From Alphaproteobacteria bacterium (GTDB lineage: Bacteria > Pseudomonadota > Alphaproteobacteria > SMXP01), in the NCBI GenBank assembly GCA_028285305.1, contig JANQPV010000036.1, positions 62,001 to 126,000 on the forward strand: DNA of 64,000 bases. Reading direction: 5' to 3'. A program made the position numbers and the translations under genes. Shown in pieces: positions 1 to 64,000 of this stretch. The notes below the pieces were generated by a model that was given only the letters and a program-made list of their open reading frames with translations, had not been told where the DNA came from and did not search any database. Each line of letters begins with the position of its first letter. The first letter of the stretch is position 1.

Positions 1-2
1 AG

Positions 3-293
3 GGGACAAACATCAGCGTCAGTGCCCTATGTCCCGGGCTTACCAAGACCGGCATGGTCGACGACGTGAGCGAACAGATGGGTGAGCAAATGCCGATCCC
101 AGGGATCTTTCTTTCCGATCCCAAAGATGTCGCCAAGCGCGGATACCGACTTTGTATGCGAGGGGGCGTGATCGATGTTCCCGGCTTCAACAACCAATTG
201 ACGGCCGCGTGGGCACAGCTTCAGCCAAAATGGGTAACACGAACCGTCAGTGGCTTTATGGGCCGCCAGAGTCTGGGGGCTCGAAAGGACTAG
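3..293 (+). CDS. SDR family oxidoreductase, C-terminal part (5' end outside window)
   Basis: The reading frame is open from the left edge of the window and ends at TAG 291-293. The translated segment contains the SDR C-terminal signature S-A-L-C-P-G-L-T-K-T-G (the PG loop that follows the catalytic helix) and, further on, a G-Y-R-L...G-G-V-I-D-V-P-G-F-N-N segment. This is typical of the DltE/YqjQ-like classical SDRs, which reduce or oxidise small carbonyl substrates with NAD(P)H. The Rossmann TGxxxGxG and YxxxK motifs lie upstream, outside the window, so activity cannot be judged. The stop codon overlaps the stop of the convergent hydrolase gene by four bases (290-293). Substrate unknown. Confidence 0.8.
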   Translation, partial: GTNISVSALCPGLTKTGMVDDVSEQMGEQMPIPGIFLSDPKDVAKRGYRLCMRGGVIDVPGFNNQLTAAWAQLQPKWVTRTVSGFMGRQSLGARKD

Positions 294-1147
294 CCCTTTT
301 GCTTTGCGACAGCTTTGGGCCGAGCCGACGACTTGGCGCGGCGTACTGCTCCGTGACCAGATGTCGGATAGACCAACTTGCGCCATCCTGACCTCACAAA
401 TGGCTGCCATTGGTTTTCCGGCAAAGCAAGACGGTCCGCGATCGCATAAAAAACTGCTGCATTAAAACCAAGTCCGCAATGACTTGTGCGCACTTCAATA
501 TTATCCGTCATCGGCCCTTCGTCTTCCAGACAATTCTGCCAGGCTACAACACCATCCAGCTTGGTATAGATTGCAGTGGTCGGAATACCAGGTGGTGCGT
601 CCCTCATTTCCTCGAGCTCTTGCGCTCGTTTATCATCCATGACGTCCCCTGTCATTTGCTGGTAGAGTCCGATCACGTTGGACGAAGACGGGCTGCCATT
701 GAAGGGGCTTCCGAGGGTGATCACCTGACGCACCAGATCGGGCGCTTCCCGTGCGAGTTCGCGTGCCATGATGCCGCCGAGGCTCCACCCCACAATACTG
801 ACCGTTCTTTTTGTGCGCCGATGAATGTTTTCCAAGCGCCTCATGAGACGGTCGCCTGTTAGTCCGATCGTCCGTGGACCAAGATTCTGTCCAAGGCGCC
901 AGCTAAACGCCTCATACCCTCGCCGGTGCGCAAAACGCCGCAACGCAACTGTCGAGCGATCATCGCCCAAAAATCCCGGAAGCACCAGAACCGGATGTCC
1001 GTCGCCATTGGGCGCCAGATTCAAAAAAGGCGCTGCCGCAGGCAACGCCGCCATGTCCCTTACTGCGCGAGCACCTTCCATAGCCACCAACCGCCAATGC
1101 GGCGAAGCTGGCATTTCATCTTCATGCAGATAATAGCTTGTCGCCAT
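290..1147 (-). CDS. alpha/beta hydrolase (lipase/esterase-like), copy A
   Basis: 285-residue cytoplasmic-looking alpha/beta hydrolase. An H-P-V-L-V-L-P-G-F strand/oxyanion segment (about 51-59) is followed by the nucleophile elbow G-W-S-L-G-G with Ser122, then L-G-S-P-F-N-G. A probable acid lies in Y-T-K-L-D-G and a probable catalytic His in T-S-H-C-G-L. The ATG at 1147 has a GGAG-like ribosome site about nine bases upstream. It is a paralogue of the next minus-strand gene (1506-2321), sharing the layout of both N-terminal and catalytic segments. Its position beside phasin and PHA synthase genes suggests a link with PHA or acyl-ester turnover, but this is inference; a general esterase is equally possible. 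Confidence 0.8.
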   Translation of the reverse strand: MATSYYLHEDEMPASPHWRLVAMEGARAVRDMAALPAAAPFLNLAPNGDGHPVLVLPGFLGDDRSTVALRRFAHRRGYEAFSWRLGQNLGPRTIGLTGDRLMRRLENIHRRTKRTVSIVGWSLGGIMARELAREAPDLVRQVITLGSPFNGSPSSSNVIGLYQQMTGDVMDDKRAQELEEMRDAPPGIPTTAIYTKLDGVVAWQNCLEDEGPMTDNIEVRTSHCGLGFNAAVFYAIADRLALPENQWQPFVRSGWRKLVYPTSGHGAVRRAKSSARPKAVAKQKG

Positions 1148-1505
1148 TTCCCCACTCCGTCCTAGCCCTCACCAAGGCTATTGCCAAAATCGCTCTTCTT
1201 TCAAGAGAAAAGTTCTTATCGTTTACCAGATTCTTACCCTATATGCACAAGCGCAACAAACGCTTGCAATTACAACTAAAATTCGCAGTCAAACATTCAG
1301 AAAACCAACAATCAATATACGTGCCGACCTGTGTCCTCAGGTCGCGAGCGCGGCTTGTCTTTCCCGGTTTTCCCGGAAAAAGGAAGGAAATGCTGCGGTG
1401 CGAAATCAATCATCAAACGAACGAGGGCTCCTTTATGGTTAATTTTTGCCCGTTTCCGCGGGATTGGCGCGAAAGTGGACACTGCCCAATTTTAAGGATG
1501 AAAAT
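1148..1505 (-). other. intergenic spacer between two hydrolase genes
   Basis: A 358-base gap between the 5' end of hydrolase A and the 3' end of hydrolase B. It is AT-richer than the flanking genes around 1200-1320, as expected for the promoter of the minus-strand gene that starts at 1147. A small inverted repeat, TTTCC...GGAAA, lies near 1369-1388. I see no convincing gene, RNA or full sigma-70 promoter here. Confidence 0.4.
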
Positions 1506-2321
1506 CTAATGTCCCGCAGAGGGATAAATGACGCGGCGCCAAGTATGGCGCTTGAAAGGCTTCCAATCATCTTCCGATTGCGAAAGTCGATCGGCGATCG
1601 CATACCAGACGGCAGGATGAACCCCCAAGCCGAAGTGACTGCTTACCACTTCGATATTGTCTGTATTCGCATTAGGCATCTCTTTTGAGATACGCCAAGA
1701 AACAATGCCGTCTGTTTTGCTGTAGATGGACGTACACGGAACACCTGGAGGAGGAACGAGATGTCGCCGAAAATAGTCTTTGATCTCCTCTGAGTTCAAA
1801 ATCTCGTCCCCCTGCTTACCCAAGAAGCGACCGAGATTTGTTCCTCTCGGATCGCCGTGAATGGGGCTGCCGAGGGTGATGACTTGGCGGACCACTTTGG
1901 GTACACGCCGCGCCAATTCCCGTGCGTAGATTCCGCCGATACTCCAGCCCACGACACTCACCGCACGACCGGCGGCGCCGTGCAAGTCATTGAGGCGTTT
2001 TTCCAGCAAGTGCATTTTGGGGCCCACGGTGCCTGGTCCATGATTCGGCCCTAGCCCCCAACCTCGAACCAAGTAATTCCGCCGGGCCAAATAGCTTCTC
2101 AGAGGCGCTGTACTCCGATCGCCAGCCCCCAGCCCCGGCAAAAACAGGACAGGATGCCCATCTCCCGAACGGGCGGATTCCAAGAGCGGCCGAAGAAAAG
2201 GAAGCGACGCAAGCTCAGAAAAGGCCCGCCCCCCCTCCAGCGCCGCAAGTGCCAAGGACGGAGGTTTGGGCACCTCTTCTCGGAAAACGTGGCCGTTCAT
2301 AGTTTTGTCCACAAAAGCCAT
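1506..2321 (-). CDS. alpha/beta hydrolase (lipase/esterase-like), copy B
   Basis: 271-residue paralogue of hydrolase A. An H-P-V-L-F-L-P-G-L-G segment precedes the nucleophile elbow G-W-S-I-G-G with Ser127; the L-G-S-P-I-H-G segment follows, then Y-S-K-T-D-G (possible acid) and S-S-H-F-G-L (possible His). The start at 2321 lacks a clear ribosome site; an internal Met at residue 8 (about 2300) is an alternative. It lies directly downstream of the phasin-like gene on the same strand, with a 35-base gap, so it may be cotranscribed with it. A role in PHA granule metabolism is suggested by context only. Confidence 0.8.
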   Translation of the reverse strand: MAFVDKTMNGHVFREEVPKPPSLALAALEGGRAFSELASLPFLRPLLESARSGDGHPVLFLPGLGAGDRSTAPLRSYLARRNYLVRGWGLGPNHGPGTVGPKMHLLEKRLNDLHGAAGRAVSVVGWSIGGIYARELARRVPKVVRQVITLGSPIHGDPRGTNLGRFLGKQGDEILNSEEIKDYFRRHLVPPPGVPCTSIYSKTDGIVSWRISKEMPNANTDNIEVVSSHFGLGVHPAVWYAIADRLSQSEDDWKPFKRHTWRRVIYPSAGH

Positions 2322-2356
2322 CGCGGCGAAACGAACTCTAGATCCCTGAACCGGCC

Positions 2357-2698
2357 TTATGATTTACCGCCCGGCATCATCGCACCCATGACCTCGGAAA
2401 ATCGGTTTACGACATCATTGTTTGCCCCGATCAGCTGACCCATTTCACGCATATGCTCTATGTTTCGTTTCACGGACCTCGAAACCGCTTCGTTTTGCAG
2501 CTTGATCGCATCGGCCATATTTTCTGATTCGATCACGCTGCGCAGGGTCTCAAACCCCTCGTTTACGTTCTCCTCTGCGTTTTCGACCAATTTAAGAAGG
2601 ATTTCCTTCTGCTGCTCCGTCATTCGCTCTCCGGCTTCCTTGAATCCGTCCTGCATCTTTCCAAACATGCCTTGATCATTCGAACCGTTTGCAGCCAT
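2357..2698 (-). CDS. phasin-like small helical protein
   Basis: 113 residues, almost entirely predicted amphipathic helix, rich in Glu, Met, Asn and Lys and without cysteine. The pattern (K-M-Q-D-G-F-K-E-A, L-V-E-N-A-E-E-N-V-N-E-G-F, then a Met/Gly-rich tail M-M-P-G-G-K-S) resembles the phasin superfamily, which coats polyhydroxyalkanoate granules. It is divergent from the PhaE-like/phaC pair, which supports the assignment. No catalytic motif. It might instead be a generic coiled-coil protein; the family call rests on composition and context. Confidence 0.55.
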   Translation of the reverse strand: MAANGSNDQGMFGKMQDGFKEAGERMTEQQKEILLKLVENAEENVNEGFETLRSVIESENMADAIKLQNEAVSRSVKRNIEHMREMGQLIGANNDVVNRFSEVMGAMMPGGKS

Positions 2699-2914
2699 CG
2701 CTCTATCCTTTGTTTCACTTTAAGATCACAAACTTATCACACAGTTCCCCAGGAACAATCGATAAGTGAATGATTCAAGTCAATTGTCCTGGAACGGCTC
2801 ATTGACTTTCCCTAAAGCCGGTCATAGTTTTAGACCCCAACTCCAAAATTCGAGGGATACCATCCCCATTACCCTTGCAGGCAATCGGAAAACCGTATTG
2901 CGGAGACTCGAACC

Positions 2915-3304
2915 ATGTCCAAACAATCCTCTAATGACCCTACTGACATATGGCGCTCACTGATCAGTCAATGGGAACAGAATGTCGATAAGTTTGCCAA
3001 TACCATGATGGGCACGGATGAGTTCTCAAAGTCCGCCAATTTGGCAACCCAAGTTCAGCTCAAGATCCAATCAGCGATTTCTGAGCAGATGACTAAACAG
3101 TTATCGCTGATGAACATCCCCAGCAAGGAGGATGTTGCCCAATTGGGTCTGCGGCTCCAGAACATCGACGATCGAATGCGCCGCATGGAAGAGACACTCA
3201 TCCAACTGTCAAAACATATCGATCCAGCCGCGACGTCTCATACCAAATCGGTCAAAATGCCGCCGCGCACAAAAAAGGCGCCGCGAAAACAAGACACAGA
3301 TTAG
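2915..3304 (+). CDS. short PhaE-like subunit of class III PHA synthase
   Basis: 129 residues. An N-terminal W-R-S-L-I-S-Q-W-E-Q segment and a central heptad-rich region (L-G-L-R-L-Q-N-I-D-D-R-M-R-R-M-E-E-T-L, about 80-98) match the helical C-terminal part of PhaE/PhaR-type synthase partners. Class III PhaC enzymes need such a partner for full activity. It is much shorter than the PhaE of purple sulfur bacteria (roughly 350 residues) and ends in a Lys/Arg/Pro-rich tail (about 112-127) that could bind nucleic acid or the granule surface. It sits 24 bases upstream of phaC on the same strand, so translation is probably coupled. Assignment relies on context and pattern. Confidence 0.6.
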   Translation: MSKQSSNDPTDIWRSLISQWEQNVDKFANTMMGTDEFSKSANLATQVQLKIQSAISEQMTKQLSLMNIPSKEDVAQLGLRLQNIDDRMRRMEETLIQLSKHIDPAATSHTKSVKMPPRTKKAPRKQDTD

Positions 3305-3328
3305 TCCGCCACCCACAGGTTTCTAGCC

Positions 3329-4405
3329 ATGGCACAGTCCACCGAAGCAAGCCGGATTTCAGGTCAAGTTCAAACCCTCATTGAACGTACGATACAACGC
3401 AACATAAAGGGTTTGGAGTACATCGCATCGCCCGCGCCGGCCGTTGGACAAACCCCAAAAGAGATCATTCACAATCGGGGCACACTGAATCTCTATCATT
3501 ACCATCCAATGGCGGATGAGATTTACCGTGTTCCGATCTTAATGGTAATGGCGACGACCAATAAGTCCTACATCTTCGACCTGGCGCCGGGACAGAGCTT
3601 TGTAGAGTTCCTCTTGAAGGCGGGTTTTGACGTTTATGTGATGGACTGGAATGCCCCCCGGCCAGAAGAGAAGTCTCTTCGGCTGACGGATTACGTCCTC
3701 GACTTCATACCCGACTGCATAAATCGCATACAGAGGGAGTCCGGCGTCGAGGACGTCAGTCTGATCGGCTATTGCATGGGCGGCGTGCTCTCCACGCTCT
3801 ATATGGCGACCCACCCGGATTCTCCGGTCACCAGCCTGGCATGTTTCACAACACCTGCGGACTGGTCGAAAATGGGTCTATTCTCGAGATGGTCCAGCGA
3901 GGAGAATTTTGACGTGGACCGGCTCGTCGATGCGGTCGGCAACGTGCCCGCTGATATGATCTTCACCTCGTTCGACATGCTCCGCCCCGCAAATCGCCAA
4001 GTCGGGCGAATTCACCTTTGGGACAATATGTGGAATGACGAGTTCGTAAAGTCTTATCGCATGTTTGATCGGTGGTCGAATGAAATGCTGCCTCTTGCAG
4101 GTGAGTATTTTCGCGAGACGACCAAAGAGTTGATGTGGCAAAACAAGATGCTCAAAAATGAGCTCGTCATCAATGGCCGTCACGCAGATCTTAAACAAAT
4201 CAAGGTTCCGGCCTTCCACGCCATTGCAGAGCATGATCACATCGTTCCGCTCGCCGCCTCCAAACCCTTGTTGGATTTGTTCGGATCAAACGACAAAACC
4301 GAAATGATTTTGAAAGGTGGCCATGTCAGTCTCATCGGCGGTCCCAACGCGGTTCGGCGACTTTGGCCGGCGCTTACCGGGTGGTTGGAGGAACGGTCCG
4401 AATGA
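3329..4405 (+). CDS. phaC: class III poly(3-hydroxyalkanoate) synthase PhaC
   Basis: 358-residue PHA synthase, the class III length. It polymerises (R)-3-hydroxyacyl-CoA into PHA at the granule surface. The lipase-like box is G-Y-C-M-G-G with the nucleophile Cys149; the other triad residues are Asp303 (in A-E-H-D-H-I-V-P) and His332 (in K-G-G-H-V-S). This numbering almost matches the studied Allochromatium enzyme (Cys149, Asp302, His331). The W-N-A-P-R-P segment near 109-114 is also typical. It follows the PhaE-like gene and overlaps the next gene by four bases (ATGA at 4402-4405). No truncation seen. Confidence 0.92.
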   Translation: MAQSTEASRISGQVQTLIERTIQRNIKGLEYIASPAPAVGQTPKEIIHNRGTLNLYHYHPMADEIYRVPILMVMATTNKSYIFDLAPGQSFVEFLLKAGFDVYVMDWNAPRPEEKSLRLTDYVLDFIPDCINRIQRESGVEDVSLIGYCMGGVLSTLYMATHPDSPVTSLACFTTPADWSKMGLFSRWSSEENFDVDRLVDAVGNVPADMIFTSFDMLRPANRQVGRIHLWDNMWNDEFVKSYRMFDRWSNEMLPLAGEYFRETTKELMWQNKMLKNELVINGRHADLKQIKVPAFHAIAEHDHIVPLAASKPLLDLFGSNDKTEMILKGGHVSLIGGPNAVRRLWPALTGWLEERSE

Positions 4406-4995
4406 CAAAAGAGGAAGAGCGGTCGTACCCGCGTGAAATCCAGTGCGGCGACGAAGCAGTAGTTTTGCGGTACATGACGAGGGACGACGAGGCGGATCTT
4501 GACGCTTTCGCGCAATCGTTGCCCAATCACGACCTGCTTTTTTTAAGACGCGATATCACCCAACCAAAAGTGCTCAAAGCATGGCTGAACGCCATCGAAG
4601 AAAGCTCCATTACAAGCCTCATCGCCACCCGCGCAAATGAGGTCGTCGGCTGCTCTGCTATTGTGACGGATAGCCTTGCTTGGTCCAGCCATGTAGGTGA
4701 GCTCAGGGTCCTGGTCTCGCCTTCCATGAGGTCAAAGGGCCTCGGGCGACACATCATCCAGGAAAGCTTCATCATCGCGATCACACTCGGGCTGGAAAAA
4801 CTCGTCGCCCAAATGACGGCAGATCAATCCGGCGCCATAAACGTGTTCGAAAGTCTTGGGTTCCGGGCTGAAGCGCTCCTAAGGGACCATGTCAAAGACC
4901 GCAGCCACCAGTCCCACGACATCGTTATCCTCAGCCATGATGTCGCGAAGTTCCAAGCTCAAATGGAAGCCTACGGACTAACGGAAGCCTTCTGA
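4402..4995 (+). CDS. GNAT family N-acetyltransferase
   Basis: 197 residues from the ATG at 4402, which overlaps the phaC stop (ATGA). An earlier in-frame start at 4363 would lie deep inside phaC and is less likely. Acetyl-CoA binding motif A is visible as R-S-K-G-L-G-R-H-I (about 114-122), preceded by the strand V-G-E-L-R-V-L-V-S and followed by N-V-F-E-S-L-G-F-R, the usual C-terminal GNAT signature. Substrate unknown. Tight coupling to phaC suggests a role in the same physiological state but does not reveal the acceptor. Its 3' end overlaps the convergent DUF4112 gene by 18 bases. Confidence 0.82.
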   Translation: MTKEEERSYPREIQCGDEAVVLRYMTRDDEADLDAFAQSLPNHDLLFLRRDITQPKVLKAWLNAIEESSITSLIATRANEVVGCSAIVTDSLAWSSHVGELRVLVSPSMRSKGLGRHIIQESFIIAITLGLEKLVAQMTADQSGAINVFESLGFRAEALLRDHVKDRSHQSHDIVILSHDVAKFQAQMEAYGLTEAF

Positions 4996-5376
4996 CTGGT
5001 CTACGTGTTTCTGCAAGAGACGTAAGTTCTTGCGGTTTGCCCGCCAAGCAACATCAAAGAGATCTCCAATAAACGGAATTGCGCCAATCACCAGATCGGC
5101 GCCCAGATTCGCGATCATTTGCACTTTGACGTGAAACGGTACGCCAATGGACCAGGCGCGCGAGATGATATAGAGCGTCACGGCACTCGTTATGGCGTCT
5201 CCGACCCCGGGAATGAGGCCAATGAGGGCATCAAGCCCAAATCGGATATTGGTGCCGGGCAAACGAAACCTGTCGTCCATCAAGCTCGCAAGACTTTCAA
5301 GTTCCGCACGCAAAGTCTCGAAATCGGCGGGGACGTCGATGATTTCGGGTTCGGTCTGTTGTCGCATGGAAGGCAA
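4978..5376 (-). CDS. DUF4112 membrane protein
   Basis: 132 residues. The core matches DUF4112: a segment with L-M-D-D-R-F-R-L-P-G-T, then F-G-L-D-A-L-I-G-L-I-P-G-V-G-D, a hydrophobic stretch (about 62-78), a second hydrophobic loop with I-G-A-I-P-F-I-G-D-L-F-D, and a basic tail W-R-A-N-R-K-N. The two repeated G-D-x(2)-(T/F) loops are characteristic. Function of the family is unknown; it is probably in the inner membrane. It lies 13 bases downstream of the RND permease stop on the same strand and may be the last gene of that operon. Confidence 0.8.
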   Translation of the reverse strand: MPSMRQQTEPEIIDVPADFETLRAELESLASLMDDRFRLPGTNIRFGLDALIGLIPGVGDAITSAVTLYIISRAWSIGVPFHVKVQMIANLGADLVIGAIPFIGDLFDVAWRANRKNLRLLQKHVDQSEGFR

Positions 5377-5389
5377 AGGTCCAAATCAC

Positions 5390-8300
5390 TTATTTGGGAA
5401 GCAGGGTCTCCGGTTGCAACTCCCCGCCGATGGCCACGACCTCATCTTCGTCCGGCTCCCGGTGGAAAACGCCAAACATCCGGTGAAGCAAAGTGGCAAC
5501 CGCAGGCACAATGAAGATAAGAACGCAACTGCCTACAAGAACACCGAAGCCGAGGCTCACGGCGGTCGGCACCAAGAACTGCGCTTGGGTGCTCTGCTCT
5601 AACATGAGCGGTCCCACGCCAAAAAACGTCGTCATCGTTGTCAAGAACACTGGCCGAAATCGTCCCTTGACCCCTTCGATGATCGCCCCGCGCGGCGTCG
5701 CCCCCTTTGCCACCAACTCGTTCACCAAATCGATCATCACCAGCGCACCATTAATGATGACACCGGAGAGGCCCACCATACCCATGATACTTGGCATGAC
5801 TATATTCAGCCCCATGATCATATGACCGATGACAGCTCCTACAAATCCAAACGGAATGACAACCAAAACAATGATGGGTTTCAAGTAAGAACGAAACGCA
5901 ATGGCGAGCAGGCAATAAATGACGAGCATGGCCAGCATGAAATAGACGGACAGCGCAGCACCCGTCTCCGCCCGTGCGCGCTCTTCCCCTCCAAAATCGA
6001 TGGAGAGATCTCGGTCCGCTTGCTGAAGATCAGCAAGCACGCCTTCAACCAACATGGTATTGACCGTAACGCTGGATATGACCACGGGGTCTAAGTTCGC
6101 GGTAACAGTGACAATTCGCCGACCATTACGTCTTTGAATCGCCGTTGGGCTAACCGCTTCTTGGATCTCTGCCACCTCCGACAGCGGAATAAAATTCCCG
6201 GCCGGGGTTTTGATCCGATAATTCAGAATGTCCGATTGGGCTTGCCGCTCTTCTTTGGGCAAGCGCACATAGACCCTGACCTCGTCTCGCCCCCGTTGTA
6301 CGCGTAGCGCTTCGATACCAAAAAAGGCGCCACGGACTTGCAGGGCAAGATCCTGCAGCGTGATGCCGTACGCACGCGCTTGAGGTTTCAATAGGAACGA
6401 TATTTCTTTCTTGCCGCTGTCCTTGTCATTTCGCACGTCAAACACGCCGGTGATGCTGCGCAATTCTTTCTCGATGGCCCGTACCGCTGCCATCGTCGAT
6501 TCTTCATTCCGCGCAGAGACTTCCACCGAAACCGGTTCGCCAAATCCCACGAACTGGGCCGAAAACAGGAGGCGCTGAGCTCCGGGCACTTGCCCCACAG
6601 CCTTCCGCCATGCCTTCTCGAACTCGGTCGAGGAGAAATACCGATCTTCGGGTTCCAAGAGTTGGACAATCAGCCCGCCTTTACTTGCTTGCGGCTGCGC
6701 AACATCGGCTCCTCCGGGACCGCCGCCACCCGGTGTATCACCAAGGATCGTGTAGTGGGATCGAATGACGAAGGGAGCATCCTCAGGCATACTTTCTTGG
6801 AACTCCGCACCCACCTGATACGCAGCGTCTTTGATGTTTTCCATAACGCGTTGCGTGTCTTCGAAAGGCGTACCGGGCTCCAGCTCGACTTTTGCAGACA
6901 CATAGGCGCCCTCGACTTCGGGAAAGAAACCCATTTTCACGTAGTTGCCGGCAATCACACCAGCAGCGATCATGATACCCGCAAACCCTGCGGCGATAAT
7001 CACAAGTGGATAAGTCGTGACAAACAAAAGAGCGCGGTGAAGCGGCCCGCGAATGAAGGCGTCGAGCACACGGCTCATCCTTTCTTGCTGTCTCATGATG
7101 AACCGAACCGGGAGCGGTTGCCTTTTCTCTCCGCGCAGAGACAGGTGTGACAAATGACGAGGCAACACCAGCATGGATTCAACGAGCGACAATCCCAGGA
7201 CAAAAATCACCACCGCCGGAATGGGCGCTAAGAACTTTCCAAGGCCGCCGGGAATAAACAAGAGCGGATAAAAGGCGACCATTGTAGTGACGACCGCAAA
7301 AAACACCGGCGTAATCATTCGCTGTGCGCCGCGGATCGCCGCCTCGCGCGGCGAAAATCCTAACTCCCGGTGTCGGTAGATATTCTCCCCCACCACGATT
7401 GCGTCATCCACAACAATACCGATGGCCAGAATAAATCCGAACAAAGACATTTGGTTGATGGACATCCCCACTTGGGCCATCACGGTGAAAGCACCGACAA
7501 AGGCAACAAAAATACCCAGCGCGGTCCAGCCGGCCACTCGCAAATCCAGGAACAACGTGAGAATCAGGATGACGAGGATCAATCCGAACGACCCGTTCCT
7601 CAACAGCAGATTTAGTCGTGCCTCAAGGTCTTCCGCGTCATTGTCCCAAAGAATGACATCGACCCCTTCCGGCAGACTCGGCCTCAGATCCGTTTCTATG
7701 TAATCGTAGACCGCATTGATGATCGTCTGAACGCGCTCTTCGCCGATGCGGTACACCCCGACAAAGGCCGCCGGCTGATCATTATACATCGTAACGAGAT
7801 CGCTTTCCTCGAACGCATCCTTGACCGTTGCCACTTGCGACAACCGAACTTGCGCGCCGTTCTCTCCGGACAGAAGAACGATCTCTTCGAATTCTTTCTG
7901 AGTATAATTGCGACCTCTTGTGATCAGCGTGATTTCTTCACTTGCGGTATCGACTTCGCCGCCGGGAAGGTCGAGGCTCTCTTGACCCACAATGCTTGCT
8001 ATTTGCGGAAGGCTTAGACCGTAGGCCCGAAGATTATTGTTGGAAACTTCGATCGAGACCTCGTAGTCACGAACCGAATTTACGTTTACGAACGAGATCT
8101 CCGGCCGCAGAGAGAGCTCGTCCTTGACCTGAAAGGCTAGCTCGCGAAGGGTGCGCTCCGACACATTTCCGACAAGTCCAATTTGAACCACCTCAGAACG
8201 GGAACTCAGCTCGATGACTTCCGGCTCTTCCGCTTCACCGGGGAATGTGGTGATGCGGTCGACTTCCGCTTTGATTTCATCGAGCTTTGCAGTCGTATCT

Positions 8301-8599
8301 TCGCCTCTCAGCATTTCGATACGCACAACACCGAAACCAGACGCCGCGGTGGCAACGACTTCTTTAATTCCGTCAACGCCTTCGATCTGTTCTTCGATCC
8401 GTTGAATGATGGAGTTTTGAATCTCATCCGGCGTTGCACCTGGATACTCGACGCGGATCTGAACAATATCCAGATCGTTTTCGGGAAACACCTCAACAGG
8501 GATCGTAAAAAAACTGATCAGTCCCGAAACCAAGAGAATGAGCATCAACAGATTGGCCGCAACCCCGTTTCGGACCATCCATGCGATCACCCCCTTCAT
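5390..8599 (-). CDS. RND efflux transporter permease
   Basis: 1069-residue inner-membrane pump of the AcrB/MexB (RND) superfamily. The expected order is present: N-terminal TM1 (about 12-32), a large periplasmic porter loop, TM2-TM6 with the proton-relay segment G-I-V-V-D-D-A-I-V-V-G-E-N in TM4, a second periplasmic loop, and TM7-TM12 near the C-terminus. It exports hydrophobic compounds in exchange for protons, together with an adaptor and an outer-membrane channel. The adaptor gene precedes it with a four-base stop/start overlap (8596-8599). No TolC-like gene is nearby, so an unlinked channel is presumed. Substrates unknown. Confidence 0.93.
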   Translation of the reverse strand: MKGVIAWMVRNGVAANLLMLILLVSGLISFFTIPVEVFPENDLDIVQIRVEYPGATPDEIQNSIIQRIEEQIEGVDGIKEVVATAASGFGVVRIEMLRGEDTTAKLDEIKAEVDRITTFPGEAEEPEVIELSSRSEVVQIGLVGNVSERTLRELAFQVKDELSLRPEISFVNVNSVRDYEVSIEVSNNNLRAYGLSLPQIASIVGQESLDLPGGEVDTASEEITLITRGRNYTQKEFEEIVLLSGENGAQVRLSQVATVKDAFEESDLVTMYNDQPAAFVGVYRIGEERVQTIINAVYDYIETDLRPSLPEGVDVILWDNDAEDLEARLNLLLRNGSFGLILVILILTLFLDLRVAGWTALGIFVAFVGAFTVMAQVGMSINQMSLFGFILAIGIVVDDAIVVGENIYRHRELGFSPREAAIRGAQRMITPVFFAVVTTMVAFYPLLFIPGGLGKFLAPIPAVVIFVLGLSLVESMLVLPRHLSHLSLRGEKRQPLPVRFIMRQQERMSRVLDAFIRGPLHRALLFVTTYPLVIIAAGFAGIMIAAGVIAGNYVKMGFFPEVEGAYVSAKVELEPGTPFEDTQRVMENIKDAAYQVGAEFQESMPEDAPFVIRSHYTILGDTPGGGGPGGADVAQPQASKGGLIVQLLEPEDRYFSSTEFEKAWRKAVGQVPGAQRLLFSAQFVGFGEPVSVEVSARNEESTMAAVRAIEKELRSITGVFDVRNDKDSGKKEISFLLKPQARAYGITLQDLALQVRGAFFGIEALRVQRGRDEVRVYVRLPKEERQAQSDILNYRIKTPAGNFIPLSEVAEIQEAVSPTAIQRRNGRRIVTVTANLDPVVISSVTVNTMLVEGVLADLQQADRDLSIDFGGEERARAETGAALSVYFMLAMLVIYCLLAIAFRSYLKPIIVLVVIPFGFVGAVIGHMIMGLNIVMPSIMGMVGLSGVIINGALVMIDLVNELVAKGATPRGAIIEGVKGRFRPVFLTTMTTFFGVGPLMLEQSTQAQFLVPTAVSLGFGVLVGSCVLIFIVPAVATLLHRMFGVFHREPDEDEVVAIGGELQPETLLPK

Positions 8600-9870
8600 G
8601 ATTCATCGCCTTCGATAGCCAAGCGCGTAACCGCCATGCCGTCAACAACAACTTCTATCTCGCTGGTGATAACGTCGGCATTATCTGGAACCTCGGGGGC
8701 ATCAAGGATCGTCTGTTCCTTCCGCTCCAAGAGCACCGTTGCGGGATAGACTTTCAGAGTGTTTTCCGCCGTCGCCACCCAAATGGCGCCCTCGTTCCGA
8801 AACGCCACACGAGGCACGATCACCTGTCTGTCGATCTCGCGGCCCTCAATCAAAACATCAACGAAGGTGCCTTCCAGGAGCGGCGGTGGGGCGCCCGCAA
8901 AGGCCTCATCACTGGCACGGCCCCCTTGCGTGGGCTCCGGAACTCTCACCACGACATCCACAGTTCGTGTTTCCTGATCGATGCCCGCCTCGGATCGATC
9001 CACATATCCGCCCCAATGAAACACATTGTCCCCATACTGCGCAGTGATAATGGCCGTCGGAGGAACTGCGCTCAAATCATCTTCCCACAGATCTGGAATC
9101 AGCAAAGCTTCAGCGGTTTCAAAGGGAACGACAACCTCGAAATAATCAGAGGCAAAGAGGCGCGCGACCTCGACGCCAGGCCGTACCACGGAGCCCAGAT
9201 CAATGGCTTCGCTGCGAACTTGACCGTCAAAAGGCGCTGTCAGGACCGTGCGCTCAAGATTGATCTCGGCTTCAATAACGGAGGCCTTGAGGCGCTCGAT
9301 GTTGGCGGCCGTCTGGGCATAGTCATTTTCACGCTGATCAAGTTGCTCCGCAGCGCTAAAGCCCTTCGCACCAAGAGCTTTTGAACGCTCTATTTGCTTT
9401 TCAAGAAACGCCAGATTTGCCTCGGCTGATTTGAGATTTGCTTGTGCTTGCAAAAGGGCTGCGCGATAAGGCCGGTCATCCACCCGGACGAGCTCTTCTC
9501 CTTCTTTGACGCGCCCGCCGGCAACGAGATTCGGATTGGCGTAGATGACGTTCCCAGAGATTTGGGCCGCCAGAACGATCTCCGCCCGCGGTCTGACAAA
9601 CCCGGAGCCCTCAAGGCCGATGGCCCCGGACTTCACTTCAACGGGCGCAGTGCGCACCATCGCCGTGGCCGCGCTCGGTTCTTCCTTTTCGGGCTTCGGA
9701 CTAAGAACACGCAGCAACGTGTTTCCGCCAATACCCAGGGCCAAAACCAAGAGCACCAATATGATTGACTTTAGGGGTCTTTTCTTCGGTTCTTCAATGT
9801 GAAGAGGGGATTGCTCACCAACATCGTGAGACTTCGAGACTTCTAGTGACATATTTTTGCCGCCACCCAT
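8596..9870 (-). CDS. RND efflux periplasmic adaptor (membrane fusion protein)
   Basis: 424 residues. A cytoplasmic N-terminus leads into one TM anchor (about 35-53, S-I-I-L-V-L-L-V-L-A-L-G-I-G-G-N), followed by the lipoyl-like half I-V-L-A-A-Q-I-S-G-N-V, an alpha-hairpin (about 135-200, rich in Ala/Leu/Glu), and the beta-barrel segment T-A-P-F-D-G-Q-V. This is the standard HlyD/AcrA adaptor plan linking the RND pump to an outer-membrane channel. The start may be 9870 or the Met seven codons on (9852), which has a GGTGG-like ribosome site. It is the first gene of the pump operon, divergent from tetR. Confidence 0.9.
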   Translation of the reverse strand: MGGGKNMSLEVSKSHDVGEQSPLHIEEPKKRPLKSIILVLLVLALGIGGNTLLRVLSPKPEKEEPSAATAMVRTAPVEVKSGAIGLEGSGFVRPRAEIVLAAQISGNVIYANPNLVAGGRVKEGEELVRVDDRPYRAALLQAQANLKSAEANLAFLEKQIERSKALGAKGFSAAEQLDQRENDYAQTAANIERLKASVIEAEINLERTVLTAPFDGQVRSEAIDLGSVVRPGVEVARLFASDYFEVVVPFETAEALLIPDLWEDDLSAVPPTAIITAQYGDNVFHWGGYVDRSEAGIDQETRTVDVVVRVPEPTQGGRASDEAFAGAPPPLLEGTFVDVLIEGREIDRQVIVPRVAFRNEGAIWVATAENTLKVYPATVLLERKEQTILDAPEVPDNADVITSEIEVVVDGMAVTRLAIEGDES

Positions 9871-10046
9871 TGGTTGATCACACCGAAATACGGTGCGCCA
9901 ACCCCCTCGGTTCCTAATTTACCGGCAAAACGCAAGAACACAATGGTGTGTTCGAAACATTTAACCATGGGAAGCCGTTGAGGTTCCAAATTCTAAGCAC
10001 TCCAGACGCATTTCATGCGGACCACAAATGACTTGAAAGTTTCATA

Positions 10047-10064
10047 AATGACTATATAGTCATT
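10047..10064. promoter_or_regulatory. perfect 18-bp palindrome, probable TetR operator
   Basis: AATGACTATATAGTCATT is identical to its reverse complement. It lies between the divergent efflux operon (start 9870) and tetR (start 10124), 60 bases upstream of tetR. Size, symmetry and position are typical of TetR-family operators, so binding by the 10124-10792 product and joint repression of both directions is likely. This is an inference from position; no binding data are visible. Confidence 0.72.
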
Positions 10065-10123
10065 GTCAATACCCATGGGTCAGCTCAACCAAGGCCCAGG
10101 TGAGGCGAGTAACAAAAGCTTAA

Positions 10124-10792
10124 ATGACAAACGCTCAAAAGAAGCTTCAAATTGCACCCTTGAAGATTGCGGAGGAGAACACGCCCTCTCCTATCGATCG
10201 TAAGGAGCTGCGTCGCAACGAGGTGATTGATGCAGCCATTGCTGTGTTTGCACGGGAGGGATTTGCACAGGCAACCATGGACGATGTGGCGAGAGAGGCC
10301 AGCATTGCGAAGGGAACGGTCTATCTCTATTTCAAAAGCAAGGAAGATCTCTTCCGGGGCGCTATCGAGTCCCGGCTCGTTCCAGTGGCTGAGCGCGCCG
10401 AAGCTTCAGCCACAGACCTGTCGGGAAGCGCAACGGATCTCCTTCAAAATCATATTCGCTGGGCCTACGAACACATTATCGCAGGCGATCTGAAACACAT
10501 TTTGCGCCTTGTGATCGCAGAAGGGCCGCGCTTTCCGGAAATCCGGCAGTTCTATTACGACAATGTCCTAAAACGACTGACCACAGGCGCCATCTCCACT
10601 ATCATCGACTACGGAGTGGAACGCGGAGAGTTTGCTCCCATCTCACAGGACAAGATCGCGCTCATCGTCATGGGACCCGCAATGATCGCGGGGATGTGGA
10701 AGATTGTATGGGACGATCTCGATCCAATTGATCTCGACACGTACTTTCAGACCCACGTCGAAGTCATTATAAATGGCGTATTGGCAAAGTAA
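10124..10792 (+). CDS. TetR/AcrR family transcriptional regulator
   Basis: 222 residues. The N-terminal HTH domain (about 25-75) has the AcrR pattern: R-R-N-E-V-I-D-A-A-I-A-V-F-A-R-E-G-F, then T-M-D-D-V-A-R-E-A-S-I-A-K-G-T-V-Y-L-Y-F-K-S-K-E-D-L. The C-terminal half is the variable ligand domain. It is divergent from the RND operon with the 18-bp palindrome in between, so it is probably a ligand-released repressor of the pump and of itself. The ATG at 10124 is preceded by only a weak purine-rich site. Confidence 0.9.
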   Translation: MTNAQKKLQIAPLKIAEENTPSPIDRKELRRNEVIDAAIAVFAREGFAQATMDDVAREASIAKGTVYLYFKSKEDLFRGAIESRLVPVAERAEASATDLSGSATDLLQNHIRWAYEHIIAGDLKHILRLVIAEGPRFPEIRQFYYDNVLKRLTTGAISTIIDYGVERGEFAPISQDKIALIVMGPAMIAGMWKIVWDDLDPIDLDTYFQTHVEVIINGVLAK

Positions 10793-10988
10793 AGCTTCAC
10801 GTTTTTTGGACTCTACGATCCTGAACATTGGCATCGGAGAAAAGTGCGCGGTGGCCATGTCTCGTTAGCATTCTCTTTACCAACTAGACTGATGTGCGAA
10901 CGGAACACTTAGGAGCTACGTCAATTCACGGGGGATTATCAGGCTGTTAATCCTGACGGCCTAAACGTTTACTCCGATTGCACATTCA

Positions 10989-12416
10989 ATGAGCGGTTGC
11001 ATGAAAACCACGCTGAGGGAGTCTTACTGGCCGTCGAGTGACACCGGTGACTATGCAAAGGTCGCGGGAAGACGATCGTTTTCCGGCCTGTGTATACTTG
11101 GCTTTTTCGCGAGTTTGGGTGTTGCCATCAACAATTTAAAGTACCTCGAGACTTATCCCGTAAGCCTGTCGGTTGGTTTTCTTGCAGGATGCATTTGTCT
11201 CGCTGCGCCGGCTCTTTTGGCCCAGACAAAACACTTCAACCAAGCTTTCCTCGCATTCGCGCTTGTTCTTTCTGTAATGCTTGGCTGGCTTTCGGTAGAG
11301 GCTGCTGCACTGACAGCATCTCCCAACATTTTGATGTTAGCGATGGTGCTTGCGGTCACTCTTGTGGCGGGACCATTGGTTGGGACGCTGTGCAGTATTT
11401 ACGTTATCAGCATCTACTCCTATTTGTATTTTCAAAACTACGCGGGATTGACCTATGTGACAGCCGCGAATGAGCCGTTTACCGACTGGACTGTCTTCTA
11501 CGTCGTTCTCTGTGTCGCTAACATATTTATTCTTGTGGGCGCCTCCATCTATCAGCGGGAAATGAAAAACGCGGCGGACAGACTGGAGTTCGCACGGTCC
11601 CAAGCAGATGCGTCCAATCGAGCAAAGTCGGAATTCTTAGCCACAATCAGCCATGAAATTCGTACACCAATGAATGGGGTTCTGGGAATGGCCCACATAC
11701 TCAATCGCACCGACCTGTCCTCAGAGCAAAAAGAGATGGTCGACATCATTTCAGATTCGGGAAACCATTTACTCCGGATAATCAATGAGGTTCTGGATTT
11801 CTCGAAAATACGTGAGCAAAAATTCCAAATTGAATGCGTTGAATATGACTTGGTCGAATTGTTGAACGCGTGCTTTACCACGTACGAACACCAAGCTCAC
11901 AAAAAGGGACTGGCGTTCAATATTGTTGTCGATCCATCGACGCGAAACAGATTTGTCGGCGATCCTGGACGTATGCGACAGGTGATGGAAAACGTCATCT
12001 CCAACGCGATCAAGTTCACCGATCACGGATCGATAAATGTGGCCGCACGGGTTTCCAAAGATGCAGAAACCGCCGTACCAAAAATCATAGTTTCGGTTTC
12101 AGACACGGGACGCGGCATCGAACCGACTGTCCAAGAAAAGATGTTCGAACCTTTTACACAGGCGGACTCCAGCATCACTAGAGAGCACGGCGGAACCGGT
12201 CTGGGTTTGTCGATTTCAAGGGATCTCTGTCGGCTTATGGGAGGTGACATCAAAGTCCAAAGCGCCATAGGAGAAGGCTCAACCTTTACCTGCAGTTTCA
12301 TTGCCAGGAGCGATCGGGCTTGTGTCGATCCAGTACTCGGTGAAACCTCGGCGCAAACGGCAACAGGCAGATTCGAACGGCACTCCAAAAATCAGCGTTC
12401 TACAATACTCGCGTAG
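10989..12416 (+). CDS. membrane sensor histidine kinase, without receiver domain
   Basis: 475 residues. Hydrophobic segments between about 30 and 188 form five to six TM helices with no large periplasmic loop (MASE-like). A short coiled coil follows, then HisKA with the phospho-acceptor His222 in [13 protein letters not shown]. The HATPase_c domain has an N box ([11 protein letters not shown]), G1 (D-T-G-R-G-I-E) and G2 ([10 protein letters not shown]). The H-box wording is that of hybrid kinases, yet the protein ends about 45 residues after the G2 region with a low-complexity tail and no REC domain. The 3' end overlaps the convergent hydrolase gene by 25 bases. No response regulator is adjacent. 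Confidence 0.88.
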
Positions 12417-13633
12417 GCCAATTGCTGGAATTGTGGCCGGATGGGGAATCGATCCGAAGGCATCACTTGTGTCATTAAAATACCGATAAGATCTTGGGCA
12501 GGATCAATCCAGAAATAGGTGCTCGCCGCACCACCCCAAGAATAGGATTTGGCCGAGACCGGCGACATCGCCTCCACCTCGTCAATGATCATCGAGAATC
12601 CAAGTCCAAATCCAGAGCCCGACATATTGTTCTCGGAGAACATTTCGTCGCCCATTTGCGCCATTGTCCGATTTTCCGGCAGATGGTTTTTGGTCATGTA
12701 GTCGACGGTCGTCGGGCTGAGCAATCGCTGGCCGTCTAGTTCGCCGCCATTGATCAGCATCTGGCAGAAGCGGAAGTAATCATCCGTCGTCGAGACCAAA
12801 CCACCGCCACCCGACAGGAGCTTGCGCCCCGTTATGTAGGTGCTGTCTTTCGGATCGTCCTGCTTCTGTACCCCCAAATCGGGACGATAATAGTCATAAC
12901 AACTGGCAAAGCGGCTGGCCTTGTCTTGGGGAACGAGAAAGGCCGTATCCACCATTTCAAGTGGGCGAAAGATGTGTTCTTCGAAAAATGCATCGAGACT
13001 CTGACCGGAGAGCACCTCGACGAGACGCCCACAGATATCCGTACCAAAACTATAGTTCCACCGGCTTCCCGGTTCGAACACCAGCGGCATGTTGCCAAGT
13101 TCTTGCGAAAACTCTGCAAGCGTATGGGTGTTCATGCGAAGCCCTTCTAGGCCGCGTTTGCGGTAAAGGCGATCCACAGGGTGCATCTGGAGAAAATCGT
13201 AAGTCAGGCCCGAGGTATGAGTCAGCAAGTGCTTAATCTGCATGGGGCTTCGGGCAGGTTCCGTTTGCATGGTCGCAACGTCACCGCTCTTGTAGACTTG
13301 CATGTCGGCAAATTCCGGCAGATACCGGGACACTTCATGCTCTAATCGAAACAGACCGCGCTCATAAAGCATCATCAAGGCGACGCTGGTGACGGGCTTC
13401 GACATGGAATAGATCCGGTAAATCGTGTCTTGGCCAATTGGATCGTTCGTATCCCAATCTTTCACGCCTTGACAGGAGCGCAAAACCACCTTGCCTTTAC
13501 GCGCCAAAAGAAGCTGCAGTCCCGGGAACTTCTTCCGCTCCAAATAGCCTTCAAAATACTTGGGAATTTGTGCCAACCGGTCCGGACACATGCCCGTGGA
13601 CGCAGCATTCTCAGACAAAACATCATCGCTCAT
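12392..13633 (-). CDS. serine hydrolase, beta-lactamase class C / EstB-like family
   Basis: 413 residues. The serine-lysine pair S-M-S-K-P is at Ser76-Lys79, within [13 protein letters not shown]. The second motif appears as N-Y-S-F-G-T-D (about 191-197, Tyr in place of the Tyr-x-Asn tyrosine). [11 protein letters not shown] segment near 370-380 takes the place of the third motif. Such proteins are mostly carboxylesterases of family VIII, not antibiotic-resistance enzymes. No signal peptide. It is nine bases downstream of the molybdoenzyme gene on the same strand and probably cotranscribed. Substrate unknown. Confidence 0.87.
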
Positions 13634-13642
13634 TTGCGGTTC

Positions 13643-15847
13643 CTATCTCTTAATCACTTTGACGGGTGTAGCCTTGAAACTGGGCGTCTTGCTGCGCGGA
13701 TCCACGTCCGTTCCCACTAGGCAATTCGCCTCAGGGAAATAGGCCATGGCGCCGCCGCGCACGACGTCAAACGGATAAACGGTCACGTTATTCATTTCAC
13801 CATGCTCTGAATGAATGTCGACCTTGTCACCGGCAATCAGGTGCCGGTCCGCCATATCCTGTGCGTTCATAAGAACCGACCAGCGTGTGTCGGTGCCGCG
13901 GTAACTATCCTTCTCTTCATAGACGATCGTATTGAACTGACCCTCACTGCGCACCGTCGTGAGAACGAGATCCTGCTCGCCGGAGGGCCGCGTCTTCGGT
14001 ACGTCCAGAAGACGAAACTGAGCTCGGCCGCCCTCTCGTTTGAATTCAGGAGTGTGCATCAACCGGCCGCGCACATGAAACTCCTGTTTGGCCACATCAA
14101 GACTCTTGAGGTCCTCCATGCCCGGAACGATAGACGCAATCGCTTCTCGGGTGCGTTTATGCGAACGAAACGCATCGAACTTGAGCGGACTGTCCTCAAG
14201 CACCCGGTCCGCCAGATCACTCAGAATAACCGTTTCCGGACGAACAGTATCAAGACGGGTTATGCCACCATCGCTCATCCGCACAAAATTGAACATGGAT
14301 TCTTGTGTGGTCGGCTCCCATTCCTCATCCCGCGCCGTCACCGGCAGGATAAGAACCTCGCCTTTATCGACACCATGTACATGACCCAGATTAAGAGTCG
14401 TCGTCAAAAAGAGCTTGAAGCCGATCTTGTTGAGCGCCTGCTCCGCCCACTCTCTGTTAGGATTGGCCCCATACAAATTGCCGCCCATGACGATGGCTGC
14501 GTCCACTTTGCCGCCGTCCGCCGCCTGCATACATCCCATCGTGTCAAGGCCTTTGGTTTTCGGCAGAGAAATGTCGAACTCGTCTTCCATTTTATTCAAG
14601 ACCTCGTTCGCGAGAACCGGCTTTACTCCAATCGTTCCGATACCCTGAACGTTGGAATGCCCCCTAAGCGGCAAAAGGCCGGCAAATCTTTTGCCAACCA
14701 TGCCGCGAACAAGCGCCAAATTGGCAATGGCCTCCACGTTCTCAACCCCGTGAATATGGTGGGTCACGCCCATGCCCCAGGCAAAAACCGTCGACTTGGA
14801 CGCGCAGTAAATCTTAGCAACCCTGTGGAGATCAGCTTCGGAGACGCCGCACGCCTCCGAAATCTCTTCCCAAGAGAGATCATCCAAGTCCTTTGCAAAC
14901 TCGTTAAACCCCTCAGTATATTGATTAACGAATTCGCGGTCTTCTCCCGCAAACTCGAGTACGGCTTTGGCCAGTCCCTTAAGAACGGCAATGTCACTGC
15001 CTACTTTCGGTTGGACATAGATTGAAGCAATATCGCTGCCGCCGCCAAGCAACGAGGCCGGACTGCGAGGCACCGCGAACTTTACGAGACCTGGCTCCTT
15101 TGCTGGATTGATGACCACAACATGACCGCCCCGTTCACGGCAGGCCTTCAGTTTATGAATGAAGCGAGGATGATTTGACGACGGATTAGCCCCAATCAGG
15201 AATATGAGATCGCAGCCCGTCAGATCTTCCAATTCGACCGTTGACGTACCCGTCCCAATCGTCGTTCCAAGCCCCACGCTTGTTGCCTGATGGCAATAGT
15301 AGGAACAGTTGTTGACATTGTTTGTGCCATAGAGCCGGGCAAAGAGTTGAAAGACAAATCCTGCTTCATTGGAGGACCGGCCGGACGAGTAAAAAAACGT
15401 GCGTTTGGGATCGGTCTGTTTCAATTGAGCAGCCGCAAGATTGAGGGCTGTCTCCCAACTCACCGGTGCATATTTGTCCGCACCGGCCTCTTTGTAGATC
15501 GGGGTTCCCAGCCGGCCCAAATGCTCTATTTCGTAACCGGACAACTCGCGCAAATCATCCAGCGAGTGCTTGAAGATCTCATGCGGTATAGCCGGTTGGA
15601 TATCTGTGGACTGCGCTTGAATGCTCTTATTGCAAACGGCTGGGAAATCGCCCATTTCGTCCGTCATGCCACCGCGTTGTCCGCCCATGCCGAGCCCGCA
15701 GGCCTTGCAGGCATTTTTGGCGGACAGAGCTTTGGCGGAATCCCGCAAGCCGATCCTATTGACGGTCTGCAGTGTATACAGAACTTTTTTGACACCGCCG
15801 CCGACGATATCATCTGGGTGCTTAGGGGCGGTGGTATGCTGAGGCAC
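13643..15847 (-). CDS. FdhF/YdeP family molybdopterin oxidoreductase
   Basis: 734 residues, close to the length of YdeP-type enzymes. An N-terminal N-A-C-K-A-C-G with Cys47 and Cys50, plus Cys72, could bind an Fe-S cluster. The molybdenum-ligand region is C-S-Y-Y-C-H-Q-A-T-S with Cys185, the position of Sec/Cys in formate dehydrogenases. Molybdopterin-binding segments L-I-G-A-N-P-S-S-N-H-P and V-M-G-G-N-L-Y-G follow, with a C-terminal molydopterin dinucleotide-binding domain (about 610-734). Formate dehydrogenase activity is often annotated but not generally proven for this group. No fdhD or electron-transfer subunit is adjacent. No Tat signal is visible, so it is cytoplasmic. Confidence 0.88.
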   Translation of the reverse strand: MPQHTTAPKHPDDIVGGGVKKVLYTLQTVNRIGLRDSAKALSAKNACKACGLGMGGQRGGMTDEMGDFPAVCNKSIQAQSTDIQPAIPHEIFKHSLDDLRELSGYEIEHLGRLGTPIYKEAGADKYAPVSWETALNLAAAQLKQTDPKRTFFYSSGRSSNEAGFVFQLFARLYGTNNVNNCSYYCHQATSVGLGTTIGTGTSTVELEDLTGCDLIFLIGANPSSNHPRFIHKLKACRERGGHVVVINPAKEPGLVKFAVPRSPASLLGGGSDIASIYVQPKVGSDIAVLKGLAKAVLEFAGEDREFVNQYTEGFNEFAKDLDDLSWEEISEACGVSEADLHRVAKIYCASKSTVFAWGMGVTHHIHGVENVEAIANLALVRGMVGKRFAGLLPLRGHSNVQGIGTIGVKPVLANEVLNKMEDEFDISLPKTKGLDTMGCMQAADGGKVDAAIVMGGNLYGANPNREWAEQALNKIGFKLFLTTTLNLGHVHGVDKGEVLILPVTARDEEWEPTTQESMFNFVRMSDGGITRLDTVRPETVILSDLADRVLEDSPLKFDAFRSHKRTREAIASIVPGMEDLKSLDVAKQEFHVRGRLMHTPEFKREGGRAQFRLLDVPKTRPSGEQDLVLTTVRSEGQFNTIVYEEKDSYRGTDTRWSVLMNAQDMADRHLIAGDKVDIHSEHGEMNNVTVYPFDVVRGGAMAYFPEANCLVGTDVDPRSKTPSFKATPVKVIKR

Positions 15848-16018
15848 CGATCCAGCCTTTCAAAACCTCAAAGTAAACGGCAACCATTTCACACCAATTC
15901 GCAGCTCAGAGCAAATCGACACCCAAATGTAGTGCGCGTCCTGCGAGCTTTGCCATTTGAATGTCGTTGAGAACTGTGCTTGCATCCCGCCAAATCAAGT
16001 TGAAAGGGAGAACACCCG

Positions 16019-16963
16019 GTGAGCACACGACATCTTTTGGATCCAGACCTGCTGCCGATGCTTGAGGTGATGCCGGCCATCGAACTCAGCGACGAGCAGT
16101 TACCGATCTCGCGTGCTGCGTTCGATGAGATGGTCATCTTGGGGGATCCCGACGAAGCCGGCGCAACCCGGGAAGAGATCCACGTGCCCGGCCATAATGG
16201 CGGACCGGAGGTGCGCTGTTTGGTTTACAAGCCCCAGGAACAAAAAGCAGAAGCTCCCGGTTTCGTTCATATTCACGGCGGCGGCTATGTCCTGGGGAAA
16301 CCGGAAATGGCCGACGATATGAATTTGCGGGTGTCCGGCAGCCTCGGCGCGGTCGTCGTCTCGGTAGATTACCGTTTGGCGCCGGAACATCCGATCCCCG
16401 CCCCTCTCGATGATTGCTACGCAGTCCTTGCCTGGATCCATTCCAATGCCGACGAGCTTGGGATCGACAAAAGCCGCATCGCTATTGGCGGCGAGAGTGC
16501 GGGCGGAGGTCTGGCCGCTGCGTTGGCACTCAAGGCCCGCGATGAGTCCGAGTATCCAATCTGCTTTCAAATGCTCGTCTATCCCATGCTGGATGATCGC
16601 ACCGGCACAGCAGAACAACCTGGCGATCCCCTTGTCGGCGAGTTTGTTTGGACCCGGGAAAGCAATCAATTCGGATGGAACGCCCAACTGGGGGATGGGC
16701 CACGGGTGGCCCCGCAAGTGCCAGCCCGGGCGGACACTCTCAAAGGTCTGCCGCCGACGTGGATTATGACGGCTGGCTTGGATTTGTTCCGGGACGAGAA
16801 CATCGATTACGCCCGGCGCCTGATGGCCGATGGTGTGACGACGGAACTCAGAGTGTACCCCGCCGCCTGCCATGGCTTCCAATTGATGCGCGAAGCCCCG
16901 GTGAGCAAGCGCTACGCTAAAGATTACTTCGACGCTCTGCGCCGGGGATTAAGGGTCGAATGA
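16019..16963 (+). CDS. alpha/beta hydrolase, hormone-sensitive-lipase family esterase
   Basis: 314 residues starting at GTG 16019, which has a GGGAG ribosome site just upstream. The HSL (family IV) oxyanion motif H-G-G-G is at 86-89 and the nucleophile motif G-E-S-A-G-G has Ser160. The D-Y-R-L-A-P-E-H-P motif follows the oxyanion loop. The C-terminal G-L-D-L-F-R-D-E segment supplies the likely acid (Asp) and C-H-G-F-Q the likely His. These enzymes hydrolyse short- to medium-chain esters in the cytoplasm. It is divergent from the molybdoenzyme gene. Natural substrate unknown. Confidence 0.9.
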   Translation: MSTRHLLDPDLLPMLEVMPAIELSDEQLPISRAAFDEMVILGDPDEAGATREEIHVPGHNGGPEVRCLVYKPQEQKAEAPGFVHIHGGGYVLGKPEMADDMNLRVSGSLGAVVVSVDYRLAPEHPIPAPLDDCYAVLAWIHSNADELGIDKSRIAIGGESAGGGLAAALALKARDESEYPICFQMLVYPMLDDRTGTAEQPGDPLVGEFVWTRESNQFGWNAQLGDGPRVAPQVPARADTLKGLPPTWIMTAGLDLFRDENIDYARRLMADGVTTELRVYPAACHGFQLMREAPVSKRYAKDYFDALRRGLRVE

Positions 16964-16989
16964 GTGTTGGAATCGAACAACAGACGGCC

Positions 16990-17080
16990 TATCCCCGACT
17001 TGATCGGGGATCCATTGTTCACCGTCCCCTAGATCCCCGCCCGGCGCGGACGCCGTCCGTGCTCGGTTTCCCGAGCACAA
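16990..17080. repeat. palindromic GC-rich intergenic repeats
   Basis: Contains ATCCCCGACTTGATCGGGGAT near 16989-17012 with arms ATCCCCGA/TCGGGGAT, then a second ATCCCCGC...GCGGG unit and a TGCTCG...CGAGCA hairpin (about 17060-17080). Such CCCCG/CGGGG palindromes followed by GGATCCA are dispersed intergenic elements in many alphaproteobacteria. It fills the gap between the esterase and the rhodanese gene and may also act as a transcription attenuator for the esterase. Confidence 0.6.
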
Positions 17081-17128
17081 GCATTGGCGGGAAATGCTCT
17101 AATAACTTAATTGCGGAGAAATGACGAT

Positions 17129-17509
17129 ATGGCGCTCTTCGGACTCTTCGGAAAAGACAAACCCTCGATCAGTGAGCTGACCGTAAATGAAGCGCACGAT
17201 CTCGTTCAGAAGGGCAAGGTCATTCTGATTGATGTGCGCCGTCCGGACGAATGGGAAACAACGGGGCGCCCGCAAGGCGCCAGAGGCGTCACCCTTCAAG
17301 ACCCCGAATTTGTCGATAAGGTCTTGAAGATCGCAGGCGATAAGAAGAAATCAGCCCTCGCCATGTCCTGCCGGACAGGTATGCGCTCTATGGAGGGCGC
17401 CAAAATGCTGGGTGTCGCCAAATTCACCAACGTCGCAAATGTAACAGGCGGTTTTGTCGAATGGGAAAACCAAGGTCTACCCATCGATTATCCGCCGTTT
17501 GAGGATTAG
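17129..17509 (+). CDS. rhodanese-like domain protein
   Basis: 126 residues from ATG 17129, which has a GGAG site 11 bases upstream; an in-frame TTG at 17111 is less likely. A single rhodanese domain covers most of the protein: V-I-L-I-D-V-R-R-P-D-E-W (31-42) and the active loop M-S-C-R-T-G-M-R-S with Cys81, which would carry a persulfide. A G-G-F-V-E-W segment precedes the C-terminus. The protein could transfer sulfane sulfur or act in thiol signalling; partner unknown. No signal peptide. Repeats flank the gene on both sides, so it is probably a single transcription unit. Confidence 0.88.
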   Translation: MALFGLFGKDKPSISELTVNEAHDLVQKGKVILIDVRRPDEWETTGRPQGARGVTLQDPEFVDKVLKIAGDKKKSALAMSCRTGMRSMEGAKMLGVAKFTNVANVTGGFVEWENQGLPIDYPPFED

Positions 17510-17850
17510 TTCGTTTTCGTCACTGCAAGCGAGCAGAAAACACAAGCGCATACACAGTGATTCAACCAATGTTCGATGCTTGCGCTATCCCCGGCGAGCG
17601 GATGCAGTCCGCGAAGACCGGGGACCCAATGGATTTATCGCGAAAATCCAAACAATCGCGAACCGAACGAAGGTCCAGTTGAATCACCGTTCAACAACGT
17701 GGACCCCCGCTGTTCGGGACTTTAGGTCCCTCCGCGGGGGAACGACACAGGGTCAGTTATCACGCAATTCTCGAAAACCGATCCCGGCGAGAGGTCGGAC
17801 AATCTCTCTCTACAGCTCAGGCTGCAAAAATCAGGAATGGCCGAAACGCC
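17510..17850. repeat. intergenic region with two compound palindromic repeats
   Basis: This 341-base gap between convergent genes holds at least two stem-loops of the same general class as those before the rhodanese gene. The first is TCCCCGG (about 17588) to CCGGGGA (about 17618). The second, about 17704-17740, has outer arms CCCCCGC/GCGGGGG and an inner hairpin GGGAC-TTTAG-GTCCC. The second sits in a TGGACCCCCGC...GCGGGGGAACGACA frame typical of mobile alphaproteobacterial intergenic repeats. No gene seen; the elements could end transcription from both sides. Confidence 0.6.
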
Positions 17851-18303
17851 CTAAGGCGCCGCGTAAGCATGACCGATCATTTTGGTTCCCTCAAAGACGG
17901 CTTTGTCCTCGACATGGGGGCCGCCATCCACAAACACAAAATCGAAATCTTTGTCCTCGTCCACATCCCGGTGGAGCATCACGATGAACATGTCCCCCGT
18001 GACCGGTTCCGGCTCCACGGAGATCTGGACGTCTTTGCTCGTACCGCTCGCCACGAACGTATGGCCCACATAAATGTTGCCATTCGGCTTTCCGTCCTCG
18101 AACGGATGCATGACCAGCCAACCATTGCCATCGATGTGGACTTCCGGAAATGTCAGGGTCGCCCCGTCCCGTGTTGCCCCCTCGGTAATGATCCAATTGC
18201 TCTCACCGTTTCCCATTGATTGCTCGGATTGCCCGGCTTCTTCCGCGTGAGACGCCACCGACCAAGACAAAACCAATGCAAGAAGTCCAATCGATCTCTT
18301 CAT
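17851..18303 (-). CDS. exported DUF7282-like protein
   Basis: 150 residues from the ATG at 18303, chosen because an AGGAAAGG ribosome site precedes it and a clear Sec signal peptide follows (M-K-R-S-I-G-L-L-A-L-V-L-S-W-S-V-A-S-H-A, cleavage after about residue 20). Earlier in-frame codons up to 18423 would put that signal in the middle of the protein. The mature part has the beta-rich pattern V-H-I-D-G-N-G-W-L-V-M-H and V-T-G-D-M-F-I-V-M-L-H-R-D, followed by an acidic D-V-D-E-D-K-D-F-D-F stretch, like DUF7282 domains. Function unknown; probably periplasmic. The acidic stretch could bind Ca2+. Confidence 0.65.
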   Translation of the reverse strand: MKRSIGLLALVLSWSVASHAEEAGQSEQSMGNGESNWIITEGATRDGATLTFPEVHIDGNGWLVMHPFEDGKPNGNIYVGHTFVASGTSKDVQISVEPEPVTGDMFIVMLHRDVDEDKDFDFVFVDGGPHVEDKAVFEGTKMIGHAYAAP

Positions 18304-18504
18304 GTTGAGCCTTTCCTTCCCGGCGGTTTTTATTGCTTTTGCCGCCTGGATCCAAGACTGCCCCGTCCCGCGTGACAAGACAAGAGCATGCCCCAAAACG
18401 ACCAGATTCTTGAGCCACATCATTTAAGAAAGAAAAGTTTCACTCGACTTTTTCGATTCCGAACGGAAGACTCCGAGTCATGTGATTGAGAGGGGCCGAT
18501 CCCG

Positions 18505-19260
18505 ATGAAAGTCCTTGCCGCACTTGCTCTCTTGCTGGGTCTGACCGCTTGCTCCGAACAAGAAGCCGTCTCCAACGAAATCGAGTTTCCCGGATTAAGC
18601 CGTGAGGGAGAATTCGTGCTCGCCGCCAGCTGGCAGCCGGCGTTTTGCGAGACCGCCCCTAGGAAACCCGAGTGCGAATCCCAAACCATCGAGCGATTTG
18701 ATGCCAGCCACTTCTCGCTCCACGGTCTGTGGCCGCAGCCACGCGGCAACACGTACTGCAATGTCGAAGCCGGGATCGTCGAGGTCGACAAGCGCGGCGA
18801 TTGGCGAAGCCTGCCCAAGATCAATCTCGAAGCGTCGACGCGCCGCTCTCTGGAACAGCTCATGCCGGGAACACAGTCCTACTTGGATCGCCACGAATGG
18901 ATCAAACATGGCACGTGTTATTCAAACACCGACCAGCAAGAGTATTTCCAAGAGTCTATCCACCTCATGAACCAGCTCAACAATTCATCTGTACAGTCCT
19001 TGTTTGAGGCCAGCATTGGCGAGTTTGTTTCGCGCGAACAGATCGAGGATTCATTTGAGGACGCATTCGGCGTAGGCGCCGGCGAGCGTGTGGAACTGGT
19101 TTGCAAGCAAGACGGCCTGCGCCAGATCATCGTAGAGCTGAGGATCAATTTGGCGGGCCTCATCAACGACCAAAGTGAGCTAAGCACACTGATCGCGGAT
19201 GCACCAAAACGTTCAAATCGGTGCTCCGGCGGCATAGCGGATCCGGCGGGCCTGCAATGA
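18505..19260 (+). CDS. ribonuclease T2 family lipoprotein
   Basis: 251 residues. The N-terminus is a lipoprotein signal with lipobox L-T-A-C and Cys16, so the enzyme is probably tethered to a membrane facing the periplasm. Both conserved active-site segments of RNase T2 are intact: F-S-L-H-G-L-W-P (His73) and H-E-W-I-K-H-G-T-C-Y (His130, Glu131, Lys134, His135). These cleave single-stranded RNA through a 2',3'-cyclic intermediate. Several cysteines (48, 57, 85, 138 and later) could form disulfides. It may scavenge extracellular RNA for phosphate and nucleosides. A diheme-protein gene follows on the same strand 117 bases later. Confidence 0.9.
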   Translation: MKVLAALALLLGLTACSEQEAVSNEIEFPGLSREGEFVLAASWQPAFCETAPRKPECESQTIERFDASHFSLHGLWPQPRGNTYCNVEAGIVEVDKRGDWRSLPKINLEASTRRSLEQLMPGTQSYLDRHEWIKHGTCYSNTDQQEYFQESIHLMNQLNNSSVQSLFEASIGEFVSREQIEDSFEDAFGVGAGERVELVCKQDGLRQIIVELRINLAGLINDQSELSTLIADAPKRSNRCSGGIADPAGLQ

Positions 19261-19322
19261 GCACCTTAATCGTGCACACGATGGAACAGATTTCGAGCTG
19301 GCATAACTGACCCTCATCCGGT

Positions 19323-19328
19323 TATAAT
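19323..19328 (+). promoter_or_regulatory. possible -10 element upstream of the diheme protein gene
   Basis: TATAAT, a perfect -10 hexamer, lies 50 bases before the start codon of the diheme protein gene and after the RNase T2 stop. The matching -35 region is poor (TGGCAT at about 18-base spacing), so the promoter call is weak. Confidence 0.3.
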
Positions 19329-19377
19329 GAAGATGGAAGCCTGCATATGCAGAAGATGACGCAAGGGAGACGCGGGG

Positions 19378-19998
19378 ATGACAAAAACGGGGATCGGACT
19401 CTTCTTGGGGATCGCAATCATCGCGGGAGCCCTTGGGACCTATGGATTGAGTAGGAATGCCAACGCCCAAGACACCGCAACAGCAGCGGGGAACGATCCC
19501 GAGGCCTCTATCGCAGCCTTCATGCAACTCGCGACGGTGATGGCGCACCCCCGCTGTGTCAACTGCCATCCGCGCACAGACAACGCCACCCAAGGCGATG
19601 ATATGCGGCCGCACAATCCCCCCGTTAAACGCGGCGCCGACGGCAGAGGCGAAGGCATGAAGTGTGTCTTCTGTCACCGCGATACCAATAATGACTCGAC
19701 CGGCGTGCCAGGGGCACCCGATTGGCATATGGCGCCCATTGAAATGGGCTGGGCCGGACTGACGCCGGCCGAACTCTGCACAGCACTCTCAACCGCTGAA
19801 ACCAACGGCGGGATGACTCCGCAAGAAATCGCCACCCATATGGCCGAAGATGCAATCGTCGCCTGGGCTTGGGATCCGGGGATGCGCCCCGGACGGCGGG
19901 CCCGCGAAGTTCCGCCCGTTGATTTCGAGATCTTCAAACAAGCCGCCCACACTTGGGCGGCAACGGGAGCCCATTGTCCCAGCGCCGAGCAACAGTAG
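19378..19998 (+). CDS. exported protein with two CxxCH haem-binding motifs
   Basis: 206 residues. An N-terminal hydrophobic segment (about 5-24, ending near A-N-A-Q) acts as a signal peptide or anchor. Two c-type haem motifs are present, C-V-N-C-H (60-64) and C-V-F-C-H (96-100), separated by a short loop, followed by a conserved-looking W-H-M-A-P segment and a helical C-terminal part with T-W-A-A-T-G-A-H-C-P. It is probably a periplasmic diheme electron carrier. The layout resembles proteins annotated with isoquinoline 1-oxidoreductase-type dehydrogenases, but no such enzyme is next to it. Electron partner unknown. Confidence 0.75.
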   Translation: MTKTGIGLFLGIAIIAGALGTYGLSRNANAQDTATAAGNDPEASIAAFMQLATVMAHPRCVNCHPRTDNATQGDDMRPHNPPVKRGADGRGEGMKCVFCHRDTNNDSTGVPGAPDWHMAPIEMGWAGLTPAELCTALSTAETNGGMTPQEIATHMAEDAIVAWAWDPGMRPGRRAREVPPVDFEIFKQAAHTWAATGAHCPSAEQQ

Positions 19999-20285
19999 CG
20001 AGCAACTTAGACCCAGTAATTGCCCAAATAATAGGCACGCGGAAATAATGCTGGGGACAGAAGAGTCTCAAGGCAGACTCACGAAATCAATCTAAGGCTC
20101 TGTTTTGGCTAGGGTTTTCACCAATTAGTACGGACCAGAGAACGAAACAAAGCGGAACAACTTACGGAAATCTTTAGGAAAATCTGCAAGGGTAGCAGCA
20201 ATGTGTTGCTGGAGTTCAGTCCATCATTGTATCCGTACTTAAGCGGGGATTGTGCGGACTAAAGCAGACCTTAGGAGGTTCCCCC

Positions 20286-21710
20286 GTGGGAAGGTTGATT
20301 GCAGTTTCCAACAGGACCGCAGCGGGCGAGGCGACGGGCTCGTCTGGGGGTTTGGCGGTCGCTCTTCTGGATGCCCTGTCGGAAACGCCCGGTTCGTGGT
20401 TTGGAACCAGCGGCGAAATCGTCAATGATGCCAAAGGCTTGCGCATCTTTTCTGAGAACAACGTTGACTATGAGCTGACCGACCTCACTCAGGAAGAGCA
20501 CGAAGGCTACTATTTGGGATACGCGAACAGCGCCCTTTGGCCGATCTTCCACAGCCGCACAGATCTCGCAGCCTTCGACAACCATGAATTTAAGATTTAC
20601 TCCTCCGTCAACGAACGGTTCGCCAAGCAGATTGCCGCTCGAGTGCGCCGAGACGACACCATATGGGTACACGACTATCACTTTCTTCTTCTTGGAAAAG
20701 ATCTGCGCGACGAGGGTGTCGAAAGCCCGATAGGCTTTTTCTTGCACATTCCATTTCCCGCTCCCGAAATCTTCAAAACACTGCCCGAGCACGCCCGCCT
20801 GGCGCGCGCCATGACGTCGTTTGACCTCATCGGATTTCAGACGGAAAAAGACCGCACCAACTTCGAAAGGTACTTGGTGGATGAATGTGGCGGCATCGCG
20901 GACGAGGACGGGTCGATCCGAGTATTTGAATCTAAGATTCAGACGGGCGCTTACCCGATCGGAATTGATGCTAAGGAGTTTGCCAACCTGACCCAAGGTG
21001 ATGCCGCGCGTGAGGCCGCTGCTCGCCTTGGACGTTTTCTCGGCGAACGTAACCTCATCATAGGGGCCGACCGCATGGATTACTCTAAGGGTCTGCCGCA
21101 ACGATTCGAAGCGATCGGCTCGGTATTCGACAACTATCCGGATTTGCGGGGAAAGGTATCGTTCACACAAATAGCGCCGCCCTCCAGAGGGGAAGTCCAT
21201 GAGTATGCCGAGCTACGCCGCGAGTTGGACCAACTTGCTGGACGCATCAACGGCGACTACGGAGAGCTGGATTGGATCCCAATCCGGTATCTGGCTCGCG
21301 GCTATCGCCGTGACGAATTGGCAGGCCTCTACCGCCTGGGCCGCGTGGGTTTGGTGACCCCTCTGCGCGATGGCATGAACCTGGTGGCAAAAGAGTTCGT
21401 CGCAGCTCAAAATCCTGACAATCCAGGCGTGCTGGTATTGTCGGAGTTTGCCGGAGCCGCTGAGCGAATGGAGGCCGCCCTCATCGTCAATCCTCACGAC
21501 ACGTCCGCCATGGCCGAAGCAGTGGTCACAGCGCTTCAGATGCCGTTGGAAGAACGCCGCGAGCGCTGGACGGATCTCCACCACGCCGTTTTTGATTTCG
21601 ATGCCGCCTGGTGGCAGAAGTCATTTTTGAAGGATCTTCAAACGGCGTCCATGAACCGCTACAAGGCTGTGGTCACGCTGGCTGAAGCACGGCGGACGAA
21701 CCGCCCGTAA
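20286..21710 (+). CDS. otsA: trehalose-6-phosphate synthase (GT20)
   Basis: 474 residues from GTG 20286, preceded by a strong AGGAGG site (20272-20277). This start gives the usual N-terminus G-R-L-I-A-V-S-N-R; in-frame codons further upstream would add 12 unrelated residues. The enzyme joins UDP-glucose (or a related nucleotide sugar) to glucose-6-phosphate. GT20 landmarks: W-V-H-D-Y-H-F (about 132-138), A-D-R-M-D-Y-S-K-G-L-P-Q-R, and V-T-P-L-R-D-G-M-N-L-V-A-K-E-F near the C-terminal half. It is the first gene of the otsA-otsB-GH15 operon. Trehalose acts as osmolyte and stress protectant. Confidence 0.95.
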   Translation: MGRLIAVSNRTAAGEATGSSGGLAVALLDALSETPGSWFGTSGEIVNDAKGLRIFSENNVDYELTDLTQEEHEGYYLGYANSALWPIFHSRTDLAAFDNHEFKIYSSVNERFAKQIAARVRRDDTIWVHDYHFLLLGKDLRDEGVESPIGFFLHIPFPAPEIFKTLPEHARLARAMTSFDLIGFQTEKDRTNFERYLVDECGGIADEDGSIRVFESKIQTGAYPIGIDAKEFANLTQGDAAREAAARLGRFLGERNLIIGADRMDYSKGLPQRFEAIGSVFDNYPDLRGKVSFTQIAPPSRGEVHEYAELRRELDQLAGRINGDYGELDWIPIRYLARGYRRDELAGLYRLGRVGLVTPLRDGMNLVAKEFVAAQNPDNPGVLVLSEFAGAAERMEAALIVNPHDTSAMAEAVVTALQMPLEERRERWTDLHHAVFDFDAAWWQKSFLKDLQTASMNRYKAVVTLAEARRTNRP

Positions 21711-21725
21711 CAACGCTTTCAAAAG

Positions 21726-22436
21726 ATGGTCGAAATCAATCGAAGCGATGCGCTGTTTCTGGATTTCGACGGCACACTAGCTGATATCGTCGCCCACCCA
21801 GACCTTGCCGTGATGCCGCAAGAAACGGCCAAATCGCTGTCCCAGTTATCCAAAAAGCTTCAGGGCGCAATCGCGATTGTCAGTGGACGGGATATAACGG
21901 ACTTAACAAGCCGAACGCCTACAGATCTTTGGCGTGTCGGTGGCCACGGATTGCAGTGTTGCGCGCCCGGTGAATCACCCAGCGCCGTTCCCCCAGATCC
22001 CGACCCCGAATTGGAGCGCGCGTTTTCGGAGCTCGCTGAAAGTATCCGTGGCGCGTGGCTGGAAAGAAAGGGGGCTATCTTAACTCTTCATTATCGGGCG
22101 GCCCCCGAACATGGGGATGCAATCATTCGCGGCGCACGCTGCGCGGTGAGCGATTTTCCTTCTTATCGCATCGAAACAGGCAAGATGATCGTAGAAGCGA
22201 AACCAGCGAACGCAAACAAGGGTCTGGCCCTGAAGAGCATTATGGATAGGACGCCTTTCCGCAACCGCCGCCCCATCGCCGTCGGGGATGACACGACCGA
22301 CGAGGATCTGTTTTCCGCCGCACAGGCCATAGGGGGCATAGGGATCAAAGTCGGCGAAGGCGATACGTGCGCCAACGAACGCCTGGCATCCCCGGCAGAC
22401 GTTCGACTCTGGCTCAAAGCCGGAGCGAGCCCATGA
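21726..22436 (+). CDS. otsB: trehalose-6-phosphate phosphatase
   Basis: 236 residues, HAD superfamily. Motif I is L-F-L-D-F-D-G-T-L (Asp13 nucleophile, Asp15 acid/base); V-S-G-R-D fits motif II; motif III/IV is V-G-D-D-T-T-D-E-D-L-F near 185-195. It removes phosphate from trehalose-6-phosphate made by OtsA, whose gene ends 15 bases upstream. Its stop codon overlaps the start of the GH15 gene (ATGA 22433-22436), indicating translational coupling. Length is normal for OtsB. Confidence 0.94.
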   Translation: MVEINRSDALFLDFDGTLADIVAHPDLAVMPQETAKSLSQLSKKLQGAIAIVSGRDITDLTSRTPTDLWRVGGHGLQCCAPGESPSAVPPDPDPELERAFSELAESIRGAWLERKGAILTLHYRAAPEHGDAIIRGARCAVSDFPSYRIETGKMIVEAKPANANKGLALKSIMDRTPFRNRRPIAVGDDTTDEDLFSAAQAIGGIGIKVGEGDTCANERLASPADVRLWLKAGASP

Positions 22437-24202
22437 GCGATCTCCAACTTGGCGTCATTGGAAATGGCTCCATTGCCGCACTGGTCGATAAGCGCGGGAA
22501 GTTCGTCTGGATGTGCTTGCCCCGCGTCGATGGCGCCCCGATCTTCAATTCCATACTGGGAGGTGACGGACAATTTGAAGTGGAGCTTTCCGGCCAAAGC
22601 GCGGCGTCCCACCGTTACGAACGCAATACAGCAATACTCTATACGGTTTTGGAAAGCGAAGATGGCTCCGCCATCGAGATTTGCGACTTTGCGCCTCGTT
22701 TTCGCCGCAGCGGACGTATGTTCCGTCCCGCCTCCTTCGCCCGGCACGTCCGCCCGCTGCGAGGGGCCCCGAAAATCAGGGTTCACCTGAAGCCCTGCAG
22801 CGGCTGGAACGGCGAGCAAGGAGAACCGGTGCGCGGCGTTTCGCATATTTCATACGCAAATCTGCCCGCTGGGTTTCGCGTCACCACCGATGCGCCGGTG
22901 TCCTATGTGCTGAACACGACGGAATTCATCCTTGAAAATCCGATTTCTTTCGTTTTCGGACCCGACGAACCTCTGACCGAGGCGCCGGACGCTATGTGCC
23001 GCGACTGGCACGACCGAACCGCCGATTACTGGCGGCAGTGGTCCCGGCGCTTGCACGTTCCTCTGGAATGGCAAGAAGCGGTGATCCGTGCTGCCATCAC
23101 TCTTAAAATGTGCGTCTACGAAGAAACGGGAGGCATTGTTGCAGCCCTGACGACATCCATCCCTGAGCATGCAGGGTCTGAGCGCAACTGGGACTATCGC
23201 TATTGTTGGCTGAGGGATGCGTACTTCACCGTCACGGCGCTCAATCGCCTCTCTGCAACCGACACGCTCGAACGCCACCTAAGCTATCTGCGCAATGTGG
23301 TCGCGCACACGAAAGGTGGCCATATCCAACCTGTGTTCGGGATTGGTCTTGAAACTGATCTTTCAGAGGAGATCATTGCGCACTTGCCGGGCTACCGCTC
23401 ATTCGGACCGGTTCGAAATGGAAATCAGGCGGCAGAGCATATTCAGCACGACGTCTACGGCCACGTCATCCTCGCAGCTGCTCAAGCCTTCTTCGATGAC
23501 AGGCTATTACGCCCGGCCGGACTTTCCGAATTCAAAGACCTCGAAGTCGTCGGCGAACGCGCAGCCGCAATGTATGACCAGCCGGATGCGGGCATATGGG
23601 AATACAGAACCCGAGCCAGCGTGCATACGTCCTCTTCTCTCATGTGTTGGGCGGCCTGCGATCGCTTGGCCAAAATCGCAACTAAACTCGGAGAAAGCGA
23701 CCGGGCGGAGTACTGGCGAACCAAAGCAGATCTCATCCATCAGACGATTTCCGAGCGGGCGTGGAACGAAGACAAGCAAGCCTTCGCAGGGTCATTCGAA
23801 GGCGAAGAGCTCGACGCCTCCGTATTGCTCATGGCTGAAGTCGGATTTCTGCCCCCGGACGATCCTCGATTTGTCGCAACCGTTGACGCTGTCGGAAGAG
23901 AATTACGTCACGGACCGCACATTTTCCGCTACAAGGCACCAGATGATTTCGGCACTCCAGTGACCGCATTTACAGCGTGCACGTTCTGGTACATTGAAGC
24001 GCTCGCCCGCATCGGCCGCCGGGAAGAAGCCAGGGGAATGTTCGAGGAAATCCTCTCATTACGGACCAGTCTCGGCCTTTTGTCCGAAGACATCGACATA
24101 AAGTCCGGCGAGCTTTGGGGGAACTTTCCTCAAACGTATTCCCTTGTCGGCATTATCAATGCCGCATCCCGCCTGTCCGACCCGTGGGACAGTCGCGTCT
24201 AA
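22433..24202 (+). CDS. glycoside hydrolase family 15 protein
   Basis: 589 residues from ATG 22433, chosen for its ATGA overlap with otsB. The N-terminal segment (V-I-G-N-G-S-I-A-A-L-V-D...W-M-C-L-P-R-V-D-G) is the beta-sandwich typical of bacterial GH15. The (alpha/alpha)6 catalytic barrel follows, with N-W-D-Y-R-Y-C-W-L-R-D-A near 244-255, the hallmark GH15 segment, and a late Y-S-L-V-G motif. Family members are glucoamylases or trehalases; coupling to otsAB favours alpha,alpha-trehalase or a related alpha-glucosidase, but this is inference. No signal peptide, so it is cytoplasmic. Confidence 0.9.
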   Translation: MSDLQLGVIGNGSIAALVDKRGKFVWMCLPRVDGAPIFNSILGGDGQFEVELSGQSAASHRYERNTAILYTVLESEDGSAIEICDFAPRFRRSGRMFRPASFARHVRPLRGAPKIRVHLKPCSGWNGEQGEPVRGVSHISYANLPAGFRVTTDAPVSYVLNTTEFILENPISFVFGPDEPLTEAPDAMCRDWHDRTADYWRQWSRRLHVPLEWQEAVIRAAITLKMCVYEETGGIVAALTTSIPEHAGSERNWDYRYCWLRDAYFTVTALNRLSATDTLERHLSYLRNVVAHTKGGHIQPVFGIGLETDLSEEIIAHLPGYRSFGPVRNGNQAAEHIQHDVYGHVILAAAQAFFDDRLLRPAGLSEFKDLEVVGERAAAMYDQPDAGIWEYRTRASVHTSSSLMCWAACDRLAKIATKLGESDRAEYWRTKADLIHQTISERAWNEDKQAFAGSFEGEELDASVLLMAEVGFLPPDDPRFVATVDAVGRELRHGPHIFRYKAPDDFGTPVTAFTACTFWYIEALARIGRREEARGMFEEILSLRTSLGLLSEDIDIKSGELWGNFPQTYSLVGIINAASRLSDPWDSRV

Positions 24203-24355
24203 CGGCGAAATGCTCGTTACCGCCTAGCGATCTCAAGGGGCCGTCAGTCCAGACCGCCGACAGCATGCTTAATTCCATGCAGCTTTTTCCTTTATTTGAG
24301 AGCAGCTCCGAAATATATCAGAAGGGTCGGGACAAAAAGTTGAGGGCATGCACGC

Positions 24356-26284
24356 ATGTGCGGGATATTTGCGTGTGTAAATCATCCTCTTGATGAGGAT
24401 GGTATTCTTAAGGCGGTTGAATCCTTGTACCACCGCGGACCAGACGGAACAGGTGTTTACTCCGATCCGGAAGCACGTGTCGGTCTGGGACATACGCGGC
24501 TGTCGATTATCGACATCGAAGGCGGGGCACAGCCTCTATTTTCCGAAGACGCAAACATCGTTGTCGTTTGCAATGGCGAAATCTACGACTTCGAAAGAAT
24601 CCGCTCCGAGCTTGAAGCAAAAGGCCACACTTTTGCGACCCTCAGTGACTCAGAAGTCATCCTTCATCTGTACGAAGAATATGGATTTGAGTTCACAAAA
24701 CACCTAAGAGGCGAGTTCGCTTTCGTTTTGTACGACAAACTGGCCGGCAAAGTTATCGCATTGCGTGACCGTTTCGGGATCAAACCCTTGTACGTACACC
24801 AATCAGGCGAAAAGTTCATTTTCGCCTCAGAGGCGAAAGCCATATTTGCGACGGGGCTTGTTAAACCCACCATAAACGTTGAAGCCATACGCAACTACTT
24901 AAGCATCGTCGTCCCGGAGTCGATTTTTGAAGGCATAACCACGGTGCCCGCTGGCAGCGCAATTGAGATAGACCTTGAAACCGGAACATCCATCACACGA
25001 AAGTATTGGGACTTGGATCTGCCCCCGGAACCGGATCCGTTGGACGACGAGCGTGACTTCGGTGCCGTGCGCCAACAGTTCGACGAAGCCGTCAAGCTAC
25101 GCTTACGCGCCGATGTTCCGGTGGGAGTCTATCTCAGCGGCGGTATCGATTCCGCGATTGTGGCGGGAACCGTGGCAACGTTCCACAATGGACCGGTGAA
25201 GGCGTTCAATATCTCTTTTCCCGAGGACGGTTTCAACGAATTCGATCTGTCCAAACAAATGGCGGACCATATCGGCGCGGAATTTCACTCGGTCACATGT
25301 ACCCATGATGTCTTACTCGAAAATACCGAAGACGCCCTTTGGATAACCGAGTTTCCCTTCGTCAACTTCCACGGCGTAGGCAAACACTGCCTCTCACGAT
25401 TAGCCAACCAGCATGTCAAAGTGGTCTTAACCGGCGAAGGCTCCGATGAAGTCTTTTTAGGCTATGTCCATTTTCAACCCGGCAGCGGCTCCATATTGGA
25501 TCAGTGGACGAACAACAAAAAGGAGCGCAAAGCACCTGATGCACGCAAATCCAAACGGCTCGTCGACGCATTGGGATTTGTCCCCACCGAAGATCATGTG
25601 TTGTCAACCTCGCGCTGGGTGCAAACTCTGTATCAGTTGCTCTTTGGCTTCAAACATACTGCCCGACTACGTGCCCGCCGCGCCATGGACGCACTTAAGG
25701 CCCAGGTCGAGAGGACGAAAACGGATGTCCTTCCCTTAGTACGACGCATTCAGCATTTCGGCATACGGAACTATTTGACACCCTACATTCTTGGCACATT
25801 AGGCGATCGGGCCGAAATGAGCCATTCCATCGAAGGGCGCACGCCCTTTCTCGATCATCATTTGTTTGAACGGGCGCGCCGCATGCCGGACGAAGTCAAG
25901 ATCCGCGACGGCGTCGAAAAGTTCGTCCTGCGTGAAGCCTTCCAGGATCGAATCATTCCGGAAATTCGAAACCGCAAAAAGTGGCCTTACTCTGCGCCAC
26001 CAATCTGGGTTCGCCGCGGCGAACACGCCGAGTTGGACAGGCTGCTCAAAAAATATTGTTCCCGCGAGGCATTTAAGAGAAGCGGAATTTTCAACTACTC
26101 CTTCTATCTCACACTACAACTGGCGTGCCGAGCCCTGTTCTTCAGTGATCGATTCCAGCGCCATATCAACAGTGTGCTGACACTCGTTTTGACGGTACAG
26201 ATTCTCGATCACTTGTATGTCCAAGACTTAGAAGGCAGTTTGGCTAAGCGTGCACACGAGAACGGACCCCAAATCCGACAGTGA
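24356..26284 (+). CDS. asnB: asparagine synthase (glutamine-hydrolysing)
   Basis: 642 residues. The N-terminus M-C-G-I-F-A places the class II glutaminase nucleophile at Cys2 after Met removal; a GAGGG site lies nine bases upstream of the ATG. The glutaminase domain (about 1-200) has R-L-S-I-I-D and N-G-E-I-Y-D. The C-terminal ATP-dependent domain has the pyrophosphate loop V-Y-L-S-G-G-I-D-S and the segment L-T-G-E-G-S-D-E-V-F. The enzyme moves amide nitrogen from glutamine to aspartate, or to another acceptor in relatives involved in polysaccharide or peptide modification. It is 153 bases after the trehalose operon; no exosortase or polysaccharide genes are near. Confidence 0.9.
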   Translation: MCGIFACVNHPLDEDGILKAVESLYHRGPDGTGVYSDPEARVGLGHTRLSIIDIEGGAQPLFSEDANIVVVCNGEIYDFERIRSELEAKGHTFATLSDSEVILHLYEEYGFEFTKHLRGEFAFVLYDKLAGKVIALRDRFGIKPLYVHQSGEKFIFASEAKAIFATGLVKPTINVEAIRNYLSIVVPESIFEGITTVPAGSAIEIDLETGTSITRKYWDLDLPPEPDPLDDERDFGAVRQQFDEAVKLRLRADVPVGVYLSGGIDSAIVAGTVATFHNGPVKAFNISFPEDGFNEFDLSKQMADHIGAEFHSVTCTHDVLLENTEDALWITEFPFVNFHGVGKHCLSRLANQHVKVVLTGEGSDEVFLGYVHFQPGSGSILDQWTNNKKERKAPDARKSKRLVDALGFVPTEDHVLSTSRWVQTLYQLLFGFKHTARLRARRAMDALKAQVERTKTDVLPLVRRIQHFGIRNYLTPYILGTLGDRAEMSHSIEGRTPFLDHHLFERARRMPDEVKIRDGVEKFVLREAFQDRIIPEIRNRKKWPYSAPPIWVRRGEHAELDRLLKKYCSREAFKRSGIFNYSFYLTLQLACRALFFSDRFQRHINSVLTLVLTVQILDHLYVQDLEGSLAKRAHENGPQIRQ

Positions 26285-26293
26285 GGCTTTGTG

Positions 26294-26731
26294 ATGAGAG
26301 TTCTTTTGATTGCCGTGTTGACCGCGTTGATGCCGGTTGGCGCCCAAGCTGAAGACAACCTCACTTTGACAGTCCACGTTGAAGGTGGCAGAGCAAATGT
26401 AGGGAGCGCCATGGGCGCCCTCTATGAATCCGAAGAGACGTTCATGAAGTCAGCGCAGGCAGAGGCGACGGCAAAGATCGATGCCGACGGCAAAGCCAGT
26501 TTGACCTTCGAGAATCTTTCCCCGGGAGAGTACGCGGTCACGGTGTTCTATGATGAGAATGGAAACGGCGAGCTCGACACCGGATTTCTTGGAATCCCGA
26601 AAGAGAAAGTGGGCTTCTCCAACAATGCTCGTGGCCGGATGGGGCCTGCCCCTTATGAGAAAGCTCGATTTGTGCTCTCGCCCGGCTCTACAGAAATCAC
26701 GATTTCCTTGATCAGCGCACAGGACGATTAG
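26294..26731 (+). CDS. DUF2141 domain exported protein
   Basis: About 145 residues. Start is ATG 26294 (a GTG lies just before it at 26291). A Sec signal (M-R-V-L-L-I-A-V-L-T-A-L-M-P-V-G-A-Q-A, cleavage near residue 19) precedes a beta-sandwich with G-E-Y-A-V-T-V-F-Y-D-E-N-G-N-G-E-L-D, the diagnostic DUF2141 stretch resembling a Ca2+-binding loop, then G-I-P-K-E-K-V-G-F-S-N-N. The family is periplasmic or secreted; function unknown. It follows asnB by nine bases and may be in the same transcript. Its 3' end overlaps the convergent DUF4386 gene by four bases. Confidence 0.85.
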   Translation: MRVLLIAVLTALMPVGAQAEDNLTLTVHVEGGRANVGSAMGALYESEETFMKSAQAEATAKIDADGKASLTFENLSPGEYAVTVFYDENGNGELDTGFLGIPKEKVGFSNNARGRMGPAPYEKARFVLSPGSTEITISLISAQDD

Positions 26732-27444
26732 CCTACAGAGCTACTCGAGGGATCTTTGATCCGCCAACCGAACAAAAGCAACCACACCATAAAGACGGGC
26801 TCCGCAAGAAACGTGACGGCGAGAAGTGTCACGTCCAGATCCGGTACATAATAGAGGGCCAAAATGTAGCCGATATATCCAATGCCGGCGATGATCAGCA
26901 ATACGCCGAATATCGCAGGAATGTAGGGCGCCCGCAACACGAGATATCCTCGGAGCAATAGAACGATCCCAAAAAGGATCAAAGAAAATCCCCAGTCAAA
27001 CTGATAATTGCTCATCAACAGATAAATGTGATGATGCAAGGCTTCGGATCCCAAGGCTGATATCACCGCAGTCGATCCCATCAATCGAAACGCCTCCACA
27101 TAATTGAGCACGCCCGCCAAAGCCACAGCGGTATAGATCAGGACAAATATGAAAGCGAGCAACGACAGAAACCGATTGACCGGAGCAAGCAAAACATAAA
27201 ATGCTCCCGCCACGATGATGTCGAAGACATAATTCGTCAGGTAGGACATGATGCCCGTCAGGAGTAAGCCACGGCGTTCGGTCAGATTGGCAATTGTTTT
27301 TTCGACGCTGTCTTCGACAAGCAGAGTTGGGAAAATATAGAACTGCGCATAAGGTGCCGCGATCCCGATGACCAACAAGCCGAAGCCCGCGAGCAGCGCG
27401 GCTTGACTGAGTGACAGGCCCGCATCGGCCGGCATGGTCTTCAT
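26728..27444 (-). CDS. DUF4386 integral membrane protein
   Basis: 238 residues with about six to seven hydrophobic helices spread from residue 10 to 230. The early segments (Y-A-Q-F-Y-I-F-P-T-L, L-L-L-T-G-I-M-S-Y-L, then I-I-V-A-G-A-F-Y-V-L-L-A-P-V-N) and the G-S-E-A-L-H-H-H-I region fit DUF4386. Function unknown; located in the inner membrane. It is divergent from a LysR regulator gene with a 102-base gap, the arrangement usual for a regulator and its target. Confidence 0.72.
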   Translation of the reverse strand: MKTMPADAGLSLSQAALLAGFGLLVIGIAAPYAQFYIFPTLLVEDSVEKTIANLTERRGLLLTGIMSYLTNYVFDIIVAGAFYVLLAPVNRFLSLLAFIFVLIYTAVALAGVLNYVEAFRLMGSTAVISALGSEALHHHIYLLMSNYQFDWGFSLILFGIVLLLRGYLVLRAPYIPAIFGVLLIIAGIGYIGYILALYYVPDLDVTLLAVTFLAEPVFMVWLLLFGWRIKDPSSSSVG

Positions 27445-27546
27445 GGCTGAACTCCCTTTTTCTTGCTAATCCTTGCAATCATGCATGGACAACATGCCTA
27501 TCATGCCGAAATTCACGTCGAAATTGCCTAATTTTGCCATTGTGAT

Positions 27547-28443
27547 ATGCAAATTTTCATGGATTGGAGCGCATCAAACTTTGATTGGAACCGGGCCCGC
27601 GGCTTTTTGGTGACCGCCCAGGAAGGCTCTCTTTCCGCCGCGGCAAGGGCGTTGGGCACGACACAATCGACGCTGAGCCGACAGGTCAGCGCCCTTGAAG
27701 AAGAACTGGGCGTGGTCTTGTTTGAACGCGTCGGCCGAGGCTTAGAGCTAACTCCGTCTGGCCAAGAACTATTGGAGCACGTCCAAAAGATGGGAGACGG
27801 CGCCAAAGCCATGGCATTGGCCGCTGCGGGTCAATCTCAAACCCTTGAGGGCAAGGTGCGAGTGTCGGCCAGTCAGGCCATAGCGTTGTTCCAACTTCCT
27901 CGAATTGTGTCAAAGCTTCGCCAAGAACAACCGGGCATTCAGTTTGAGATTCTCGCATCCGACTCTACCAGCGACCTGCTGCATCGCGAAGCAGATATTG
28001 CCATACGCCATTATCAGCCAACGGAACAAACTCTCATCGCCAAGAAGATCCGTGAGAGTCCAACCCATCTGTACGCAGCGCCCGCATATTTGGAACGGAT
28101 AGGAAACCCCCGCAGTATCAAAGATCTGACACATGCCGAATTCATTGGATTCGATGATTCTGACCGTTTCATAAAGGTGCTGAGGGAACACGGGCTAAAT
28201 CTGTCCAAAGAAAACTTCAACATCGTGACGGCAAATACCCTTGTTCAATGGGAGTTCGTCAAACAAGGGCTGGGAATCGGCCTCATACCGGCCAATATCG
28301 CAGAGGCAGAAACCGGAATTATCCGGATCTTCCCAGAATTTGAACCCCTAATGATTCCACTTTGGCTCGTTGCTCACCGCGAACTGCAATCAAATCGCCG
28401 CATCAGATATGCGTTCGATCGACTCGCGGAAGAACTTGTCTAG
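27547..28443 (+). CDS. LysR family transcriptional regulator
   Basis: 298 residues, standard LTTR length. The N-terminal winged HTH (about 8-68) contains F-L-V-T-A-Q-E-G-S-L-S-A-A-A-R-A-L-G and Q-S-T-L-S-R-Q-V-S-A-L-E-E-E-L-G-V-V-L-F. The C-terminal substrate-binding domain (about 95-290) has the R-V-S-A-S-Q-A-I and H-R-E-L-Q-S-N-R-R-I-R segments. It probably controls the divergent DUF4386 gene; inducer unknown. A VOC gene converges at its 3' end with one base between the stops. Confidence 0.9.
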   Translation: MQIFMDWSASNFDWNRARGFLVTAQEGSLSAAARALGTTQSTLSRQVSALEEELGVVLFERVGRGLELTPSGQELLEHVQKMGDGAKAMALAAAGQSQTLEGKVRVSASQAIALFQLPRIVSKLRQEQPGIQFEILASDSTSDLLHREADIAIRHYQPTEQTLIAKKIRESPTHLYAAPAYLERIGNPRSIKDLTHAEFIGFDDSDRFIKVLREHGLNLSKENFNIVTANTLVQWEFVKQGLGIGLIPANIAEAETGIIRIFPEFEPLMIPLWLVAHRELQSNRRIRYAFDRLAEELV

Positions 28444-28444
28444 C

Positions 28445-28864
28445 TCAATCCAATTCCGGCATATGCACGACTTCGAATTTGAGATTATCGGGCCCCAAAA
28501 AGTAGAAAGCGAAATAGCCACCCTCCGCAAACGGAAATTCACCCGGCCCGTCCAGAATTTTCAGCCCGGCCTCTCGAACGAGAGCGAGCGCTTCTTCAAC
28601 TTGCGCTTTGGAGCCGGCATTAAAGGCGATGTGATGTAGACCTGGCTCGTAGACATCAAAGGGATGCTCGGACTTGGCTTCCCAGACATTGAACGCCATG
28701 CCGGTACTGGGATTGATGTTAACCGTCAATCGCGTTCCGGAAGAAGAAAGGGACGGCCCAATCTCAAAGCCGAAGAAAGACAGAAACGGCCCCATAAAGA
28801 TCATCGCGTCGTCCAAGTCCGATACGGTGATGGAAACGTGATTGAGGGTTCCGTGTTGTTTCAT
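28445..28864 (-). CDS. VOC family (glyoxalase/bleomycin-resistance fold) protein
   Basis: 139 residues in the two-module beta-alpha-beta-beta-beta VOC fold: N-H-V-S-I-T-V-S-D-L-D-D-A near the start supplies a metal-ligand-type His, G-L-H-H-I-A-F-N-A opens the second module (second His), and F-Y-F-L-G-P-D-N-L-K-F-E-V-V carries the terminal Glu. These positions fit a metal-dependent lyase or dioxygenase-like member. Substrate unknown. It lies downstream of the alkylsulfatase-like gene on the same strand, 47 bases away, and may be its operon partner. Confidence 0.85.
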   Translation of the reverse strand: MKQHGTLNHVSITVSDLDDAMIFMGPFLSFFGFEIGPSLSSSGTRLTVNINPSTGMAFNVWEAKSEHPFDVYEPGLHHIAFNAGSKAQVEEALALVREAGLKILDGPGEFPFAEGGYFAFYFLGPDNLKFEVVHMPELD

Positions 28865-28911
28865 TCGCCCCTTTCTTAACTATCCAGAAAAGGTCCTAAG
28901 CTCGCTGAGGA

Positions 28912-30816
28912 TTAAGGCATAACAATCTCAAACCAGAAATCGAACACATCGAGCAAGGACAGAAAGTCTTCAATCGCTGAAATGTCACCATCAACTTTCA
29001 TACGCCCATCCGCCTGTAGCTCCGTGGCAGACATTTCCTTCAACACAAGCGCGGCGAGGTCCAATCGAGCGAGAGAAAGAGAAGCGTCCGCATTTTCGTA
29101 AGTTTTCCCTTTCTGCTGGTGAAAGACTGCATTCTCCACGCTCACTCCAAAACGCTCGTCCTCATCGGCGATATGGAGGTTGATCCGATACTCTTGTGCT
29201 CCCGCGCGCTCCCCATTCAACCGCACACTGAGAGAATCGAGAATTTGTTCGGCGGGCAATGTCTTGACTTGGTTGGCGTTCGCCGGCCGCGGCACATCCG
29301 AGGGTGGCCGCGGATGGCGAAGCTCCATAGCCCCGGTCAAATAGAACGCCCTCCACGGACCGCTTTCCGCCTGGTACCCCAATTGCTCAAGCGTATTCGC
29401 TTGAAGCAGGCGCGCGGGCTCATTAGCGGGATCCGCAAAGACGATATGATTCACCACTTCCGCAACCCAGCGATAATCGCCCTCTTCGAACGATTTCCGT
29501 GCTTTGGCCAGTGCTTCATCCGCTCCCCCCATAAAGTCCACATACCGCTTTGCCGCCTCCACCGGGGGCAGGGGATGCAGGTTGGCCGGGTTCCCGTCAA
29601 ACCATCCCACATACCGTTGATAGACGGCTTTGGCATTGTGATTGAGGGTCCCGTAATACCCTCGTGTGTACCATTCGCTCGCCAATGTCGGCGGCAAGGC
29701 GATTTCTTCTGCAATTTCTTTGGGCGTCAGCCCGTGATTGGCCAAACGCAGAGTTTGGTCGTGGACGAACTTATACATATCTCTCTGCTTTTTGAGGTAC
29801 GTCACAGCCTCGTCCCGGCCCCATCGCGGCCAATGGTGACTGGCGAAAAGCACGTCGGTATCCCCGCCAAAGAGATCGATGGCTTCATTGATGTAATAGC
29901 TCCACGACTTGGCGTCTCGCACTTGCGCGCCCCGCGGCGTGTACACATTATGCATATGGCAGGTGCAATTCTCCGCCATACAGAGAGCTTTCATCTGCGG
30001 GAAATAGAAGTTCATTTCCGCCGGAGCTTCCGTATCAGGCGTATACTGAAAGATGATCTCCACGCCATCCACACTCACACGAGTCCCCGTTTCGGAAATG
30101 ATTTCGTTCGGCGGCACCAGACTGACCGAGCCCAGGGAAACGGTCTTGCCCAATCCCGCATCCACATGCCCTTTCGGACCGCGCGGCAGCATGGCCCCAT
30201 ACATATAGGTCGCCCGCCGCCCCATGACATTGCCGGCCAGCACATTTTCGCTCACCGCCTCTTCCAAAAAACCATCTGGCGCAAAGATACGCACATCGCC
30301 CGCATCGATCTCCTCATCAGCCAGCACACCCTTAACACCGCCATAATGGTCAACATGGGAGTGAGTATAAATCACTGCCTTGACCGGCCGCTCACCCTGA
30401 TGCTCCCGGTACAGATCGAGAGACGCCTTTGCTGTTTCCGCTGAAATGAGAGGGTCAATCACAATGATACCCTCGTCGCCCTCAATGAACGTAATGTTGG
30501 ACAGGTCGAAACTGCGAACCTGATAGATCCGCTCGGTGACTTCAAAAAGACCGTGAATGGAGTTCAGCCGAGCCTGCCGCCAGAGGCTAGGATGAACGGT
30601 ATCAGGTGCCTGCTCTTCTTTCTGAAACGCAAACGTACCCATATCCCAAACCGGGTTTCCATCCGCATTAAGAATTTTCACATCCTCACGCGTAGCCAAA
30701 AATCCCCGCCTTGCCAGGTCAAAGTCTTTCGGGCTATCGGTTGGCAGTTGGACCGCACTCTTTGCGAGCGCATCCTTTGTCGCAGAAGTGGCGTCTTTGG
30801 GTAATTTATCGTCCAC
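28912..30816 (-). CDS. SdsA-type alkylsulfatase, metallo-beta-lactamase fold
   Basis: 634 residues. The binuclear zinc motif T-H-S-H-V-D-H-Y-G-G (about 171-180) and later E-N-C-T-C-H-M-H-N-V-Y-T-P-R-G-A segment match SdsA1/BDS1-type alkyl sulfatases. An alpha-helical dimerisation domain follows the catalytic domain, and an SCP2-like domain occupies about the last 120 residues. They hydrolyse primary or secondary alkyl sulfates to alcohol and sulfate. No Sec signal is obvious at the N-terminus, unlike secreted SdsA1, so the enzyme may be cytoplasmic. Released sulfate could feed the cysD-cysNC genes 3 kb away, though nothing proves joint control. Confidence 0.9.
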   Translation of the reverse strand: MDDKLPKDATSATKDALAKSAVQLPTDSPKDFDLARRGFLATREDVKILNADGNPVWDMGTFAFQKEEQAPDTVHPSLWRQARLNSIHGLFEVTERIYQVRSFDLSNITFIEGDEGIIVIDPLISAETAKASLDLYREHQGERPVKAVIYTHSHVDHYGGVKGVLADEEIDAGDVRIFAPDGFLEEAVSENVLAGNVMGRRATYMYGAMLPRGPKGHVDAGLGKTVSLGSVSLVPPNEIISETGTRVSVDGVEIIFQYTPDTEAPAEMNFYFPQMKALCMAENCTCHMHNVYTPRGAQVRDAKSWSYYINEAIDLFGGDTDVLFASHHWPRWGRDEAVTYLKKQRDMYKFVHDQTLRLANHGLTPKEIAEEIALPPTLASEWYTRGYYGTLNHNAKAVYQRYVGWFDGNPANLHPLPPVEAAKRYVDFMGGADEALAKARKSFEEGDYRWVAEVVNHIVFADPANEPARLLQANTLEQLGYQAESGPWRAFYLTGAMELRHPRPPSDVPRPANANQVKTLPAEQILDSLSVRLNGERAGAQEYRINLHIADEDERFGVSVENAVFHQQKGKTYENADASLSLARLDLAALVLKEMSATELQADGRMKVDGDISAIEDFLSLLDVFDFWFEIVMP

Positions 30817-30892
30817 GGAGTGTCCTTCCCTCTTGAAGTGCGGAGCTAAAGATTGTCACAAGAGACGGCCTATAGCAAAGAGGCATTGGGGC

Positions 30893-31510
30893 ATGGCGAA
30901 CAGCATCCCGGGAACAGCAGGATACGAAGTCCAATCAAGCAACCTCTTTGGCAGGTATGAGAACATCCCGTTCGAAGACGTCCACGCGCCCGTGTCGGAA
31001 TTCCTTCCCGCGAATCCGTCAACCATTCTGGACATCGGTGCCGGCTCCGGCCGGGATGCGGCCCACTTTGCGAAGCACGGACATAGCGTGGTCGCGGTCG
31101 AGCCTACTGATGGATTTCGCACAAGGGCGATCGCACGCCACCGGCATGCAAACATTGAATGGATTGACGACGGTTTACCGGACCTCACCGAGTTGCAAGA
31201 CCGCTCGGAAGACTTTGATCTCATTATGCTCACCGCCGTTTGGATGCATTTGGAAACGGAAGAAAGAGAGCGCGGCATGGTGCGATTGGCGGATTTAAGC
31301 AAAGCCGGCGGGCATGTGATCATGATGGTGCGTCATGGGCCCGTTCCCGAAGGCCGGCGTATGTTCGACGTGACCGACAAAGAGACGATGGACCTAGCGG
31401 TCCGCAATGGCTTCGAAACGCTTTTAAACGTTCAGACGCCGTCTTTGCGCGAACCCAACAAAAGCGCGGGCGTCACCTGGACGCGGCTTGTATTCAGGAA
31501 GCTGGCCTAG
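30893..31510 (+). CDS. class I SAM-dependent methyltransferase
   Basis: 205 residues from ATG 30893, chosen for the AGAGG site nine bases upstream; in-frame codons upstream would overlap the promoter side of the alkylsulfatase gene. Motif I, I-L-D-I-G-A-G-S-G-R-D-A, lies at about 44-55 and motif II (V-V-A-V-E-P) follows. F-D-L-I-M-L-T-A-V-W-M-H-L is the motif IV region. Substrate cannot be told from sequence. The last 17 bases overlap the convergent MFS gene. Confidence 0.87.
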   Translation: MANSIPGTAGYEVQSSNLFGRYENIPFEDVHAPVSEFLPANPSTILDIGAGSGRDAAHFAKHGHSVVAVEPTDGFRTRAIARHRHANIEWIDDGLPDLTELQDRSEDFDLIMLTAVWMHLETEERERGMVRLADLSKAGGHVIMMVRHGPVPEGRRMFDVTDKETMDLAVRNGFETLLNVQTPSLREPNKSAGVTWTRLVFRKLA

Positions 31511-32684
31511 GTTCGGGCGTTCTGGTCTCCGGCGACCGCAACTCTGCGCCCCGCCACCAAGCAAAGGCCAAGAACAACGCCATGACGGACGCGGAGATCC
31601 ACCACAGACCGACGGCCCCCAAGGTCTGATAAAGGGCGCCGCTCAGAATGGCCGAGACGGCGGCCACCGCCAGCCCCGTCGCGCCATAAAGGCCCTGCCC
31701 CGCTGCGATGGCTTCATCCGGGCTCGCTCTTCCCACTGAGATCTGATTGGCGGGCATGGTGAACGCATCAGCAATGGCGTGAATGGCAAGCGGAATACAC
31801 AAGATCCAGAGAGAGTCGATTACGCCGTAAATCAGCATGCACACAATCGCAATCCCGATGCTATAGGTCGCCACCAAGAGAGACCCTCGTTCCTGTGAAA
31901 TCTTTCCCGCCCATGGCGCTATAAAAACCATTGGCAATGCGAAGGCACTCATCGTCAACCCTATGAACATTTGGCTGGCACCTCTGTCGGCCAGAAAGAC
32001 CGCCCAAATGGCTTCAAACACGCCAATCGTGATGTAAAAGGCGATACCGGCCGCCAAACTTGCCTGCAGAGCGGGAATGCGTATGAGGCGCTTTAATACA
32101 CCAGGCTCAGATTGACCGGACGAACCCGGCACGCTTACGCGCCATGCAAGCGGCGCCAACGCGAGAAGCAGAATCATCAGCCCAATGAACGGCGCGCGCA
32201 AACCGCCAACAGCGTTAAGCACGGACGCCATCACTGGCCCCAAAAGGAAACCGGTAATCTCAAATGCGGACATGCGCCCAATCGATTCTCCGGCGCGAGC
32301 CGGATCGGCCGTTAGCGCCACCCGGCGCACCGCGGGAAAGACGCAGCCCGCCCCAAAGCCCAAGAGGGCCCGCGCCACCACCCACAAAAATAGAGACTCC
32401 GCGAAAATTAGAAGCCCGGCACCCATGGCGGCCGTCAAAACGCCAAGCTTAAGAAGTGCCTCCCCATGCCCCCGGTCCGCATAGCGGGCCAGGCCCACCT
32501 GGGCGGCAAACCCGGCAACGAATGCGGCGCCCCCGATCACGCCGATCGCAAATTCGGAAAAGCCAAATGCATCCCGCACTTCCGCCAACAGGGCGAAGAC
32601 GGAGCCATAGCCAAGAGACAACACCCCAGCCAAAACAAAGAGGCCATCCTGCGGATGCCTCAGTCTTTGTAAACGCTCAAACAT
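31494..32684 (-). CDS. MFS transporter
   Basis: 396 residues with 12 predicted TM helices in two bundles and a central loop (about 195-205). The loop 2-3 signature appears as A-R-Y-A-D-R-G-H-G-E (cf. G-x-x-x-D-R-x-G-R). It belongs to the general major facilitator superfamily, probably a drug or metabolite exporter. No substrate-specific motif recognised. Neighbouring genes are unrelated, so substrate is unknown. Confidence 0.88.
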   Translation of the reverse strand: MFERLQRLRHPQDGLFVLAGVLSLGYGSVFALLAEVRDAFGFSEFAIGVIGGAAFVAGFAAQVGLARYADRGHGEALLKLGVLTAAMGAGLLIFAESLFLWVVARALLGFGAGCVFPAVRRVALTADPARAGESIGRMSAFEITGFLLGPVMASVLNAVGGLRAPFIGLMILLLALAPLAWRVSVPGSSGQSEPGVLKRLIRIPALQASLAAGIAFYITIGVFEAIWAVFLADRGASQMFIGLTMSAFALPMVFIAPWAGKISQERGSLLVATYSIGIAIVCMLIYGVIDSLWILCIPLAIHAIADAFTMPANQISVGRASPDEAIAAGQGLYGATGLAVAAVSAILSGALYQTLGAVGLWWISASVMALFLAFAWWRGAELRSPETRTPEPRPAS

Positions 32685-32783
32685 GGAAGAGGCGGTTTAC
32701 GCGAAAGCGAAGGTGCGGTCTAGCTCGGAAAATCAAGCGCAGATCCGCCGTGCAAAAGGCGCAACAAGGACTGCAAATGCCCC

Positions 32784-33929
32784 CTACCCCCCAGCGGAAA
32801 TCGTGAGGAGCGGAGTAGCGCCTTCGCCCGCCGCAGACTGAATGGCAGTCAAAAACTTCAGCAAGCTGAAGGTTGCCTTGGACTCGAGATCCGCATCGTC
32901 GATCCAAAACCAATGTCCGCGATACTTTATCTTCGCAAACGCACGGGCCGGCTGCGCATCCGACACGCGCACCCCAAAACTGTCGCCCAAAAAGTCCTGA
33001 CGCCAGGACGGAAAAGCCCCGCCATCAGCGCTAATCGAGCGGATAACAAGACCGTCTTCAAGATCGTCAGGTGCCGCATCGACGGCGTGGGAAAGGGTAT
33101 AGAGCGCCCCCAGGAGAGAACGCCCCTTGACCACTAGGCGGGCTGAGTTTTGATGACCATTGGGTTCGACCATTTCATATCCGTCCGCAGGCGAACGAAG
33201 GCCAAGAGCCGCCCTGACCTCGGTCACTTCCGAGGTGAGACCCTTTGCGGACGCCCGCGCCATATCGAACGACAAGCGCGGTCCTTCTGGCCCCACGCCG
33301 GTCTCCTCTGTCGTTACGTCGACAACGAGGACATCCGCGACCTGGAGCTTGCGAAGTTTCGCCGCAACCCGGCGAAATTCACTGTTGTCTGGAAAAATCT
33401 CTGGTGTCGGTCCTGAAGCGCTCGGCGCATTTGTCAACGTGTTCAACCGTTCCACGCAGCACAGCAACAGTCGTTCGATATCCCAGCCCGATTGCGACAA
33501 GAGCACAATTGTCTCCGCCGATATGGGGGAGAGCATGCGCTGCGCAAATTCCGTCCCTTGAAGGGGTTCATAGGAAATCGTCGGACGTTCTTCATAACTG
33601 AGCCCCCCCGAGATCGCGCCGGTCGCCGTGCGGATCATTCGGATGGGAGCGGATGTAGAGGCGTCAATGCTGCCGTCATAGGAATACTGCGTCACAACAC
33701 TCGACAACTTCAAAAAGGTGGCACTGTCCCGATATCTCAGGCGGACAAGATTAAGGAGCAATTGTTCGTCTTCGGAGCGTGTAATGGCCTCGTTGTAACT
33801 CAGTTGCGCTTCATGAACGGTACCGGCACCAAACACGGTGCTGCACCCCGACAGAAAAAGTCCGAGCAAGATAAAGTAGGCAGGGAGAACTCCAGGAACG
33901 CCGACCATCGCAGACAACCAGTTAACCAT
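32784..33929 (-). CDS. putative lipoprotein of unknown function
   Basis: About 381 residues from ATG 33929; TTG 33980 and ATG 33908 are alternatives. The lipobox L-S-G-C follows a hydrophobic stretch (P-A-Y-F-I-L-L-G-L-F), so the mature protein is lipidated. After the Cys comes a recurrent segment E-D-E-Q-L-L-L-N-L-V-R-L-R-Y-R-D-S-A-T-F-L-K, which I associate with uncharacterised proteobacterial lipoproteins, then Q-Y-S-Y-D-G-S. The last third has mixed alpha/beta character and a F-W-I-D-D-A-D-L-E-S-K segment. No enzymatic motif. It is divergent from the cysD operon (about 200 bases) and has no evident partner. Confidence 0.7.
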   Translation of the reverse strand: MVNWLSAMVGVPGVLPAYFILLGLFLSGCSTVFGAGTVHEAQLSYNEAITRSEDEQLLLNLVRLRYRDSATFLKLSSVVTQYSYDGSIDASTSAPIRMIRTATGAISGGLSYEERPTISYEPLQGTEFAQRMLSPISAETIVLLSQSGWDIERLLLCCVERLNTLTNAPSASGPTPEIFPDNSEFRRVAAKLRKLQVADVLVVDVTTEETGVGPEGPRLSFDMARASAKGLTSEVTEVRAALGLRSPADGYEMVEPNGHQNSARLVVKGRSLLGALYTLSHAVDAAPDDLEDGLVIRSISADGGAFPSWRQDFLGDSFGVRVSDAQPARAFAKIKYRGHWFWIDDADLESKATFSLLKFLTAIQSAAGEGATPLLTISAGG

Positions 33930-34057
33930 CTTCCGCGGCACCCTAAGACGAGAATGGTTAAGGATTTTCGAGCAAGCCAAGCCTGTGTGTCTTGTCCCAC
34001 GATCAGCCCCCTAATCTGGACCAAAAGACAAAAAAACTAACAGATCACTCAGAAATG

Positions 34058-34073
34058 GTGGGTTGCATCCCAC
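34058..34073. promoter_or_regulatory. operator-like 16-bp palindrome upstream of cysD, site 1
   Basis: GTGGGTTGCATCCCAC: arms GTGGG/CCCAC around a TGCA core, with a single mismatched pair. It lies 63-78 bases upstream of the chosen cysD start. A related palindrome lies 51 bp downstream (centre to centre) and shares the right half-site ATCCCAC. Likely binding site for a dimeric HTH protein, possibly the product of the following gene. Confidence 0.5.
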
Positions 34074-34109
34074 GTTTTCATAAGTAAGTTCCAATTGTCA
34101 CACCAACCA

Positions 34110-34123
34110 TGGGAAAAATCCCA
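34110..34123. promoter_or_regulatory. operator-like palindrome upstream of cysD, site 2
   Basis: TGGGAAAAATCCCA: arms TGGGA/TCCCA with a four-base A spacer, ending 12 bases before the chosen cysD start codon. It overlaps an alternative in-frame ATG at 34109. Its right half (ATCCCAC with the next base) repeats that of site 1. A protein bound here would block ribosome loading or transcription into the operon. Confidence 0.5.
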
Positions 34124-34135
34124 CAAAAGGCGCCG

Positions 34136-35293
34136 ATGTCCCAAATCAATGATTTGCTTCACAGGGCGGAGACTTATGCCGAACGTCATGGTCTCTCCCT
34201 CTCCACCGTATCCCGAAAACTCCTCAACGATGGCAAGGGGCTCGCCCGGCTCAAGACAGGAGGCCAGTGTACAATGAAAACTCTGGAAACGGCGTTCGAA
34301 AAGCTCGATGCGCTTGAAGAGGACAAGCCATCGAACGGAGGCGTTCAACGCCCAAAAAAACAAGTTCGAGAGCGCGGCGAAGAGCTGTCCAGACGGACGC
34401 TCAGTCACCTAAGTCGTCTCGAGGCGGAAAGCATTCACATCATGCGCGAAGTGGCAGCCGAAGCCGAGAACCCGGTCATGCTCTACTCGGTTGGCAAGGA
34501 CTCCTCCGTGATGCTGCATCTTGCGATGAAGGCGTTCTATCCGTCTAAGCCGCCCTTTCCCCTCATGCATGTGGACACCACATGGAAATTCCGCGAGATG
34601 ATCGAGTTCCGGGACAATATCGCAGCCGACCTCGGGCTGGATCTGATCGTTCACATCAACCATGAAGGCGTAAAGCAAGGCGTCAATCCGTTCACACACG
34701 GATCCCAAGTTCACACTGATATTATGAAGACCCAAGCCCTGAAGACGGCGCTCGACAAGTACAAGTTCGACGCGGCCTTTGGCGGAGCACGCAGAGACGA
34801 AGAGAAGTCCCGCGCCAAAGAGCGTATCTTCTCGTTCCGCTCAGCCCAGCATCGCTGGGACCCCAAAAATCAGCGTCCGGAGCTATGGAATATCTACAAC
34901 ACGAGAATACACCAGGGTGAGTCGATCCGCGTGTTCCCTCTTTCGAATTGGACCGAGCTCGACATCTGGCAATACATCTACAAAGAAAACATCCCCATCG
35001 TTCCTCTCTACTTTGCCCGCAACCATCCGGTCGTGGAGAGAGATGGTACACTGATCAAAGTCGACGACGACAGGATGCCTTTGATGGACGGTGAAACGCC
35101 TAAACTCAAAAAAGTCCGTTTCCGGACTTTAGGGTGTTACCCGCTGACAGGCGCGGTTGAATCTGAAGCGGAAACTCTTACCGATATCATCCAAGAGATG
35201 CTGCTGACCACGACATCTGAACGCCAAGGCCGAGTGATTGACCATGACGCGGCGGCCTCTATGGAGAAGAAAAAGCAAGAGGGGTATTTCTAA
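34136..35293 (+). CDS. cysD: sulfate adenylyltransferase subunit 2 with N-terminal HTH-like domain
   Basis: 385 residues. Residues about 91-385 are a complete Cys[15 protein letters not shown]-loop L-Y-S-V-G-K-D-S-S (117-124), H-V-D-T-T-W-K-F, and the [12 protein letters not shown] segment. With CysN it makes adenosine-5'-phosphosulfate from sulfate and ATP. Residues 1-65 are extra and resemble a small HTH domain ([20 protein letters not shown]), joined by a charged linker. No in-frame ATG, GTG or TTG exists between codon 47 and the CysD core, so an extension is unavoidable. ATG 34136 is preferred (AAAGG site); ATG 34274 with AGGAGG ten bases upstream is an alternative internal start. Stop and cysNC start overlap (TAATG). 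Confidence 0.9.
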
Positions 35294-37203
35294 TGGCCCA
35301 TCAATCAGCACTGATCGAGGAAGACATCCTCGAGTACCTTCAGGAGCACGAGAACAAGAGCTTTCTGCGTTTCATTACATGCGGCAGTGTGGATGACGGC
35401 AAGTCGACGCTCATCGGACGCCTGCTTTATGATTCCAAATTGATTTTCGAAGACCAACTTGCCGCCCTCGAAACCGACAGCAAGCGCCAGGGGACCCAAG
35501 GAGACAAGATTGATCTGGCCCTCCTCGTTGATGGGTTGGCCGCTGAACGCGAACAAGGGATAACCATAGACGTTGCCTACCGGTTCTTTTCGACGGACCG
35601 GCGCAAATTTATCGTTGCCGACACGCCGGGCCACGAACAATACACGCGAAACATGGCAACCGGCGCCTCGACTGCCGATCTCGCGATTGTCCTGATCGAT
35701 GCGCGCTCCGGGGTTCTGACCCAAACACGGCGCCATAGCTACATCCTATCGCTTCTCGGTGTTCGTCAAGTTGTCGTCGCCATCAATAAGATGGATCTGG
35801 TGAATTTCGATAAATCAGTATTCGATGCGATCGAAGCGGAGTATCGCGAATTTGCCAGACACTTGAACTTCAACGACATCGTCTTCATGCCGATTTCGGC
35901 ACTCCAAGGCGACAACATAACATCGAAGAGCGTTCACACGCCTTGGTACAAAGGGGCTGCCCTCCTTCCATATCTGGAAACTGTCGACGTCGCACAAGAC
36001 GAGAGCTCGGAGTCTTTTCGTCTGCCGGTCCAATGGGTCAACCGTCCCAATCTCGATTTCAGAGGTTTTTCAGGCACAATCTCAAGCGGAACAGTTCACG
36101 TCGGCGACGAGGTGGTGGCCCTGCCCTCTTCCAAGCGAAGCCGCGTGAAAGAAATTGTGACCTACGATGGCAACCAATCCCAGGCCGGCAAAGATGAAGC
36201 AATCACCCTTACGCTCACCGATGAGATCGACATAAGCCGAGGGGATATTCTGTGCGCGGGCAACGATCCTGCACAACAAACGGATCAGTTTTCGGCTCAC
36301 TTGATTTGGATGGGAGAAGAGGATCTCTTGCCCGGCCGGCAGTACATTTTGAAGACCGCAAATAAGTCGGTCCCGGCGAACATAACCGATTTAAAGCACA
36401 AGATTAACGTAAACACCCTCGACAAGCAGTCCGGCAAAACACTAACCCTCAATGAGGTCGGCCTCTGTAACTTCGCGACCAGTCAACCGGTCTTTTTCGA
36501 TCCCTACGCGGAGAATCGTGAAACCGGGAGCTTCATTCTTATCGATCGTCAGACGAATAACACGGTCGGTGCAGGGATGATAGAGTTTTCCCTCAGACGC
36601 GCCCAAAACGTCCACTGGCAAGCATTGGAGATTGATCGAAAGGCAAGAGCTTCCCTCAAACATCAAAAACCGTGCATCCTCTGGTTCACGGGGCTGTCCG
36701 GCTCCGGCAAGTCCACGGTTGCCAATTTGGTCGAACAGCAATTGCATGACTTGGGACGCCACACCTACATTCTCGACGGTGACAATGTCCGGCACGGCCT
36801 AAACAAGGATCTGGGCTTCACCGACGCGGACAGAGTCGAGAACATCCGCCGTGTTGGCGAAACCGCAAAGTTAATGATCGATTCGGGATTAATCGTCTTG
36901 GTATCTTTCATTTCCCCCTTTGTAAGCGAGCGGAACATGGCGCGCGAACTCGTAGAAGACGGCGAGTTCATCGAAGTCTACATCTCCACGCCGTTGGAGG
37001 TCTGCGAGCAGCGCGACGTCAAAGGCCTGTATGCCAAAGCACGGCGGGGTGAAATCAAAAACTTCACCGGCATCGATTCGGACTACGAGCCACCCGAAAA
37101 CCCCGAACTCGTCCTAGATACGTCCGAGATCGCCGCCGAAGCAGCCGCGACCCAGATTGTCAAATACCTGGAAGGTCGAGGCTACTTGAGCGGAGGCGCC
37201 TAA
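35293..37203 (+). CDS. cysNC: CysN-CysC fusion: sulfate adenylyltransferase subunit 1 / adenylylsulfate kinase
   Basis: 636 residues. The N-terminal GTPase module (about 20-440) has the P-loop G-S-V-D-D-G-K-S-T (31-39), D-T-P-G-H-E-Q-Y-T-R-N and N-K-M-D-L-V. The C-terminal APS kinase (about 455-636) has its own P-loop G-L-S-G-S-G-K-S-T (467-475) and the D-G-D-N-V-R-H-G-L segment. It uses GTP hydrolysis to drive APS formation by CysD, then phosphorylates APS to PAPS. The start shares one base with the cysD stop, so the two are made together. No reductase (cysH/cysI) is in the window, so the product may go to sulfation or to unlinked assimilation genes. Confidence 0.95.
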   Translation: MAHQSALIEEDILEYLQEHENKSFLRFITCGSVDDGKSTLIGRLLYDSKLIFEDQLAALETDSKRQGTQGDKIDLALLVDGLAAEREQGITIDVAYRFFSTDRRKFIVADTPGHEQYTRNMATGASTADLAIVLIDARSGVLTQTRRHSYILSLLGVRQVVVAINKMDLVNFDKSVFDAIEAEYREFARHLNFNDIVFMPISALQGDNITSKSVHTPWYKGAALLPYLETVDVAQDESSESFRLPVQWVNRPNLDFRGFSGTISSGTVHVGDEVVALPSSKRSRVKEIVTYDGNQSQAGKDEAITLTLTDEIDISRGDILCAGNDPAQQTDQFSAHLIWMGEEDLLPGRQYILKTANKSVPANITDLKHKINVNTLDKQSGKTLTLNEVGLCNFATSQPVFFDPYAENRETGSFILIDRQTNNTVGAGMIEFSLRRAQNVHWQALEIDRKARASLKHQKPCILWFTGLSGSGKSTVANLVEQQLHDLGRHTYILDGDNVRHGLNKDLGFTDADRVENIRRVGETAKLMIDSGLIVLVSFISPFVSERNMARELVEDGEFIEVYISTPLEVCEQRDVKGLYAKARRGEIKNFTGIDSDYEPPENPELVLDTSEIAAEAAATQIVKYLEGRGYLSGGA

Positions 37204-37760
37204 CGAATCGGCCCCCGGTCTACCAGTCGCTTTGATGGAAATTGCCGAAACATAGGTCGAACATCGGTGCTGATCGCACCACTTATTGGCGTGCGAAACG
37301 CTGGCTCTCGCCAACATGCGTGGTAAAATCGCAACAAGCGAAACTTACTTGGACCTGTGATCTCTTCAGATCAGGATTGAGGTCAGCCTGCCTACTCCTT
37401 AACTCCTTCAATACCGCAACCGGTGGAGAATTAGGCAATCACGTTGTGGGCACAAAACAGCCGCAGAAAGCCTAGCTTTTTTTGCCCGGTGACTCGTTCC
37501 TCTTGGCGATCCATTGCCGCAAAACAAGGCACCAAGGGCGCGTGGTGGCGACCAACCAGGCTCCCGTCTTGAACATTACAGGATTGAGAGCGGCAGTTGA
37601 CAGTTTTAAGACATTTATAGCTAATAGCAGCGTCAACGCTTTGTTAACTTATCAGAGCCTGACGAGGTGATTCCATGGCTGCGATCTGCGTTCCGTTTAT
37701 GGAGGGGGTGCAGTGATTAAGGGATAGGGAAAACCCTACCAACTCGAACTGGAGGTAATA
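37204..37760 (+). other. 557-base intergenic region with leader of torF copy 1
   Basis: No gene is evident. A weak stem AAAGC-CTA-GCTTT followed by T-run near 37467-37483 may end cysNC transcription. The last 160 bases form the torF1 leader, which recurs in diverged form before torF2; both contain CGCTTTGTTAACT (37637-37649 and 38854-38866) at almost the same distance from the ATG. Confidence 0.45.
37597..37625 (+). promoter_or_regulatory. candidate sigma-70 promoter of torF copy 1
   Basis: TTGACA (37597-37602) is a perfect -35; at 17-base spacing the -10 region is GCTAAT (37620-37625) within an AT-rich stretch. It lies about 135 bases before the ATG of the outer-membrane protein gene, which would leave a long untranslated leader. 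Confidence 0.45.
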
Positions 37761-38657
37761 ATGGGAAAAAGAATAATTGAATTGGTCGGCGTCGGGGCAG
37801 CCGCTCTTATGATGTCGTCCGGAATTGCACTTGCGGGGGCCGGCGATCAGTGTTGCGCCGATGCGGAACGGCTTCAGCAGGAAAATGATTTGCTGCGGGC
37901 ACAACTTGAAAACATGGAAGAAAAGAAGAAACCGCTGTTGGACATTCCCGGAGATCTTTCTGCGAATGCGGCGTTTGCGACCGATTATAGCTTCCGTGGT
38001 ATTTCGCAAACGGATAACGGACCGGCTTTGAGCGGCGGACTTGATTGGTCCCACGATACAGGTTTCTATCTCGGAACTTGGGTGTCCAATATTGACGCTT
38101 CTTTTGGCGGACCTCGCGCATCCAGCCCGGAATTGGAAGTAGATATCTATGCGGGCTACGCACGCGAATGGTCCCAAATCCTCTGGGATATTGGCGCCAT
38201 GTACTATCACTACGCCAACATCAATGAATCGCCCGGCGACCCCGAGGTCGATTATTGGGAGTTCTACGGCAAAGCCGGACATGATTTTGGCCCCGTCGAC
38301 GCTACGCTTGGAGTGGCAATCTCTCCTGATTACATAACAGAGTCTGGATTTTTTGCTTATCCGAACTTGAGCCTCGGAGCCGCACTGCCGGGGGCAGAGT
38401 GGTTAACCGTTGGCGCCAATGTCGGCTACAGCTTCATTGATGAAGAAGAAGATCTTGGTGTTGGAGACTATCTGGACTACGGCGCATCGATTAACGCGCT
38501 TATCGAAGATCTGGTAACCTTGAGCGTCGGCTATTACGGAACGAACCTTGACGACGACGAGTGCTTGAACCCTGGTGCTGGGATCTTTGGCGTAGCCGGA
38601 GGCAACGACCGGGCATGTGACGGTCGTGTGATTGGATCTGTTTCCATCGCTTACTAA
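37761..38657 (+). CDS. TorF-family putative outer-membrane protein, copy 1
   Basis: 298 residues. A Sec signal (G-V-G-A-A-A-L-M-M-S-S-G-I-A-L-A, cleavage near 25) is followed by a Cys-Cys pair and a short coiled coil E-R-L-Q-Q-E-N-D-L-L-R-A-Q-L-E. The beta-barrel begins with A-A-F-A-T-D-Y-S-F-R-G-I-S-Q-T, the diagnostic TorF (TIGR02001) stretch, and ends in aromatic Ala-Tyr as barrel proteins often do. GGAGG precedes the ATG. Role presumed porin-like or structural. It is followed by a terminator and a close paralogue in tandem. Confidence 0.88.
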   Translation: MGKRIIELVGVGAAALMMSSGIALAGAGDQCCADAERLQQENDLLRAQLENMEEKKKPLLDIPGDLSANAAFATDYSFRGISQTDNGPALSGGLDWSHDTGFYLGTWVSNIDASFGGPRASSPELEVDIYAGYAREWSQILWDIGAMYYHYANINESPGDPEVDYWEFYGKAGHDFGPVDATLGVAISPDYITESGFFAYPNLSLGAALPGAEWLTVGANVGYSFIDEEEDLGVGDYLDYGASINALIEDLVTLSVGYYGTNLDDDECLNPGAGIFGVAGGNDRACDGRVIGSVSIAY

Positions 38658-38697
38658 GTTATCACCCCTTCAGGGGGAGGAAGATCACTGACGAAGA

Positions 38698-38728
38698 AGG
38701 TGGGGCCCAAGCGGCCTCACCTTTTTTT
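38698..38728 (+). terminator. rho-independent terminator after torF copy 1
   Basis: Stem AGGTGGGGCC / GGCCTCACCT (one G-T pair) with loop CAAGC, directly followed by a run of seven T. It lies 40 bases after the torF1 stop. Confidence 0.85.
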
Positions 38729-38982
38729 GTGGGCCCTTTCCTGTTCCGCGATCACTCCACCAACCCAGACTCGCGGAGGCACATGGAAGGGTGAGCGCCA
38801 TGCCGACCGATCAGTCGACGGGTTCAAGACACTCAGAACGTTAACGACGTTAGCGCTTTGTTAACTCAACGAACGCATGACGGGACGACCGTTAAGCATA
38901 TTTGCGTTCCGGTATTGGAGGGAAGCACCAGGGGGTGCGCTGAACTGAGTAGGAAGGACCCATCTCGAACTGGAGGTTAACA
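38729..38982 (+). promoter_or_regulatory. leader/promoter region of torF copy 2
   Basis: 254 bases between the torF1 terminator and torF2. It contains the 13-mer CGCTTTGTTAACT (38854-38866) shared with the torF1 leader, an AAGACA motif before it, and CTCGAACTGGAGGT before the ATG, also shared. The gene and its control region were thus duplicated together. I see no ORF here. Confidence 0.5.
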
Positions 38983-39870
38983 ATGGGAAACAAAGTAATT
39001 GGATTGGTCGGCGTCGGAGCAGCCGCTCTGATGATGTCGGCCGGAATTGCAGTTGCGGGGGCCGGCGATGAATGCTGCGCCAACGCAGAACGGCTTCAGC
39101 AGGAAAATGACCTCCTGCGCGCACAACTGGAAGCCAAACAAGACGTGCAGGAAGAAGCGCCACTGCTCGACATCCCGGGAGATCTGTCGGCGAACGCGGC
39201 TTTTTCAACCGACTACAGCTTCCGCGGAATTTCACAAACCGACAACGGCCCGGCTTTGAGCGCCGGACTGGATTGGAGCCACGAGACCGGCTTCTACCTG
39301 GGTACCTGGTTGTCGAATGTTGATTTTTCAGGATCAAGCCCTGAACTGGAAGTCGACATCTATGGCGGATATGCCTGGGACTGGGATGAAGTGGCTCTAG
39401 ATCTTGGCGTCATATACTATCACTACGCCAATGTGAACGAAGCACCGGGTGCGAACGAAATCGACTACGTCGAGTTCGTCGGGAGCGCCGGACGTGCGTT
39501 CGGCCCCGTCGATGCCACGCTGGGTGTTGCAATTTCTCCCGACTACACAAGCGAAAGCGGGTTTTATGCGTATCCGAATTTAACCCTGGGTACGGAAATG
39601 CCTGGTGCTGAATGGCTCAGCTTCGGAGCAAATATCGGCTATAGCTTCATTGACGAAGAAGAAGATCTTGGGATTGCCGACTATCTCGATTACGGCGTGT
39701 CGGTCAGCGCACTGGTCGAAGACCTCGTCACCTTGAGCGCGGGCTACTATGGCACCAATCTCGATGACGACGAATGCTTGAACCCGGGCGCCGGTGTCTT
39801 TGGCGTGGCGGGCGGCAACGACCGCGCATGCGATGGCCGCGTAATTGGATCCGTTTCCGTCGCTTACTAG
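38983..39870 (+). CDS. TorF-family putative outer-membrane protein, copy 2
   Basis: 295 residues, tandem paralogue of 37761-38657 with the same signal peptide pattern, Cys-Cys pair, coiled coil and barrel strands; the last about 40 residues (from Y-Y-G-T-N-L-D-D-D-E-C to the final A-Y) are almost identical. The main differences are a slightly longer linker after the coiled coil (K-Q-D-V-Q-E-E-A) and a shorter loop where copy 1 has A-S-F-G-G-P-R-A. GGAGG precedes the ATG. Separate promoter and terminator suggest the copies can be expressed independently. Confidence 0.88.
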   Translation: MGNKVIGLVGVGAAALMMSAGIAVAGAGDECCANAERLQQENDLLRAQLEAKQDVQEEAPLLDIPGDLSANAAFSTDYSFRGISQTDNGPALSAGLDWSHETGFYLGTWLSNVDFSGSSPELEVDIYGGYAWDWDEVALDLGVIYYHYANVNEAPGANEIDYVEFVGSAGRAFGPVDATLGVAISPDYTSESGFYAYPNLTLGTEMPGAEWLSFGANIGYSFIDEEEDLGIADYLDYGVSVSALVEDLVTLSAGYYGTNLDDDECLNPGAGVFGVAGGNDRACDGRVIGSVSVAY

Positions 39871-39904
39871 AGATTCATCCCCCACAGGAGAAACCTTACT
39901 GACA

Positions 39905-39937
39905 AGGGGTGAGGCCGAGACGGTCTCGCCCCTTTTT
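39905..39937 (+). terminator. rho-independent terminator after torF copy 2
   Basis: Stem GGGGTGAGGCCG / CGGTCTCGCCCC (12 pairs including two G-T) with an AGA loop, then five T. It lies 35 bases after the torF2 stop. Confidence 0.85.
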
Positions 39938-40119
39938 CGTGCGCTCAAGACTCTTTGAGAGGCAGCCACGCGCCTCGGGCAAGAAAGTTCGAATACTCGA
40001 ATCTTGGCCTTCCAGCGCTTTAGTCACCCGCCACCGTTTGACAATACGTTCCACGAGTCTAAAAAAGACCTCCGTGTAAACGCATTCTGCCCAAAGCGTC
40101 CCGAAACCAAGTTGGCCCC

Positions 40120-41727
40120 ATGTCGATCATCCAAACAAACATCGAACGTCATTCGGCCGATTTCCACGCCAACGATCTAGAGCTCCGCGCACAAGTCGAG
40201 GAACTCTACCAGCGACAAGCCTCTCTTGTTCAAAGCGGCAATACTCATTATGCGCAGCGTCACAAGGAGCGCGGCAAGTTGCTTGTGCGCGAAAGGATAG
40301 AACGTCTTATTGATCCCGGCACGCCATTTCTCGAATTGAGCCAATTCGCTGGCTGGGACATGTACGCAGGCGACGTTGCCGGCGGAGGGATCGTCACAGG
40401 TATAGGCCGCATCCACGCAACAGAATGCATGATCGTGGCCAATGATGCAACCATCAAGGGCGGCACGTACCATCCCATCACTGTGAAGAAACATCTGCGG
40501 GCCCAAGAGATTGCCAAGGAAAACCGTCTGCCATGCATCTATCTGGTGGAGTCCGGCGGCGCCTTCTTGCCCATGCAAGACGAAATATTTCCGGACAAAG
40601 AACACTTCGGGCGCATATTCTTCAACCAGGCAAACATGTCTGCCCAGGGTATTCCTCAAATTGCGGTCGTGCACGGCTCAAGCACGGCCGGCGGTGCGTA
40701 CGTACCCGCCATGTCCGATGAAACGATCATTGTACGGAAGCAAGGGACCATTTTTTTGGCGGGGCCGCCCTTAGTCAAAGCCGCGACCGGAGAAATCGTG
40801 AGCGCCGAAGAACTGGGCGGCGGGGATGTACACACCCGCGAATCCGGTGTCGCCGATCAACTGGCGGAGGATGATGATCACGCGCTGGGCCTCGCGCGCC
40901 AGATCGTGGCCAACCTCAACTGGACCAAGAGGGGCCGACTGGAAAGACAGCCAGCTGAAGACCCCCTCTACGACCCGGAAGAAATCTACGGCATCGTAGA
41001 GGCGCAAGTGCGCAAGCCCTACGATGTCCGAGAAGTCATAGCCCGCATGGTTGATGGGTCGAGGTTTCATGAGTTCAAGCCCTTATACGGGACCACCCTC
41101 GTTACCGGATTTGCGCACATTCAGGGGTACCCGGTAGGCATTCTTGGGAACAACGGCATTTTGTTCTCAGAAAGCTCACTTAAGGGCGCGCACTTTATCG
41201 AGCTTTGCTGTCAACGCGGCATACCAATCATATTTCTACAGAACATTACGGGTTTTATGGTTGGCAAAGCCGCCGAATCCGGGGGTATCGCGAAAGATGG
41301 CGCAAAACTCGTGACGGCGGTCGCCACAGCGCGCGTCCCCAAGTTCACCGTCATTATCGGTGGCTCGTATGGAGCAGGAAACTACGGGATGTGTGGGCGC
41401 GCCTATAGCCCCAGATTTTTGTTCATGTGGCCGAATGCAAAGATCTCCGTCATGGGCGGCGAACAAGCGGCAAACGTTCTGGCAACTGTGCGGCGCGACG
41501 GCTTGGAGGTCAAAGGCGAAACCTGGTCTGAAGACGAGGAAAAGCAGTTCAAGGAACAGACACGAACCACATATGAAGAACAAGGATCACCGTACTACGC
41601 CTCAGCGCGCCTGTGGGATGACGGCATCATAGACCCCGCACAAACAAGAAACGTATTGGCGCTCTGTATTTCGGCGAGCCTCAACGCACCCATCGAACCG
41701 ACCAAGTTCGGTGTTTTCAGAATGTAA
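40120..41727 (+). CDS. liuB: methylcrotonyl-CoA (or geranyl-CoA) carboxylase carboxyltransferase subunit
   Basis: 535 residues, a full-length carboxyltransferase beta subunit. Both halves of the crotonase-like fold are present: the N-terminal half includes [13 protein letters not shown] and [12 protein letters not shown]; the C-terminal half includes N-I-T-G-F-M-V-G and [11 protein letters not shown]. It carries carboxyl from biotin to 3-methylcrotonyl-CoA in leucine breakdown. The geranyl-CoA enzyme (AtuC) is a close relative and cannot be excluded by eye. First gene of liuB-liuC-liuD. Confidence 0.9.
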
Positions 41728-41731
41728 ACAT

Positions 41732-42526
41732 ATGACGTACACGACAATTACACAGACCAGAGAAAAGCGGGGCCTTGTGACGATAAAGTACAATCGCCCC
41801 GGCGTCATGAACGCAATGAATGACGAGTTGATCGCCGAAACCCACGATGCCGTTGGCAAGGCCGGAGAAGATCCCTCCGTACGCATCGTTCTGTTCACAG
41901 GCGAAGGGAAGGCATTTTCCGCAGGCGCCGATCTGAACTGGATGAAGCGGATGGCAGCCTACACCGAAGAAGAAAATACGGCCGATGCCGTAAAACTGGC
42001 CGAAATGCTCCGCGCGATAAACGCATGCCCTAAGCCGACCATGGCTGTTGTAAACGGAATCGCGATGGGCGGCGGCGTCGGCCTCGTCTCGGTCTGCGAT
42101 ATCTCGATCGCATCCCAGAACGCCTTTTTTGCGTTGTCCGAGGCACGTTTGGGACTCATCCCCGCCACCATCTCCCCGTTTGTCGTCCGGGCAATTGGGA
42201 CGCGCGCGGCGCGGCGGTATTTTCTGACGGCCGAACGCTTCGGTGCAGGTATCGCCAAAGAGCTTGGGCTTGTCCACGAAGTTGTCCCTGCCGAGGCCCT
42301 ATGGGAAACGGCTGAAGGCATAATAACGGACCTCTTGAAAGGCGGACCTGCTGCGCAACAAGAAAGCAAGAAGCTCATAGACTTCGTCAGTGATCGACCC
42401 GTCGATGACCATGTTTGCTTCGAAACAGCAAAATGGATCGCTCGGATAAGAGCCAGTACGGAAGGCAAAGAAGGCATGGGCGCCTTTCTTGAAAAACGCA
42501 GCCCCGTTTGGACGAAGCCCGATTGA
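41732..42526 (+). CDS. liuC: methylglutaconyl-CoA hydratase-like enoyl-CoA hydratase
   Basis: 264 residues from ATG 41732, four bases after the liuB stop; a GTG at 41711 inside liuB is an alternative. Crotonase motifs: A-F-S-A-G-A-D-L (first oxyanion half) and G-I-A-M-G-G-G-V-G-L (second half). The R-L-G-L-I-P-A-T-I-S-P-F-V-V segment is typical of LiuC/AtuE and carries the loop around the catalytic Glu region. It hydrates 3-methylglutaconyl-CoA to HMG-CoA (or the isohexenyl analogue). Its stop overlaps the next start by one base (TGATG). Confidence 0.88.
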   Translation: MTYTTITQTREKRGLVTIKYNRPGVMNAMNDELIAETHDAVGKAGEDPSVRIVLFTGEGKAFSAGADLNWMKRMAAYTEEENTADAVKLAEMLRAINACPKPTMAVVNGIAMGGGVGLVSVCDISIASQNAFFALSEARLGLIPATISPFVVRAIGTRAARRYFLTAERFGAGIAKELGLVHEVVPAEALWETAEGIITDLLKGGPAAQQESKKLIDFVSDRPVDDHVCFETAKWIARIRASTEGKEGMGAFLEKRSPVWTKPD

Positions 42527-44535
42527 TGTTTCAGAAGATTCTTATCGCCAACCGGGGCGAAATCGCCTGCAGGATCGCTAAAACTGCGCGCAGATTAGGG
42601 GTCAAAGTCGCTGCTGTCTATTCGGAGGCCGACAGAAACGCGCTCCACGTTCAATTGGCAGACGAGGCGGTGTTCATCGGACCTGCGGCGACCAGTCAAA
42701 GCTATCTGGTCATTGACAAGATCATTGACGCAGCCAAACAAACCGGAGCGCAGGCCATCCATCCGGGATATGGGTTCCTCTCAGAGAATGCCGATTTCGC
42801 CAGACGATGCCAGCAAGAAGGCCTCGTCTTTATCGGACCGTCCGCCGAGACCATTGAGACCATGGGTTCAAAATCAGCAGCCAAAACCTTGATGGAACAA
42901 AGCGGTGTTCCCATCGTACCGGGCTATCAAGACACCGATCAGGCTACAGGCAGGCTTGAGCAAGAAGCAAAGCGCATCGGTTATCCGGTCCTTCTGAAGG
43001 CAAGCGCAGGAGGCGGAGGTAAAGGTATGCGCCTCGTGGAAAACGGTGCCGATTTCACCGCTGCGCTGGACTCCGCCAAACGGGAAGCCCTCGCCTCCTT
43101 CGGTGACGACCGCATGCTGATTGAAAAATTTGTGCCCCGGGCCCGCCATGTGGAAGTCCAAGTCTTTGGCGATCAATCAGGGAATATCGTGCATCTATTT
43201 GAGCGAGATTGTTCCATCCAGCGCCGCCACCAAAAGGTGATTGAAGAAGCGCCGGCCCCCAATCTTCCGGCGGCTGTAAGAACACACTTGTACGATGCAG
43301 GAGTAAAGGCGGCCCAAGCTGTAGATTATGTTGGCGCCGGCACGGTTGAGTTTCTTTACGACGGTAAAGACGATGTCTACTTCATGGAGATGAACACACG
43401 GCTCCAAGTAGAACATCCCGTCACAGAACAAATTACGGGTATTGACCTGGTGGAATGGCAATTGCGCATCGCGGCGGGCGAGCCACTCCCAAGATCGCAA
43501 GAACGGATCTCCATCCAAGGCCATGCGATGGAGGCCCGCATCTATGCGGAAGACCCTCGAAATGATTTTCTACCCTCAACGGGCACGTTGTCGACATTGA
43601 TCCTTCCGCACCACAGTACGCGGATCGATAGCGGCGTAGCAAAAAACGACACCGTTTCCCCTCACTATGACCCCATGATCGCAAAAATGACCGTCCACGG
43701 AGCAACCCGTGACGCAGCGGTCTCCGCTCTCGCGCAAGCACTGGATGAAACACGTATTGCAGGCGTAGAGACCAACACCCATTTGTTGTCCTCAATCGTC
43801 GCGATCCCTGCCTTTCAAAGGGGAGAGGTGTCCACGCGTTTCATCGATGATCATGAGGCGGAGTTGTTTAATAAACCAGACGATGGTTTTGGGCCCTATC
43901 TTGCGGCCGTTCTTTGGCTCAAAGCGATACGCAATCCTCAGGGAGAGTCCTCTCCATGGAACGAGCTTCAAGGATGGCGCATGAACGGACCAGCAGAAGA
44001 AACCCATTGGCTGACCATCGACAATCAACCCGTTCTGTTCAAACTCATCACAGATGGAAACGGGTATGTAGCCAACATCGATCGCACCGCAACAGCAGCC
44101 AAACGGCGAGCCGGCACAAACCTCGATGCACCTTTAGAGATCCGCTTTTCCGGTCAGTGCACCGCCAATCAAGGCTCGTTGACACTCAACGGCCAGACAA
44201 AGAAGTTTGATGCCGCTCCCCACAAGAACGGATTGCGACTCTGGTACGACGGCATTCCGTTCGACATCGCCATTGCAAACCCTCTCTCACCAAGTGCTCA
44301 GGGCGCATCAGCCGAAGGATCACTCGTGGCTCCCATGCCTGGGGCAATTGTCTCCCTACTGGTGACAGAAGGCAAAGACGTTGCAGCCGGAGAAACACTC
44401 CTCGTCATGGAAGCAATGAAGATGGAGCATGCCATAAAGGCGCCGCAAAAGGGGAAGGTTTTGGCGTTTCGTTTTCAGCCAGGCGATCAGGTGAAAGAAG
44501 GAGACCTCCTTGTCGACTTCAAAGAAGGTAGCTGA
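42526..44535 (+). CDS. liuD: methylcrotonyl-CoA (or geranyl-CoA) carboxylase biotin-containing subunit
   Basis: 669 residues from ATG 42526. The biotin carboxylase domain (1-445) opens with F-Q-K-I-L-I-A-N-R-G-E-I-A-C-R and includes the ATP-grasp loop K-A-S-A-G-G-G-G-K-G-M-R and E-M-N-T-R-L-Q-V-E-H. The C-terminal carrier domain has E-A-M-K-M-E-H with biotinyl Lys632. This enzyme carboxylates its biotin with bicarbonate and ATP, then hands it to LiuB. HMG-CoA lyase (liuE) and isovaleryl-CoA dehydrogenase (liuA) are absent from the window. Confidence 0.93.
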   Translation: MFQKILIANRGEIACRIAKTARRLGVKVAAVYSEADRNALHVQLADEAVFIGPAATSQSYLVIDKIIDAAKQTGAQAIHPGYGFLSENADFARRCQQEGLVFIGPSAETIETMGSKSAAKTLMEQSGVPIVPGYQDTDQATGRLEQEAKRIGYPVLLKASAGGGGKGMRLVENGADFTAALDSAKREALASFGDDRMLIEKFVPRARHVEVQVFGDQSGNIVHLFERDCSIQRRHQKVIEEAPAPNLPAAVRTHLYDAGVKAAQAVDYVGAGTVEFLYDGKDDVYFMEMNTRLQVEHPVTEQITGIDLVEWQLRIAAGEPLPRSQERISIQGHAMEARIYAEDPRNDFLPSTGTLSTLILPHHSTRIDSGVAKNDTVSPHYDPMIAKMTVHGATRDAAVSALAQALDETRIAGVETNTHLLSSIVAIPAFQRGEVSTRFIDDHEAELFNKPDDGFGPYLAAVLWLKAIRNPQGESSPWNELQGWRMNGPAEETHWLTIDNQPVLFKLITDGNGYVANIDRTATAAKRRAGTNLDAPLEIRFSGQCTANQGSLTLNGQTKKFDAAPHKNGLRLWYDGIPFDIAIANPLSPSAQGASAEGSLVAPMPGAIVSLLVTEGKDVAAGETLLVMEAMKMEHAIKAPQKGKVLAFRFQPGDQVKEGDLLVDFKEGS

Positions 44536-44558
44536 CACTTCCCTAACAGATGATTGAT

Positions 44559-45683
44559 CTACCGGCTCTTTACCTGGCCCTGCCGTGCCAATTGCCACGA
44601 CAGTTGAGGCATCTGCGGGCGAGAGCGATCCCTCACCAATCGATCACTTTTATACTGCAACTCGTGCTCGCCTTCGTCGTCTTCCTTGGGCTCAGGCACA
44701 ACAATTTCATCCGGAGCCGGAGCGTTCCGCCAGAATTTCTGAGAATAGACCACGCGCGCAACATCCAAACGATCCGTACTCTCAACAACCGCGACAGGTT
44801 GCTCCATGGCATAGGCTCCCGTGACATCCCGATCTGAAAGACCGCCCGGCTGAAACATAAAATCATCTTCATCGAAGAATATGTTCCAATCGCGCGCAAA
44901 CGGCACGTCAAACTGCATCAAGTCTTCATATTGGCTCAACAAGCGCGCTAGCTCTTCCTCGAAAGAAAAGTCCTCCGCACGCATCACAAAACTAATACCG
45001 GCGTTCTTCGCTTCTGTCCGATAAATCGGCTGACTGTGCAGACCCACATGCTTGATCATGAAGTCGACAATCTTTTGGTTTGCCGCCTTGGACAAAGGCC
45101 TCCTTCGGCTTTCCAACATCTCGAAAAGGCCACGCTCGCCTTCCTGGATGACCCGGTGCAATCGCCCGATCTCAATGGGAGACAGATGACCGGTCAGGCT
45201 CATGAAGAGGTCTTTCCTTGCACTCTTTGAGCGAACGCCAACTGTCTCGGCCAGGTCGAAAAAGGCTCGCAGCGATTCTACGGAAGCGAACTGCCGGCCA
45301 ATACGCGTCTGCGTGTCTACCGGTCCCAGATGGCCGGCCTTGCCCATGATGATGTTGTCCGCCCCTAAGCTGATTTCCGTGCCCGCACTCATGCACTTGG
45401 AGGGAACAAGAACCGAGAACTCCCCCTCCGAGCCAAGAAACTCCCTGATAAGGGCAACAATACGCCTGGTCGCCGCCGCATCGCCGCCTTCGGTATACAT
45501 AAACAGGTCCAGCTTCTTGATTTTCTTGGTGAAGATGGAGCGCAGATGCTTCTCGATAACCCTCACATCGTCATACTCGATGGGTTCGCGCAAACCGCTA
45601 CGATCGCTCGTGATGTATGCGAGAACGCGCGATCCACGCGCATTTTCGATTTGCCGTATCAGATTAAGTCGTTCGTCCGACAT
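44559..45683 (-). CDS. SDH_sah-type serine proteinase (ClpP/SppA-like fold)
   Basis: 374 residues. The ClpP/crotonase-like fold is shown by Y-T-E-G-G-D-A-A-A-T-R-R, where the Gly pair forms the oxyanion hole, and by the serine-containing turn P-S-K-C-M-S-A-G-T-E-I-S-L-G-A, with the nucleophile Ser after Met. G-K-A-G-H-L-G-P-V-D-T-Q follows, as in the SDH_sah (serine dehydrogenase proteinase) family related to SppA. No signal peptide, so a cytoplasmic protease; target unknown. It converges with liuD with 23 bases between. Confidence 0.82.
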   Translation of the reverse strand: MSDERLNLIRQIENARGSRVLAYITSDRSGLREPIEYDDVRVIEKHLRSIFTKKIKKLDLFMYTEGGDAAATRRIVALIREFLGSEGEFSVLVPSKCMSAGTEISLGADNIIMGKAGHLGPVDTQTRIGRQFASVESLRAFFDLAETVGVRSKSARKDLFMSLTGHLSPIEIGRLHRVIQEGERGLFEMLESRRRPLSKAANQKIVDFMIKHVGLHSQPIYRTEAKNAGISFVMRAEDFSFEEELARLLSQYEDLMQFDVPFARDWNIFFDEDDFMFQPGGLSDRDVTGAYAMEQPVAVVESTDRLDVARVVYSQKFWRNAPAPDEIVVPEPKEDDEGEHELQYKSDRLVRDRSRPQMPQLSWQLARQGQVKSR

Positions 45684-45858
45684 AAACTCCCCCCAACCCG
45701 TCTCGCGGGAAAACTGCGGCCACCAATGTCATCCAGAATGCCTTAAGTATCGATAACCTAAATCTCAGGGCTTGAGATTCAATTGATTAAGCAACGATGA
45801 CTTCAAAATGTGCGCGTTTAGAGGCGCCAAACCGTCCCTCAAAATTTTCGTATCGAGT

Positions 45859-46653
45859 TCAAGACTTCCGTTTCTTTTCTCTCAACAGTCCCTCTTGAGC
45901 AATGGTCGCCACATGTGAGCCTTGGCGGTCGATCACCCAGCCAAGCGCTAAGCCGCGGGATCCAATCATGCCGAGCGACCGCATATCAAGCAGGAGCCAG
46001 TCGTCAGCTTTAACCGGCCGGTGAAACCACACCGCATGATCAAGGCTCGCGCCCATGAACAATTCGTTATGGCGGCCAGGGCCAGCGGCAATGGCGGTTG
46101 GATGTCCCGCCTGGATCGCACGCATCGCATTCGAGTCCGTAAGGTAGGCAAGCGCGCAGACATGATCTATTTCTTCGTCTGACAGGGGTTCGGTGAACCG
46201 AACCCAAACCTGCGATTCCGGAGGTTTATGCGTATGTGCAATCGTCCGGCTTTCCCGCCCGGGAATCGTATCATCCGTAGACAAATCCTCCGGCTTCGGA
46301 ATATCCGCAAGACGCGGCGTTTGAATATCCGGGCCCTCTTCTTGCTTCTGAAACGATGCAGACAAATTCAAGATTGCACCCCCGCTTTGCCGAGCGACGA
46401 CCTGGCGTGTAGAAAAGGAGCGCCCGTTGCGCAAGCGATCCACTTCGTACCGAACCGGCTCATCCGGATTCCCGCCCAAAATAAAATAGGAGTGGAAGGA
46501 GTGAACGTAGTGATCTTCGGTGACGGTCAAAGCCGCAGCTTTGAGCGCCTGAGCGACAACGAGACCACCATAGATACGCCCCCAGCTATAGTTTGGACTT
46601 TCGCCGACATAAGTGTCGGGACCGTGCTTTTCGAGGAAGAGAATTTTGCCCAC
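45859..46653 (-). CDS. tesB: acyl-CoA thioesterase II (TesB)
   Basis: 264 residues, double hot-dog fold. The N-terminal half has R-I-Y-G-G-L-V-V-A-Q-A-L-K-A-A and H-S-F-H-S-Y-F-I-L-G-G; the second half has H-A-V-W-F-H-R-P-V-K-A-D-D-W-L-L and a closing G-S-H-V-A-T-I-A-Q-E-G-L-L-R. These are TesB landmarks. It hydrolyses medium- to long-chain acyl-CoA to free acid and CoA, recovering CoA when breakdown stalls. It sits after the thiolase-operon terminator, on the same strand, so it is probably transcribed on its own. Confidence 0.9.
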   Translation of the reverse strand: MGKILFLEKHGPDTYVGESPNYSWGRIYGGLVVAQALKAAALTVTEDHYVHSFHSYFILGGNPDEPVRYEVDRLRNGRSFSTRQVVARQSGGAILNLSASFQKQEEGPDIQTPRLADIPKPEDLSTDDTIPGRESRTIAHTHKPPESQVWVRFTEPLSDEEIDHVCALAYLTDSNAMRAIQAGHPTAIAAGPGRHNELFMGASLDHAVWFHRPVKADDWLLLDMRSLGMIGSRGLALGWVIDRQGSHVATIAQEGLLREKKRKS

Positions 46654-46742
46654 GTGAATTCCTTACTATCAGAAGTGTGCCTCCTCATAGCGCTAATCGG
46701 ACCGCATAGTCAAAAACCGTTCGGCAGCCCTCCACATATCAC

Positions 46743-46773
46743 AAAAAGGGCCCTCACCTTTCGGCAAGGGCCC
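46743..46773 (-). terminator. rho-independent terminator of the thiolase operon
   Basis: Read on the minus strand: GGGCCCT, a 12-base loop, AGGGCCC, then TTTTT. The stem is a perfect 7 bp. It lies 26 bases after the thiolase stop and ends the five-gene operon that begins at 51488. Confidence 0.8.
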
Positions 46774-46799
46774 GTGCAGAAAACGAATTCGGATATGGT

Positions 46800-47945
46800 C
46801 TATGCGGCGCTCAAAATCGTGCACGCAGATAGTCCGGGCGCCCCGTAAACCTGCGTGTAGCCAAGCCGCGGATTGCCGGGAACTTGGCGGTCACCGGCGT
46901 CGCCGCGCAGTTGAATAACATTCTCGTAAACTTGACGCAGTCCGGATGCGCCGATCGGTTCACCACACGCCAGGCAGCCGCCATCGGTGTTGATCGGCAA
47001 TTTGCCGCCAATCTTCGTATCGCCGTCCTGAATCAGTTTCTCCTGATCACCATCCGCACAGAAACCATTCTCGGACATGTGCATGATCTCCGCCCCGGAT
47101 TCGGTATCCTGGATTTGCGCGATATCGATCTCTTCCGGCCCAATGCCTGCCATTTCGTAAACGGCTTTGGACGCAACCTCTGTTGGCGTGCCACCCCGCT
47201 CGACATCTAGGCTGGGCGAAAAGACCTCAAAGGAACCCTGCGGACGGGTGCGTACGCTCGCGCCGCGCATCAAAACGCCCTTGGCGCCCAACTGCTTCAT
47301 CTTTTCTTCACTGGCGAGGATGAGCGCCGCTCCCCCTTCTGCGGGAGAACAGAACATAAACTTGGTCAGAGGATCGCTGACCATCTGGCTGTTCATGATG
47401 GTATCGAGATCGACCGGCTCTCGGCGCCACGCATGGGGCGTCAAAGAGCCGTTCTGGAACGCTTTCTCCGCGACCTTGCCCAGCGTCTCGTCTGAAATAC
47501 CGTAAAGCTCTTTATACCTCTGAATCTTCATGCCGAAAAACTGAGTGGTCAGCATGAGACCCTGATCACCGTACCATTGGGGCAACCCCGATGCCTTGGG
47601 ATCCGCATTAAACGCGCCCCTCGGGTGCTTATCGAACCCAACAACGATGCCCATGTCGAACTCTTCTGATTTAATAGACCAATAGCCCGACAAAAGCGCC
47701 GAGCCGCCCGTCGCGCACCCGTTCGCAACATTGATAAACTGCATGGTCGACAGCCCCATGATCGGCAGCATCGCATCCGCATTGCCAGCCGCGAGGGAGC
47801 CGCCGAAAGCAAACTGCATGTCCTGCCAGTCCGCTCCGGCATCCTTCAAAGCGTCGCGGGCCGCAGCAACGCCCTGCTCAAGTCCGGACAGATCGTGGCG
47901 CCCGAAAGGGTGAATGCCCGCACCGATAATGTAAACGTCACGCAT
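46800..47945 (-). CDS. thiolase-superfamily protein (SCP2/Ltp-like; possible acyl-CoA retro-aldolase)
   Basis: 381 residues from ATG 47945, chosen for its AGGAGG site; nine in-frame codons upstream lack one. The thiolase nucleophile region N-G-C-A-T-G-G-S-A-L (Cys near 87) is intact. The C-terminal motif is N-T-D-G-G-C-L-A-C-G-E-P-I-G-A-S-G, with Glu where degradative thiolases have the catalytic His of G-H-P; a second Cys (G-C-L-A-C) lies next to it. This places it with SCPx/Ltp-like proteins. Last gene of the operon, after the OB-fold protein. It may cleave a beta-keto or beta-hydroxy acyl-CoA; the reaction is unknown. Confidence 0.85.
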   Translation of the reverse strand: MRDVYIIGAGIHPFGRHDLSGLEQGVAAARDALKDAGADWQDMQFAFGGSLAAGNADAMLPIMGLSTMQFINVANGCATGGSALLSGYWSIKSEEFDMGIVVGFDKHPRGAFNADPKASGLPQWYGDQGLMLTTQFFGMKIQRYKELYGISDETLGKVAEKAFQNGSLTPHAWRREPVDLDTIMNSQMVSDPLTKFMFCSPAEGGAALILASEEKMKQLGAKGVLMRGASVRTRPQGSFEVFSPSLDVERGGTPTEVASKAVYEMAGIGPEEIDIAQIQDTESGAEIMHMSENGFCADGDQEKLIQDGDTKIGGKLPINTDGGCLACGEPIGASGLRQVYENVIQLRGDAGDRQVPGNPRLGYTQVYGAPGLSACTILSAA

Positions 47946-47987
47946 GAGACTTCCTCCTGTTCGATCTCTCAACTGTACATTTTGCGA

Positions 47988-48434
47988 TCAAGCAACAGGC
48001 TTGAACGCAAACGTTGAAACGTATTTATCCTCATCCCCCAGCTCAAACGGCTCAAGGGCAAGTTCCATCTCCATACCAATTTTTAAGGTCTGGTCCGGAT
48101 CACCCATGATCCGCGTCTCGACGATCACCTGATCTTCAAGCTCTACATAGCCGACCGCATAGGGTTGAAAGTTCTTGTCATCGCCAGGCCCCCGGTAAGG
48201 AGGCGTTTTGGGGCGGAAGCGTTGAACCGTCCAAGACCAAAGCTTGCCCGTTCGTTTGAGAGGCACCACGTCAAAGCGTTCTGCCTCGGCCCCCGAGGGC
48301 ATCGGGAAAACAATCTTTCCGGTCTCTTTGTTTTTGCCGCCGAGCAGAACCGGAACGCCGTTATCTAAGCGAAAAAGGCCCTCCGCCAAAGGTTCCAGTT
48401 TTAGAATTTCTTCTTTGTCCAACAATTCCGCCAT
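47988..48434 (-). CDS. DUF35-like OB-fold protein lacking the zinc ribbon cysteines
   Basis: 148 residues. The C-terminal OB-fold is recognisable: L-W-S-W-T-V-Q-R-F, Q-P-Y-A-V-G-Y-V-E-L, and a terminal Y-V-S-T-F-A-F-K-P. In usual DUF35 proteins a rubredoxin-like zinc ribbon with two C-x2-C pairs precedes it; here the equivalent stretch reads L-L-G-G-K-N-K-E-T-G-K-I-V-F-P and the whole protein has no cysteine. DUF35 proteins pair with thiolase-like proteins (for example Ltp2 aldolases), and the thiolase gene follows 42 bases downstream, so a heteromeric complex is likely. Confidence 0.8.
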   Translation of the reverse strand: MAELLDKEEILKLEPLAEGLFRLDNGVPVLLGGKNKETGKIVFPMPSGAEAERFDVVPLKRTGKLWSWTVQRFRPKTPPYRGPGDDKNFQPYAVGYVELEDQVIVETRIMGDPDQTLKIGMEMELALEPFELGDEDKYVSTFAFKPVA

Positions 48435-48468
48435 CTAAAACTCTCCCGTCCTTTTGGATCCGGCAATA

Positions 48469-49488
48469 TTAAGCCGGGTCTGCGATCTTTAGCATTTGCT
48501 TGCCGAAATTCTGCCCCGTAAACAGACGCATAAACGTTTTCGGCGTGTTCTCGAACCCCTCTTGAATATCCTCTTTATACGTCACTTTTCCATCACGTAT
48601 CCATTCAAGGATCCGTCCGCGGGCAAAGTCAAACTTGTGAACATAATCGGTCAGCAGGAAGCCAGTCATCGAAGCCCGCTTGAAAATCAAATTGAAATAG
48701 TTTTCAGGACCCGCCGGCATCCCGCCGGTTTCATACCGCGAGATCCCGCCACAAATGACCACGCGCGCGTTCAAGGAAATATGGCGAAGCGCTTCGTTCA
48801 GAATCTTTCCGCCGACATTATCATAGAATACGTCAATAGACTGATTACAATGCGCCTTAAGCTGTTCGCGAACATCGCCGGTTTTATAGTCGATGGCCGC
48901 GTCATAGCCTCCCTCGCTCGTCAGCCAAGCGCACTTGTCCGGACCGCCGGCGATCCCAACAGTCTTACATCCCGCGATCTTGGCAAATTGTCCGACCATC
49001 GACCCGGTTGCGCCCGCAGCACCGGAGACAACGACCGTATCACCAGGAACCGGCTTGCCCACATCAAACAGGCCAAAAAAGGCCGTCAGACCGGTTGTGC
49101 CGAGCGGTCCCATATAGGCCGTCATCAGATCATTATTATCCACTTTCTGAACCGTATCAGCTGCAACAGTGGGATATTCTTCCCAACCCAGCTGACCGAG
49201 CACGATGTCCCCCTCGGCCAATTTGTCAGACGACGACTGCACGACTTGACCAAGACCGGTGCCGCGCATCACGTCGCCGATTTCAGTTGGAGCCGCATAC
49301 CCCCCAATGTTCTCCATCCAGCCTTTTTGGGCGGGATCAAAAGCAAGGTACAACGTTTTGATCAGCACTTCGCCTGGACCCGGATCCCGGCTTTCGCTCT
49401 CTTTGAACGTGAAATCAGATTCTTCAACGGCTCGGCCCAGGGGCCGCTCCGCGATAAGCCACTGCCGATTGGGTCTGTTGCTTGCCAT
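48469..49488 (-). CDS. CurA-like NADP-dependent oxidoreductase (MDR family)
   Basis: 339 residues of the medium-chain reductase superfamily, leukotriene B4 dehydrogenase/CurA group. The N-terminal catalytic domain contains K-T-L-Y-L-A-F-D-P-A-Q-K-G-W-M; the Rossmann domain has V-S-G-A-A-G-A-T-G-S-M-V-G-Q; the C-terminal part has F-Y-D-N-V-G-G-K-I-L-N. No zinc-ligand cysteine cluster. These enzymes reduce the C=C bond of alpha,beta-unsaturated ketones or related compounds with NADPH. Third gene of the operon, ten bases after E1beta. Confidence 0.88.
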   Translation of the reverse strand: MASNRPNRQWLIAERPLGRAVEESDFTFKESESRDPGPGEVLIKTLYLAFDPAQKGWMENIGGYAAPTEIGDVMRGTGLGQVVQSSSDKLAEGDIVLGQLGWEEYPTVAADTVQKVDNNDLMTAYMGPLGTTGLTAFFGLFDVGKPVPGDTVVVSGAAGATGSMVGQFAKIAGCKTVGIAGGPDKCAWLTSEGGYDAAIDYKTGDVREQLKAHCNQSIDVFYDNVGGKILNEALRHISLNARVVICGGISRYETGGMPAGPENYFNLIFKRASMTGFLLTDYVHKFDFARGRILEWIRDGKVTYKEDIQEGFENTPKTFMRLFTGQNFGKQMLKIADPA

Positions 49489-49498
49489 GATCTATCCG

Positions 49499-50512
49499 TT
49501 AGCTGTCGTATTTGAGAACGTCGCGTACAGCCTGCGCGATGCGATCCGGATTCGGCAAAAACGCGTCCTCAAGTGTTGGGGCAAAGGGAACCGGCGTATG
49601 CGGACAAGTTACTTTTTTGATGGGCGCCTTGACGAACGAGAAGCCCTTGTCTGCGACGATCGAGGAAACATCGCTCGCAAAGCTGCACCGCGGCGGGCTC
49701 TCATCGACGACAACAAGTCGCCCGGTATTCTCAACCGATTCCAAAATGATCTCTTCGTCCAGCGGCGAGGTCGTGCGTGGATCCACAACATCACACGTGA
49801 TGCCTTCCTTTTCGAGCGCATCGGCCGCTGCGGACGCGCGCATAATGTCGCCGCCCACGGCAACGATCGTCACATCGTCCCCTTCGCGAATATACTCGCC
49901 TTCGCCAAAAGGAATCGTATACGCCTCATCAGGAACGTCTGCCTGCGTATCATAAAGGATCTTCGACTCAAGAAAGACCACGGGGTCATCGTCGCGGATG
50001 GCCTGGGTCAAAAGCCCCTTTGCATCATAGGCATTTGACGGCATGACGACCTTTAGGCCCGGGACCATCGTAAAGAGAGGGTGCAGCGTTTGCGAGTGTT
50101 GTGCCCCGGCCCTGAGGCCGCCGCCAATCATGCTGCGAATGACAAGGGGCGTCGTCGCTTTACCACCGAACATGTAGCGAAATTTAGCCGCCTGATTATA
50201 GATCTGATCGAAACACACGCCCACAAAGTCGACAAACATGATCTCGGCAACGGGCCGCATGCCCGTCATCGCAGCCCCGTTGGCAGCGCCGATAATCGCT
50301 GATTCCGATATGGGTGTATCGATCACACGTTCACCACCAAATTCCGTATGCAAACCGGCGGTGACGCCCATCACCCCGCCCACGGTTCCGGCATTGCCCG
50401 AAGCGCCGTTTCCACCCGCAACGTCCTCCCCAAGAACGATCACACGGGCGTCGCGGTTCATTTCCTGGCGGAGCGCTTCGTTTATAGCCTCACGATATGA
50501 TTTCTTTGGCAT
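49499..50512 (-). CDS. acoB: 2-oxoacid/acetoin dehydrogenase E1 component, beta subunit
   Basis: 337 residues, transketolase-type E1beta. Y-R-E-A-I-N-E-A-L-R-Q-E-M and V-I-V-L-G-E-D-V-A-G-G-N open the pyrimidine-binding domain; G-G-G-L-R-A-G-A-Q-H-S-Q-T-L and V-V-M-P-S-N-A-Y-D-A-K-G-L follow. The C-terminal domain has V-D-P-R-T-T-S-P-L-D and V-D-E-S-P-P-R-C-S-F-A. It forms an alpha2-beta2 E1 with the product of the gene just upstream. Symbol follows the acetoin system because an AcoC-like E2 gene is nearby; the true substrate is open (acetoin, a branched-chain or another 2-oxo acid). Confidence 0.87.
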   Translation of the reverse strand: MPKKSYREAINEALRQEMNRDARVIVLGEDVAGGNGASGNAGTVGGVMGVTAGLHTEFGGERVIDTPISESAIIGAANGAAMTGMRPVAEIMFVDFVGVCFDQIYNQAAKFRYMFGGKATTPLVIRSMIGGGLRAGAQHSQTLHPLFTMVPGLKVVMPSNAYDAKGLLTQAIRDDDPVVFLESKILYDTQADVPDEAYTIPFGEGEYIREGDDVTIVAVGGDIMRASAAADALEKEGITCDVVDPRTTSPLDEEIILESVENTGRLVVVDESPPRCSFASDVSSIVADKGFSFVKAPIKKVTCPHTPVPFAPTLEDAFLPNPDRIAQAVRDVLKYDS

Positions 50513-50522
50513 CGTCGGGCCC

Positions 50523-51488
50523 CTAGTAGTTCAAGTAAACATTGGTTTCGAGCGCATCGAGACTTGGGAATGGCGCCGCTAAGGCCGCCTTAACTGCGTC
50601 TTCAACTTCTTGCAAAACTTCTTTGTCGAGCTCGTCAAAATCCGATTGCTCGAGCAAGCCGACCTCTAAGACGCGCTCCTTGAAATTGCGAATTCCATCT
50701 CGGTTGCGCGTTTCTTCAAGCTCTTCTTTGGTTCGGTAGGCTTGGGGATCTCCGACAAAATGGCCAAGATAGCGCGGGCACTGAGACTCGATCGCATACG
50801 GTCCTTCCCCCGCCCGGCCGCGCTCAAGCGCATTCGCCATCGCATCGCGCACGGCGAAAAAGTCCGTACCGTCGACGGTTTCCGCCGGCATGCCGAACGC
50901 TCGCGCCCGTTCTGCAATCGACGGAGCCCCCACCGCATAGGAAGACCCGGTAAATTCTCCGTACCCGTTGTTCTCGATCACGAAAACGCAGGGCGCGCCC
51001 AGCACGACGGCCATATTCATGGCCTCAAAGCAGGTGCCCTGATTAGACCCGCCATCGCCGGTAAAGGCGACCGCCACCTTTCCGGTCTTATTGAGTTTTT
51101 GCGTCAGTGCGGCGCCAACAGCGATGGGCGGAGCTCCGCCGACGATCGCATTGGCGCCGAGCATCCCCTTAGAAAGATCGGCAATATGCATCGAGCCGCC
51201 TTTGCCTTCGCACAAACCACCTGATTTCCCGAAGATTTCAAGCATCATGCCCTTCACATCGCATCCCTTGGAGATGCAGTGGCCGTGCCCGCGATGCGTC
51301 GAACCGATATAGTCTTCGTCCGTCAAATCATGGCAAATACCGACGCCGGAGGCCTCTTGCCCCAAATACACATGCGCAAAACCTGGAATGTTGCCCGCTG
51401 CAAATTCCTTTTCGACGCGCTCTTCAAAACACCGGATGGTGAACATCCGCCGATACGCGCGCTTCAATTCATCTCTGCTTAATTGCAT
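50523..51488 (-). CDS. acoA: 2-oxoacid/acetoin dehydrogenase E1 component, alpha subunit
   Basis: 321 residues. The thiamine diphosphate motif runs G-D-G-G-S-N-Q-G-T-C-F-E-A-M-N to I-E-N-N. H-R-G-H-G-H-C-I-S-K-G, K-G-G-S-M-H-I-A-D and the phosphorylation-loop-like Y-R-T-K-E-E-L-E-E segment are typical. It decarboxylates the 2-oxo substrate (or cleaves acetoin) and passes the acyl group to lipoyl-E2. First gene of the five-gene operon; 202 bases separate it from the divergent P450 gene, so their promoters share that gap. Substrate uncertain. Confidence 0.88.
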   Translation of the reverse strand: MQLSRDELKRAYRRMFTIRCFEERVEKEFAAGNIPGFAHVYLGQEASGVGICHDLTDEDYIGSTHRGHGHCISKGCDVKGMMLEIFGKSGGLCEGKGGSMHIADLSKGMLGANAIVGGAPPIAVGAALTQKLNKTGKVAVAFTGDGGSNQGTCFEAMNMAVVLGAPCVFVIENNGYGEFTGSSYAVGAPSIAERARAFGMPAETVDGTDFFAVRDAMANALERGRAGEGPYAIESQCPRYLGHFVGDPQAYRTKEELEETRNRDGIRNFKERVLEVGLLEQSDFDELDKEVLQEVEDAVKAALAAPFPSLDALETNVYLNY

Positions 51489-51690
51489 AAAGTACCTCTT
51501 CCCGCGGCTCCTCGACGTAAGTTATCCTGGTTGTTCCAATGCTTCACGAAAAAAGTCAAGCCTGATGGAAATCAGGCTATCTTCTGTGGGAGTCTTTGTA
51601 TAGACAACGAAAACAGTCACTTTTGACGGACCGGATAAGTTCGCGTTAGACTTAAGTCAGCAAGCTCAAAAGCCCCAGTTCAGGGGCCCA

Positions 51691-52986
51691 ATGGGGAAAA
51701 GAGACATGAACATTGAACAAGGCAAGTTGAACAAGGACGTCCCTCTCGAGGAGATCAATTTCTTCGACCCGCAATTGCTGCAGGACCCCCATCAGTATTA
51801 TGAGCGTCTGCGCAACGAGGCGCCGGTCTTCCGCGACCCCAAAAACAACATCGTCTACGTTTCGACCTATGATCTCATCAAACACGTAAATTCTAAACCC
51901 ACGGTTTTTTCCAACAAGTTCGGCGAACAATTGCGCGCCGGCTCGTCGGAAACCCAGATGCATCCGGAAGAGATCGAAGTCCTGATGACGGGGATCGCCC
52001 CCAAGGACACCATGTTGACGGCGGACCCACCGGAACAGACGCGCTACCGCAAGCTAGCGATGAAAGCCTTCACTTATAAGCGTGTGCTCCAGATGGGCGA
52101 TTACGTGAAGCAAGTGACCAACGAACTGATCGATGCGTTCATCGACGATGGTCACTGTGAGTTCAAGGCCCAGTTCGGCAACTTGCTCCCTCTCACGGTA
52201 ATCGCAGATGCCCTAGGCGTTCCCCGCGAGGACATGCCGAAATTCAGAACCTGGTCAGACGCCTTCATCGTTCAATTGGGCGGCGTCTCTGATAAGGAGA
52301 CCCGCGTCGACGCCGCACATAAAATCATCGAATTCCAGAAATACATGGTCGAACGCATTGAGGAAAAGCGCACCAATCCGACCGAAGACATCATCTCCGA
52401 CCTCGTTCATGCCGACCTGTCCGAAGAAGGCGACGAACGCAAGATGGATCATTCCGAACTGATCTCGATCCTTCAGCAATTGCTGGTCGCCGGCAACGAG
52501 ACCACCTCCCACTCTTTGACGGCCGGTCTCTATTTCCTCATTCAAAATCCGAAACAGTTGGCCGAAGTCGTTGCCAACCACGACCTGATTCCAAACTTTG
52601 TTGAGGAAACGCTCAGATATCTGACGCCCACGAACAATATGTGGCGTGTCGCGACCGAAGACACTCAGATTGGCGACATGCCCGTCAAAACGAACGATCT
52701 GATCTTGCTACGCTATGGCTCGGGCAACCGGGACGAAGGCACATTTGCGGATGGCAATGCGTTTGATATTCATCGCAAGAATGCTGAGGAACACTTGGCC
52801 TTTGGCGCCGGCATTCACACCTGTATCGGAGCCCAATTGGCGCGCAAGGAAATGAACACGGCCTTCCCGATCATTTTCGACCGGCTCAAGAACATCCGGT
52901 TCCAAGACGGCAAGAACACGTTCGAATACGACCCGAACATACTGCTCCGCGGCGTTCTCCAGCTTCATCTGGAGTTCGACAAATAG
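51691..52986 (+). CDS. cytochrome P450
   Basis: 431 residues, soluble bacterial P450. The haem loop F-G-A-G-I-H-T-C-I-G-A-Q-L has Cys378 as thiolate ligand; the oxygen-activating I-helix motif A-G-N-E-T-T is at 267-272; E-T-L-R is the ExxR pair (Glu306/Arg309). ATG 51691 and ATG 51706 are both plausible starts. It would hydroxylate or otherwise oxidise a hydrophobic substrate with electrons from ferredoxin; no ferredoxin or reductase gene is close. Divergent from the E1alpha gene, in a catabolic setting. Ends in a strong terminator. Confidence 0.93.
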   Translation: MGKRDMNIEQGKLNKDVPLEEINFFDPQLLQDPHQYYERLRNEAPVFRDPKNNIVYVSTYDLIKHVNSKPTVFSNKFGEQLRAGSSETQMHPEEIEVLMTGIAPKDTMLTADPPEQTRYRKLAMKAFTYKRVLQMGDYVKQVTNELIDAFIDDGHCEFKAQFGNLLPLTVIADALGVPREDMPKFRTWSDAFIVQLGGVSDKETRVDAAHKIIEFQKYMVERIEEKRTNPTEDIISDLVHADLSEEGDERKMDHSELISILQQLLVAGNETTSHSLTAGLYFLIQNPKQLAEVVANHDLIPNFVEETLRYLTPTNNMWRVATEDTQIGDMPVKTNDLILLRYGSGNRDEGTFADGNAFDIHRKNAEEHLAFGAGIHTCIGAQLARKEMNTAFPIIFDRLKNIRFQDGKNTFEYDPNILLRGVLQLHLEFDK

Positions 52987-53013
52987 TGGTGGCACTTTGC
53001 CCACAAAAAAGGG

Positions 53014-53037
53014 GCCGGCATTTATGCCGGCTTTTTT
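53014..53037. terminator. bidirectional rho-independent terminator after P450
   Basis: Stem GCCGGCA / TGCCGGC with a TTTA loop, followed by TTTTTT; the complementary side has a run of A at 53005-53010, so it can also end transcripts of the convergent ThuA-like gene (stop near 53070). Confidence 0.88.
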
Positions 53038-53069
53038 CTTTTGCATCCGAATCCTAAAAGATGCCTGCG

Positions 53070-53837
53070 CTAAGCCGCCAAGGCCGGCCGCTTCGTCCAA
53101 TCAAGTCCCCGGCGCAGTAGATCATAGAACACCGGCAGATCCCACGCACACCGTTCAACCGCCGGATAATATTCAAGAGGCGGATTAAGGTCGTACATAT
53201 CGTAGTGACCGCGGCAATGACCGAGCGTCAAATAGAGAACGGCGCCCTCACCGACGCGGTGGATGTAAAAGACCGGATGACGCTTTTTTTCCCATTGATC
53301 TTCAACAAAGCCAGCAGCCTCCCCTTCAAAGCCCACATCCATCAAAACTTCTAAATTGTCGCTATACGTCTCAACGAGATACTTCTCATCAGTCGTTTCG
53401 AAGTCTTGCATGCCCTTGGTCAGTTCATGCTCCCGGTCGACCACATGAACCATGTAGGGCTCGATAGGCGGATGCGCTACAAATTGCGAGCCAAGGGTCT
53501 CCATAAAGTGAGGCGCCAGTCGGGGGGCGTCCACTCGCCCGTCTTGCAAAAAGCGCAAGATGGAATTTGTTCCATGCAGAGCGTACCACCGCTTTCCGCT
53601 CTCAACATACGTGCGCAGAGCTTCCTGCACGTGAAGCGGCGGAACAACATCGCACGTGTACGTGACCAAGAAGTCCGAATCCATAATCGCATCGAGGTTC
53701 GTATAGTCTTCAAACACGCGCGTACGGATTCGTTCGTCCTCAGCCAGCAGCTTGAGAACTTCAAGCCGGGCGAAATCAATGTCGTGGTATTTCCCGCCCG
53801 CGATAAAGGTGCACTTAATGCGTTTATTGTCGCTCAT
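53070..53837 (-). CDS. ThuA-domain protein
   Basis: 255 residues with the class I glutamine-amidotransferase-like (flavodoxin-type) fold of ThuA: Y-H-D-I-D-F-A-R near residue 17, D-F-L-V-T-Y-T-C-D (about 55), W-Y-A-L-H-G-T-N-S (about 85-93), and later Y-I-H-R-V-G-E-G-A-V-L-Y-L-T-L-G-H. ThuA was first linked to trehalose use, and some relatives act on sugar derivatives. Here it lies between a P450 and an SDR in a degradative region, not with the trehalose genes 30 kb away, so a different role is likely. Function not established. Confidence 0.82.
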   Translation of the reverse strand: MSDNKRIKCTFIAGGKYHDIDFARLEVLKLLAEDERIRTRVFEDYTNLDAIMDSDFLVTYTCDVVPPLHVQEALRTYVESGKRWYALHGTNSILRFLQDGRVDAPRLAPHFMETLGSQFVAHPPIEPYMVHVVDREHELTKGMQDFETTDEKYLVETYSDNLEVLMDVGFEGEAAGFVEDQWEKKRHPVFYIHRVGEGAVLYLTLGHCRGHYDMYDLNPPLEYYPAVERCAWDLPVFYDLLRRGLDWTKRPALAA

Positions 53838-53917
53838 CGGCTGCCTCCCGGAAATTGCTCACCCAAGTGAATCGGCCGGAGTGCCAACTCCGGCCGACTT
53901 CTCGCTCGAGCGATATT

Positions 53918-54679
53918 TTAGTATTGAACGCGCTTGGTGATACCACCGTCGATGACGACGTTCGTTCCGGTCATGAACTTGCAGGCAGGCGAAGCGATAA
54001 AGGCGATTGCATTGGCAACTTCCTCGCCCGTTCCGAACCGGCCCATCGGCACCTGAGACATCGTGCCGTTATAGACATCGGGCATGTTGTTCTTGATGAA
54101 GTCCCATGCGCCGCCATCGATAAAGATCGGTCCCGGCGAGACCGTATTCACGCGGATGCCCTTCGGAGCCAGCGCTTGAGAAGCATTGGATGCATAGTTG
54201 ATCACCGCTGCTTTCATCGAGTTGTATGAACCCGGGCCCATAAAATCTTCGAGAGCAGCCGTTGTCGAAACAGCAACAATCGATCCGCTGTCAGACTTTT
54301 CAAGGAAGGGAACGGAGGCCTGAACACCCCGCCAAGTCCCCATAACGTCGAGCTCAAAGTTTGCTTTCCAGGTCTCTTCGTTAGCAGGACCTCCGCCAGC
54401 TGATGCGAAAGAAATGAAGATATCGCAACCGCCCAGATCGTTGGCGGCCGACGTGATCCAGCCGGTCAGCGCTTCACCATTTGCCATATCAACGGCTTCA
54501 CCAATCGCTTTGACGCCTTTTCCCGCCAAGGATGTGACCGCGTCATCTACGCCTTCTTTTCCGCGAGCACACACGGCCACGTCGCAGCCTTCGGCCGCGA
54601 GGACTTCTGCGGTGGCCCGTCCAATCCCGCGGCTTGCTCCAGCCAGAACCGCTTTCAATCCTTTTAACCCTAAATCCAT
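53918..54679 (-). CDS. SDR family oxidoreductase
   Basis: 253 residues. The cofactor motif G-A-S-R-G-I-G-R is near residues 14-21; the catalytic region has A-V-S-T-T-A-A (Ser) and Y-N-S-M-K (Tyr/Lys); V-N-T-V-S-P-G-P-I is the PG loop. It is a classical NAD(P)-dependent dehydrogenase or reductase. It is divergent from a TetR regulator (226-base gap), its probable controller, and upstream of the ThuA-like gene on the same strand with an 80-base gap. Substrate unknown. Confidence 0.9.
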   Translation of the reverse strand: MDLGLKGLKAVLAGASRGIGRATAEVLAAEGCDVAVCARGKEGVDDAVTSLAGKGVKAIGEAVDMANGEALTGWITSAANDLGGCDIFISFASAGGGPANEETWKANFELDVMGTWRGVQASVPFLEKSDSGSIVAVSTTAALEDFMGPGSYNSMKAAVINYASNASQALAPKGIRVNTVSPGPIFIDGGAWDFIKNNMPDVYNGTMSQVPMGRFGTGEEVANAIAFIASPACKFMTGTNVVIDGGITKRVQY

Positions 54680-54801
54680 GGGGACCTCCTCGTCTCTTTT
54701 AAGTGGATTTGATCTACCGTAAAAACCGGATAGTGTGATGGTTTGACGTACACAAAAAAGTGTGAGTAGGTCGAGTCAAAACTTGATTCAATTGGGCTGG
54801 C

Positions 54802-54813
54802 AGTGTTGACACT
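54802..54813. promoter_or_regulatory. candidate operator in the SDR/tetR divergent promoter
   Basis: AGTGTTGACACT has arms AGTGT/ACACT with a two-base centre. It lies between the divergent SDR and tetR genes, about 93 bases before the tetR start. Shorter than typical TetR operators, hence low confidence. Confidence 0.3.
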
Positions 54814-54905
54814 AGAGAGGCCAACCTGGAGTTGAACGAAGATTGGCGGCGAGCGCTGAGGTCAGTCCAACGGAGTGACCGAAGCAAATTTCGGAACTCA
54901 AATTC

Positions 54906-55622
54906 ATGGCAACAGATGCCCCCCCTGTAGCGAGCAGCGAAAAGCGCCAAAGGCGCGCGGCAAGCGTTCTTGAGCAGCTGCAACCTGCTTGGATCCCAAA
55001 TGACGATGTCAATTGGCAGCAGCAGAAGAGCGCCCAAACACGGATCACGATTTTGGAAGCGGCCATCAAGTGTCTCGCGGTGTCGGGATATTCCAGCACC
55101 ACCACCCAAGGAGTAGCGAAGGAAGCCGGCATCTCGCGTGGCGCTATGCTGCACCACTATTCGACCAAACAAGAGCTCGTCGAACAAGTCATCGAATACA
55201 CATTCTACAAGCGCCTCAAGAACAATATTGAGGACTTCAGTAAGCTGACGGACGTTGAACGCGTCTCGGAGATGCAGGGTGTAGAAGTCCTCTGGGAGAG
55301 CTATTTTACACCCGAGTTTCAGGCCTACATAGAACTTGCGATGGCCGCCCGCACTGATGAATCGCTGCGCGACGTCTTCCGATCGAAAGAACAAGTGTTC
55401 GACAAGATCAACCGGGAGTCCATCAGACAAATCTTTCCGGAGTGGAAAGAAAAACTCAAAGAGGTTGCGGTCGCCAACGACATCTTGACATCGACATTAC
55501 TGGGACTCCACATCTACCAGTACATTTCACCCGATCAGCCGCGCGCACAAGTCGTTCGTAAACTGATTTCTAGAGTGTTGGTGATGTTGCGCGAAGACCA
55601 GATCGATCCGTTTTCTCTTTAA
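54906..55622 (+). CDS. TetR/AcrR family transcriptional regulator
   Basis: 238 residues. An N-terminal extension of about 35 residues precedes the HTH: R-I-T-I-L-E-A-A-I-K-C-L-A-V-S-G-Y, then T-T-Q-G-V-A-K-E-A-G-I-S-R-G-A-M-L-H-H-Y-S-T-K. The C-terminal ligand domain is diverged. It is divergent from the SDR gene and lies next to the AcoC-like gene, so it may control the catabolic genes around it. Ligand unknown. Confidence 0.9.
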   Translation: MATDAPPVASSEKRQRRAASVLEQLQPAWIPNDDVNWQQQKSAQTRITILEAAIKCLAVSGYSSTTTQGVAKEAGISRGAMLHHYSTKQELVEQVIEYTFYKRLKNNIEDFSKLTDVERVSEMQGVEVLWESYFTPEFQAYIELAMAARTDESLRDVFRSKEQVFDKINRESIRQIFPEWKEKLKEVAVANDILTSTLLGLHIYQYISPDQPRAQVVRKLISRVLVMLREDQIDPFSL

Positions 55623-55654
55623 GGAGATCAAGCCAAGTCGTTCGCGTTCGATTC

Positions 55655-56776
55655 TTAAGAAGCCATATTTGAGTGCAATGTTTCAAAGACCTTGCCAGCG
55701 GTCTCGAGATGCGGCATATGCCCAGCTTCATCAATCCACACGACCTTGGCGTTCTGGGGAATTTGCAACTCATCGGGTGCCCCGACGATCTTGTCTTGGT
55801 GAGACGCGATCACAACGGTTGGAACAGTCAGAGCAGCAAGCGCGGTACCCGTACTTTCAAATGCACCCGAACCTGTCATACGGTCCTTGATCTTCGTCAG
55901 CGCCTCTTTTGCTCCATCCAAGCGTTTGGCGCGGACGAGTTCTTCCAAAAGGTCCTTGGTCACAAGCTTTGCGTCTGCAAAAAGGAGCTCCGCCCACGGA
56001 CGCAAATCCCGGGCGCGGCGCGCTTCGATAAATCCATTCAAATAATCCGCGTTTAGCGCACCGCCCGGCATCCCGGCCGGACACACCAAATTGAGAGAAG
56101 CCAACCGGCCCTCCAATCGGCTCGCCAAAGAGAGGACAACCGCACCCCCTAACGAGTGTCCGGCCAAATGAAACGTGTTTAGCTTTAGCGCGTCGATGGC
56201 GCCCAACACGCCGGCACCTAATTCCGCCAGATCCCCACTCTCGACTGACTTGTCCGACTGCCCGTGCCCCAGAAGCTCGATGGAATAGACTGGACGTTCT
56301 CCGGCAAATTTGTCCATCAGCAACAGCCAATTGTTCAGATCACCGCCAAACCCATGCACAAATACGACAGGATCCCCATCCATTTCGGTAGCCAGACTAG
56401 CGACCCGGATCGGCTTACCGGCAACCTCAACGACCTCAATGGCGGCGCCCGCCTGCTCATCAGAGGCCTCTTCCGGCACGAAATTGGCGTTGAAGTCTTC
56501 CACAAAAGCGTCGACATCTCCGTCGGACGCCCCATCCCCGGCAAGCACTCCGATAAGGGCTCCCACCGGCAAGGTCTCTCCAGGTTGCGCAACGATGCGG
56601 CGCAAAGTGCCTGGCTCCGGCGCTTCAAAAACATTCGTGATTTTAGAGGTTTCAATATCCACCAAATCAGCCCCTTCGGAGATCGCATCACCTTCCTTGA
56701 CCCACCATTCGACGATCTTTCCTTCGTCCATCGACAAGCCCCATTTGGGCATTTTGAGGGGGGTGATTGAGGACAT
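55655..56776 (-). CDS. acoC: AcoC-like protein: lipoyl domain fused to alpha/beta hydrolase
   Basis: 373 residues from ATG 56776 (AGGAG site). The N-terminal lipoyl domain (1-80) has the lipoyl-lysine turn I-E-T-S-K-I-T-N with Lys45. After an acidic linker, an alpha/beta hydrolase domain (about 135-373) has V-H-G-F-G-G, the nucleophile elbow A-G-H-S-L-G-G with Ser208, and G-H-M-P-H-L-E-T supplying the likely His. This two-domain form is the acetoin dehydrogenase E2 of some bacteria. It is 4 kb from the E1 genes and no E3 gene is present. It converges with tetR. Confidence 0.88.
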   Translation of the reverse strand: MSSITPLKMPKWGLSMDEGKIVEWWVKEGDAISEGADLVDIETSKITNVFEAPEPGTLRRIVAQPGETLPVGALIGVLAGDGASDGDVDAFVEDFNANFVPEEASDEQAGAAIEVVEVAGKPIRVASLATEMDGDPVVFVHGFGGDLNNWLLLMDKFAGERPVYSIELLGHGQSDKSVESGDLAELGAGVLGAIDALKLNTFHLAGHSLGGAVVLSLASRLEGRLASLNLVCPAGMPGGALNADYLNGFIEARRARDLRPWAELLFADAKLVTKDLLEELVRAKRLDGAKEALTKIKDRMTGSGAFESTGTALAALTVPTVVIASHQDKIVGAPDELQIPQNAKVVWIDEAGHMPHLETAGKVFETLHSNMAS

Positions 56777-57099
56777 TGTTGAGCTCCTGGACCTTGGTTG
56801 GATCAGCACCTACGAGTGAGGTAAGGCACCTTAAACAATTCGCTCAAATTGGGAATAGAGCGGGTAATCGCGTGAGGGGATAGCACGCAAACACAAAAAC
56901 CGTCAATTTTGATTGTTATTGTTGACGCAAGCGCCATATCAGCGCAAAGTCGATGAAACGGTGGCATGCCGAGACCGTCGCCGCCGTTACCAACAAGAAG
57001 ATTTGGGAGTGGGGCCTGGTGCCATATGGCGACCCAAAAAAACCAATCAGCGAGCCTCGTCAGAAAAGGGGACGAGGCCCGAATGCGGTTGCTCCCATT
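56777..57099 (-). other. 323-base spacer upstream of the AcoC-like gene
   Basis: No gene seen. It holds a candidate acoC promoter (next entry), inverted CGTCAA/TTGACG arms at 56901-56906 and 56922-56927, and a GCCTCGTC/GACGAGGC hairpin (57054-57078) that, on the minus strand, precedes a T-rich stretch by 12 bases and may weakly terminate the ABM gene transcript. Confidence 0.4.
56878..56906 (-). promoter_or_regulatory. candidate promoter of the AcoC-like gene
   Basis: On the minus strand TTGACG (56906-56901) is followed after 17 bases by CTATCC (56883-56878), close to the alphaproteobacterial TTGAC-17-CTAT pattern. The start codon lies about 100 bases further on. Confidence 0.4.
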
Positions 57100-57444
57100 C
57101 TAACTGAAAAAATCGGCGCGAGGCGTTCCGGTGTCGTCATAGACCGGCTCCTGTTTATCGCATCGATATTTCGAAACCTCGGCACCCCGGAGCTCAAACT
57201 TTGCAAGGTGATCGCGCATATCGGAATAGTGGGGGTTTTTGTTGAAATGCTCATTGAGCGCCTCTTCGCCCGTCCATTCTTCAAAGACGTGGATACGGCC
57301 TTCGACCTCCGGATCGGCGCACCAGGAATAAGCCAGGCAGCCGGGCTGTGTCAGAGCGCCGTCGATGAAGGGTTTGGCGGATTTGAGGGCCTCTTCCCGC
57401 CGGGCCGGATCGATATCAATAGTACCTGCAATAACTATTTTCAT
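57100..57444 (-). CDS. antibiotic biosynthesis monooxygenase (ABM) family protein
   Basis: 114 residues from ATG 57444, which has a strong AAGGAGG site; the in-frame codons back to 57483 lack support. The ferredoxin-like dimeric fold of ABM proteins is indicated by V-I-A-G-T-I-D-I-D-P, P-G-C-L-A-Y-S-W, V-F-E-E-W-T-G-E-E-A-L-N-E-H and a late R-G-A-E-V-S-K-Y sheet. Members are cofactor-poor monooxygenases or small ligand binders. Next to Rieske, LLM and P450 genes it may act on an aromatic or quinone intermediate, but this is only contextual. Confidence 0.82.
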   Translation of the reverse strand: MKIVIAGTIDIDPARREEALKSAKPFIDGALTQPGCLAYSWCADPEVEGRIHVFEEWTGEEALNEHFNKNPHYSDMRDHLAKFELRGAEVSKYRCDKQEPVYDDTGTPRADFFS

Positions 57445-57684
57445 GGGGGTTCCTCCTTGGTAAGCAAAGACTTTGGATAGCACTAAGGACAGATTGTTGG
57501 GAAAGTAAAGAGGCGAACTGAATCTAAAACCACTTTAGGCAGCGCCTGAGACCGATCTGACGGACGTATAGGCATACCTAGAGAGGCGTTCAACGAGTAT
57601 GGGTATATTCTGCGGTCTTATAGGAAGAACCGCACACGGAATTAAAGCAATAGCAAGAATGAGACTGACGGAAAGGACCTGAAT

Positions 57685-59070
57685 ATGAACAAGCCGCAGC
57701 TAGACTTCGATAAGAATGCCCGCTTCGACGGCACGTCTTATCAGGACATCCTCGACATAGACACGAAAGAAGTGCCCGAGAGTTTGCGCGCACAAGAGGC
57801 GCCCTATCTGGGCAGCGAGCCGGTTCCTGCCAGCCATTACACCAGTGAGGAACGCTTTAAAGCGGAAATCGAAAAGATGTGGATGCGCGTCTGGCAAATG
57901 GCGTGCCGCGAAGAGGAGATCCCCAATGTCGGCGATCATATTGTCTACGACAATGTCGGAAAGTCCGTGATCGTCGTCCGTTCAGCGCCTGATACAATCT
58001 CTGCGTTCTACAATGTGTGCCTCCACCGCGGGCGCAAACTTGTAACCGACCGAGGATGCAAAAATCAGTTCCGTTGCCCCTTCCATGGCTTCACATGGAA
58101 TATTGATGGATCGTTCAAAGAACACCCCTTCCCGTGGGACTTCCAGCACTTGAGCGACGAAGAACTGCAGCTGCCGCAAGTAAAAGTCGAAACCTGGGGA
58201 GGCTTCGTTTTCATCAACTTCGATCAAAACGCCAAGCCCCTCATGGACACGATCGGTCCGCTTGATGATCACTTTCAACGTTGGAACCAGGAAGAAAGAT
58301 ATATCCAAGTGCATGTCGCCAAAGTGGTGAAGTGTAACTGGAAAGCATTGTCCGAAGCGTTTATGGAGTCGCACCACACGATCGACACGCACCCCCAGAT
58401 CATGCCTTACCTGGCATGTGTGAACTCGCAATATGATATGTTCTCGGACTATATTACACGGCAGATCTCCGCAACGGGCGTACCAAGCCCGCACCTGGAT
58501 AAGGATAAGGTGACCGAGCAAATGGTCATCGATTCCATGTTCGGGCAAGCGGGGCGCACCGCGAGCGACGACAAAATCGAAGTGCCCGATGGCATGACGG
58601 CCAGAGCCTTTGGTGCTGAGGTCGTGCGTCAGACCATGGCCGCTCAAGACGGCCGCGACTACAGCGAGTATTCCGATGCGGAGATGCTGGACGCGATTCT
58701 CTACAACGTGTTTCCCAATCTTTCAGTTTGGGGCGGCGCAGCGGCGAATTTGATCTATCGTTGGCGCCCCAACGGACTGGACGTAAACAGCGGCATTATG
58801 GACGTCTATCGGTTAGCCCCTGTCCCCAAAGATGGTCCCCGGCCGAAACCTGCAACTGTCCATTGGCTGACCGACGAGGAAAACTGGACGGACGCAGAAG
58901 AACTGGCGGGATTGGCCGATATCTTTGAGCAAGACATGGGCAACCTGCCCTTTGTTCAAGAGGGCCTTATCGCCTCTGGAAACAATCAAGTGCAGTTTGC
59001 GAATTATCAGGAGATGCGCATTCGCCAGCATCACATCATGATCCAAAAATATATCGATGATGAGATCTAG
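57685..59070 (+). CDS. Rieske non-haem iron oxygenase, alpha subunit
   Basis: 461 residues. The Rieske [2Fe-2S] ligands are C-L-H (Cys112, His114) and C-P-F-H (Cys131, His134). The catalytic domain carries the mononuclear iron ligands His231 and His236 in F-M-E-S-H-H-T-I-D-T-H-P; the third ligand (Asp/Glu) should lie about 130 residues on, in the region around G-L-D-V-N-S-G-I-M-D. It inserts oxygen into aromatic or aliphatic rings or removes methyl groups. No beta subunit or reductase is linked, so it is probably an alpha-only oxygenase with unlinked electron donors. AAAGGA precedes the ATG. Confidence 0.92.
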   Translation: MNKPQLDFDKNARFDGTSYQDILDIDTKEVPESLRAQEAPYLGSEPVPASHYTSEERFKAEIEKMWMRVWQMACREEEIPNVGDHIVYDNVGKSVIVVRSAPDTISAFYNVCLHRGRKLVTDRGCKNQFRCPFHGFTWNIDGSFKEHPFPWDFQHLSDEELQLPQVKVETWGGFVFINFDQNAKPLMDTIGPLDDHFQRWNQEERYIQVHVAKVVKCNWKALSEAFMESHHTIDTHPQIMPYLACVNSQYDMFSDYITRQISATGVPSPHLDKDKVTEQMVIDSMFGQAGRTASDDKIEVPDGMTARAFGAEVVRQTMAAQDGRDYSEYSDAEMLDAILYNVFPNLSVWGGAAANLIYRWRPNGLDVNSGIMDVYRLAPVPKDGPRPKPATVHWLTDEENWTDAEELAGLADIFEQDMGNLPFVQEGLIASGNNQVQFANYQEMRIRQHHIMIQKYIDDEI

Positions 59071-59106
59071 GAGCGCGCTACCGCGCTTCGCGAGAAACTA
59101 AGACCG

Positions 59107-59135
59107 GCCGGCCCGCGCGTTGTGTCTGGGCCGGC
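59107..59135. other. stem-loop between Rieske and LLM genes
   Basis: Perfect 8-bp stem GCCGGCCC / GGGCCGGC with a 13-base loop, 37 bases after the Rieske stop. No T-run follows, so it is more likely a transcript-stabilising or attenuating hairpin than a full terminator. Confidence 0.5.
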
Positions 59136-59173
59136 TAATCGCTAATCAAACCATCTGGGTAGGGAGAGAGCCG

Positions 59174-60148
59174 GTGGGTCAACCAAATCCATTTCGATTT
59201 TCCGTTCAATGCTTCAACACAACGTCCGCGCAGGCATGGCGCGACACGGTTCGTAAGGCAGAAGATTTAGGCTATTCCGCCTTTCATCTGGCCGACCACT
59301 ATATGGGCCCAGGGCCCGCCCTGGAGGCCGCAGCGCATCCAGTCCAGGATGTGGCGGCAGTTCCGGCTATGGCCATGGCGGCGGAAGCCAGCAAGACAAT
59401 CAAGATTGGTTGCCGCGTGTTTTGCACAGGCTATCGTCCCCCCGCTGTTCTTGTCAAAGAGGCGATGACACTCGACTTCCTGTCTGAGGGCAGGTTAGAG
59501 TTAGGTCTCGGCGCAGGATGGATAACATCTGAATACGAAGCAATGGGGATTCCGTTCGATCCCCCCGGCAAGCGTATTCAATTGCTGGAAGAAACAATCA
59601 AACTGGCCAAACAGGGGATTAAGTCCGAGCAACTCGATGTGGACGGCGACTTTGTTCACGTTAAAGGCTACCAATCCGTGCCCAAACCGGTGAATGCGAA
59701 CGTGCCGATCATGATCGGAGGAGGCGCACCCCGCATACTGAAACTGGCCGGCCGCGAGGCGGACATCGTCAGCATTAATTTCAACAATCGTGCGGGCATG
59801 ATCGGACCTGACGGCGTCGGGACATCCACGCATGATGAGACAATGCAGAAGATCGGCTGGATCAAAGAAGGTGCGGGCGAACGGTTTGATGATATTGAAC
59901 TAGAAATCGGTGCCTACTTCACCTTTGTAACCGACGCCGCAGAGGCAACCGCAGAACAGTTCGGTCAAATGTTTGGTCTGTCCAAAGAGGAAATGCTGCG
60001 CCACCCCCACGCCCTGTTCGGGACAACCGATGCCATTGCCGACGAACTGCAAAAGCGCCGGGAAGAATTCGGCATCAGTTATGTTTGTGTGCCGAACGAT
60101 GTTGCAGAGGCATTCGCGCCGGTTGTGGCCAAGCTTCAAGGCACGTAG
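59174..60148 (+). CDS. LLM-class flavin-dependent oxidoreductase (TIGR03621-like)
   Basis: 324 residues from GTG 59174, preceded by an AGGGAGAG site; 18 in-frame codons upstream would reach into the stem-loop region. P-F-R-F-S-V-Q and Y-S-A-F-H-L-A-D-H open the TIM barrel, followed by L-S-E-G-R-L-E-L-G-L-G-A-G-W and P-I-M-I-G-G-G-A-P-R-I-L-K-L-A, the standard bacterial-luciferase-like signatures. The subgroup is predicted to use F420 or FMN. Stop and next start are directly adjacent, so it is coupled to the following SDR. Confidence 0.88.
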   Translation: MGQPNPFRFSVQCFNTTSAQAWRDTVRKAEDLGYSAFHLADHYMGPGPALEAAAHPVQDVAAVPAMAMAAEASKTIKIGCRVFCTGYRPPAVLVKEAMTLDFLSEGRLELGLGAGWITSEYEAMGIPFDPPGKRIQLLEETIKLAKQGIKSEQLDVDGDFVHVKGYQSVPKPVNANVPIMIGGGAPRILKLAGREADIVSINFNNRAGMIGPDGVGTSTHDETMQKIGWIKEGAGERFDDIELEIGAYFTFVTDAAEATAEQFGQMFGLSKEEMLRHPHALFGTTDAIADELQKRREEFGISYVCVPNDVAEAFAPVVAKLQGT

Positions 60149-60931
60149 ATGGTTGCACGGTTTGAAGGAAAAGTCGCCGTCGTCACCGGCGGCGCCAGCG
60201 GGATCGGAAAAGCCGCGGCCGAGATTTTTGCGCGGGAGGGCGCGCGCGTAGCCCTCGCCGACATCAACGACAATGCGGGTCGAGGTGTCGCAGACGCTCT
60301 TGGCGCGGACACATGCTTTTATCAGCATTGCGATGTAAGCAGCGAAGATCAGATCAAGGATCTCATCGGCCAAACAGTTGATAACTTCGGTCGGCTGGAT
60401 ATCTTGTTCAACAATGCAGGTGTCCCCTCGGGCGGGAAAGAAACGCCTGATCTCTCCTCTGATGACTGGCACCGGGTGGTGGCAATCAATCTCAATTCGG
60501 TTTTCTACGCCTCCAAAGCCGCCATTCCCGAGATGAAAAAAGGGGCTGGCGGCGTCATCATCAACACGGCCTCTACATCCGGAATCCGCGCCGACGCTGG
60601 TTTCAACGCCTATAACGCAACCAAAGCCGCGGTCATCAACTATACCCGTACTTTGGCGATCGATCATGGCAAAGACAACATTCGCGCGAATGCGGTGTGC
60701 CCCGGCCCGACCCTAACACCGATGGCCGAAGGCGTTCTCGCAACGCCGGAAATGGAGAAGATTTGGTTTCCCGTGATCCCTCTGCGGCGGTATGGCAAAC
60801 CGGAAGACATTGCCAACACCGTTGCATTCTTAGCTTCTGACGAAGCGGCCTTCATCACAGGCCAATTCTTGACCGTCGATGGAGGCGTAACCTGTCAAAC
60901 AGGCCACCCCAATTTGATGGCATTCACGTAA
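60149..60931 (+). CDS. SDR family oxidoreductase
   Basis: 260 residues. V-V-T-G-G-A-S-G-I-G-K (about 10-20) binds the cofactor; L-A-D-I-N places an Asp at the end of strand beta2, which favours NAD+. N-N-A-G-V, the catalytic Ser in S-T-S-G, and Y-N-A-T-K complete the classical SDR site; the C-terminus has F-I-T-G-Q-F-L-T-V-D-G-G. It starts immediately after the LLM stop and is very likely cotranslated with it. Substrate unknown; in this setting possibly an alcohol from the oxygenase steps. Confidence 0.92.
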   Translation: MVARFEGKVAVVTGGASGIGKAAAEIFAREGARVALADINDNAGRGVADALGADTCFYQHCDVSSEDQIKDLIGQTVDNFGRLDILFNNAGVPSGGKETPDLSSDDWHRVVAINLNSVFYASKAAIPEMKKGAGGVIINTASTSGIRADAGFNAYNATKAAVINYTRTLAIDHGKDNIRANAVCPGPTLTPMAEGVLATPEMEKIWFPVIPLRRYGKPEDIANTVAFLASDEAAFITGQFLTVDGGVTCQTGHPNLMAFT

Positions 60932-61146
60932 GGGCAAACCCCAACCGAAACTACGCAAACTGCGCCGCCGCGGTCCGCAACCGCGCGAATTTTCGCAGAC
61001 TCATTTACGCACCTGTAGCAATTGAGAATTAAACTACTAAGTGATCACATTCGAGTGGTTTGCCGACAACAATGGTGGTCCAACATCTTTCGGCAACGTA
61101 CACTCTTTGTAGGCGACCAATACACAAACGACCTTTTCGCACAGAA

Positions 61147-61161
61147 CCCACCCCTGGTGGG
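61147..61161. promoter_or_regulatory. inverted repeat upstream of the nickel SOD gene
   Basis: CCCACCCCTGGTGGG: perfect 6-bp arms CCCACC/GGTGGG around CCT, ending 32 bases before the sodN start. It could be an operator for a metal-responsive regulator or a leader hairpin. Confidence 0.35.
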
Positions 61162-61193
61162 ACAACGAGACCAAGGTCAAGCAGGGTTGAACG

Positions 61194-61676
61194 ATGATCA
61201 AACAGCTTCTCTTGAGTATAGTTTTGGCTTTTGGATCGGCCGGCTTCGCGCATCAAGCAGCCGCCCATTGCCAGATCCCGTGTGGCATCTACGATGACAA
61301 GCGGCAATTTGATGAGATGCGCGAGCATGTGCAGACAATCGAAAAGTCCATGGAAGAGATCATCCGCTTGAGCGGCGTAACCCCGTTGGACATTCACTCC
61401 ATTAGCCGTTGGACAGCGAACAAAGAAACCCACGCTCAAAAGATCCAATTGACGGTATCGGAATACTTCATGACTCAGCGCGTCGTCGTCGCCGATCCGA
61501 TTAGCGTGACCCAACATGGCGCTTATCAAAAGAGCTTGTCATTACTCCACCAAATCCTCGTGGCGGCGATGAAGTCCAAACAGACAACAGATGCGGTTCA
61601 TGTGGAAGAGTTGAACAAGCTCATCGACGAATACGAAGAGCACTATTTTAAGGACCACGGCCACACGCCCCAATAG
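61194..61676 (+). CDS. sodN: nickel superoxide dismutase with Sec signal peptide
   Basis: 160 residues. The nickel-hook H-C-Q-I-P-C-G-I-Y-D-D matches the NiSOD mature N-terminus H-C-x-x-P-C-G-x-Y. Here the hook starts at His25, directly after a hydrophobic N-terminal segment (L-L-L-S-I-V-L-A-F-G) and A-A-A. Signal peptidase cleavage after Ala24 would expose His as residue 1 and Cys as 2 and 6, the nickel ligands. Dismutation of superoxide would then occur in the periplasm. The remaining four-helix part (E-E-I-I-R-L-S-G through E-E-H-Y-F-K) is of normal length. No sodX-type maturation peptidase gene is adjacent. Confidence 0.93.
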   Translation: MIKQLLLSIVLAFGSAGFAHQAAAHCQIPCGIYDDKRQFDEMREHVQTIEKSMEEIIRLSGVTPLDIHSISRWTANKETHAQKIQLTVSEYFMTQRVVVADPISVTQHGAYQKSLSLLHQILVAAMKSKQTTDAVHVEELNKLIDEYEEHYFKDHGHTPQ

Positions 61677-61683
61677 TGCTCTG

Positions 61684-62481
61684 TTACCGCCTCATCTGAA
61701 ACGGTCTCAGAAGCAACTCGGTGAGAGGCAAATCGGTTTTGTCCTCCACGCCGATCCGCATATCAAGCTGACGCGGACTGGCACTGCGTGTGCCGAAGAG
61801 GCGATCCCAAAAGCTAAACGTTGTCCCGTAGTTTGAATCGGTGTCCGCATGAACCGCATGGTGATGAACCCAGTGGATGGACGGGGTAATGATCAAACGC
61901 GACAACCCCGCCTCAATTTTATTCGGGAGCCGGATGTTTGAGTGATGAAACAACGTCGCGATGAGCACGATTGTCTCAAACACAAGCACGGTGAAAAGAT
62001 CGATGCCCATGAGAAAAACAAAAAGACCCCGCGCCACTGCTGATAAAAGGATCTCTCCAAAGTGGAACCTGATCGCGCTCGTACTATCCAAGAACTCGTC
62101 CAAATGATGGATCTCGTGAAACCGCCAAAGCAGCGGGACTTCGTGATTGAGGCGGTGCCAAAAGTACAAATAGAGATCTAAAAGGATGAGATCGAACAAA
62201 AGGACCGCCGGCCCGGACATCCATTCCGGCCGCCAGTTCAGCGCATGCGCCGCAGCAAAAGCGGAGATCGGCAAGATAATCAGCGGCGACATGAGCGCGT
62301 TCAAAACCCACAGCAGACCGTTCTTGATCACACGGTTAGAATCCGGCCGGCGCGCCGCAGCCCACACGCGTTCCGCCAAAAAGATAGCGATAAAGAAAGC
62401 GGCCACCACACCCGATTTGAGGGCGAGAAGACCTTCGGAAGTGGTTACATCTACGAAGTTCACACCAAGTCCTGAGATCAC
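61684..62481 (-). CDS. sterol desaturase / fatty acid hydroxylase family membrane protein
   Basis: 265 residues with four to five TM helices. The di-iron histidine clusters of the family are complete: H-R-L-N-H (about 109-113), H-E-I-H-H (about 121-125) and H-W-V-H-H-H-A-V-H near 205. It would hydroxylate or desaturate a lipid-like substrate in the membrane. Its start overlaps the cupin stop (62478-62481), so the two are coupled. It converges with sodN with only seven bases between the stops. Substrate unknown. Confidence 0.9.
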   Translation of the reverse strand: MISGLGVNFVDVTTSEGLLALKSGVVAAFFIAIFLAERVWAAARRPDSNRVIKNGLLWVLNALMSPLIILPISAFAAAHALNWRPEWMSGPAVLLFDLILLDLYLYFWHRLNHEVPLLWRFHEIHHLDEFLDSTSAIRFHFGEILLSAVARGLFVFLMGIDLFTVLVFETIVLIATLFHHSNIRLPNKIEAGLSRLIITPSIHWVHHHAVHADTDSNYGTTFSFWDRLFGTRSASPRQLDMRIGVEDKTDLPLTELLLRPFQMRR

Positions 62482-62789
62482 TTAAACCAAATCTCGATCT
62501 CCGCCGTGTCTTCCTCAAAGCGCGCCGCATGGCGCACATGCCGGTCCACGTGATACCAGTCCCCAACCCCGTATTCGGTCTCAACGCCATCCAAGATCAG
62601 CACCAACCGCCCCTTTGTGATGACGCCGTAATTCTCTGTATCATGATCATGCTCTTCAATCACCGTCCCGGCAGGATAGCTGGCAAAATAGACATCCGCC
62701 TGTTCGTTTTCCACCCGGCGAGCTACAAAGCGTTCGGTAAATGAAGACAGTTCCAGGAGCTTGTCCGGAAAGAAATGGGGATTGGACAT
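62478..62789 (-). CDS. small cupin-domain protein
   Basis: 103 residues from ATG 62789; a TTG at 62813 would overlap the upstream SDR stop. The cupin metal motif appears as H-D-H-D-T-E-N-Y-G (motif 1: His, His, Glu) and a second motif G-D-W-Y-H-V-D-R-H. Single-domain cupins of this size are often dioxygenases, isomerases or small-molecule binders. The coupled neighbours (SDR upstream, membrane hydroxylase downstream) suggest a shared lipid or aromatic substrate. Confidence 0.82.
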   Translation of the reverse strand: MSNPHFFPDKLLELSSFTERFVARRVENEQADVYFASYPAGTVIEEHDHDTENYGVITKGRLVLILDGVETEYGVGDWYHVDRHVRHAARFEEDTAEIEIWFK

Positions 62790-62809
62790 CTGTCGACCTA
62801 TCTGATCTT

Positions 62810-63622
62810 TCAAATTTGCACGATGGACTCACTTATCGTTCGTGCACGCCTCTCAAAGACTTCTTTGGTTTCGCCGTCATCGGTCGCGCACACCAAATAA
62901 CCGCCACCCTCACCCACAACCCGTTCGACGTGCGGCCACATGAGATAGGGATGCTTCGCTTCCTTCCACTGACTGGAGATCGCGGGGTCCATCCGCCGCA
63001 CACCACCATATTTTTCAGGCCGCGCCCGCGCGGCATCCCAAATATCCGTATTCAGAAGACCGGGGCACAATATTGTGGTTCCGATACCATCCTTGGCAAG
63101 TTCACCTCTGAGCGCCTCCGCCGCAGCAAGCGTCGCGTGCTTGGTCATGGCGTAAAGGGGAAAGTCTCCTTCCGGTTCGCGCAGGGCCGCTGACGATGCT
63201 GTTACGCCGACATGACGGGGCTCGCCCGCCTCCTCCATCAACGGACAAAAGAGTTGCGCCGTCCAGATCACACCCAGCAGATTTACATTGACGCCCCACT
63301 CCACGGCGTTCTGGCGCCCTTTGATGACGGGAGAACCAACACCAACGCCCGCATTAATCCAAAGGAGGCTGAGTTTTTCACCCCGGCTCACCAACGTCTC
63401 CGCCGCTTTTTCAGTCGCCGCCCGATCGCTGACATCGAACGCAAGTGGAAACGCGCCCTCGCCGATTTCCTCTGCCACGCGCGCGGCCGCGTCTTCGCGG
63501 ATGTCTTGGACGCAAACGCGCATGCCGGCCCCCGCGAAACCTTTGGCAAGCATTTCTCCAATCCCGTCACCCGCACCGGTGACCAGGGCCAGCTTGCCGC
63601 TGTATGCTGAGAGTCCAGCCAT
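62810..63622 (-). CDS. SDR family oxidoreductase
   Basis: 270 residues. V-T-G-A-G-D-G-I-G (about 14-22) binds the cofactor. The catalytic elements are A-S-S-A-A (Ser) and Y-A-M-T-K (Tyr/Lys), and L-C-P-G-L-L-N-T is the PG loop. It is probably the first gene of the SDR-cupin-hydroxylase operon (stop to cupin ATG 20 bases apart). Divergent from the cupin gene at 63722 with a 99-base gap. Substrate unknown. Confidence 0.9.
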   Translation of the reverse strand: MAGLSAYSGKLALVTGAGDGIGEMLAKGFAGAGMRVCVQDIREDAAARVAEEIGEGAFPLAFDVSDRAATEKAAETLVSRGEKLSLLWINAGVGVGSPVIKGRQNAVEWGVNVNLLGVIWTAQLFCPLMEEAGEPRHVGVTASSAALREPEGDFPLYAMTKHATLAAAEALRGELAKDGIGTTILCPGLLNTDIWDAARARPEKYGGVRRMDPAISSQWKEAKHPYLMWPHVERVVGEGGGYLVCATDDGETKEVFERRARTISESIVQI

Positions 63623-63721
63623 CTCACGTCCCTCTCATGGATTCATTGCAAACAACTGACATTTATCATGATTGCCTGCCTGTCTCTAGAGCACTAAGTT
63701 CTCTTAAACGGGAACGTGATC

Positions 63722-64000
63722 ATGAACGCCAAAATCATCAATATACGCAAGTCCGAATGGAGTAAGGGAAAGAACGATCGCGGCGAAGACTGGGCCCATA
63801 TCGATCTCAGCGGCGAACAACTGGGCGTCCGTATCGAAGAATTGCCGCCTGGCTCAAGTTCAAGCGAGCACCACTATCATACGCATGAGGAGGAACATGT
63901 CTTGGTGATGGAGGGGGAGGCAACCCTCTTCCTTGGAGACGATGAGATTGACCTCAAATCAGGCGACCATGTTTGGTTTGCCGCAGGAGACGATACACCT
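63722..64000 (+). CDS. cupin-domain protein, N-terminal part (3' end outside window)
   Basis: The frame opens at ATG 63722 and runs past the window edge (93 codons visible). Motif 1 of the cupin fold is G-S-S-S-S-E-H-H-Y-H-T-H-E-E-E-H-V-L-V-M-E-G with two His and a Glu as metal ligands; L-K-S-G-D-H-V-W-F-A-A-G begins motif 2. It resembles cupins of sugar or carboxylate metabolism, but the truncated sequence does not allow more. Divergent from the SDR gene. Confidence 0.85.
   Translation, partial: MNAKIINIRKSEWSKGKNDRGEDWAHIDLSGEQLGVRIEELPPGSSSSEHHYHTHEEEHVLVMEGEATLFLGDDEIDLKSGDHVWFAAGDDTP

Follow-up and report, generated by a model that had tools for sequence, protein, structure and literature searches.

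An HTH-CysD fusion in alphaproteobacteria, predicted to bind conserved in-phase operators before its own gene

Introduction

Does an enzyme of sulfate activation bind to the DNA in front of its own gene? The window, that is, the whole 64 kb stretch of alphaproteobacterial DNA analyzed here, raises this question with a cysD gene that encodes an N-terminal HTH domain and is preceded by related palindromes. An earlier note had placed two such palindromes at centres 34065.5 and 34116.5, 51 bp apart, and both the positions and the distance were correct. Sulfate activation is a central step, and its control is usually credited to separate regulators. Enzymes carrying a DNA-binding domain are a known kind, and trigger enzymes of this type include PutA, BirA, and NadR (PMC8249747, PMC6978683, PMC5343134). 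Self-regulating enzymes are few and have been discovered one by one.

Results

The HTH-CysD fusion gene and its operon

The features of the locus are listed in Table 1. The encoded protein starts with an HTH domain (about 62 residues), continues with a variable linker, and ends with a complete CysD part, which begins at about residue 88 and matches TIGR02039 over the whole domain (521 bits; curated cut-off, 397). The structure 1zun_A was the only solved relative found. The HTH and CysD parts lie in one frame in 70 distinct genomes, collected by a contig scan and whole-genome searches, with conservation of the CysD columns, SxGKDS among them. An alignment of relatives placed the start codon at 34136 (MSQINDLL...) and contradicted a start at the ATG at 34109, which would give the longest open reading frame (ORF). 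The second palindrome (34109..34124) is thus located upstream of the gene, not inside it, with the start codon 11 bp downstream. The cysNC gene overlaps the cysD stop codon by one base. On the tree, which is weakly resolved, the fusion label needs two changes, but a single clade was not rejected (AU p = 0.515), and the idea of several origins of the fusion was dropped.

Table 1. Features of the HTH-cysD locus in the window
Feature	Sequence	Position	Strand	Basis or remark
Putative operator, third copy with a degenerate left half	GTGTGTCTTGTCCCAC	33985..34000	.	weight matrix score 11.7, threshold 7.2
Putative operator, first palindrome	GTGGGTTGCATCCCAC	34058..34073, centre 34065.5	.	weight matrix score 18.2
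Putative operator, second palindrome	ATGGGAAAAATCCCAC, contains TGGGAAAAATCCCA (34110-34123)	34109..34124, centre 34116.5	.	weight matrix score 22.5
HTH-CysD fusion gene, stop included		34136..35293	+	CysD subfamily TIGR02039, E 8.8e-157; 1zun_A matched from residue 88
HTH domain (fusion residues 1-62) with four predicted helices		34136..34321	+	alignment, model, PHROG_7669 (E 1.9e-8)
Variable linker		34322..34396	+	model of low confidence at residues 66-84
cysNC (sulfate adenylyltransferase subunit 1 / APS kinase), rest of the operon		35293..37203	+	PRK05506 family

In the window's own genome (95% complete), the fused cysD was the one PAPS_reduct gene found, and each of eight relatives carried at least one further, cysH-like PAPS_reduct gene. 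Possibly the assembly does not include cysH; alternatively, the operon could function in PAPS-dependent sulfation. A few kilobases from the sulfate activation operon, a gene on the minus strand (28912-30816) resembles, on visual inspection, a metallo-beta-lactamase-type alkylsulfatase. Downstream of the operon lie two tandem, similar genes (37761-38657 and 38983-39870), the first of which encodes a TorF-family putative porin (gcw_chp).

The HTH domain

Among profile families, the HTH domain matched only PHROG_7669, whose function is unknown; the match of the window's domain extended over the whole length, and four relatives gave E values of 4e-7 to 4e-6. Nothing in Pfam or NCBIfam scored above the cut-off, with sub-threshold Pfam matches such as DUF6364 and LacI. 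The model of the domain consists of four helices with a mean pLDDT of 88 and weakly resembles the XRE or lambda-repressor-like fold (Foldseek E of 0.4 or worse; VIA-align Z of 5 to 7.5 with several repressors). In the model of the whole protein, the HTH domain was confident, the linker was of low confidence, and the CysD part was less certain. A phage origin of the domain was considered and set aside, as tblastn gave no match in annotated phage records.

Palindromes in the window and in relatives

A third copy, GTGTGTCTTGTCCCAC, which was not part of the earlier finding, was located 73 bp upstream of the first palindrome. The spacings between the three copies are 73 and 51 bp, corresponding to 6.95 and 4.86 helical turns. 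The pattern GTGGG-N6-CCCAC with at most one mismatch occurs four times in the 64 kb, against 1.64 expected, and 10 of 100 shuffles reach four; the count is near chance and therefore proves little taken alone. Three of the four matches fall within 140 bp (33985-34124), all preceding HTH-cysD. What raises the palindrome pair above chance is its conservation in relatives.

A palindromic weight matrix, TCGTGGGA-WWWW-TCCCACGA, was trained on the fused loci and applied with a 5% shuffle threshold. On these same loci, at least one site exceeded the threshold in 67 of the 70 fused genes and at least two in 57, although the upstream regions are otherwise dissimilar. Since the matrix was trained on the fused loci, the independent comparison is that with unfused genes by a fixed consensus: at least 10 of its 12 bases were matched upstream of 12 of 13 fused cysD genes, as against none of the 60 without the fusion (Fisher p = 7e-13). 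In Parvularculaceae, both the HTH domain and the site were absent from the loci with unfused cysD (L037, L052, and L056). According to the earlier note, a lack of conserved palindromes where the fusion is conserved would speak against its proposal, and the comparison did not refute it. The fused genes without a site above the threshold were L008, L217, and L220, and the sole site above it in L225 is distant and weak. Isolated TTCCCACGA half-sites persist upstream of HTH-cysD in L008, L220, and L225, and the operator in the group formed by these four loci may be altered.

Helical phasing and promoter geometry

In the relatives, the spacings between neighboring sites ranged from 32 to 125 bp and clustered near whole multiples of 10.5 bp. 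This helical phasing was significant over 71 spacings (R = 0.55, p = 6e-10) and for the distinct values (p = 0.003 by jitter). It was retained when one locus was taken per identity cluster, with R values of 0.56, 0.61, and 0.70 and p values of 1e-7, 9e-6, and 2.6e-3 at 85, 80, and 75% identity, respectively. The same-face spacing proposed by the earlier note is thus conserved, whereas its exact five turns are not, the number of turns varying from about 4 to 12.

The centre of the proximal site was most often 7 to 10 bp before the ATG, so near that little room is left for a Shine-Dalgarno sequence. Promoter-like hexamers placed a -10 element 38 to 62 bp before the ATG in 30 of the 70 loci (12.7% expected, p = 4e-10), and in 48 of the 57 loci with two or more sites the outermost operators enclosed such hexamers (null 56%, p = 5e-6). 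A strong consensus promoter was rejected, because the scores were no better than those of shuffles and the position alone was non-random. For the HTH-cysD gene of the window, no convincing promoter was found. For the relatives as a set, in-phase operators on both sides of a predicted promoter, the arrangement of the gal type, were observed.

Occurrence of the site and of the HTH family elsewhere

Only one member of the HTH family was found in the window's own genome, and there is thus no close paralogue that would compete as the cognate protein. Matches with at most one mismatch were few in this genome and eight relatives, and counts were mostly near those of a reversed-pattern control; with two mismatches, the own genome gave 124 matches against 106 for the control. 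Among the matches listed, the inspected ones were inside ORFs, with two exceptions: the sites preceding fused cysD genes and a single match (L134) in the own genome. The matches listed gave no sign of a regulon beyond cysD, as counts were mostly near the control and inspected matches elsewhere were almost all inside ORFs. No site above the threshold was detected at nine loci with a second, cysH-like PAPS_reduct gene.

Beyond CysD, divergent members of the HTH family stand alone or are joined to other enzymes. Pfam identified fusions to NAD synthetase (L234, 695-3007), AMP nucleosidase (L272), and fumarase C (L274). The domain also occurs in a protein of about 470 residues (L237, L267, and others), which had no Pfam or NCBIfam match and by eye resembles a SAM methyltransferase. 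With a per-gene criterion of p = 0.02 or better against the gene's own shuffles, the palindrome was found within 250 bp upstream in 10 of 31 non-cysD HTH genes, where 0.6 would be expected (p = 3e-10). These include stand-alone, NAD synthetase, fumarase, and methyltransferase-like genes; none was found upstream of the AMP nucleosidase fusion (L272). The occurrence of the same palindrome before other genes starting with the HTH domain indicates that the site tracks the HTH domain rather than cysD. All 10 palindromes preceded HTH genes with a DGK signature (10 of 16 vs. 0 of 15 without it, p = 2.5e-4, for a signature chosen post hoc). One stand-alone HTH protein (L235, 814-871) has GNGS instead of NDGK in its recognition region and TGGC-N6-GCCA instead of TGGG-N6-CCCA upstream, possibly a specificity switch.

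Discussion

The palindromes are best read as operators of the fused HTH domain, and we put the probability that HTH-CysD binds these in-phase sites, most likely repressing cysD-cysNC, at roughly 0.85. Autoregulation by the enzyme, as the earlier note had suggested, is the explanation that best fits the data, with a site before nearly all fused genes, none before unfused cysD, and conserved phasing; it is very probable that the enzyme regulates its own synthesis. Points that speak against this reading are the three fused genes with no site and the one with a distant site, the absence of a convincing promoter in the window, and the HTH genes with the DGK signature outside cysD, only 10 of 16 of which have the site. 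HTH-CysD would occupy the two or three in-phase GTGGGA-N4-TCCCAC sites upstream of its gene, through cooperative contact or by forming a short DNA loop. Where relatives have at least two sites, the outermost ones mostly flank the predicted promoter. The operon would most likely be repressed when the enzyme is plentiful. We infer binding, repression rather than activation, and looping; since 51 bp leaves little length for a free loop, cooperative contact may come closer to the facts. What switches DNA binding is speculative: by analogy with BirA and PutA, it could be the catalytic state, a ligand (ATP, APS, or PAPS), or the partner CysN.

That the palindromes arose by chance has next to no probability, since they recur before 67 of 70 fused genes across dissimilar upstream regions, even if their number in the window is unremarkable. 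They could also be RNA hairpins in the leader that, for example, mask the start codon, as the proximal palindrome adjoins this codon and would be transcribed. Over 138 sites, however, 181 paired positions showed a one-sided change and only 9 a compensatory one, all 9 at the outermost G, a weak position. Changes that are nearly always one-sided indicate DNA sites rather than RNA hairpins. The helical phasing and the distal copies upstream of the predicted promoter also argue against hairpins, which we consider very improbable.

Two other explanations accept the palindromes as protein-binding sites, and both appear unlikely, the first somewhat more so than the second. The operators could belong to a separate transcription factor encoded elsewhere, such as a sulfur regulator, with the HTH domain of CysD having another role; a different factor that changed in step with the fusion would be compatible with the sequence data. 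With a sulfur regulator, other sulfur genes should carry sites as well, but the site is absent before unfused cysD and the scanned cysH loci and present before genes for stand-alone HTH proteins and other HTH-enzyme fusions. Alternatively, HTH-CysD could bind the sites and activate the operon. The distal site is often upstream of the predicted -35 element, like the sites of activators, whereas the proximal site, mostly 7 to 10 bp before the ATG and downstream of the predicted promoter, has a position typical of repression, and paired in-phase sites around a promoter resemble those of gal (PMC4693257). Autorepression by HTH-CysD remains the preferred reading.

It also appears somewhat probable that a small, undescribed alphaproteobacterial HTH family serves as a plug-in autoregulator, joined N-terminally to several unrelated enzymes and bringing its GGGA-N4-TCCC operator along. 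If so, each of these enzymes (CysD, NAD synthetase, fumarase C, the methyltransferase-like protein, and AMP nucleosidase, whose gene has no visible site) would be its own regulator with no separate regulatory gene. A DNA motif here indicates the target of a domain not described in Pfam or NCBIfam, and sequence alone reveals, in dozens of species, a fused domain along with its putative operator and target gene. HTH-CysD offers a testable system for the coupling of catalysis to DNA binding, and its operator spacings form a rare natural series for the study of helical phasing.

No report of the CysD fusion or of the HTH family was found in the open-access text searched. Compared with CysD proteins (TIGR02039; 1zun_A), the fusion retains CysD in full from residue 88 on, with cysNC as the next gene, but differs in an N-terminal extension of about 87 residues that includes the HTH domain and in the putative operators upstream. 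The domain matches the phage family PHROG_7669 over its whole length and differs from it by the enzyme fusion. As in trigger enzymes, a domain of the DNA-binding type is joined to a complete enzyme domain, and the presence of the site before 67 of 70 fused and 0 of 60 unfused genes makes it the probable cognate operator. Like PutA, BirA, and NadR, HTH-CysD would be a metabolic enzyme that controls transcription through a DNA-binding domain, a role predicted here from sequence, although both the enzyme and the HTH family are different. PutA binds only the putA-putP region, its own gene included (PMC8249747, PMC6978683, PMC5343134), and BirA is rarely autoregulated, namely only in Desulfovibrionales (PMC5343134). 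In the gal operon, in-phase GalR sites flank the promoter and form a 113 bp loop of 11 turns (PMC4693257). The relatives with HTH-CysD likewise have in-phase operators flanking a predicted promoter at spacings of 32 to 125 bp, while the 51 bp of the window is shorter than the gal loop. GalR is a separate regulator, whereas the putative regulator here is the first enzyme of the operon itself.
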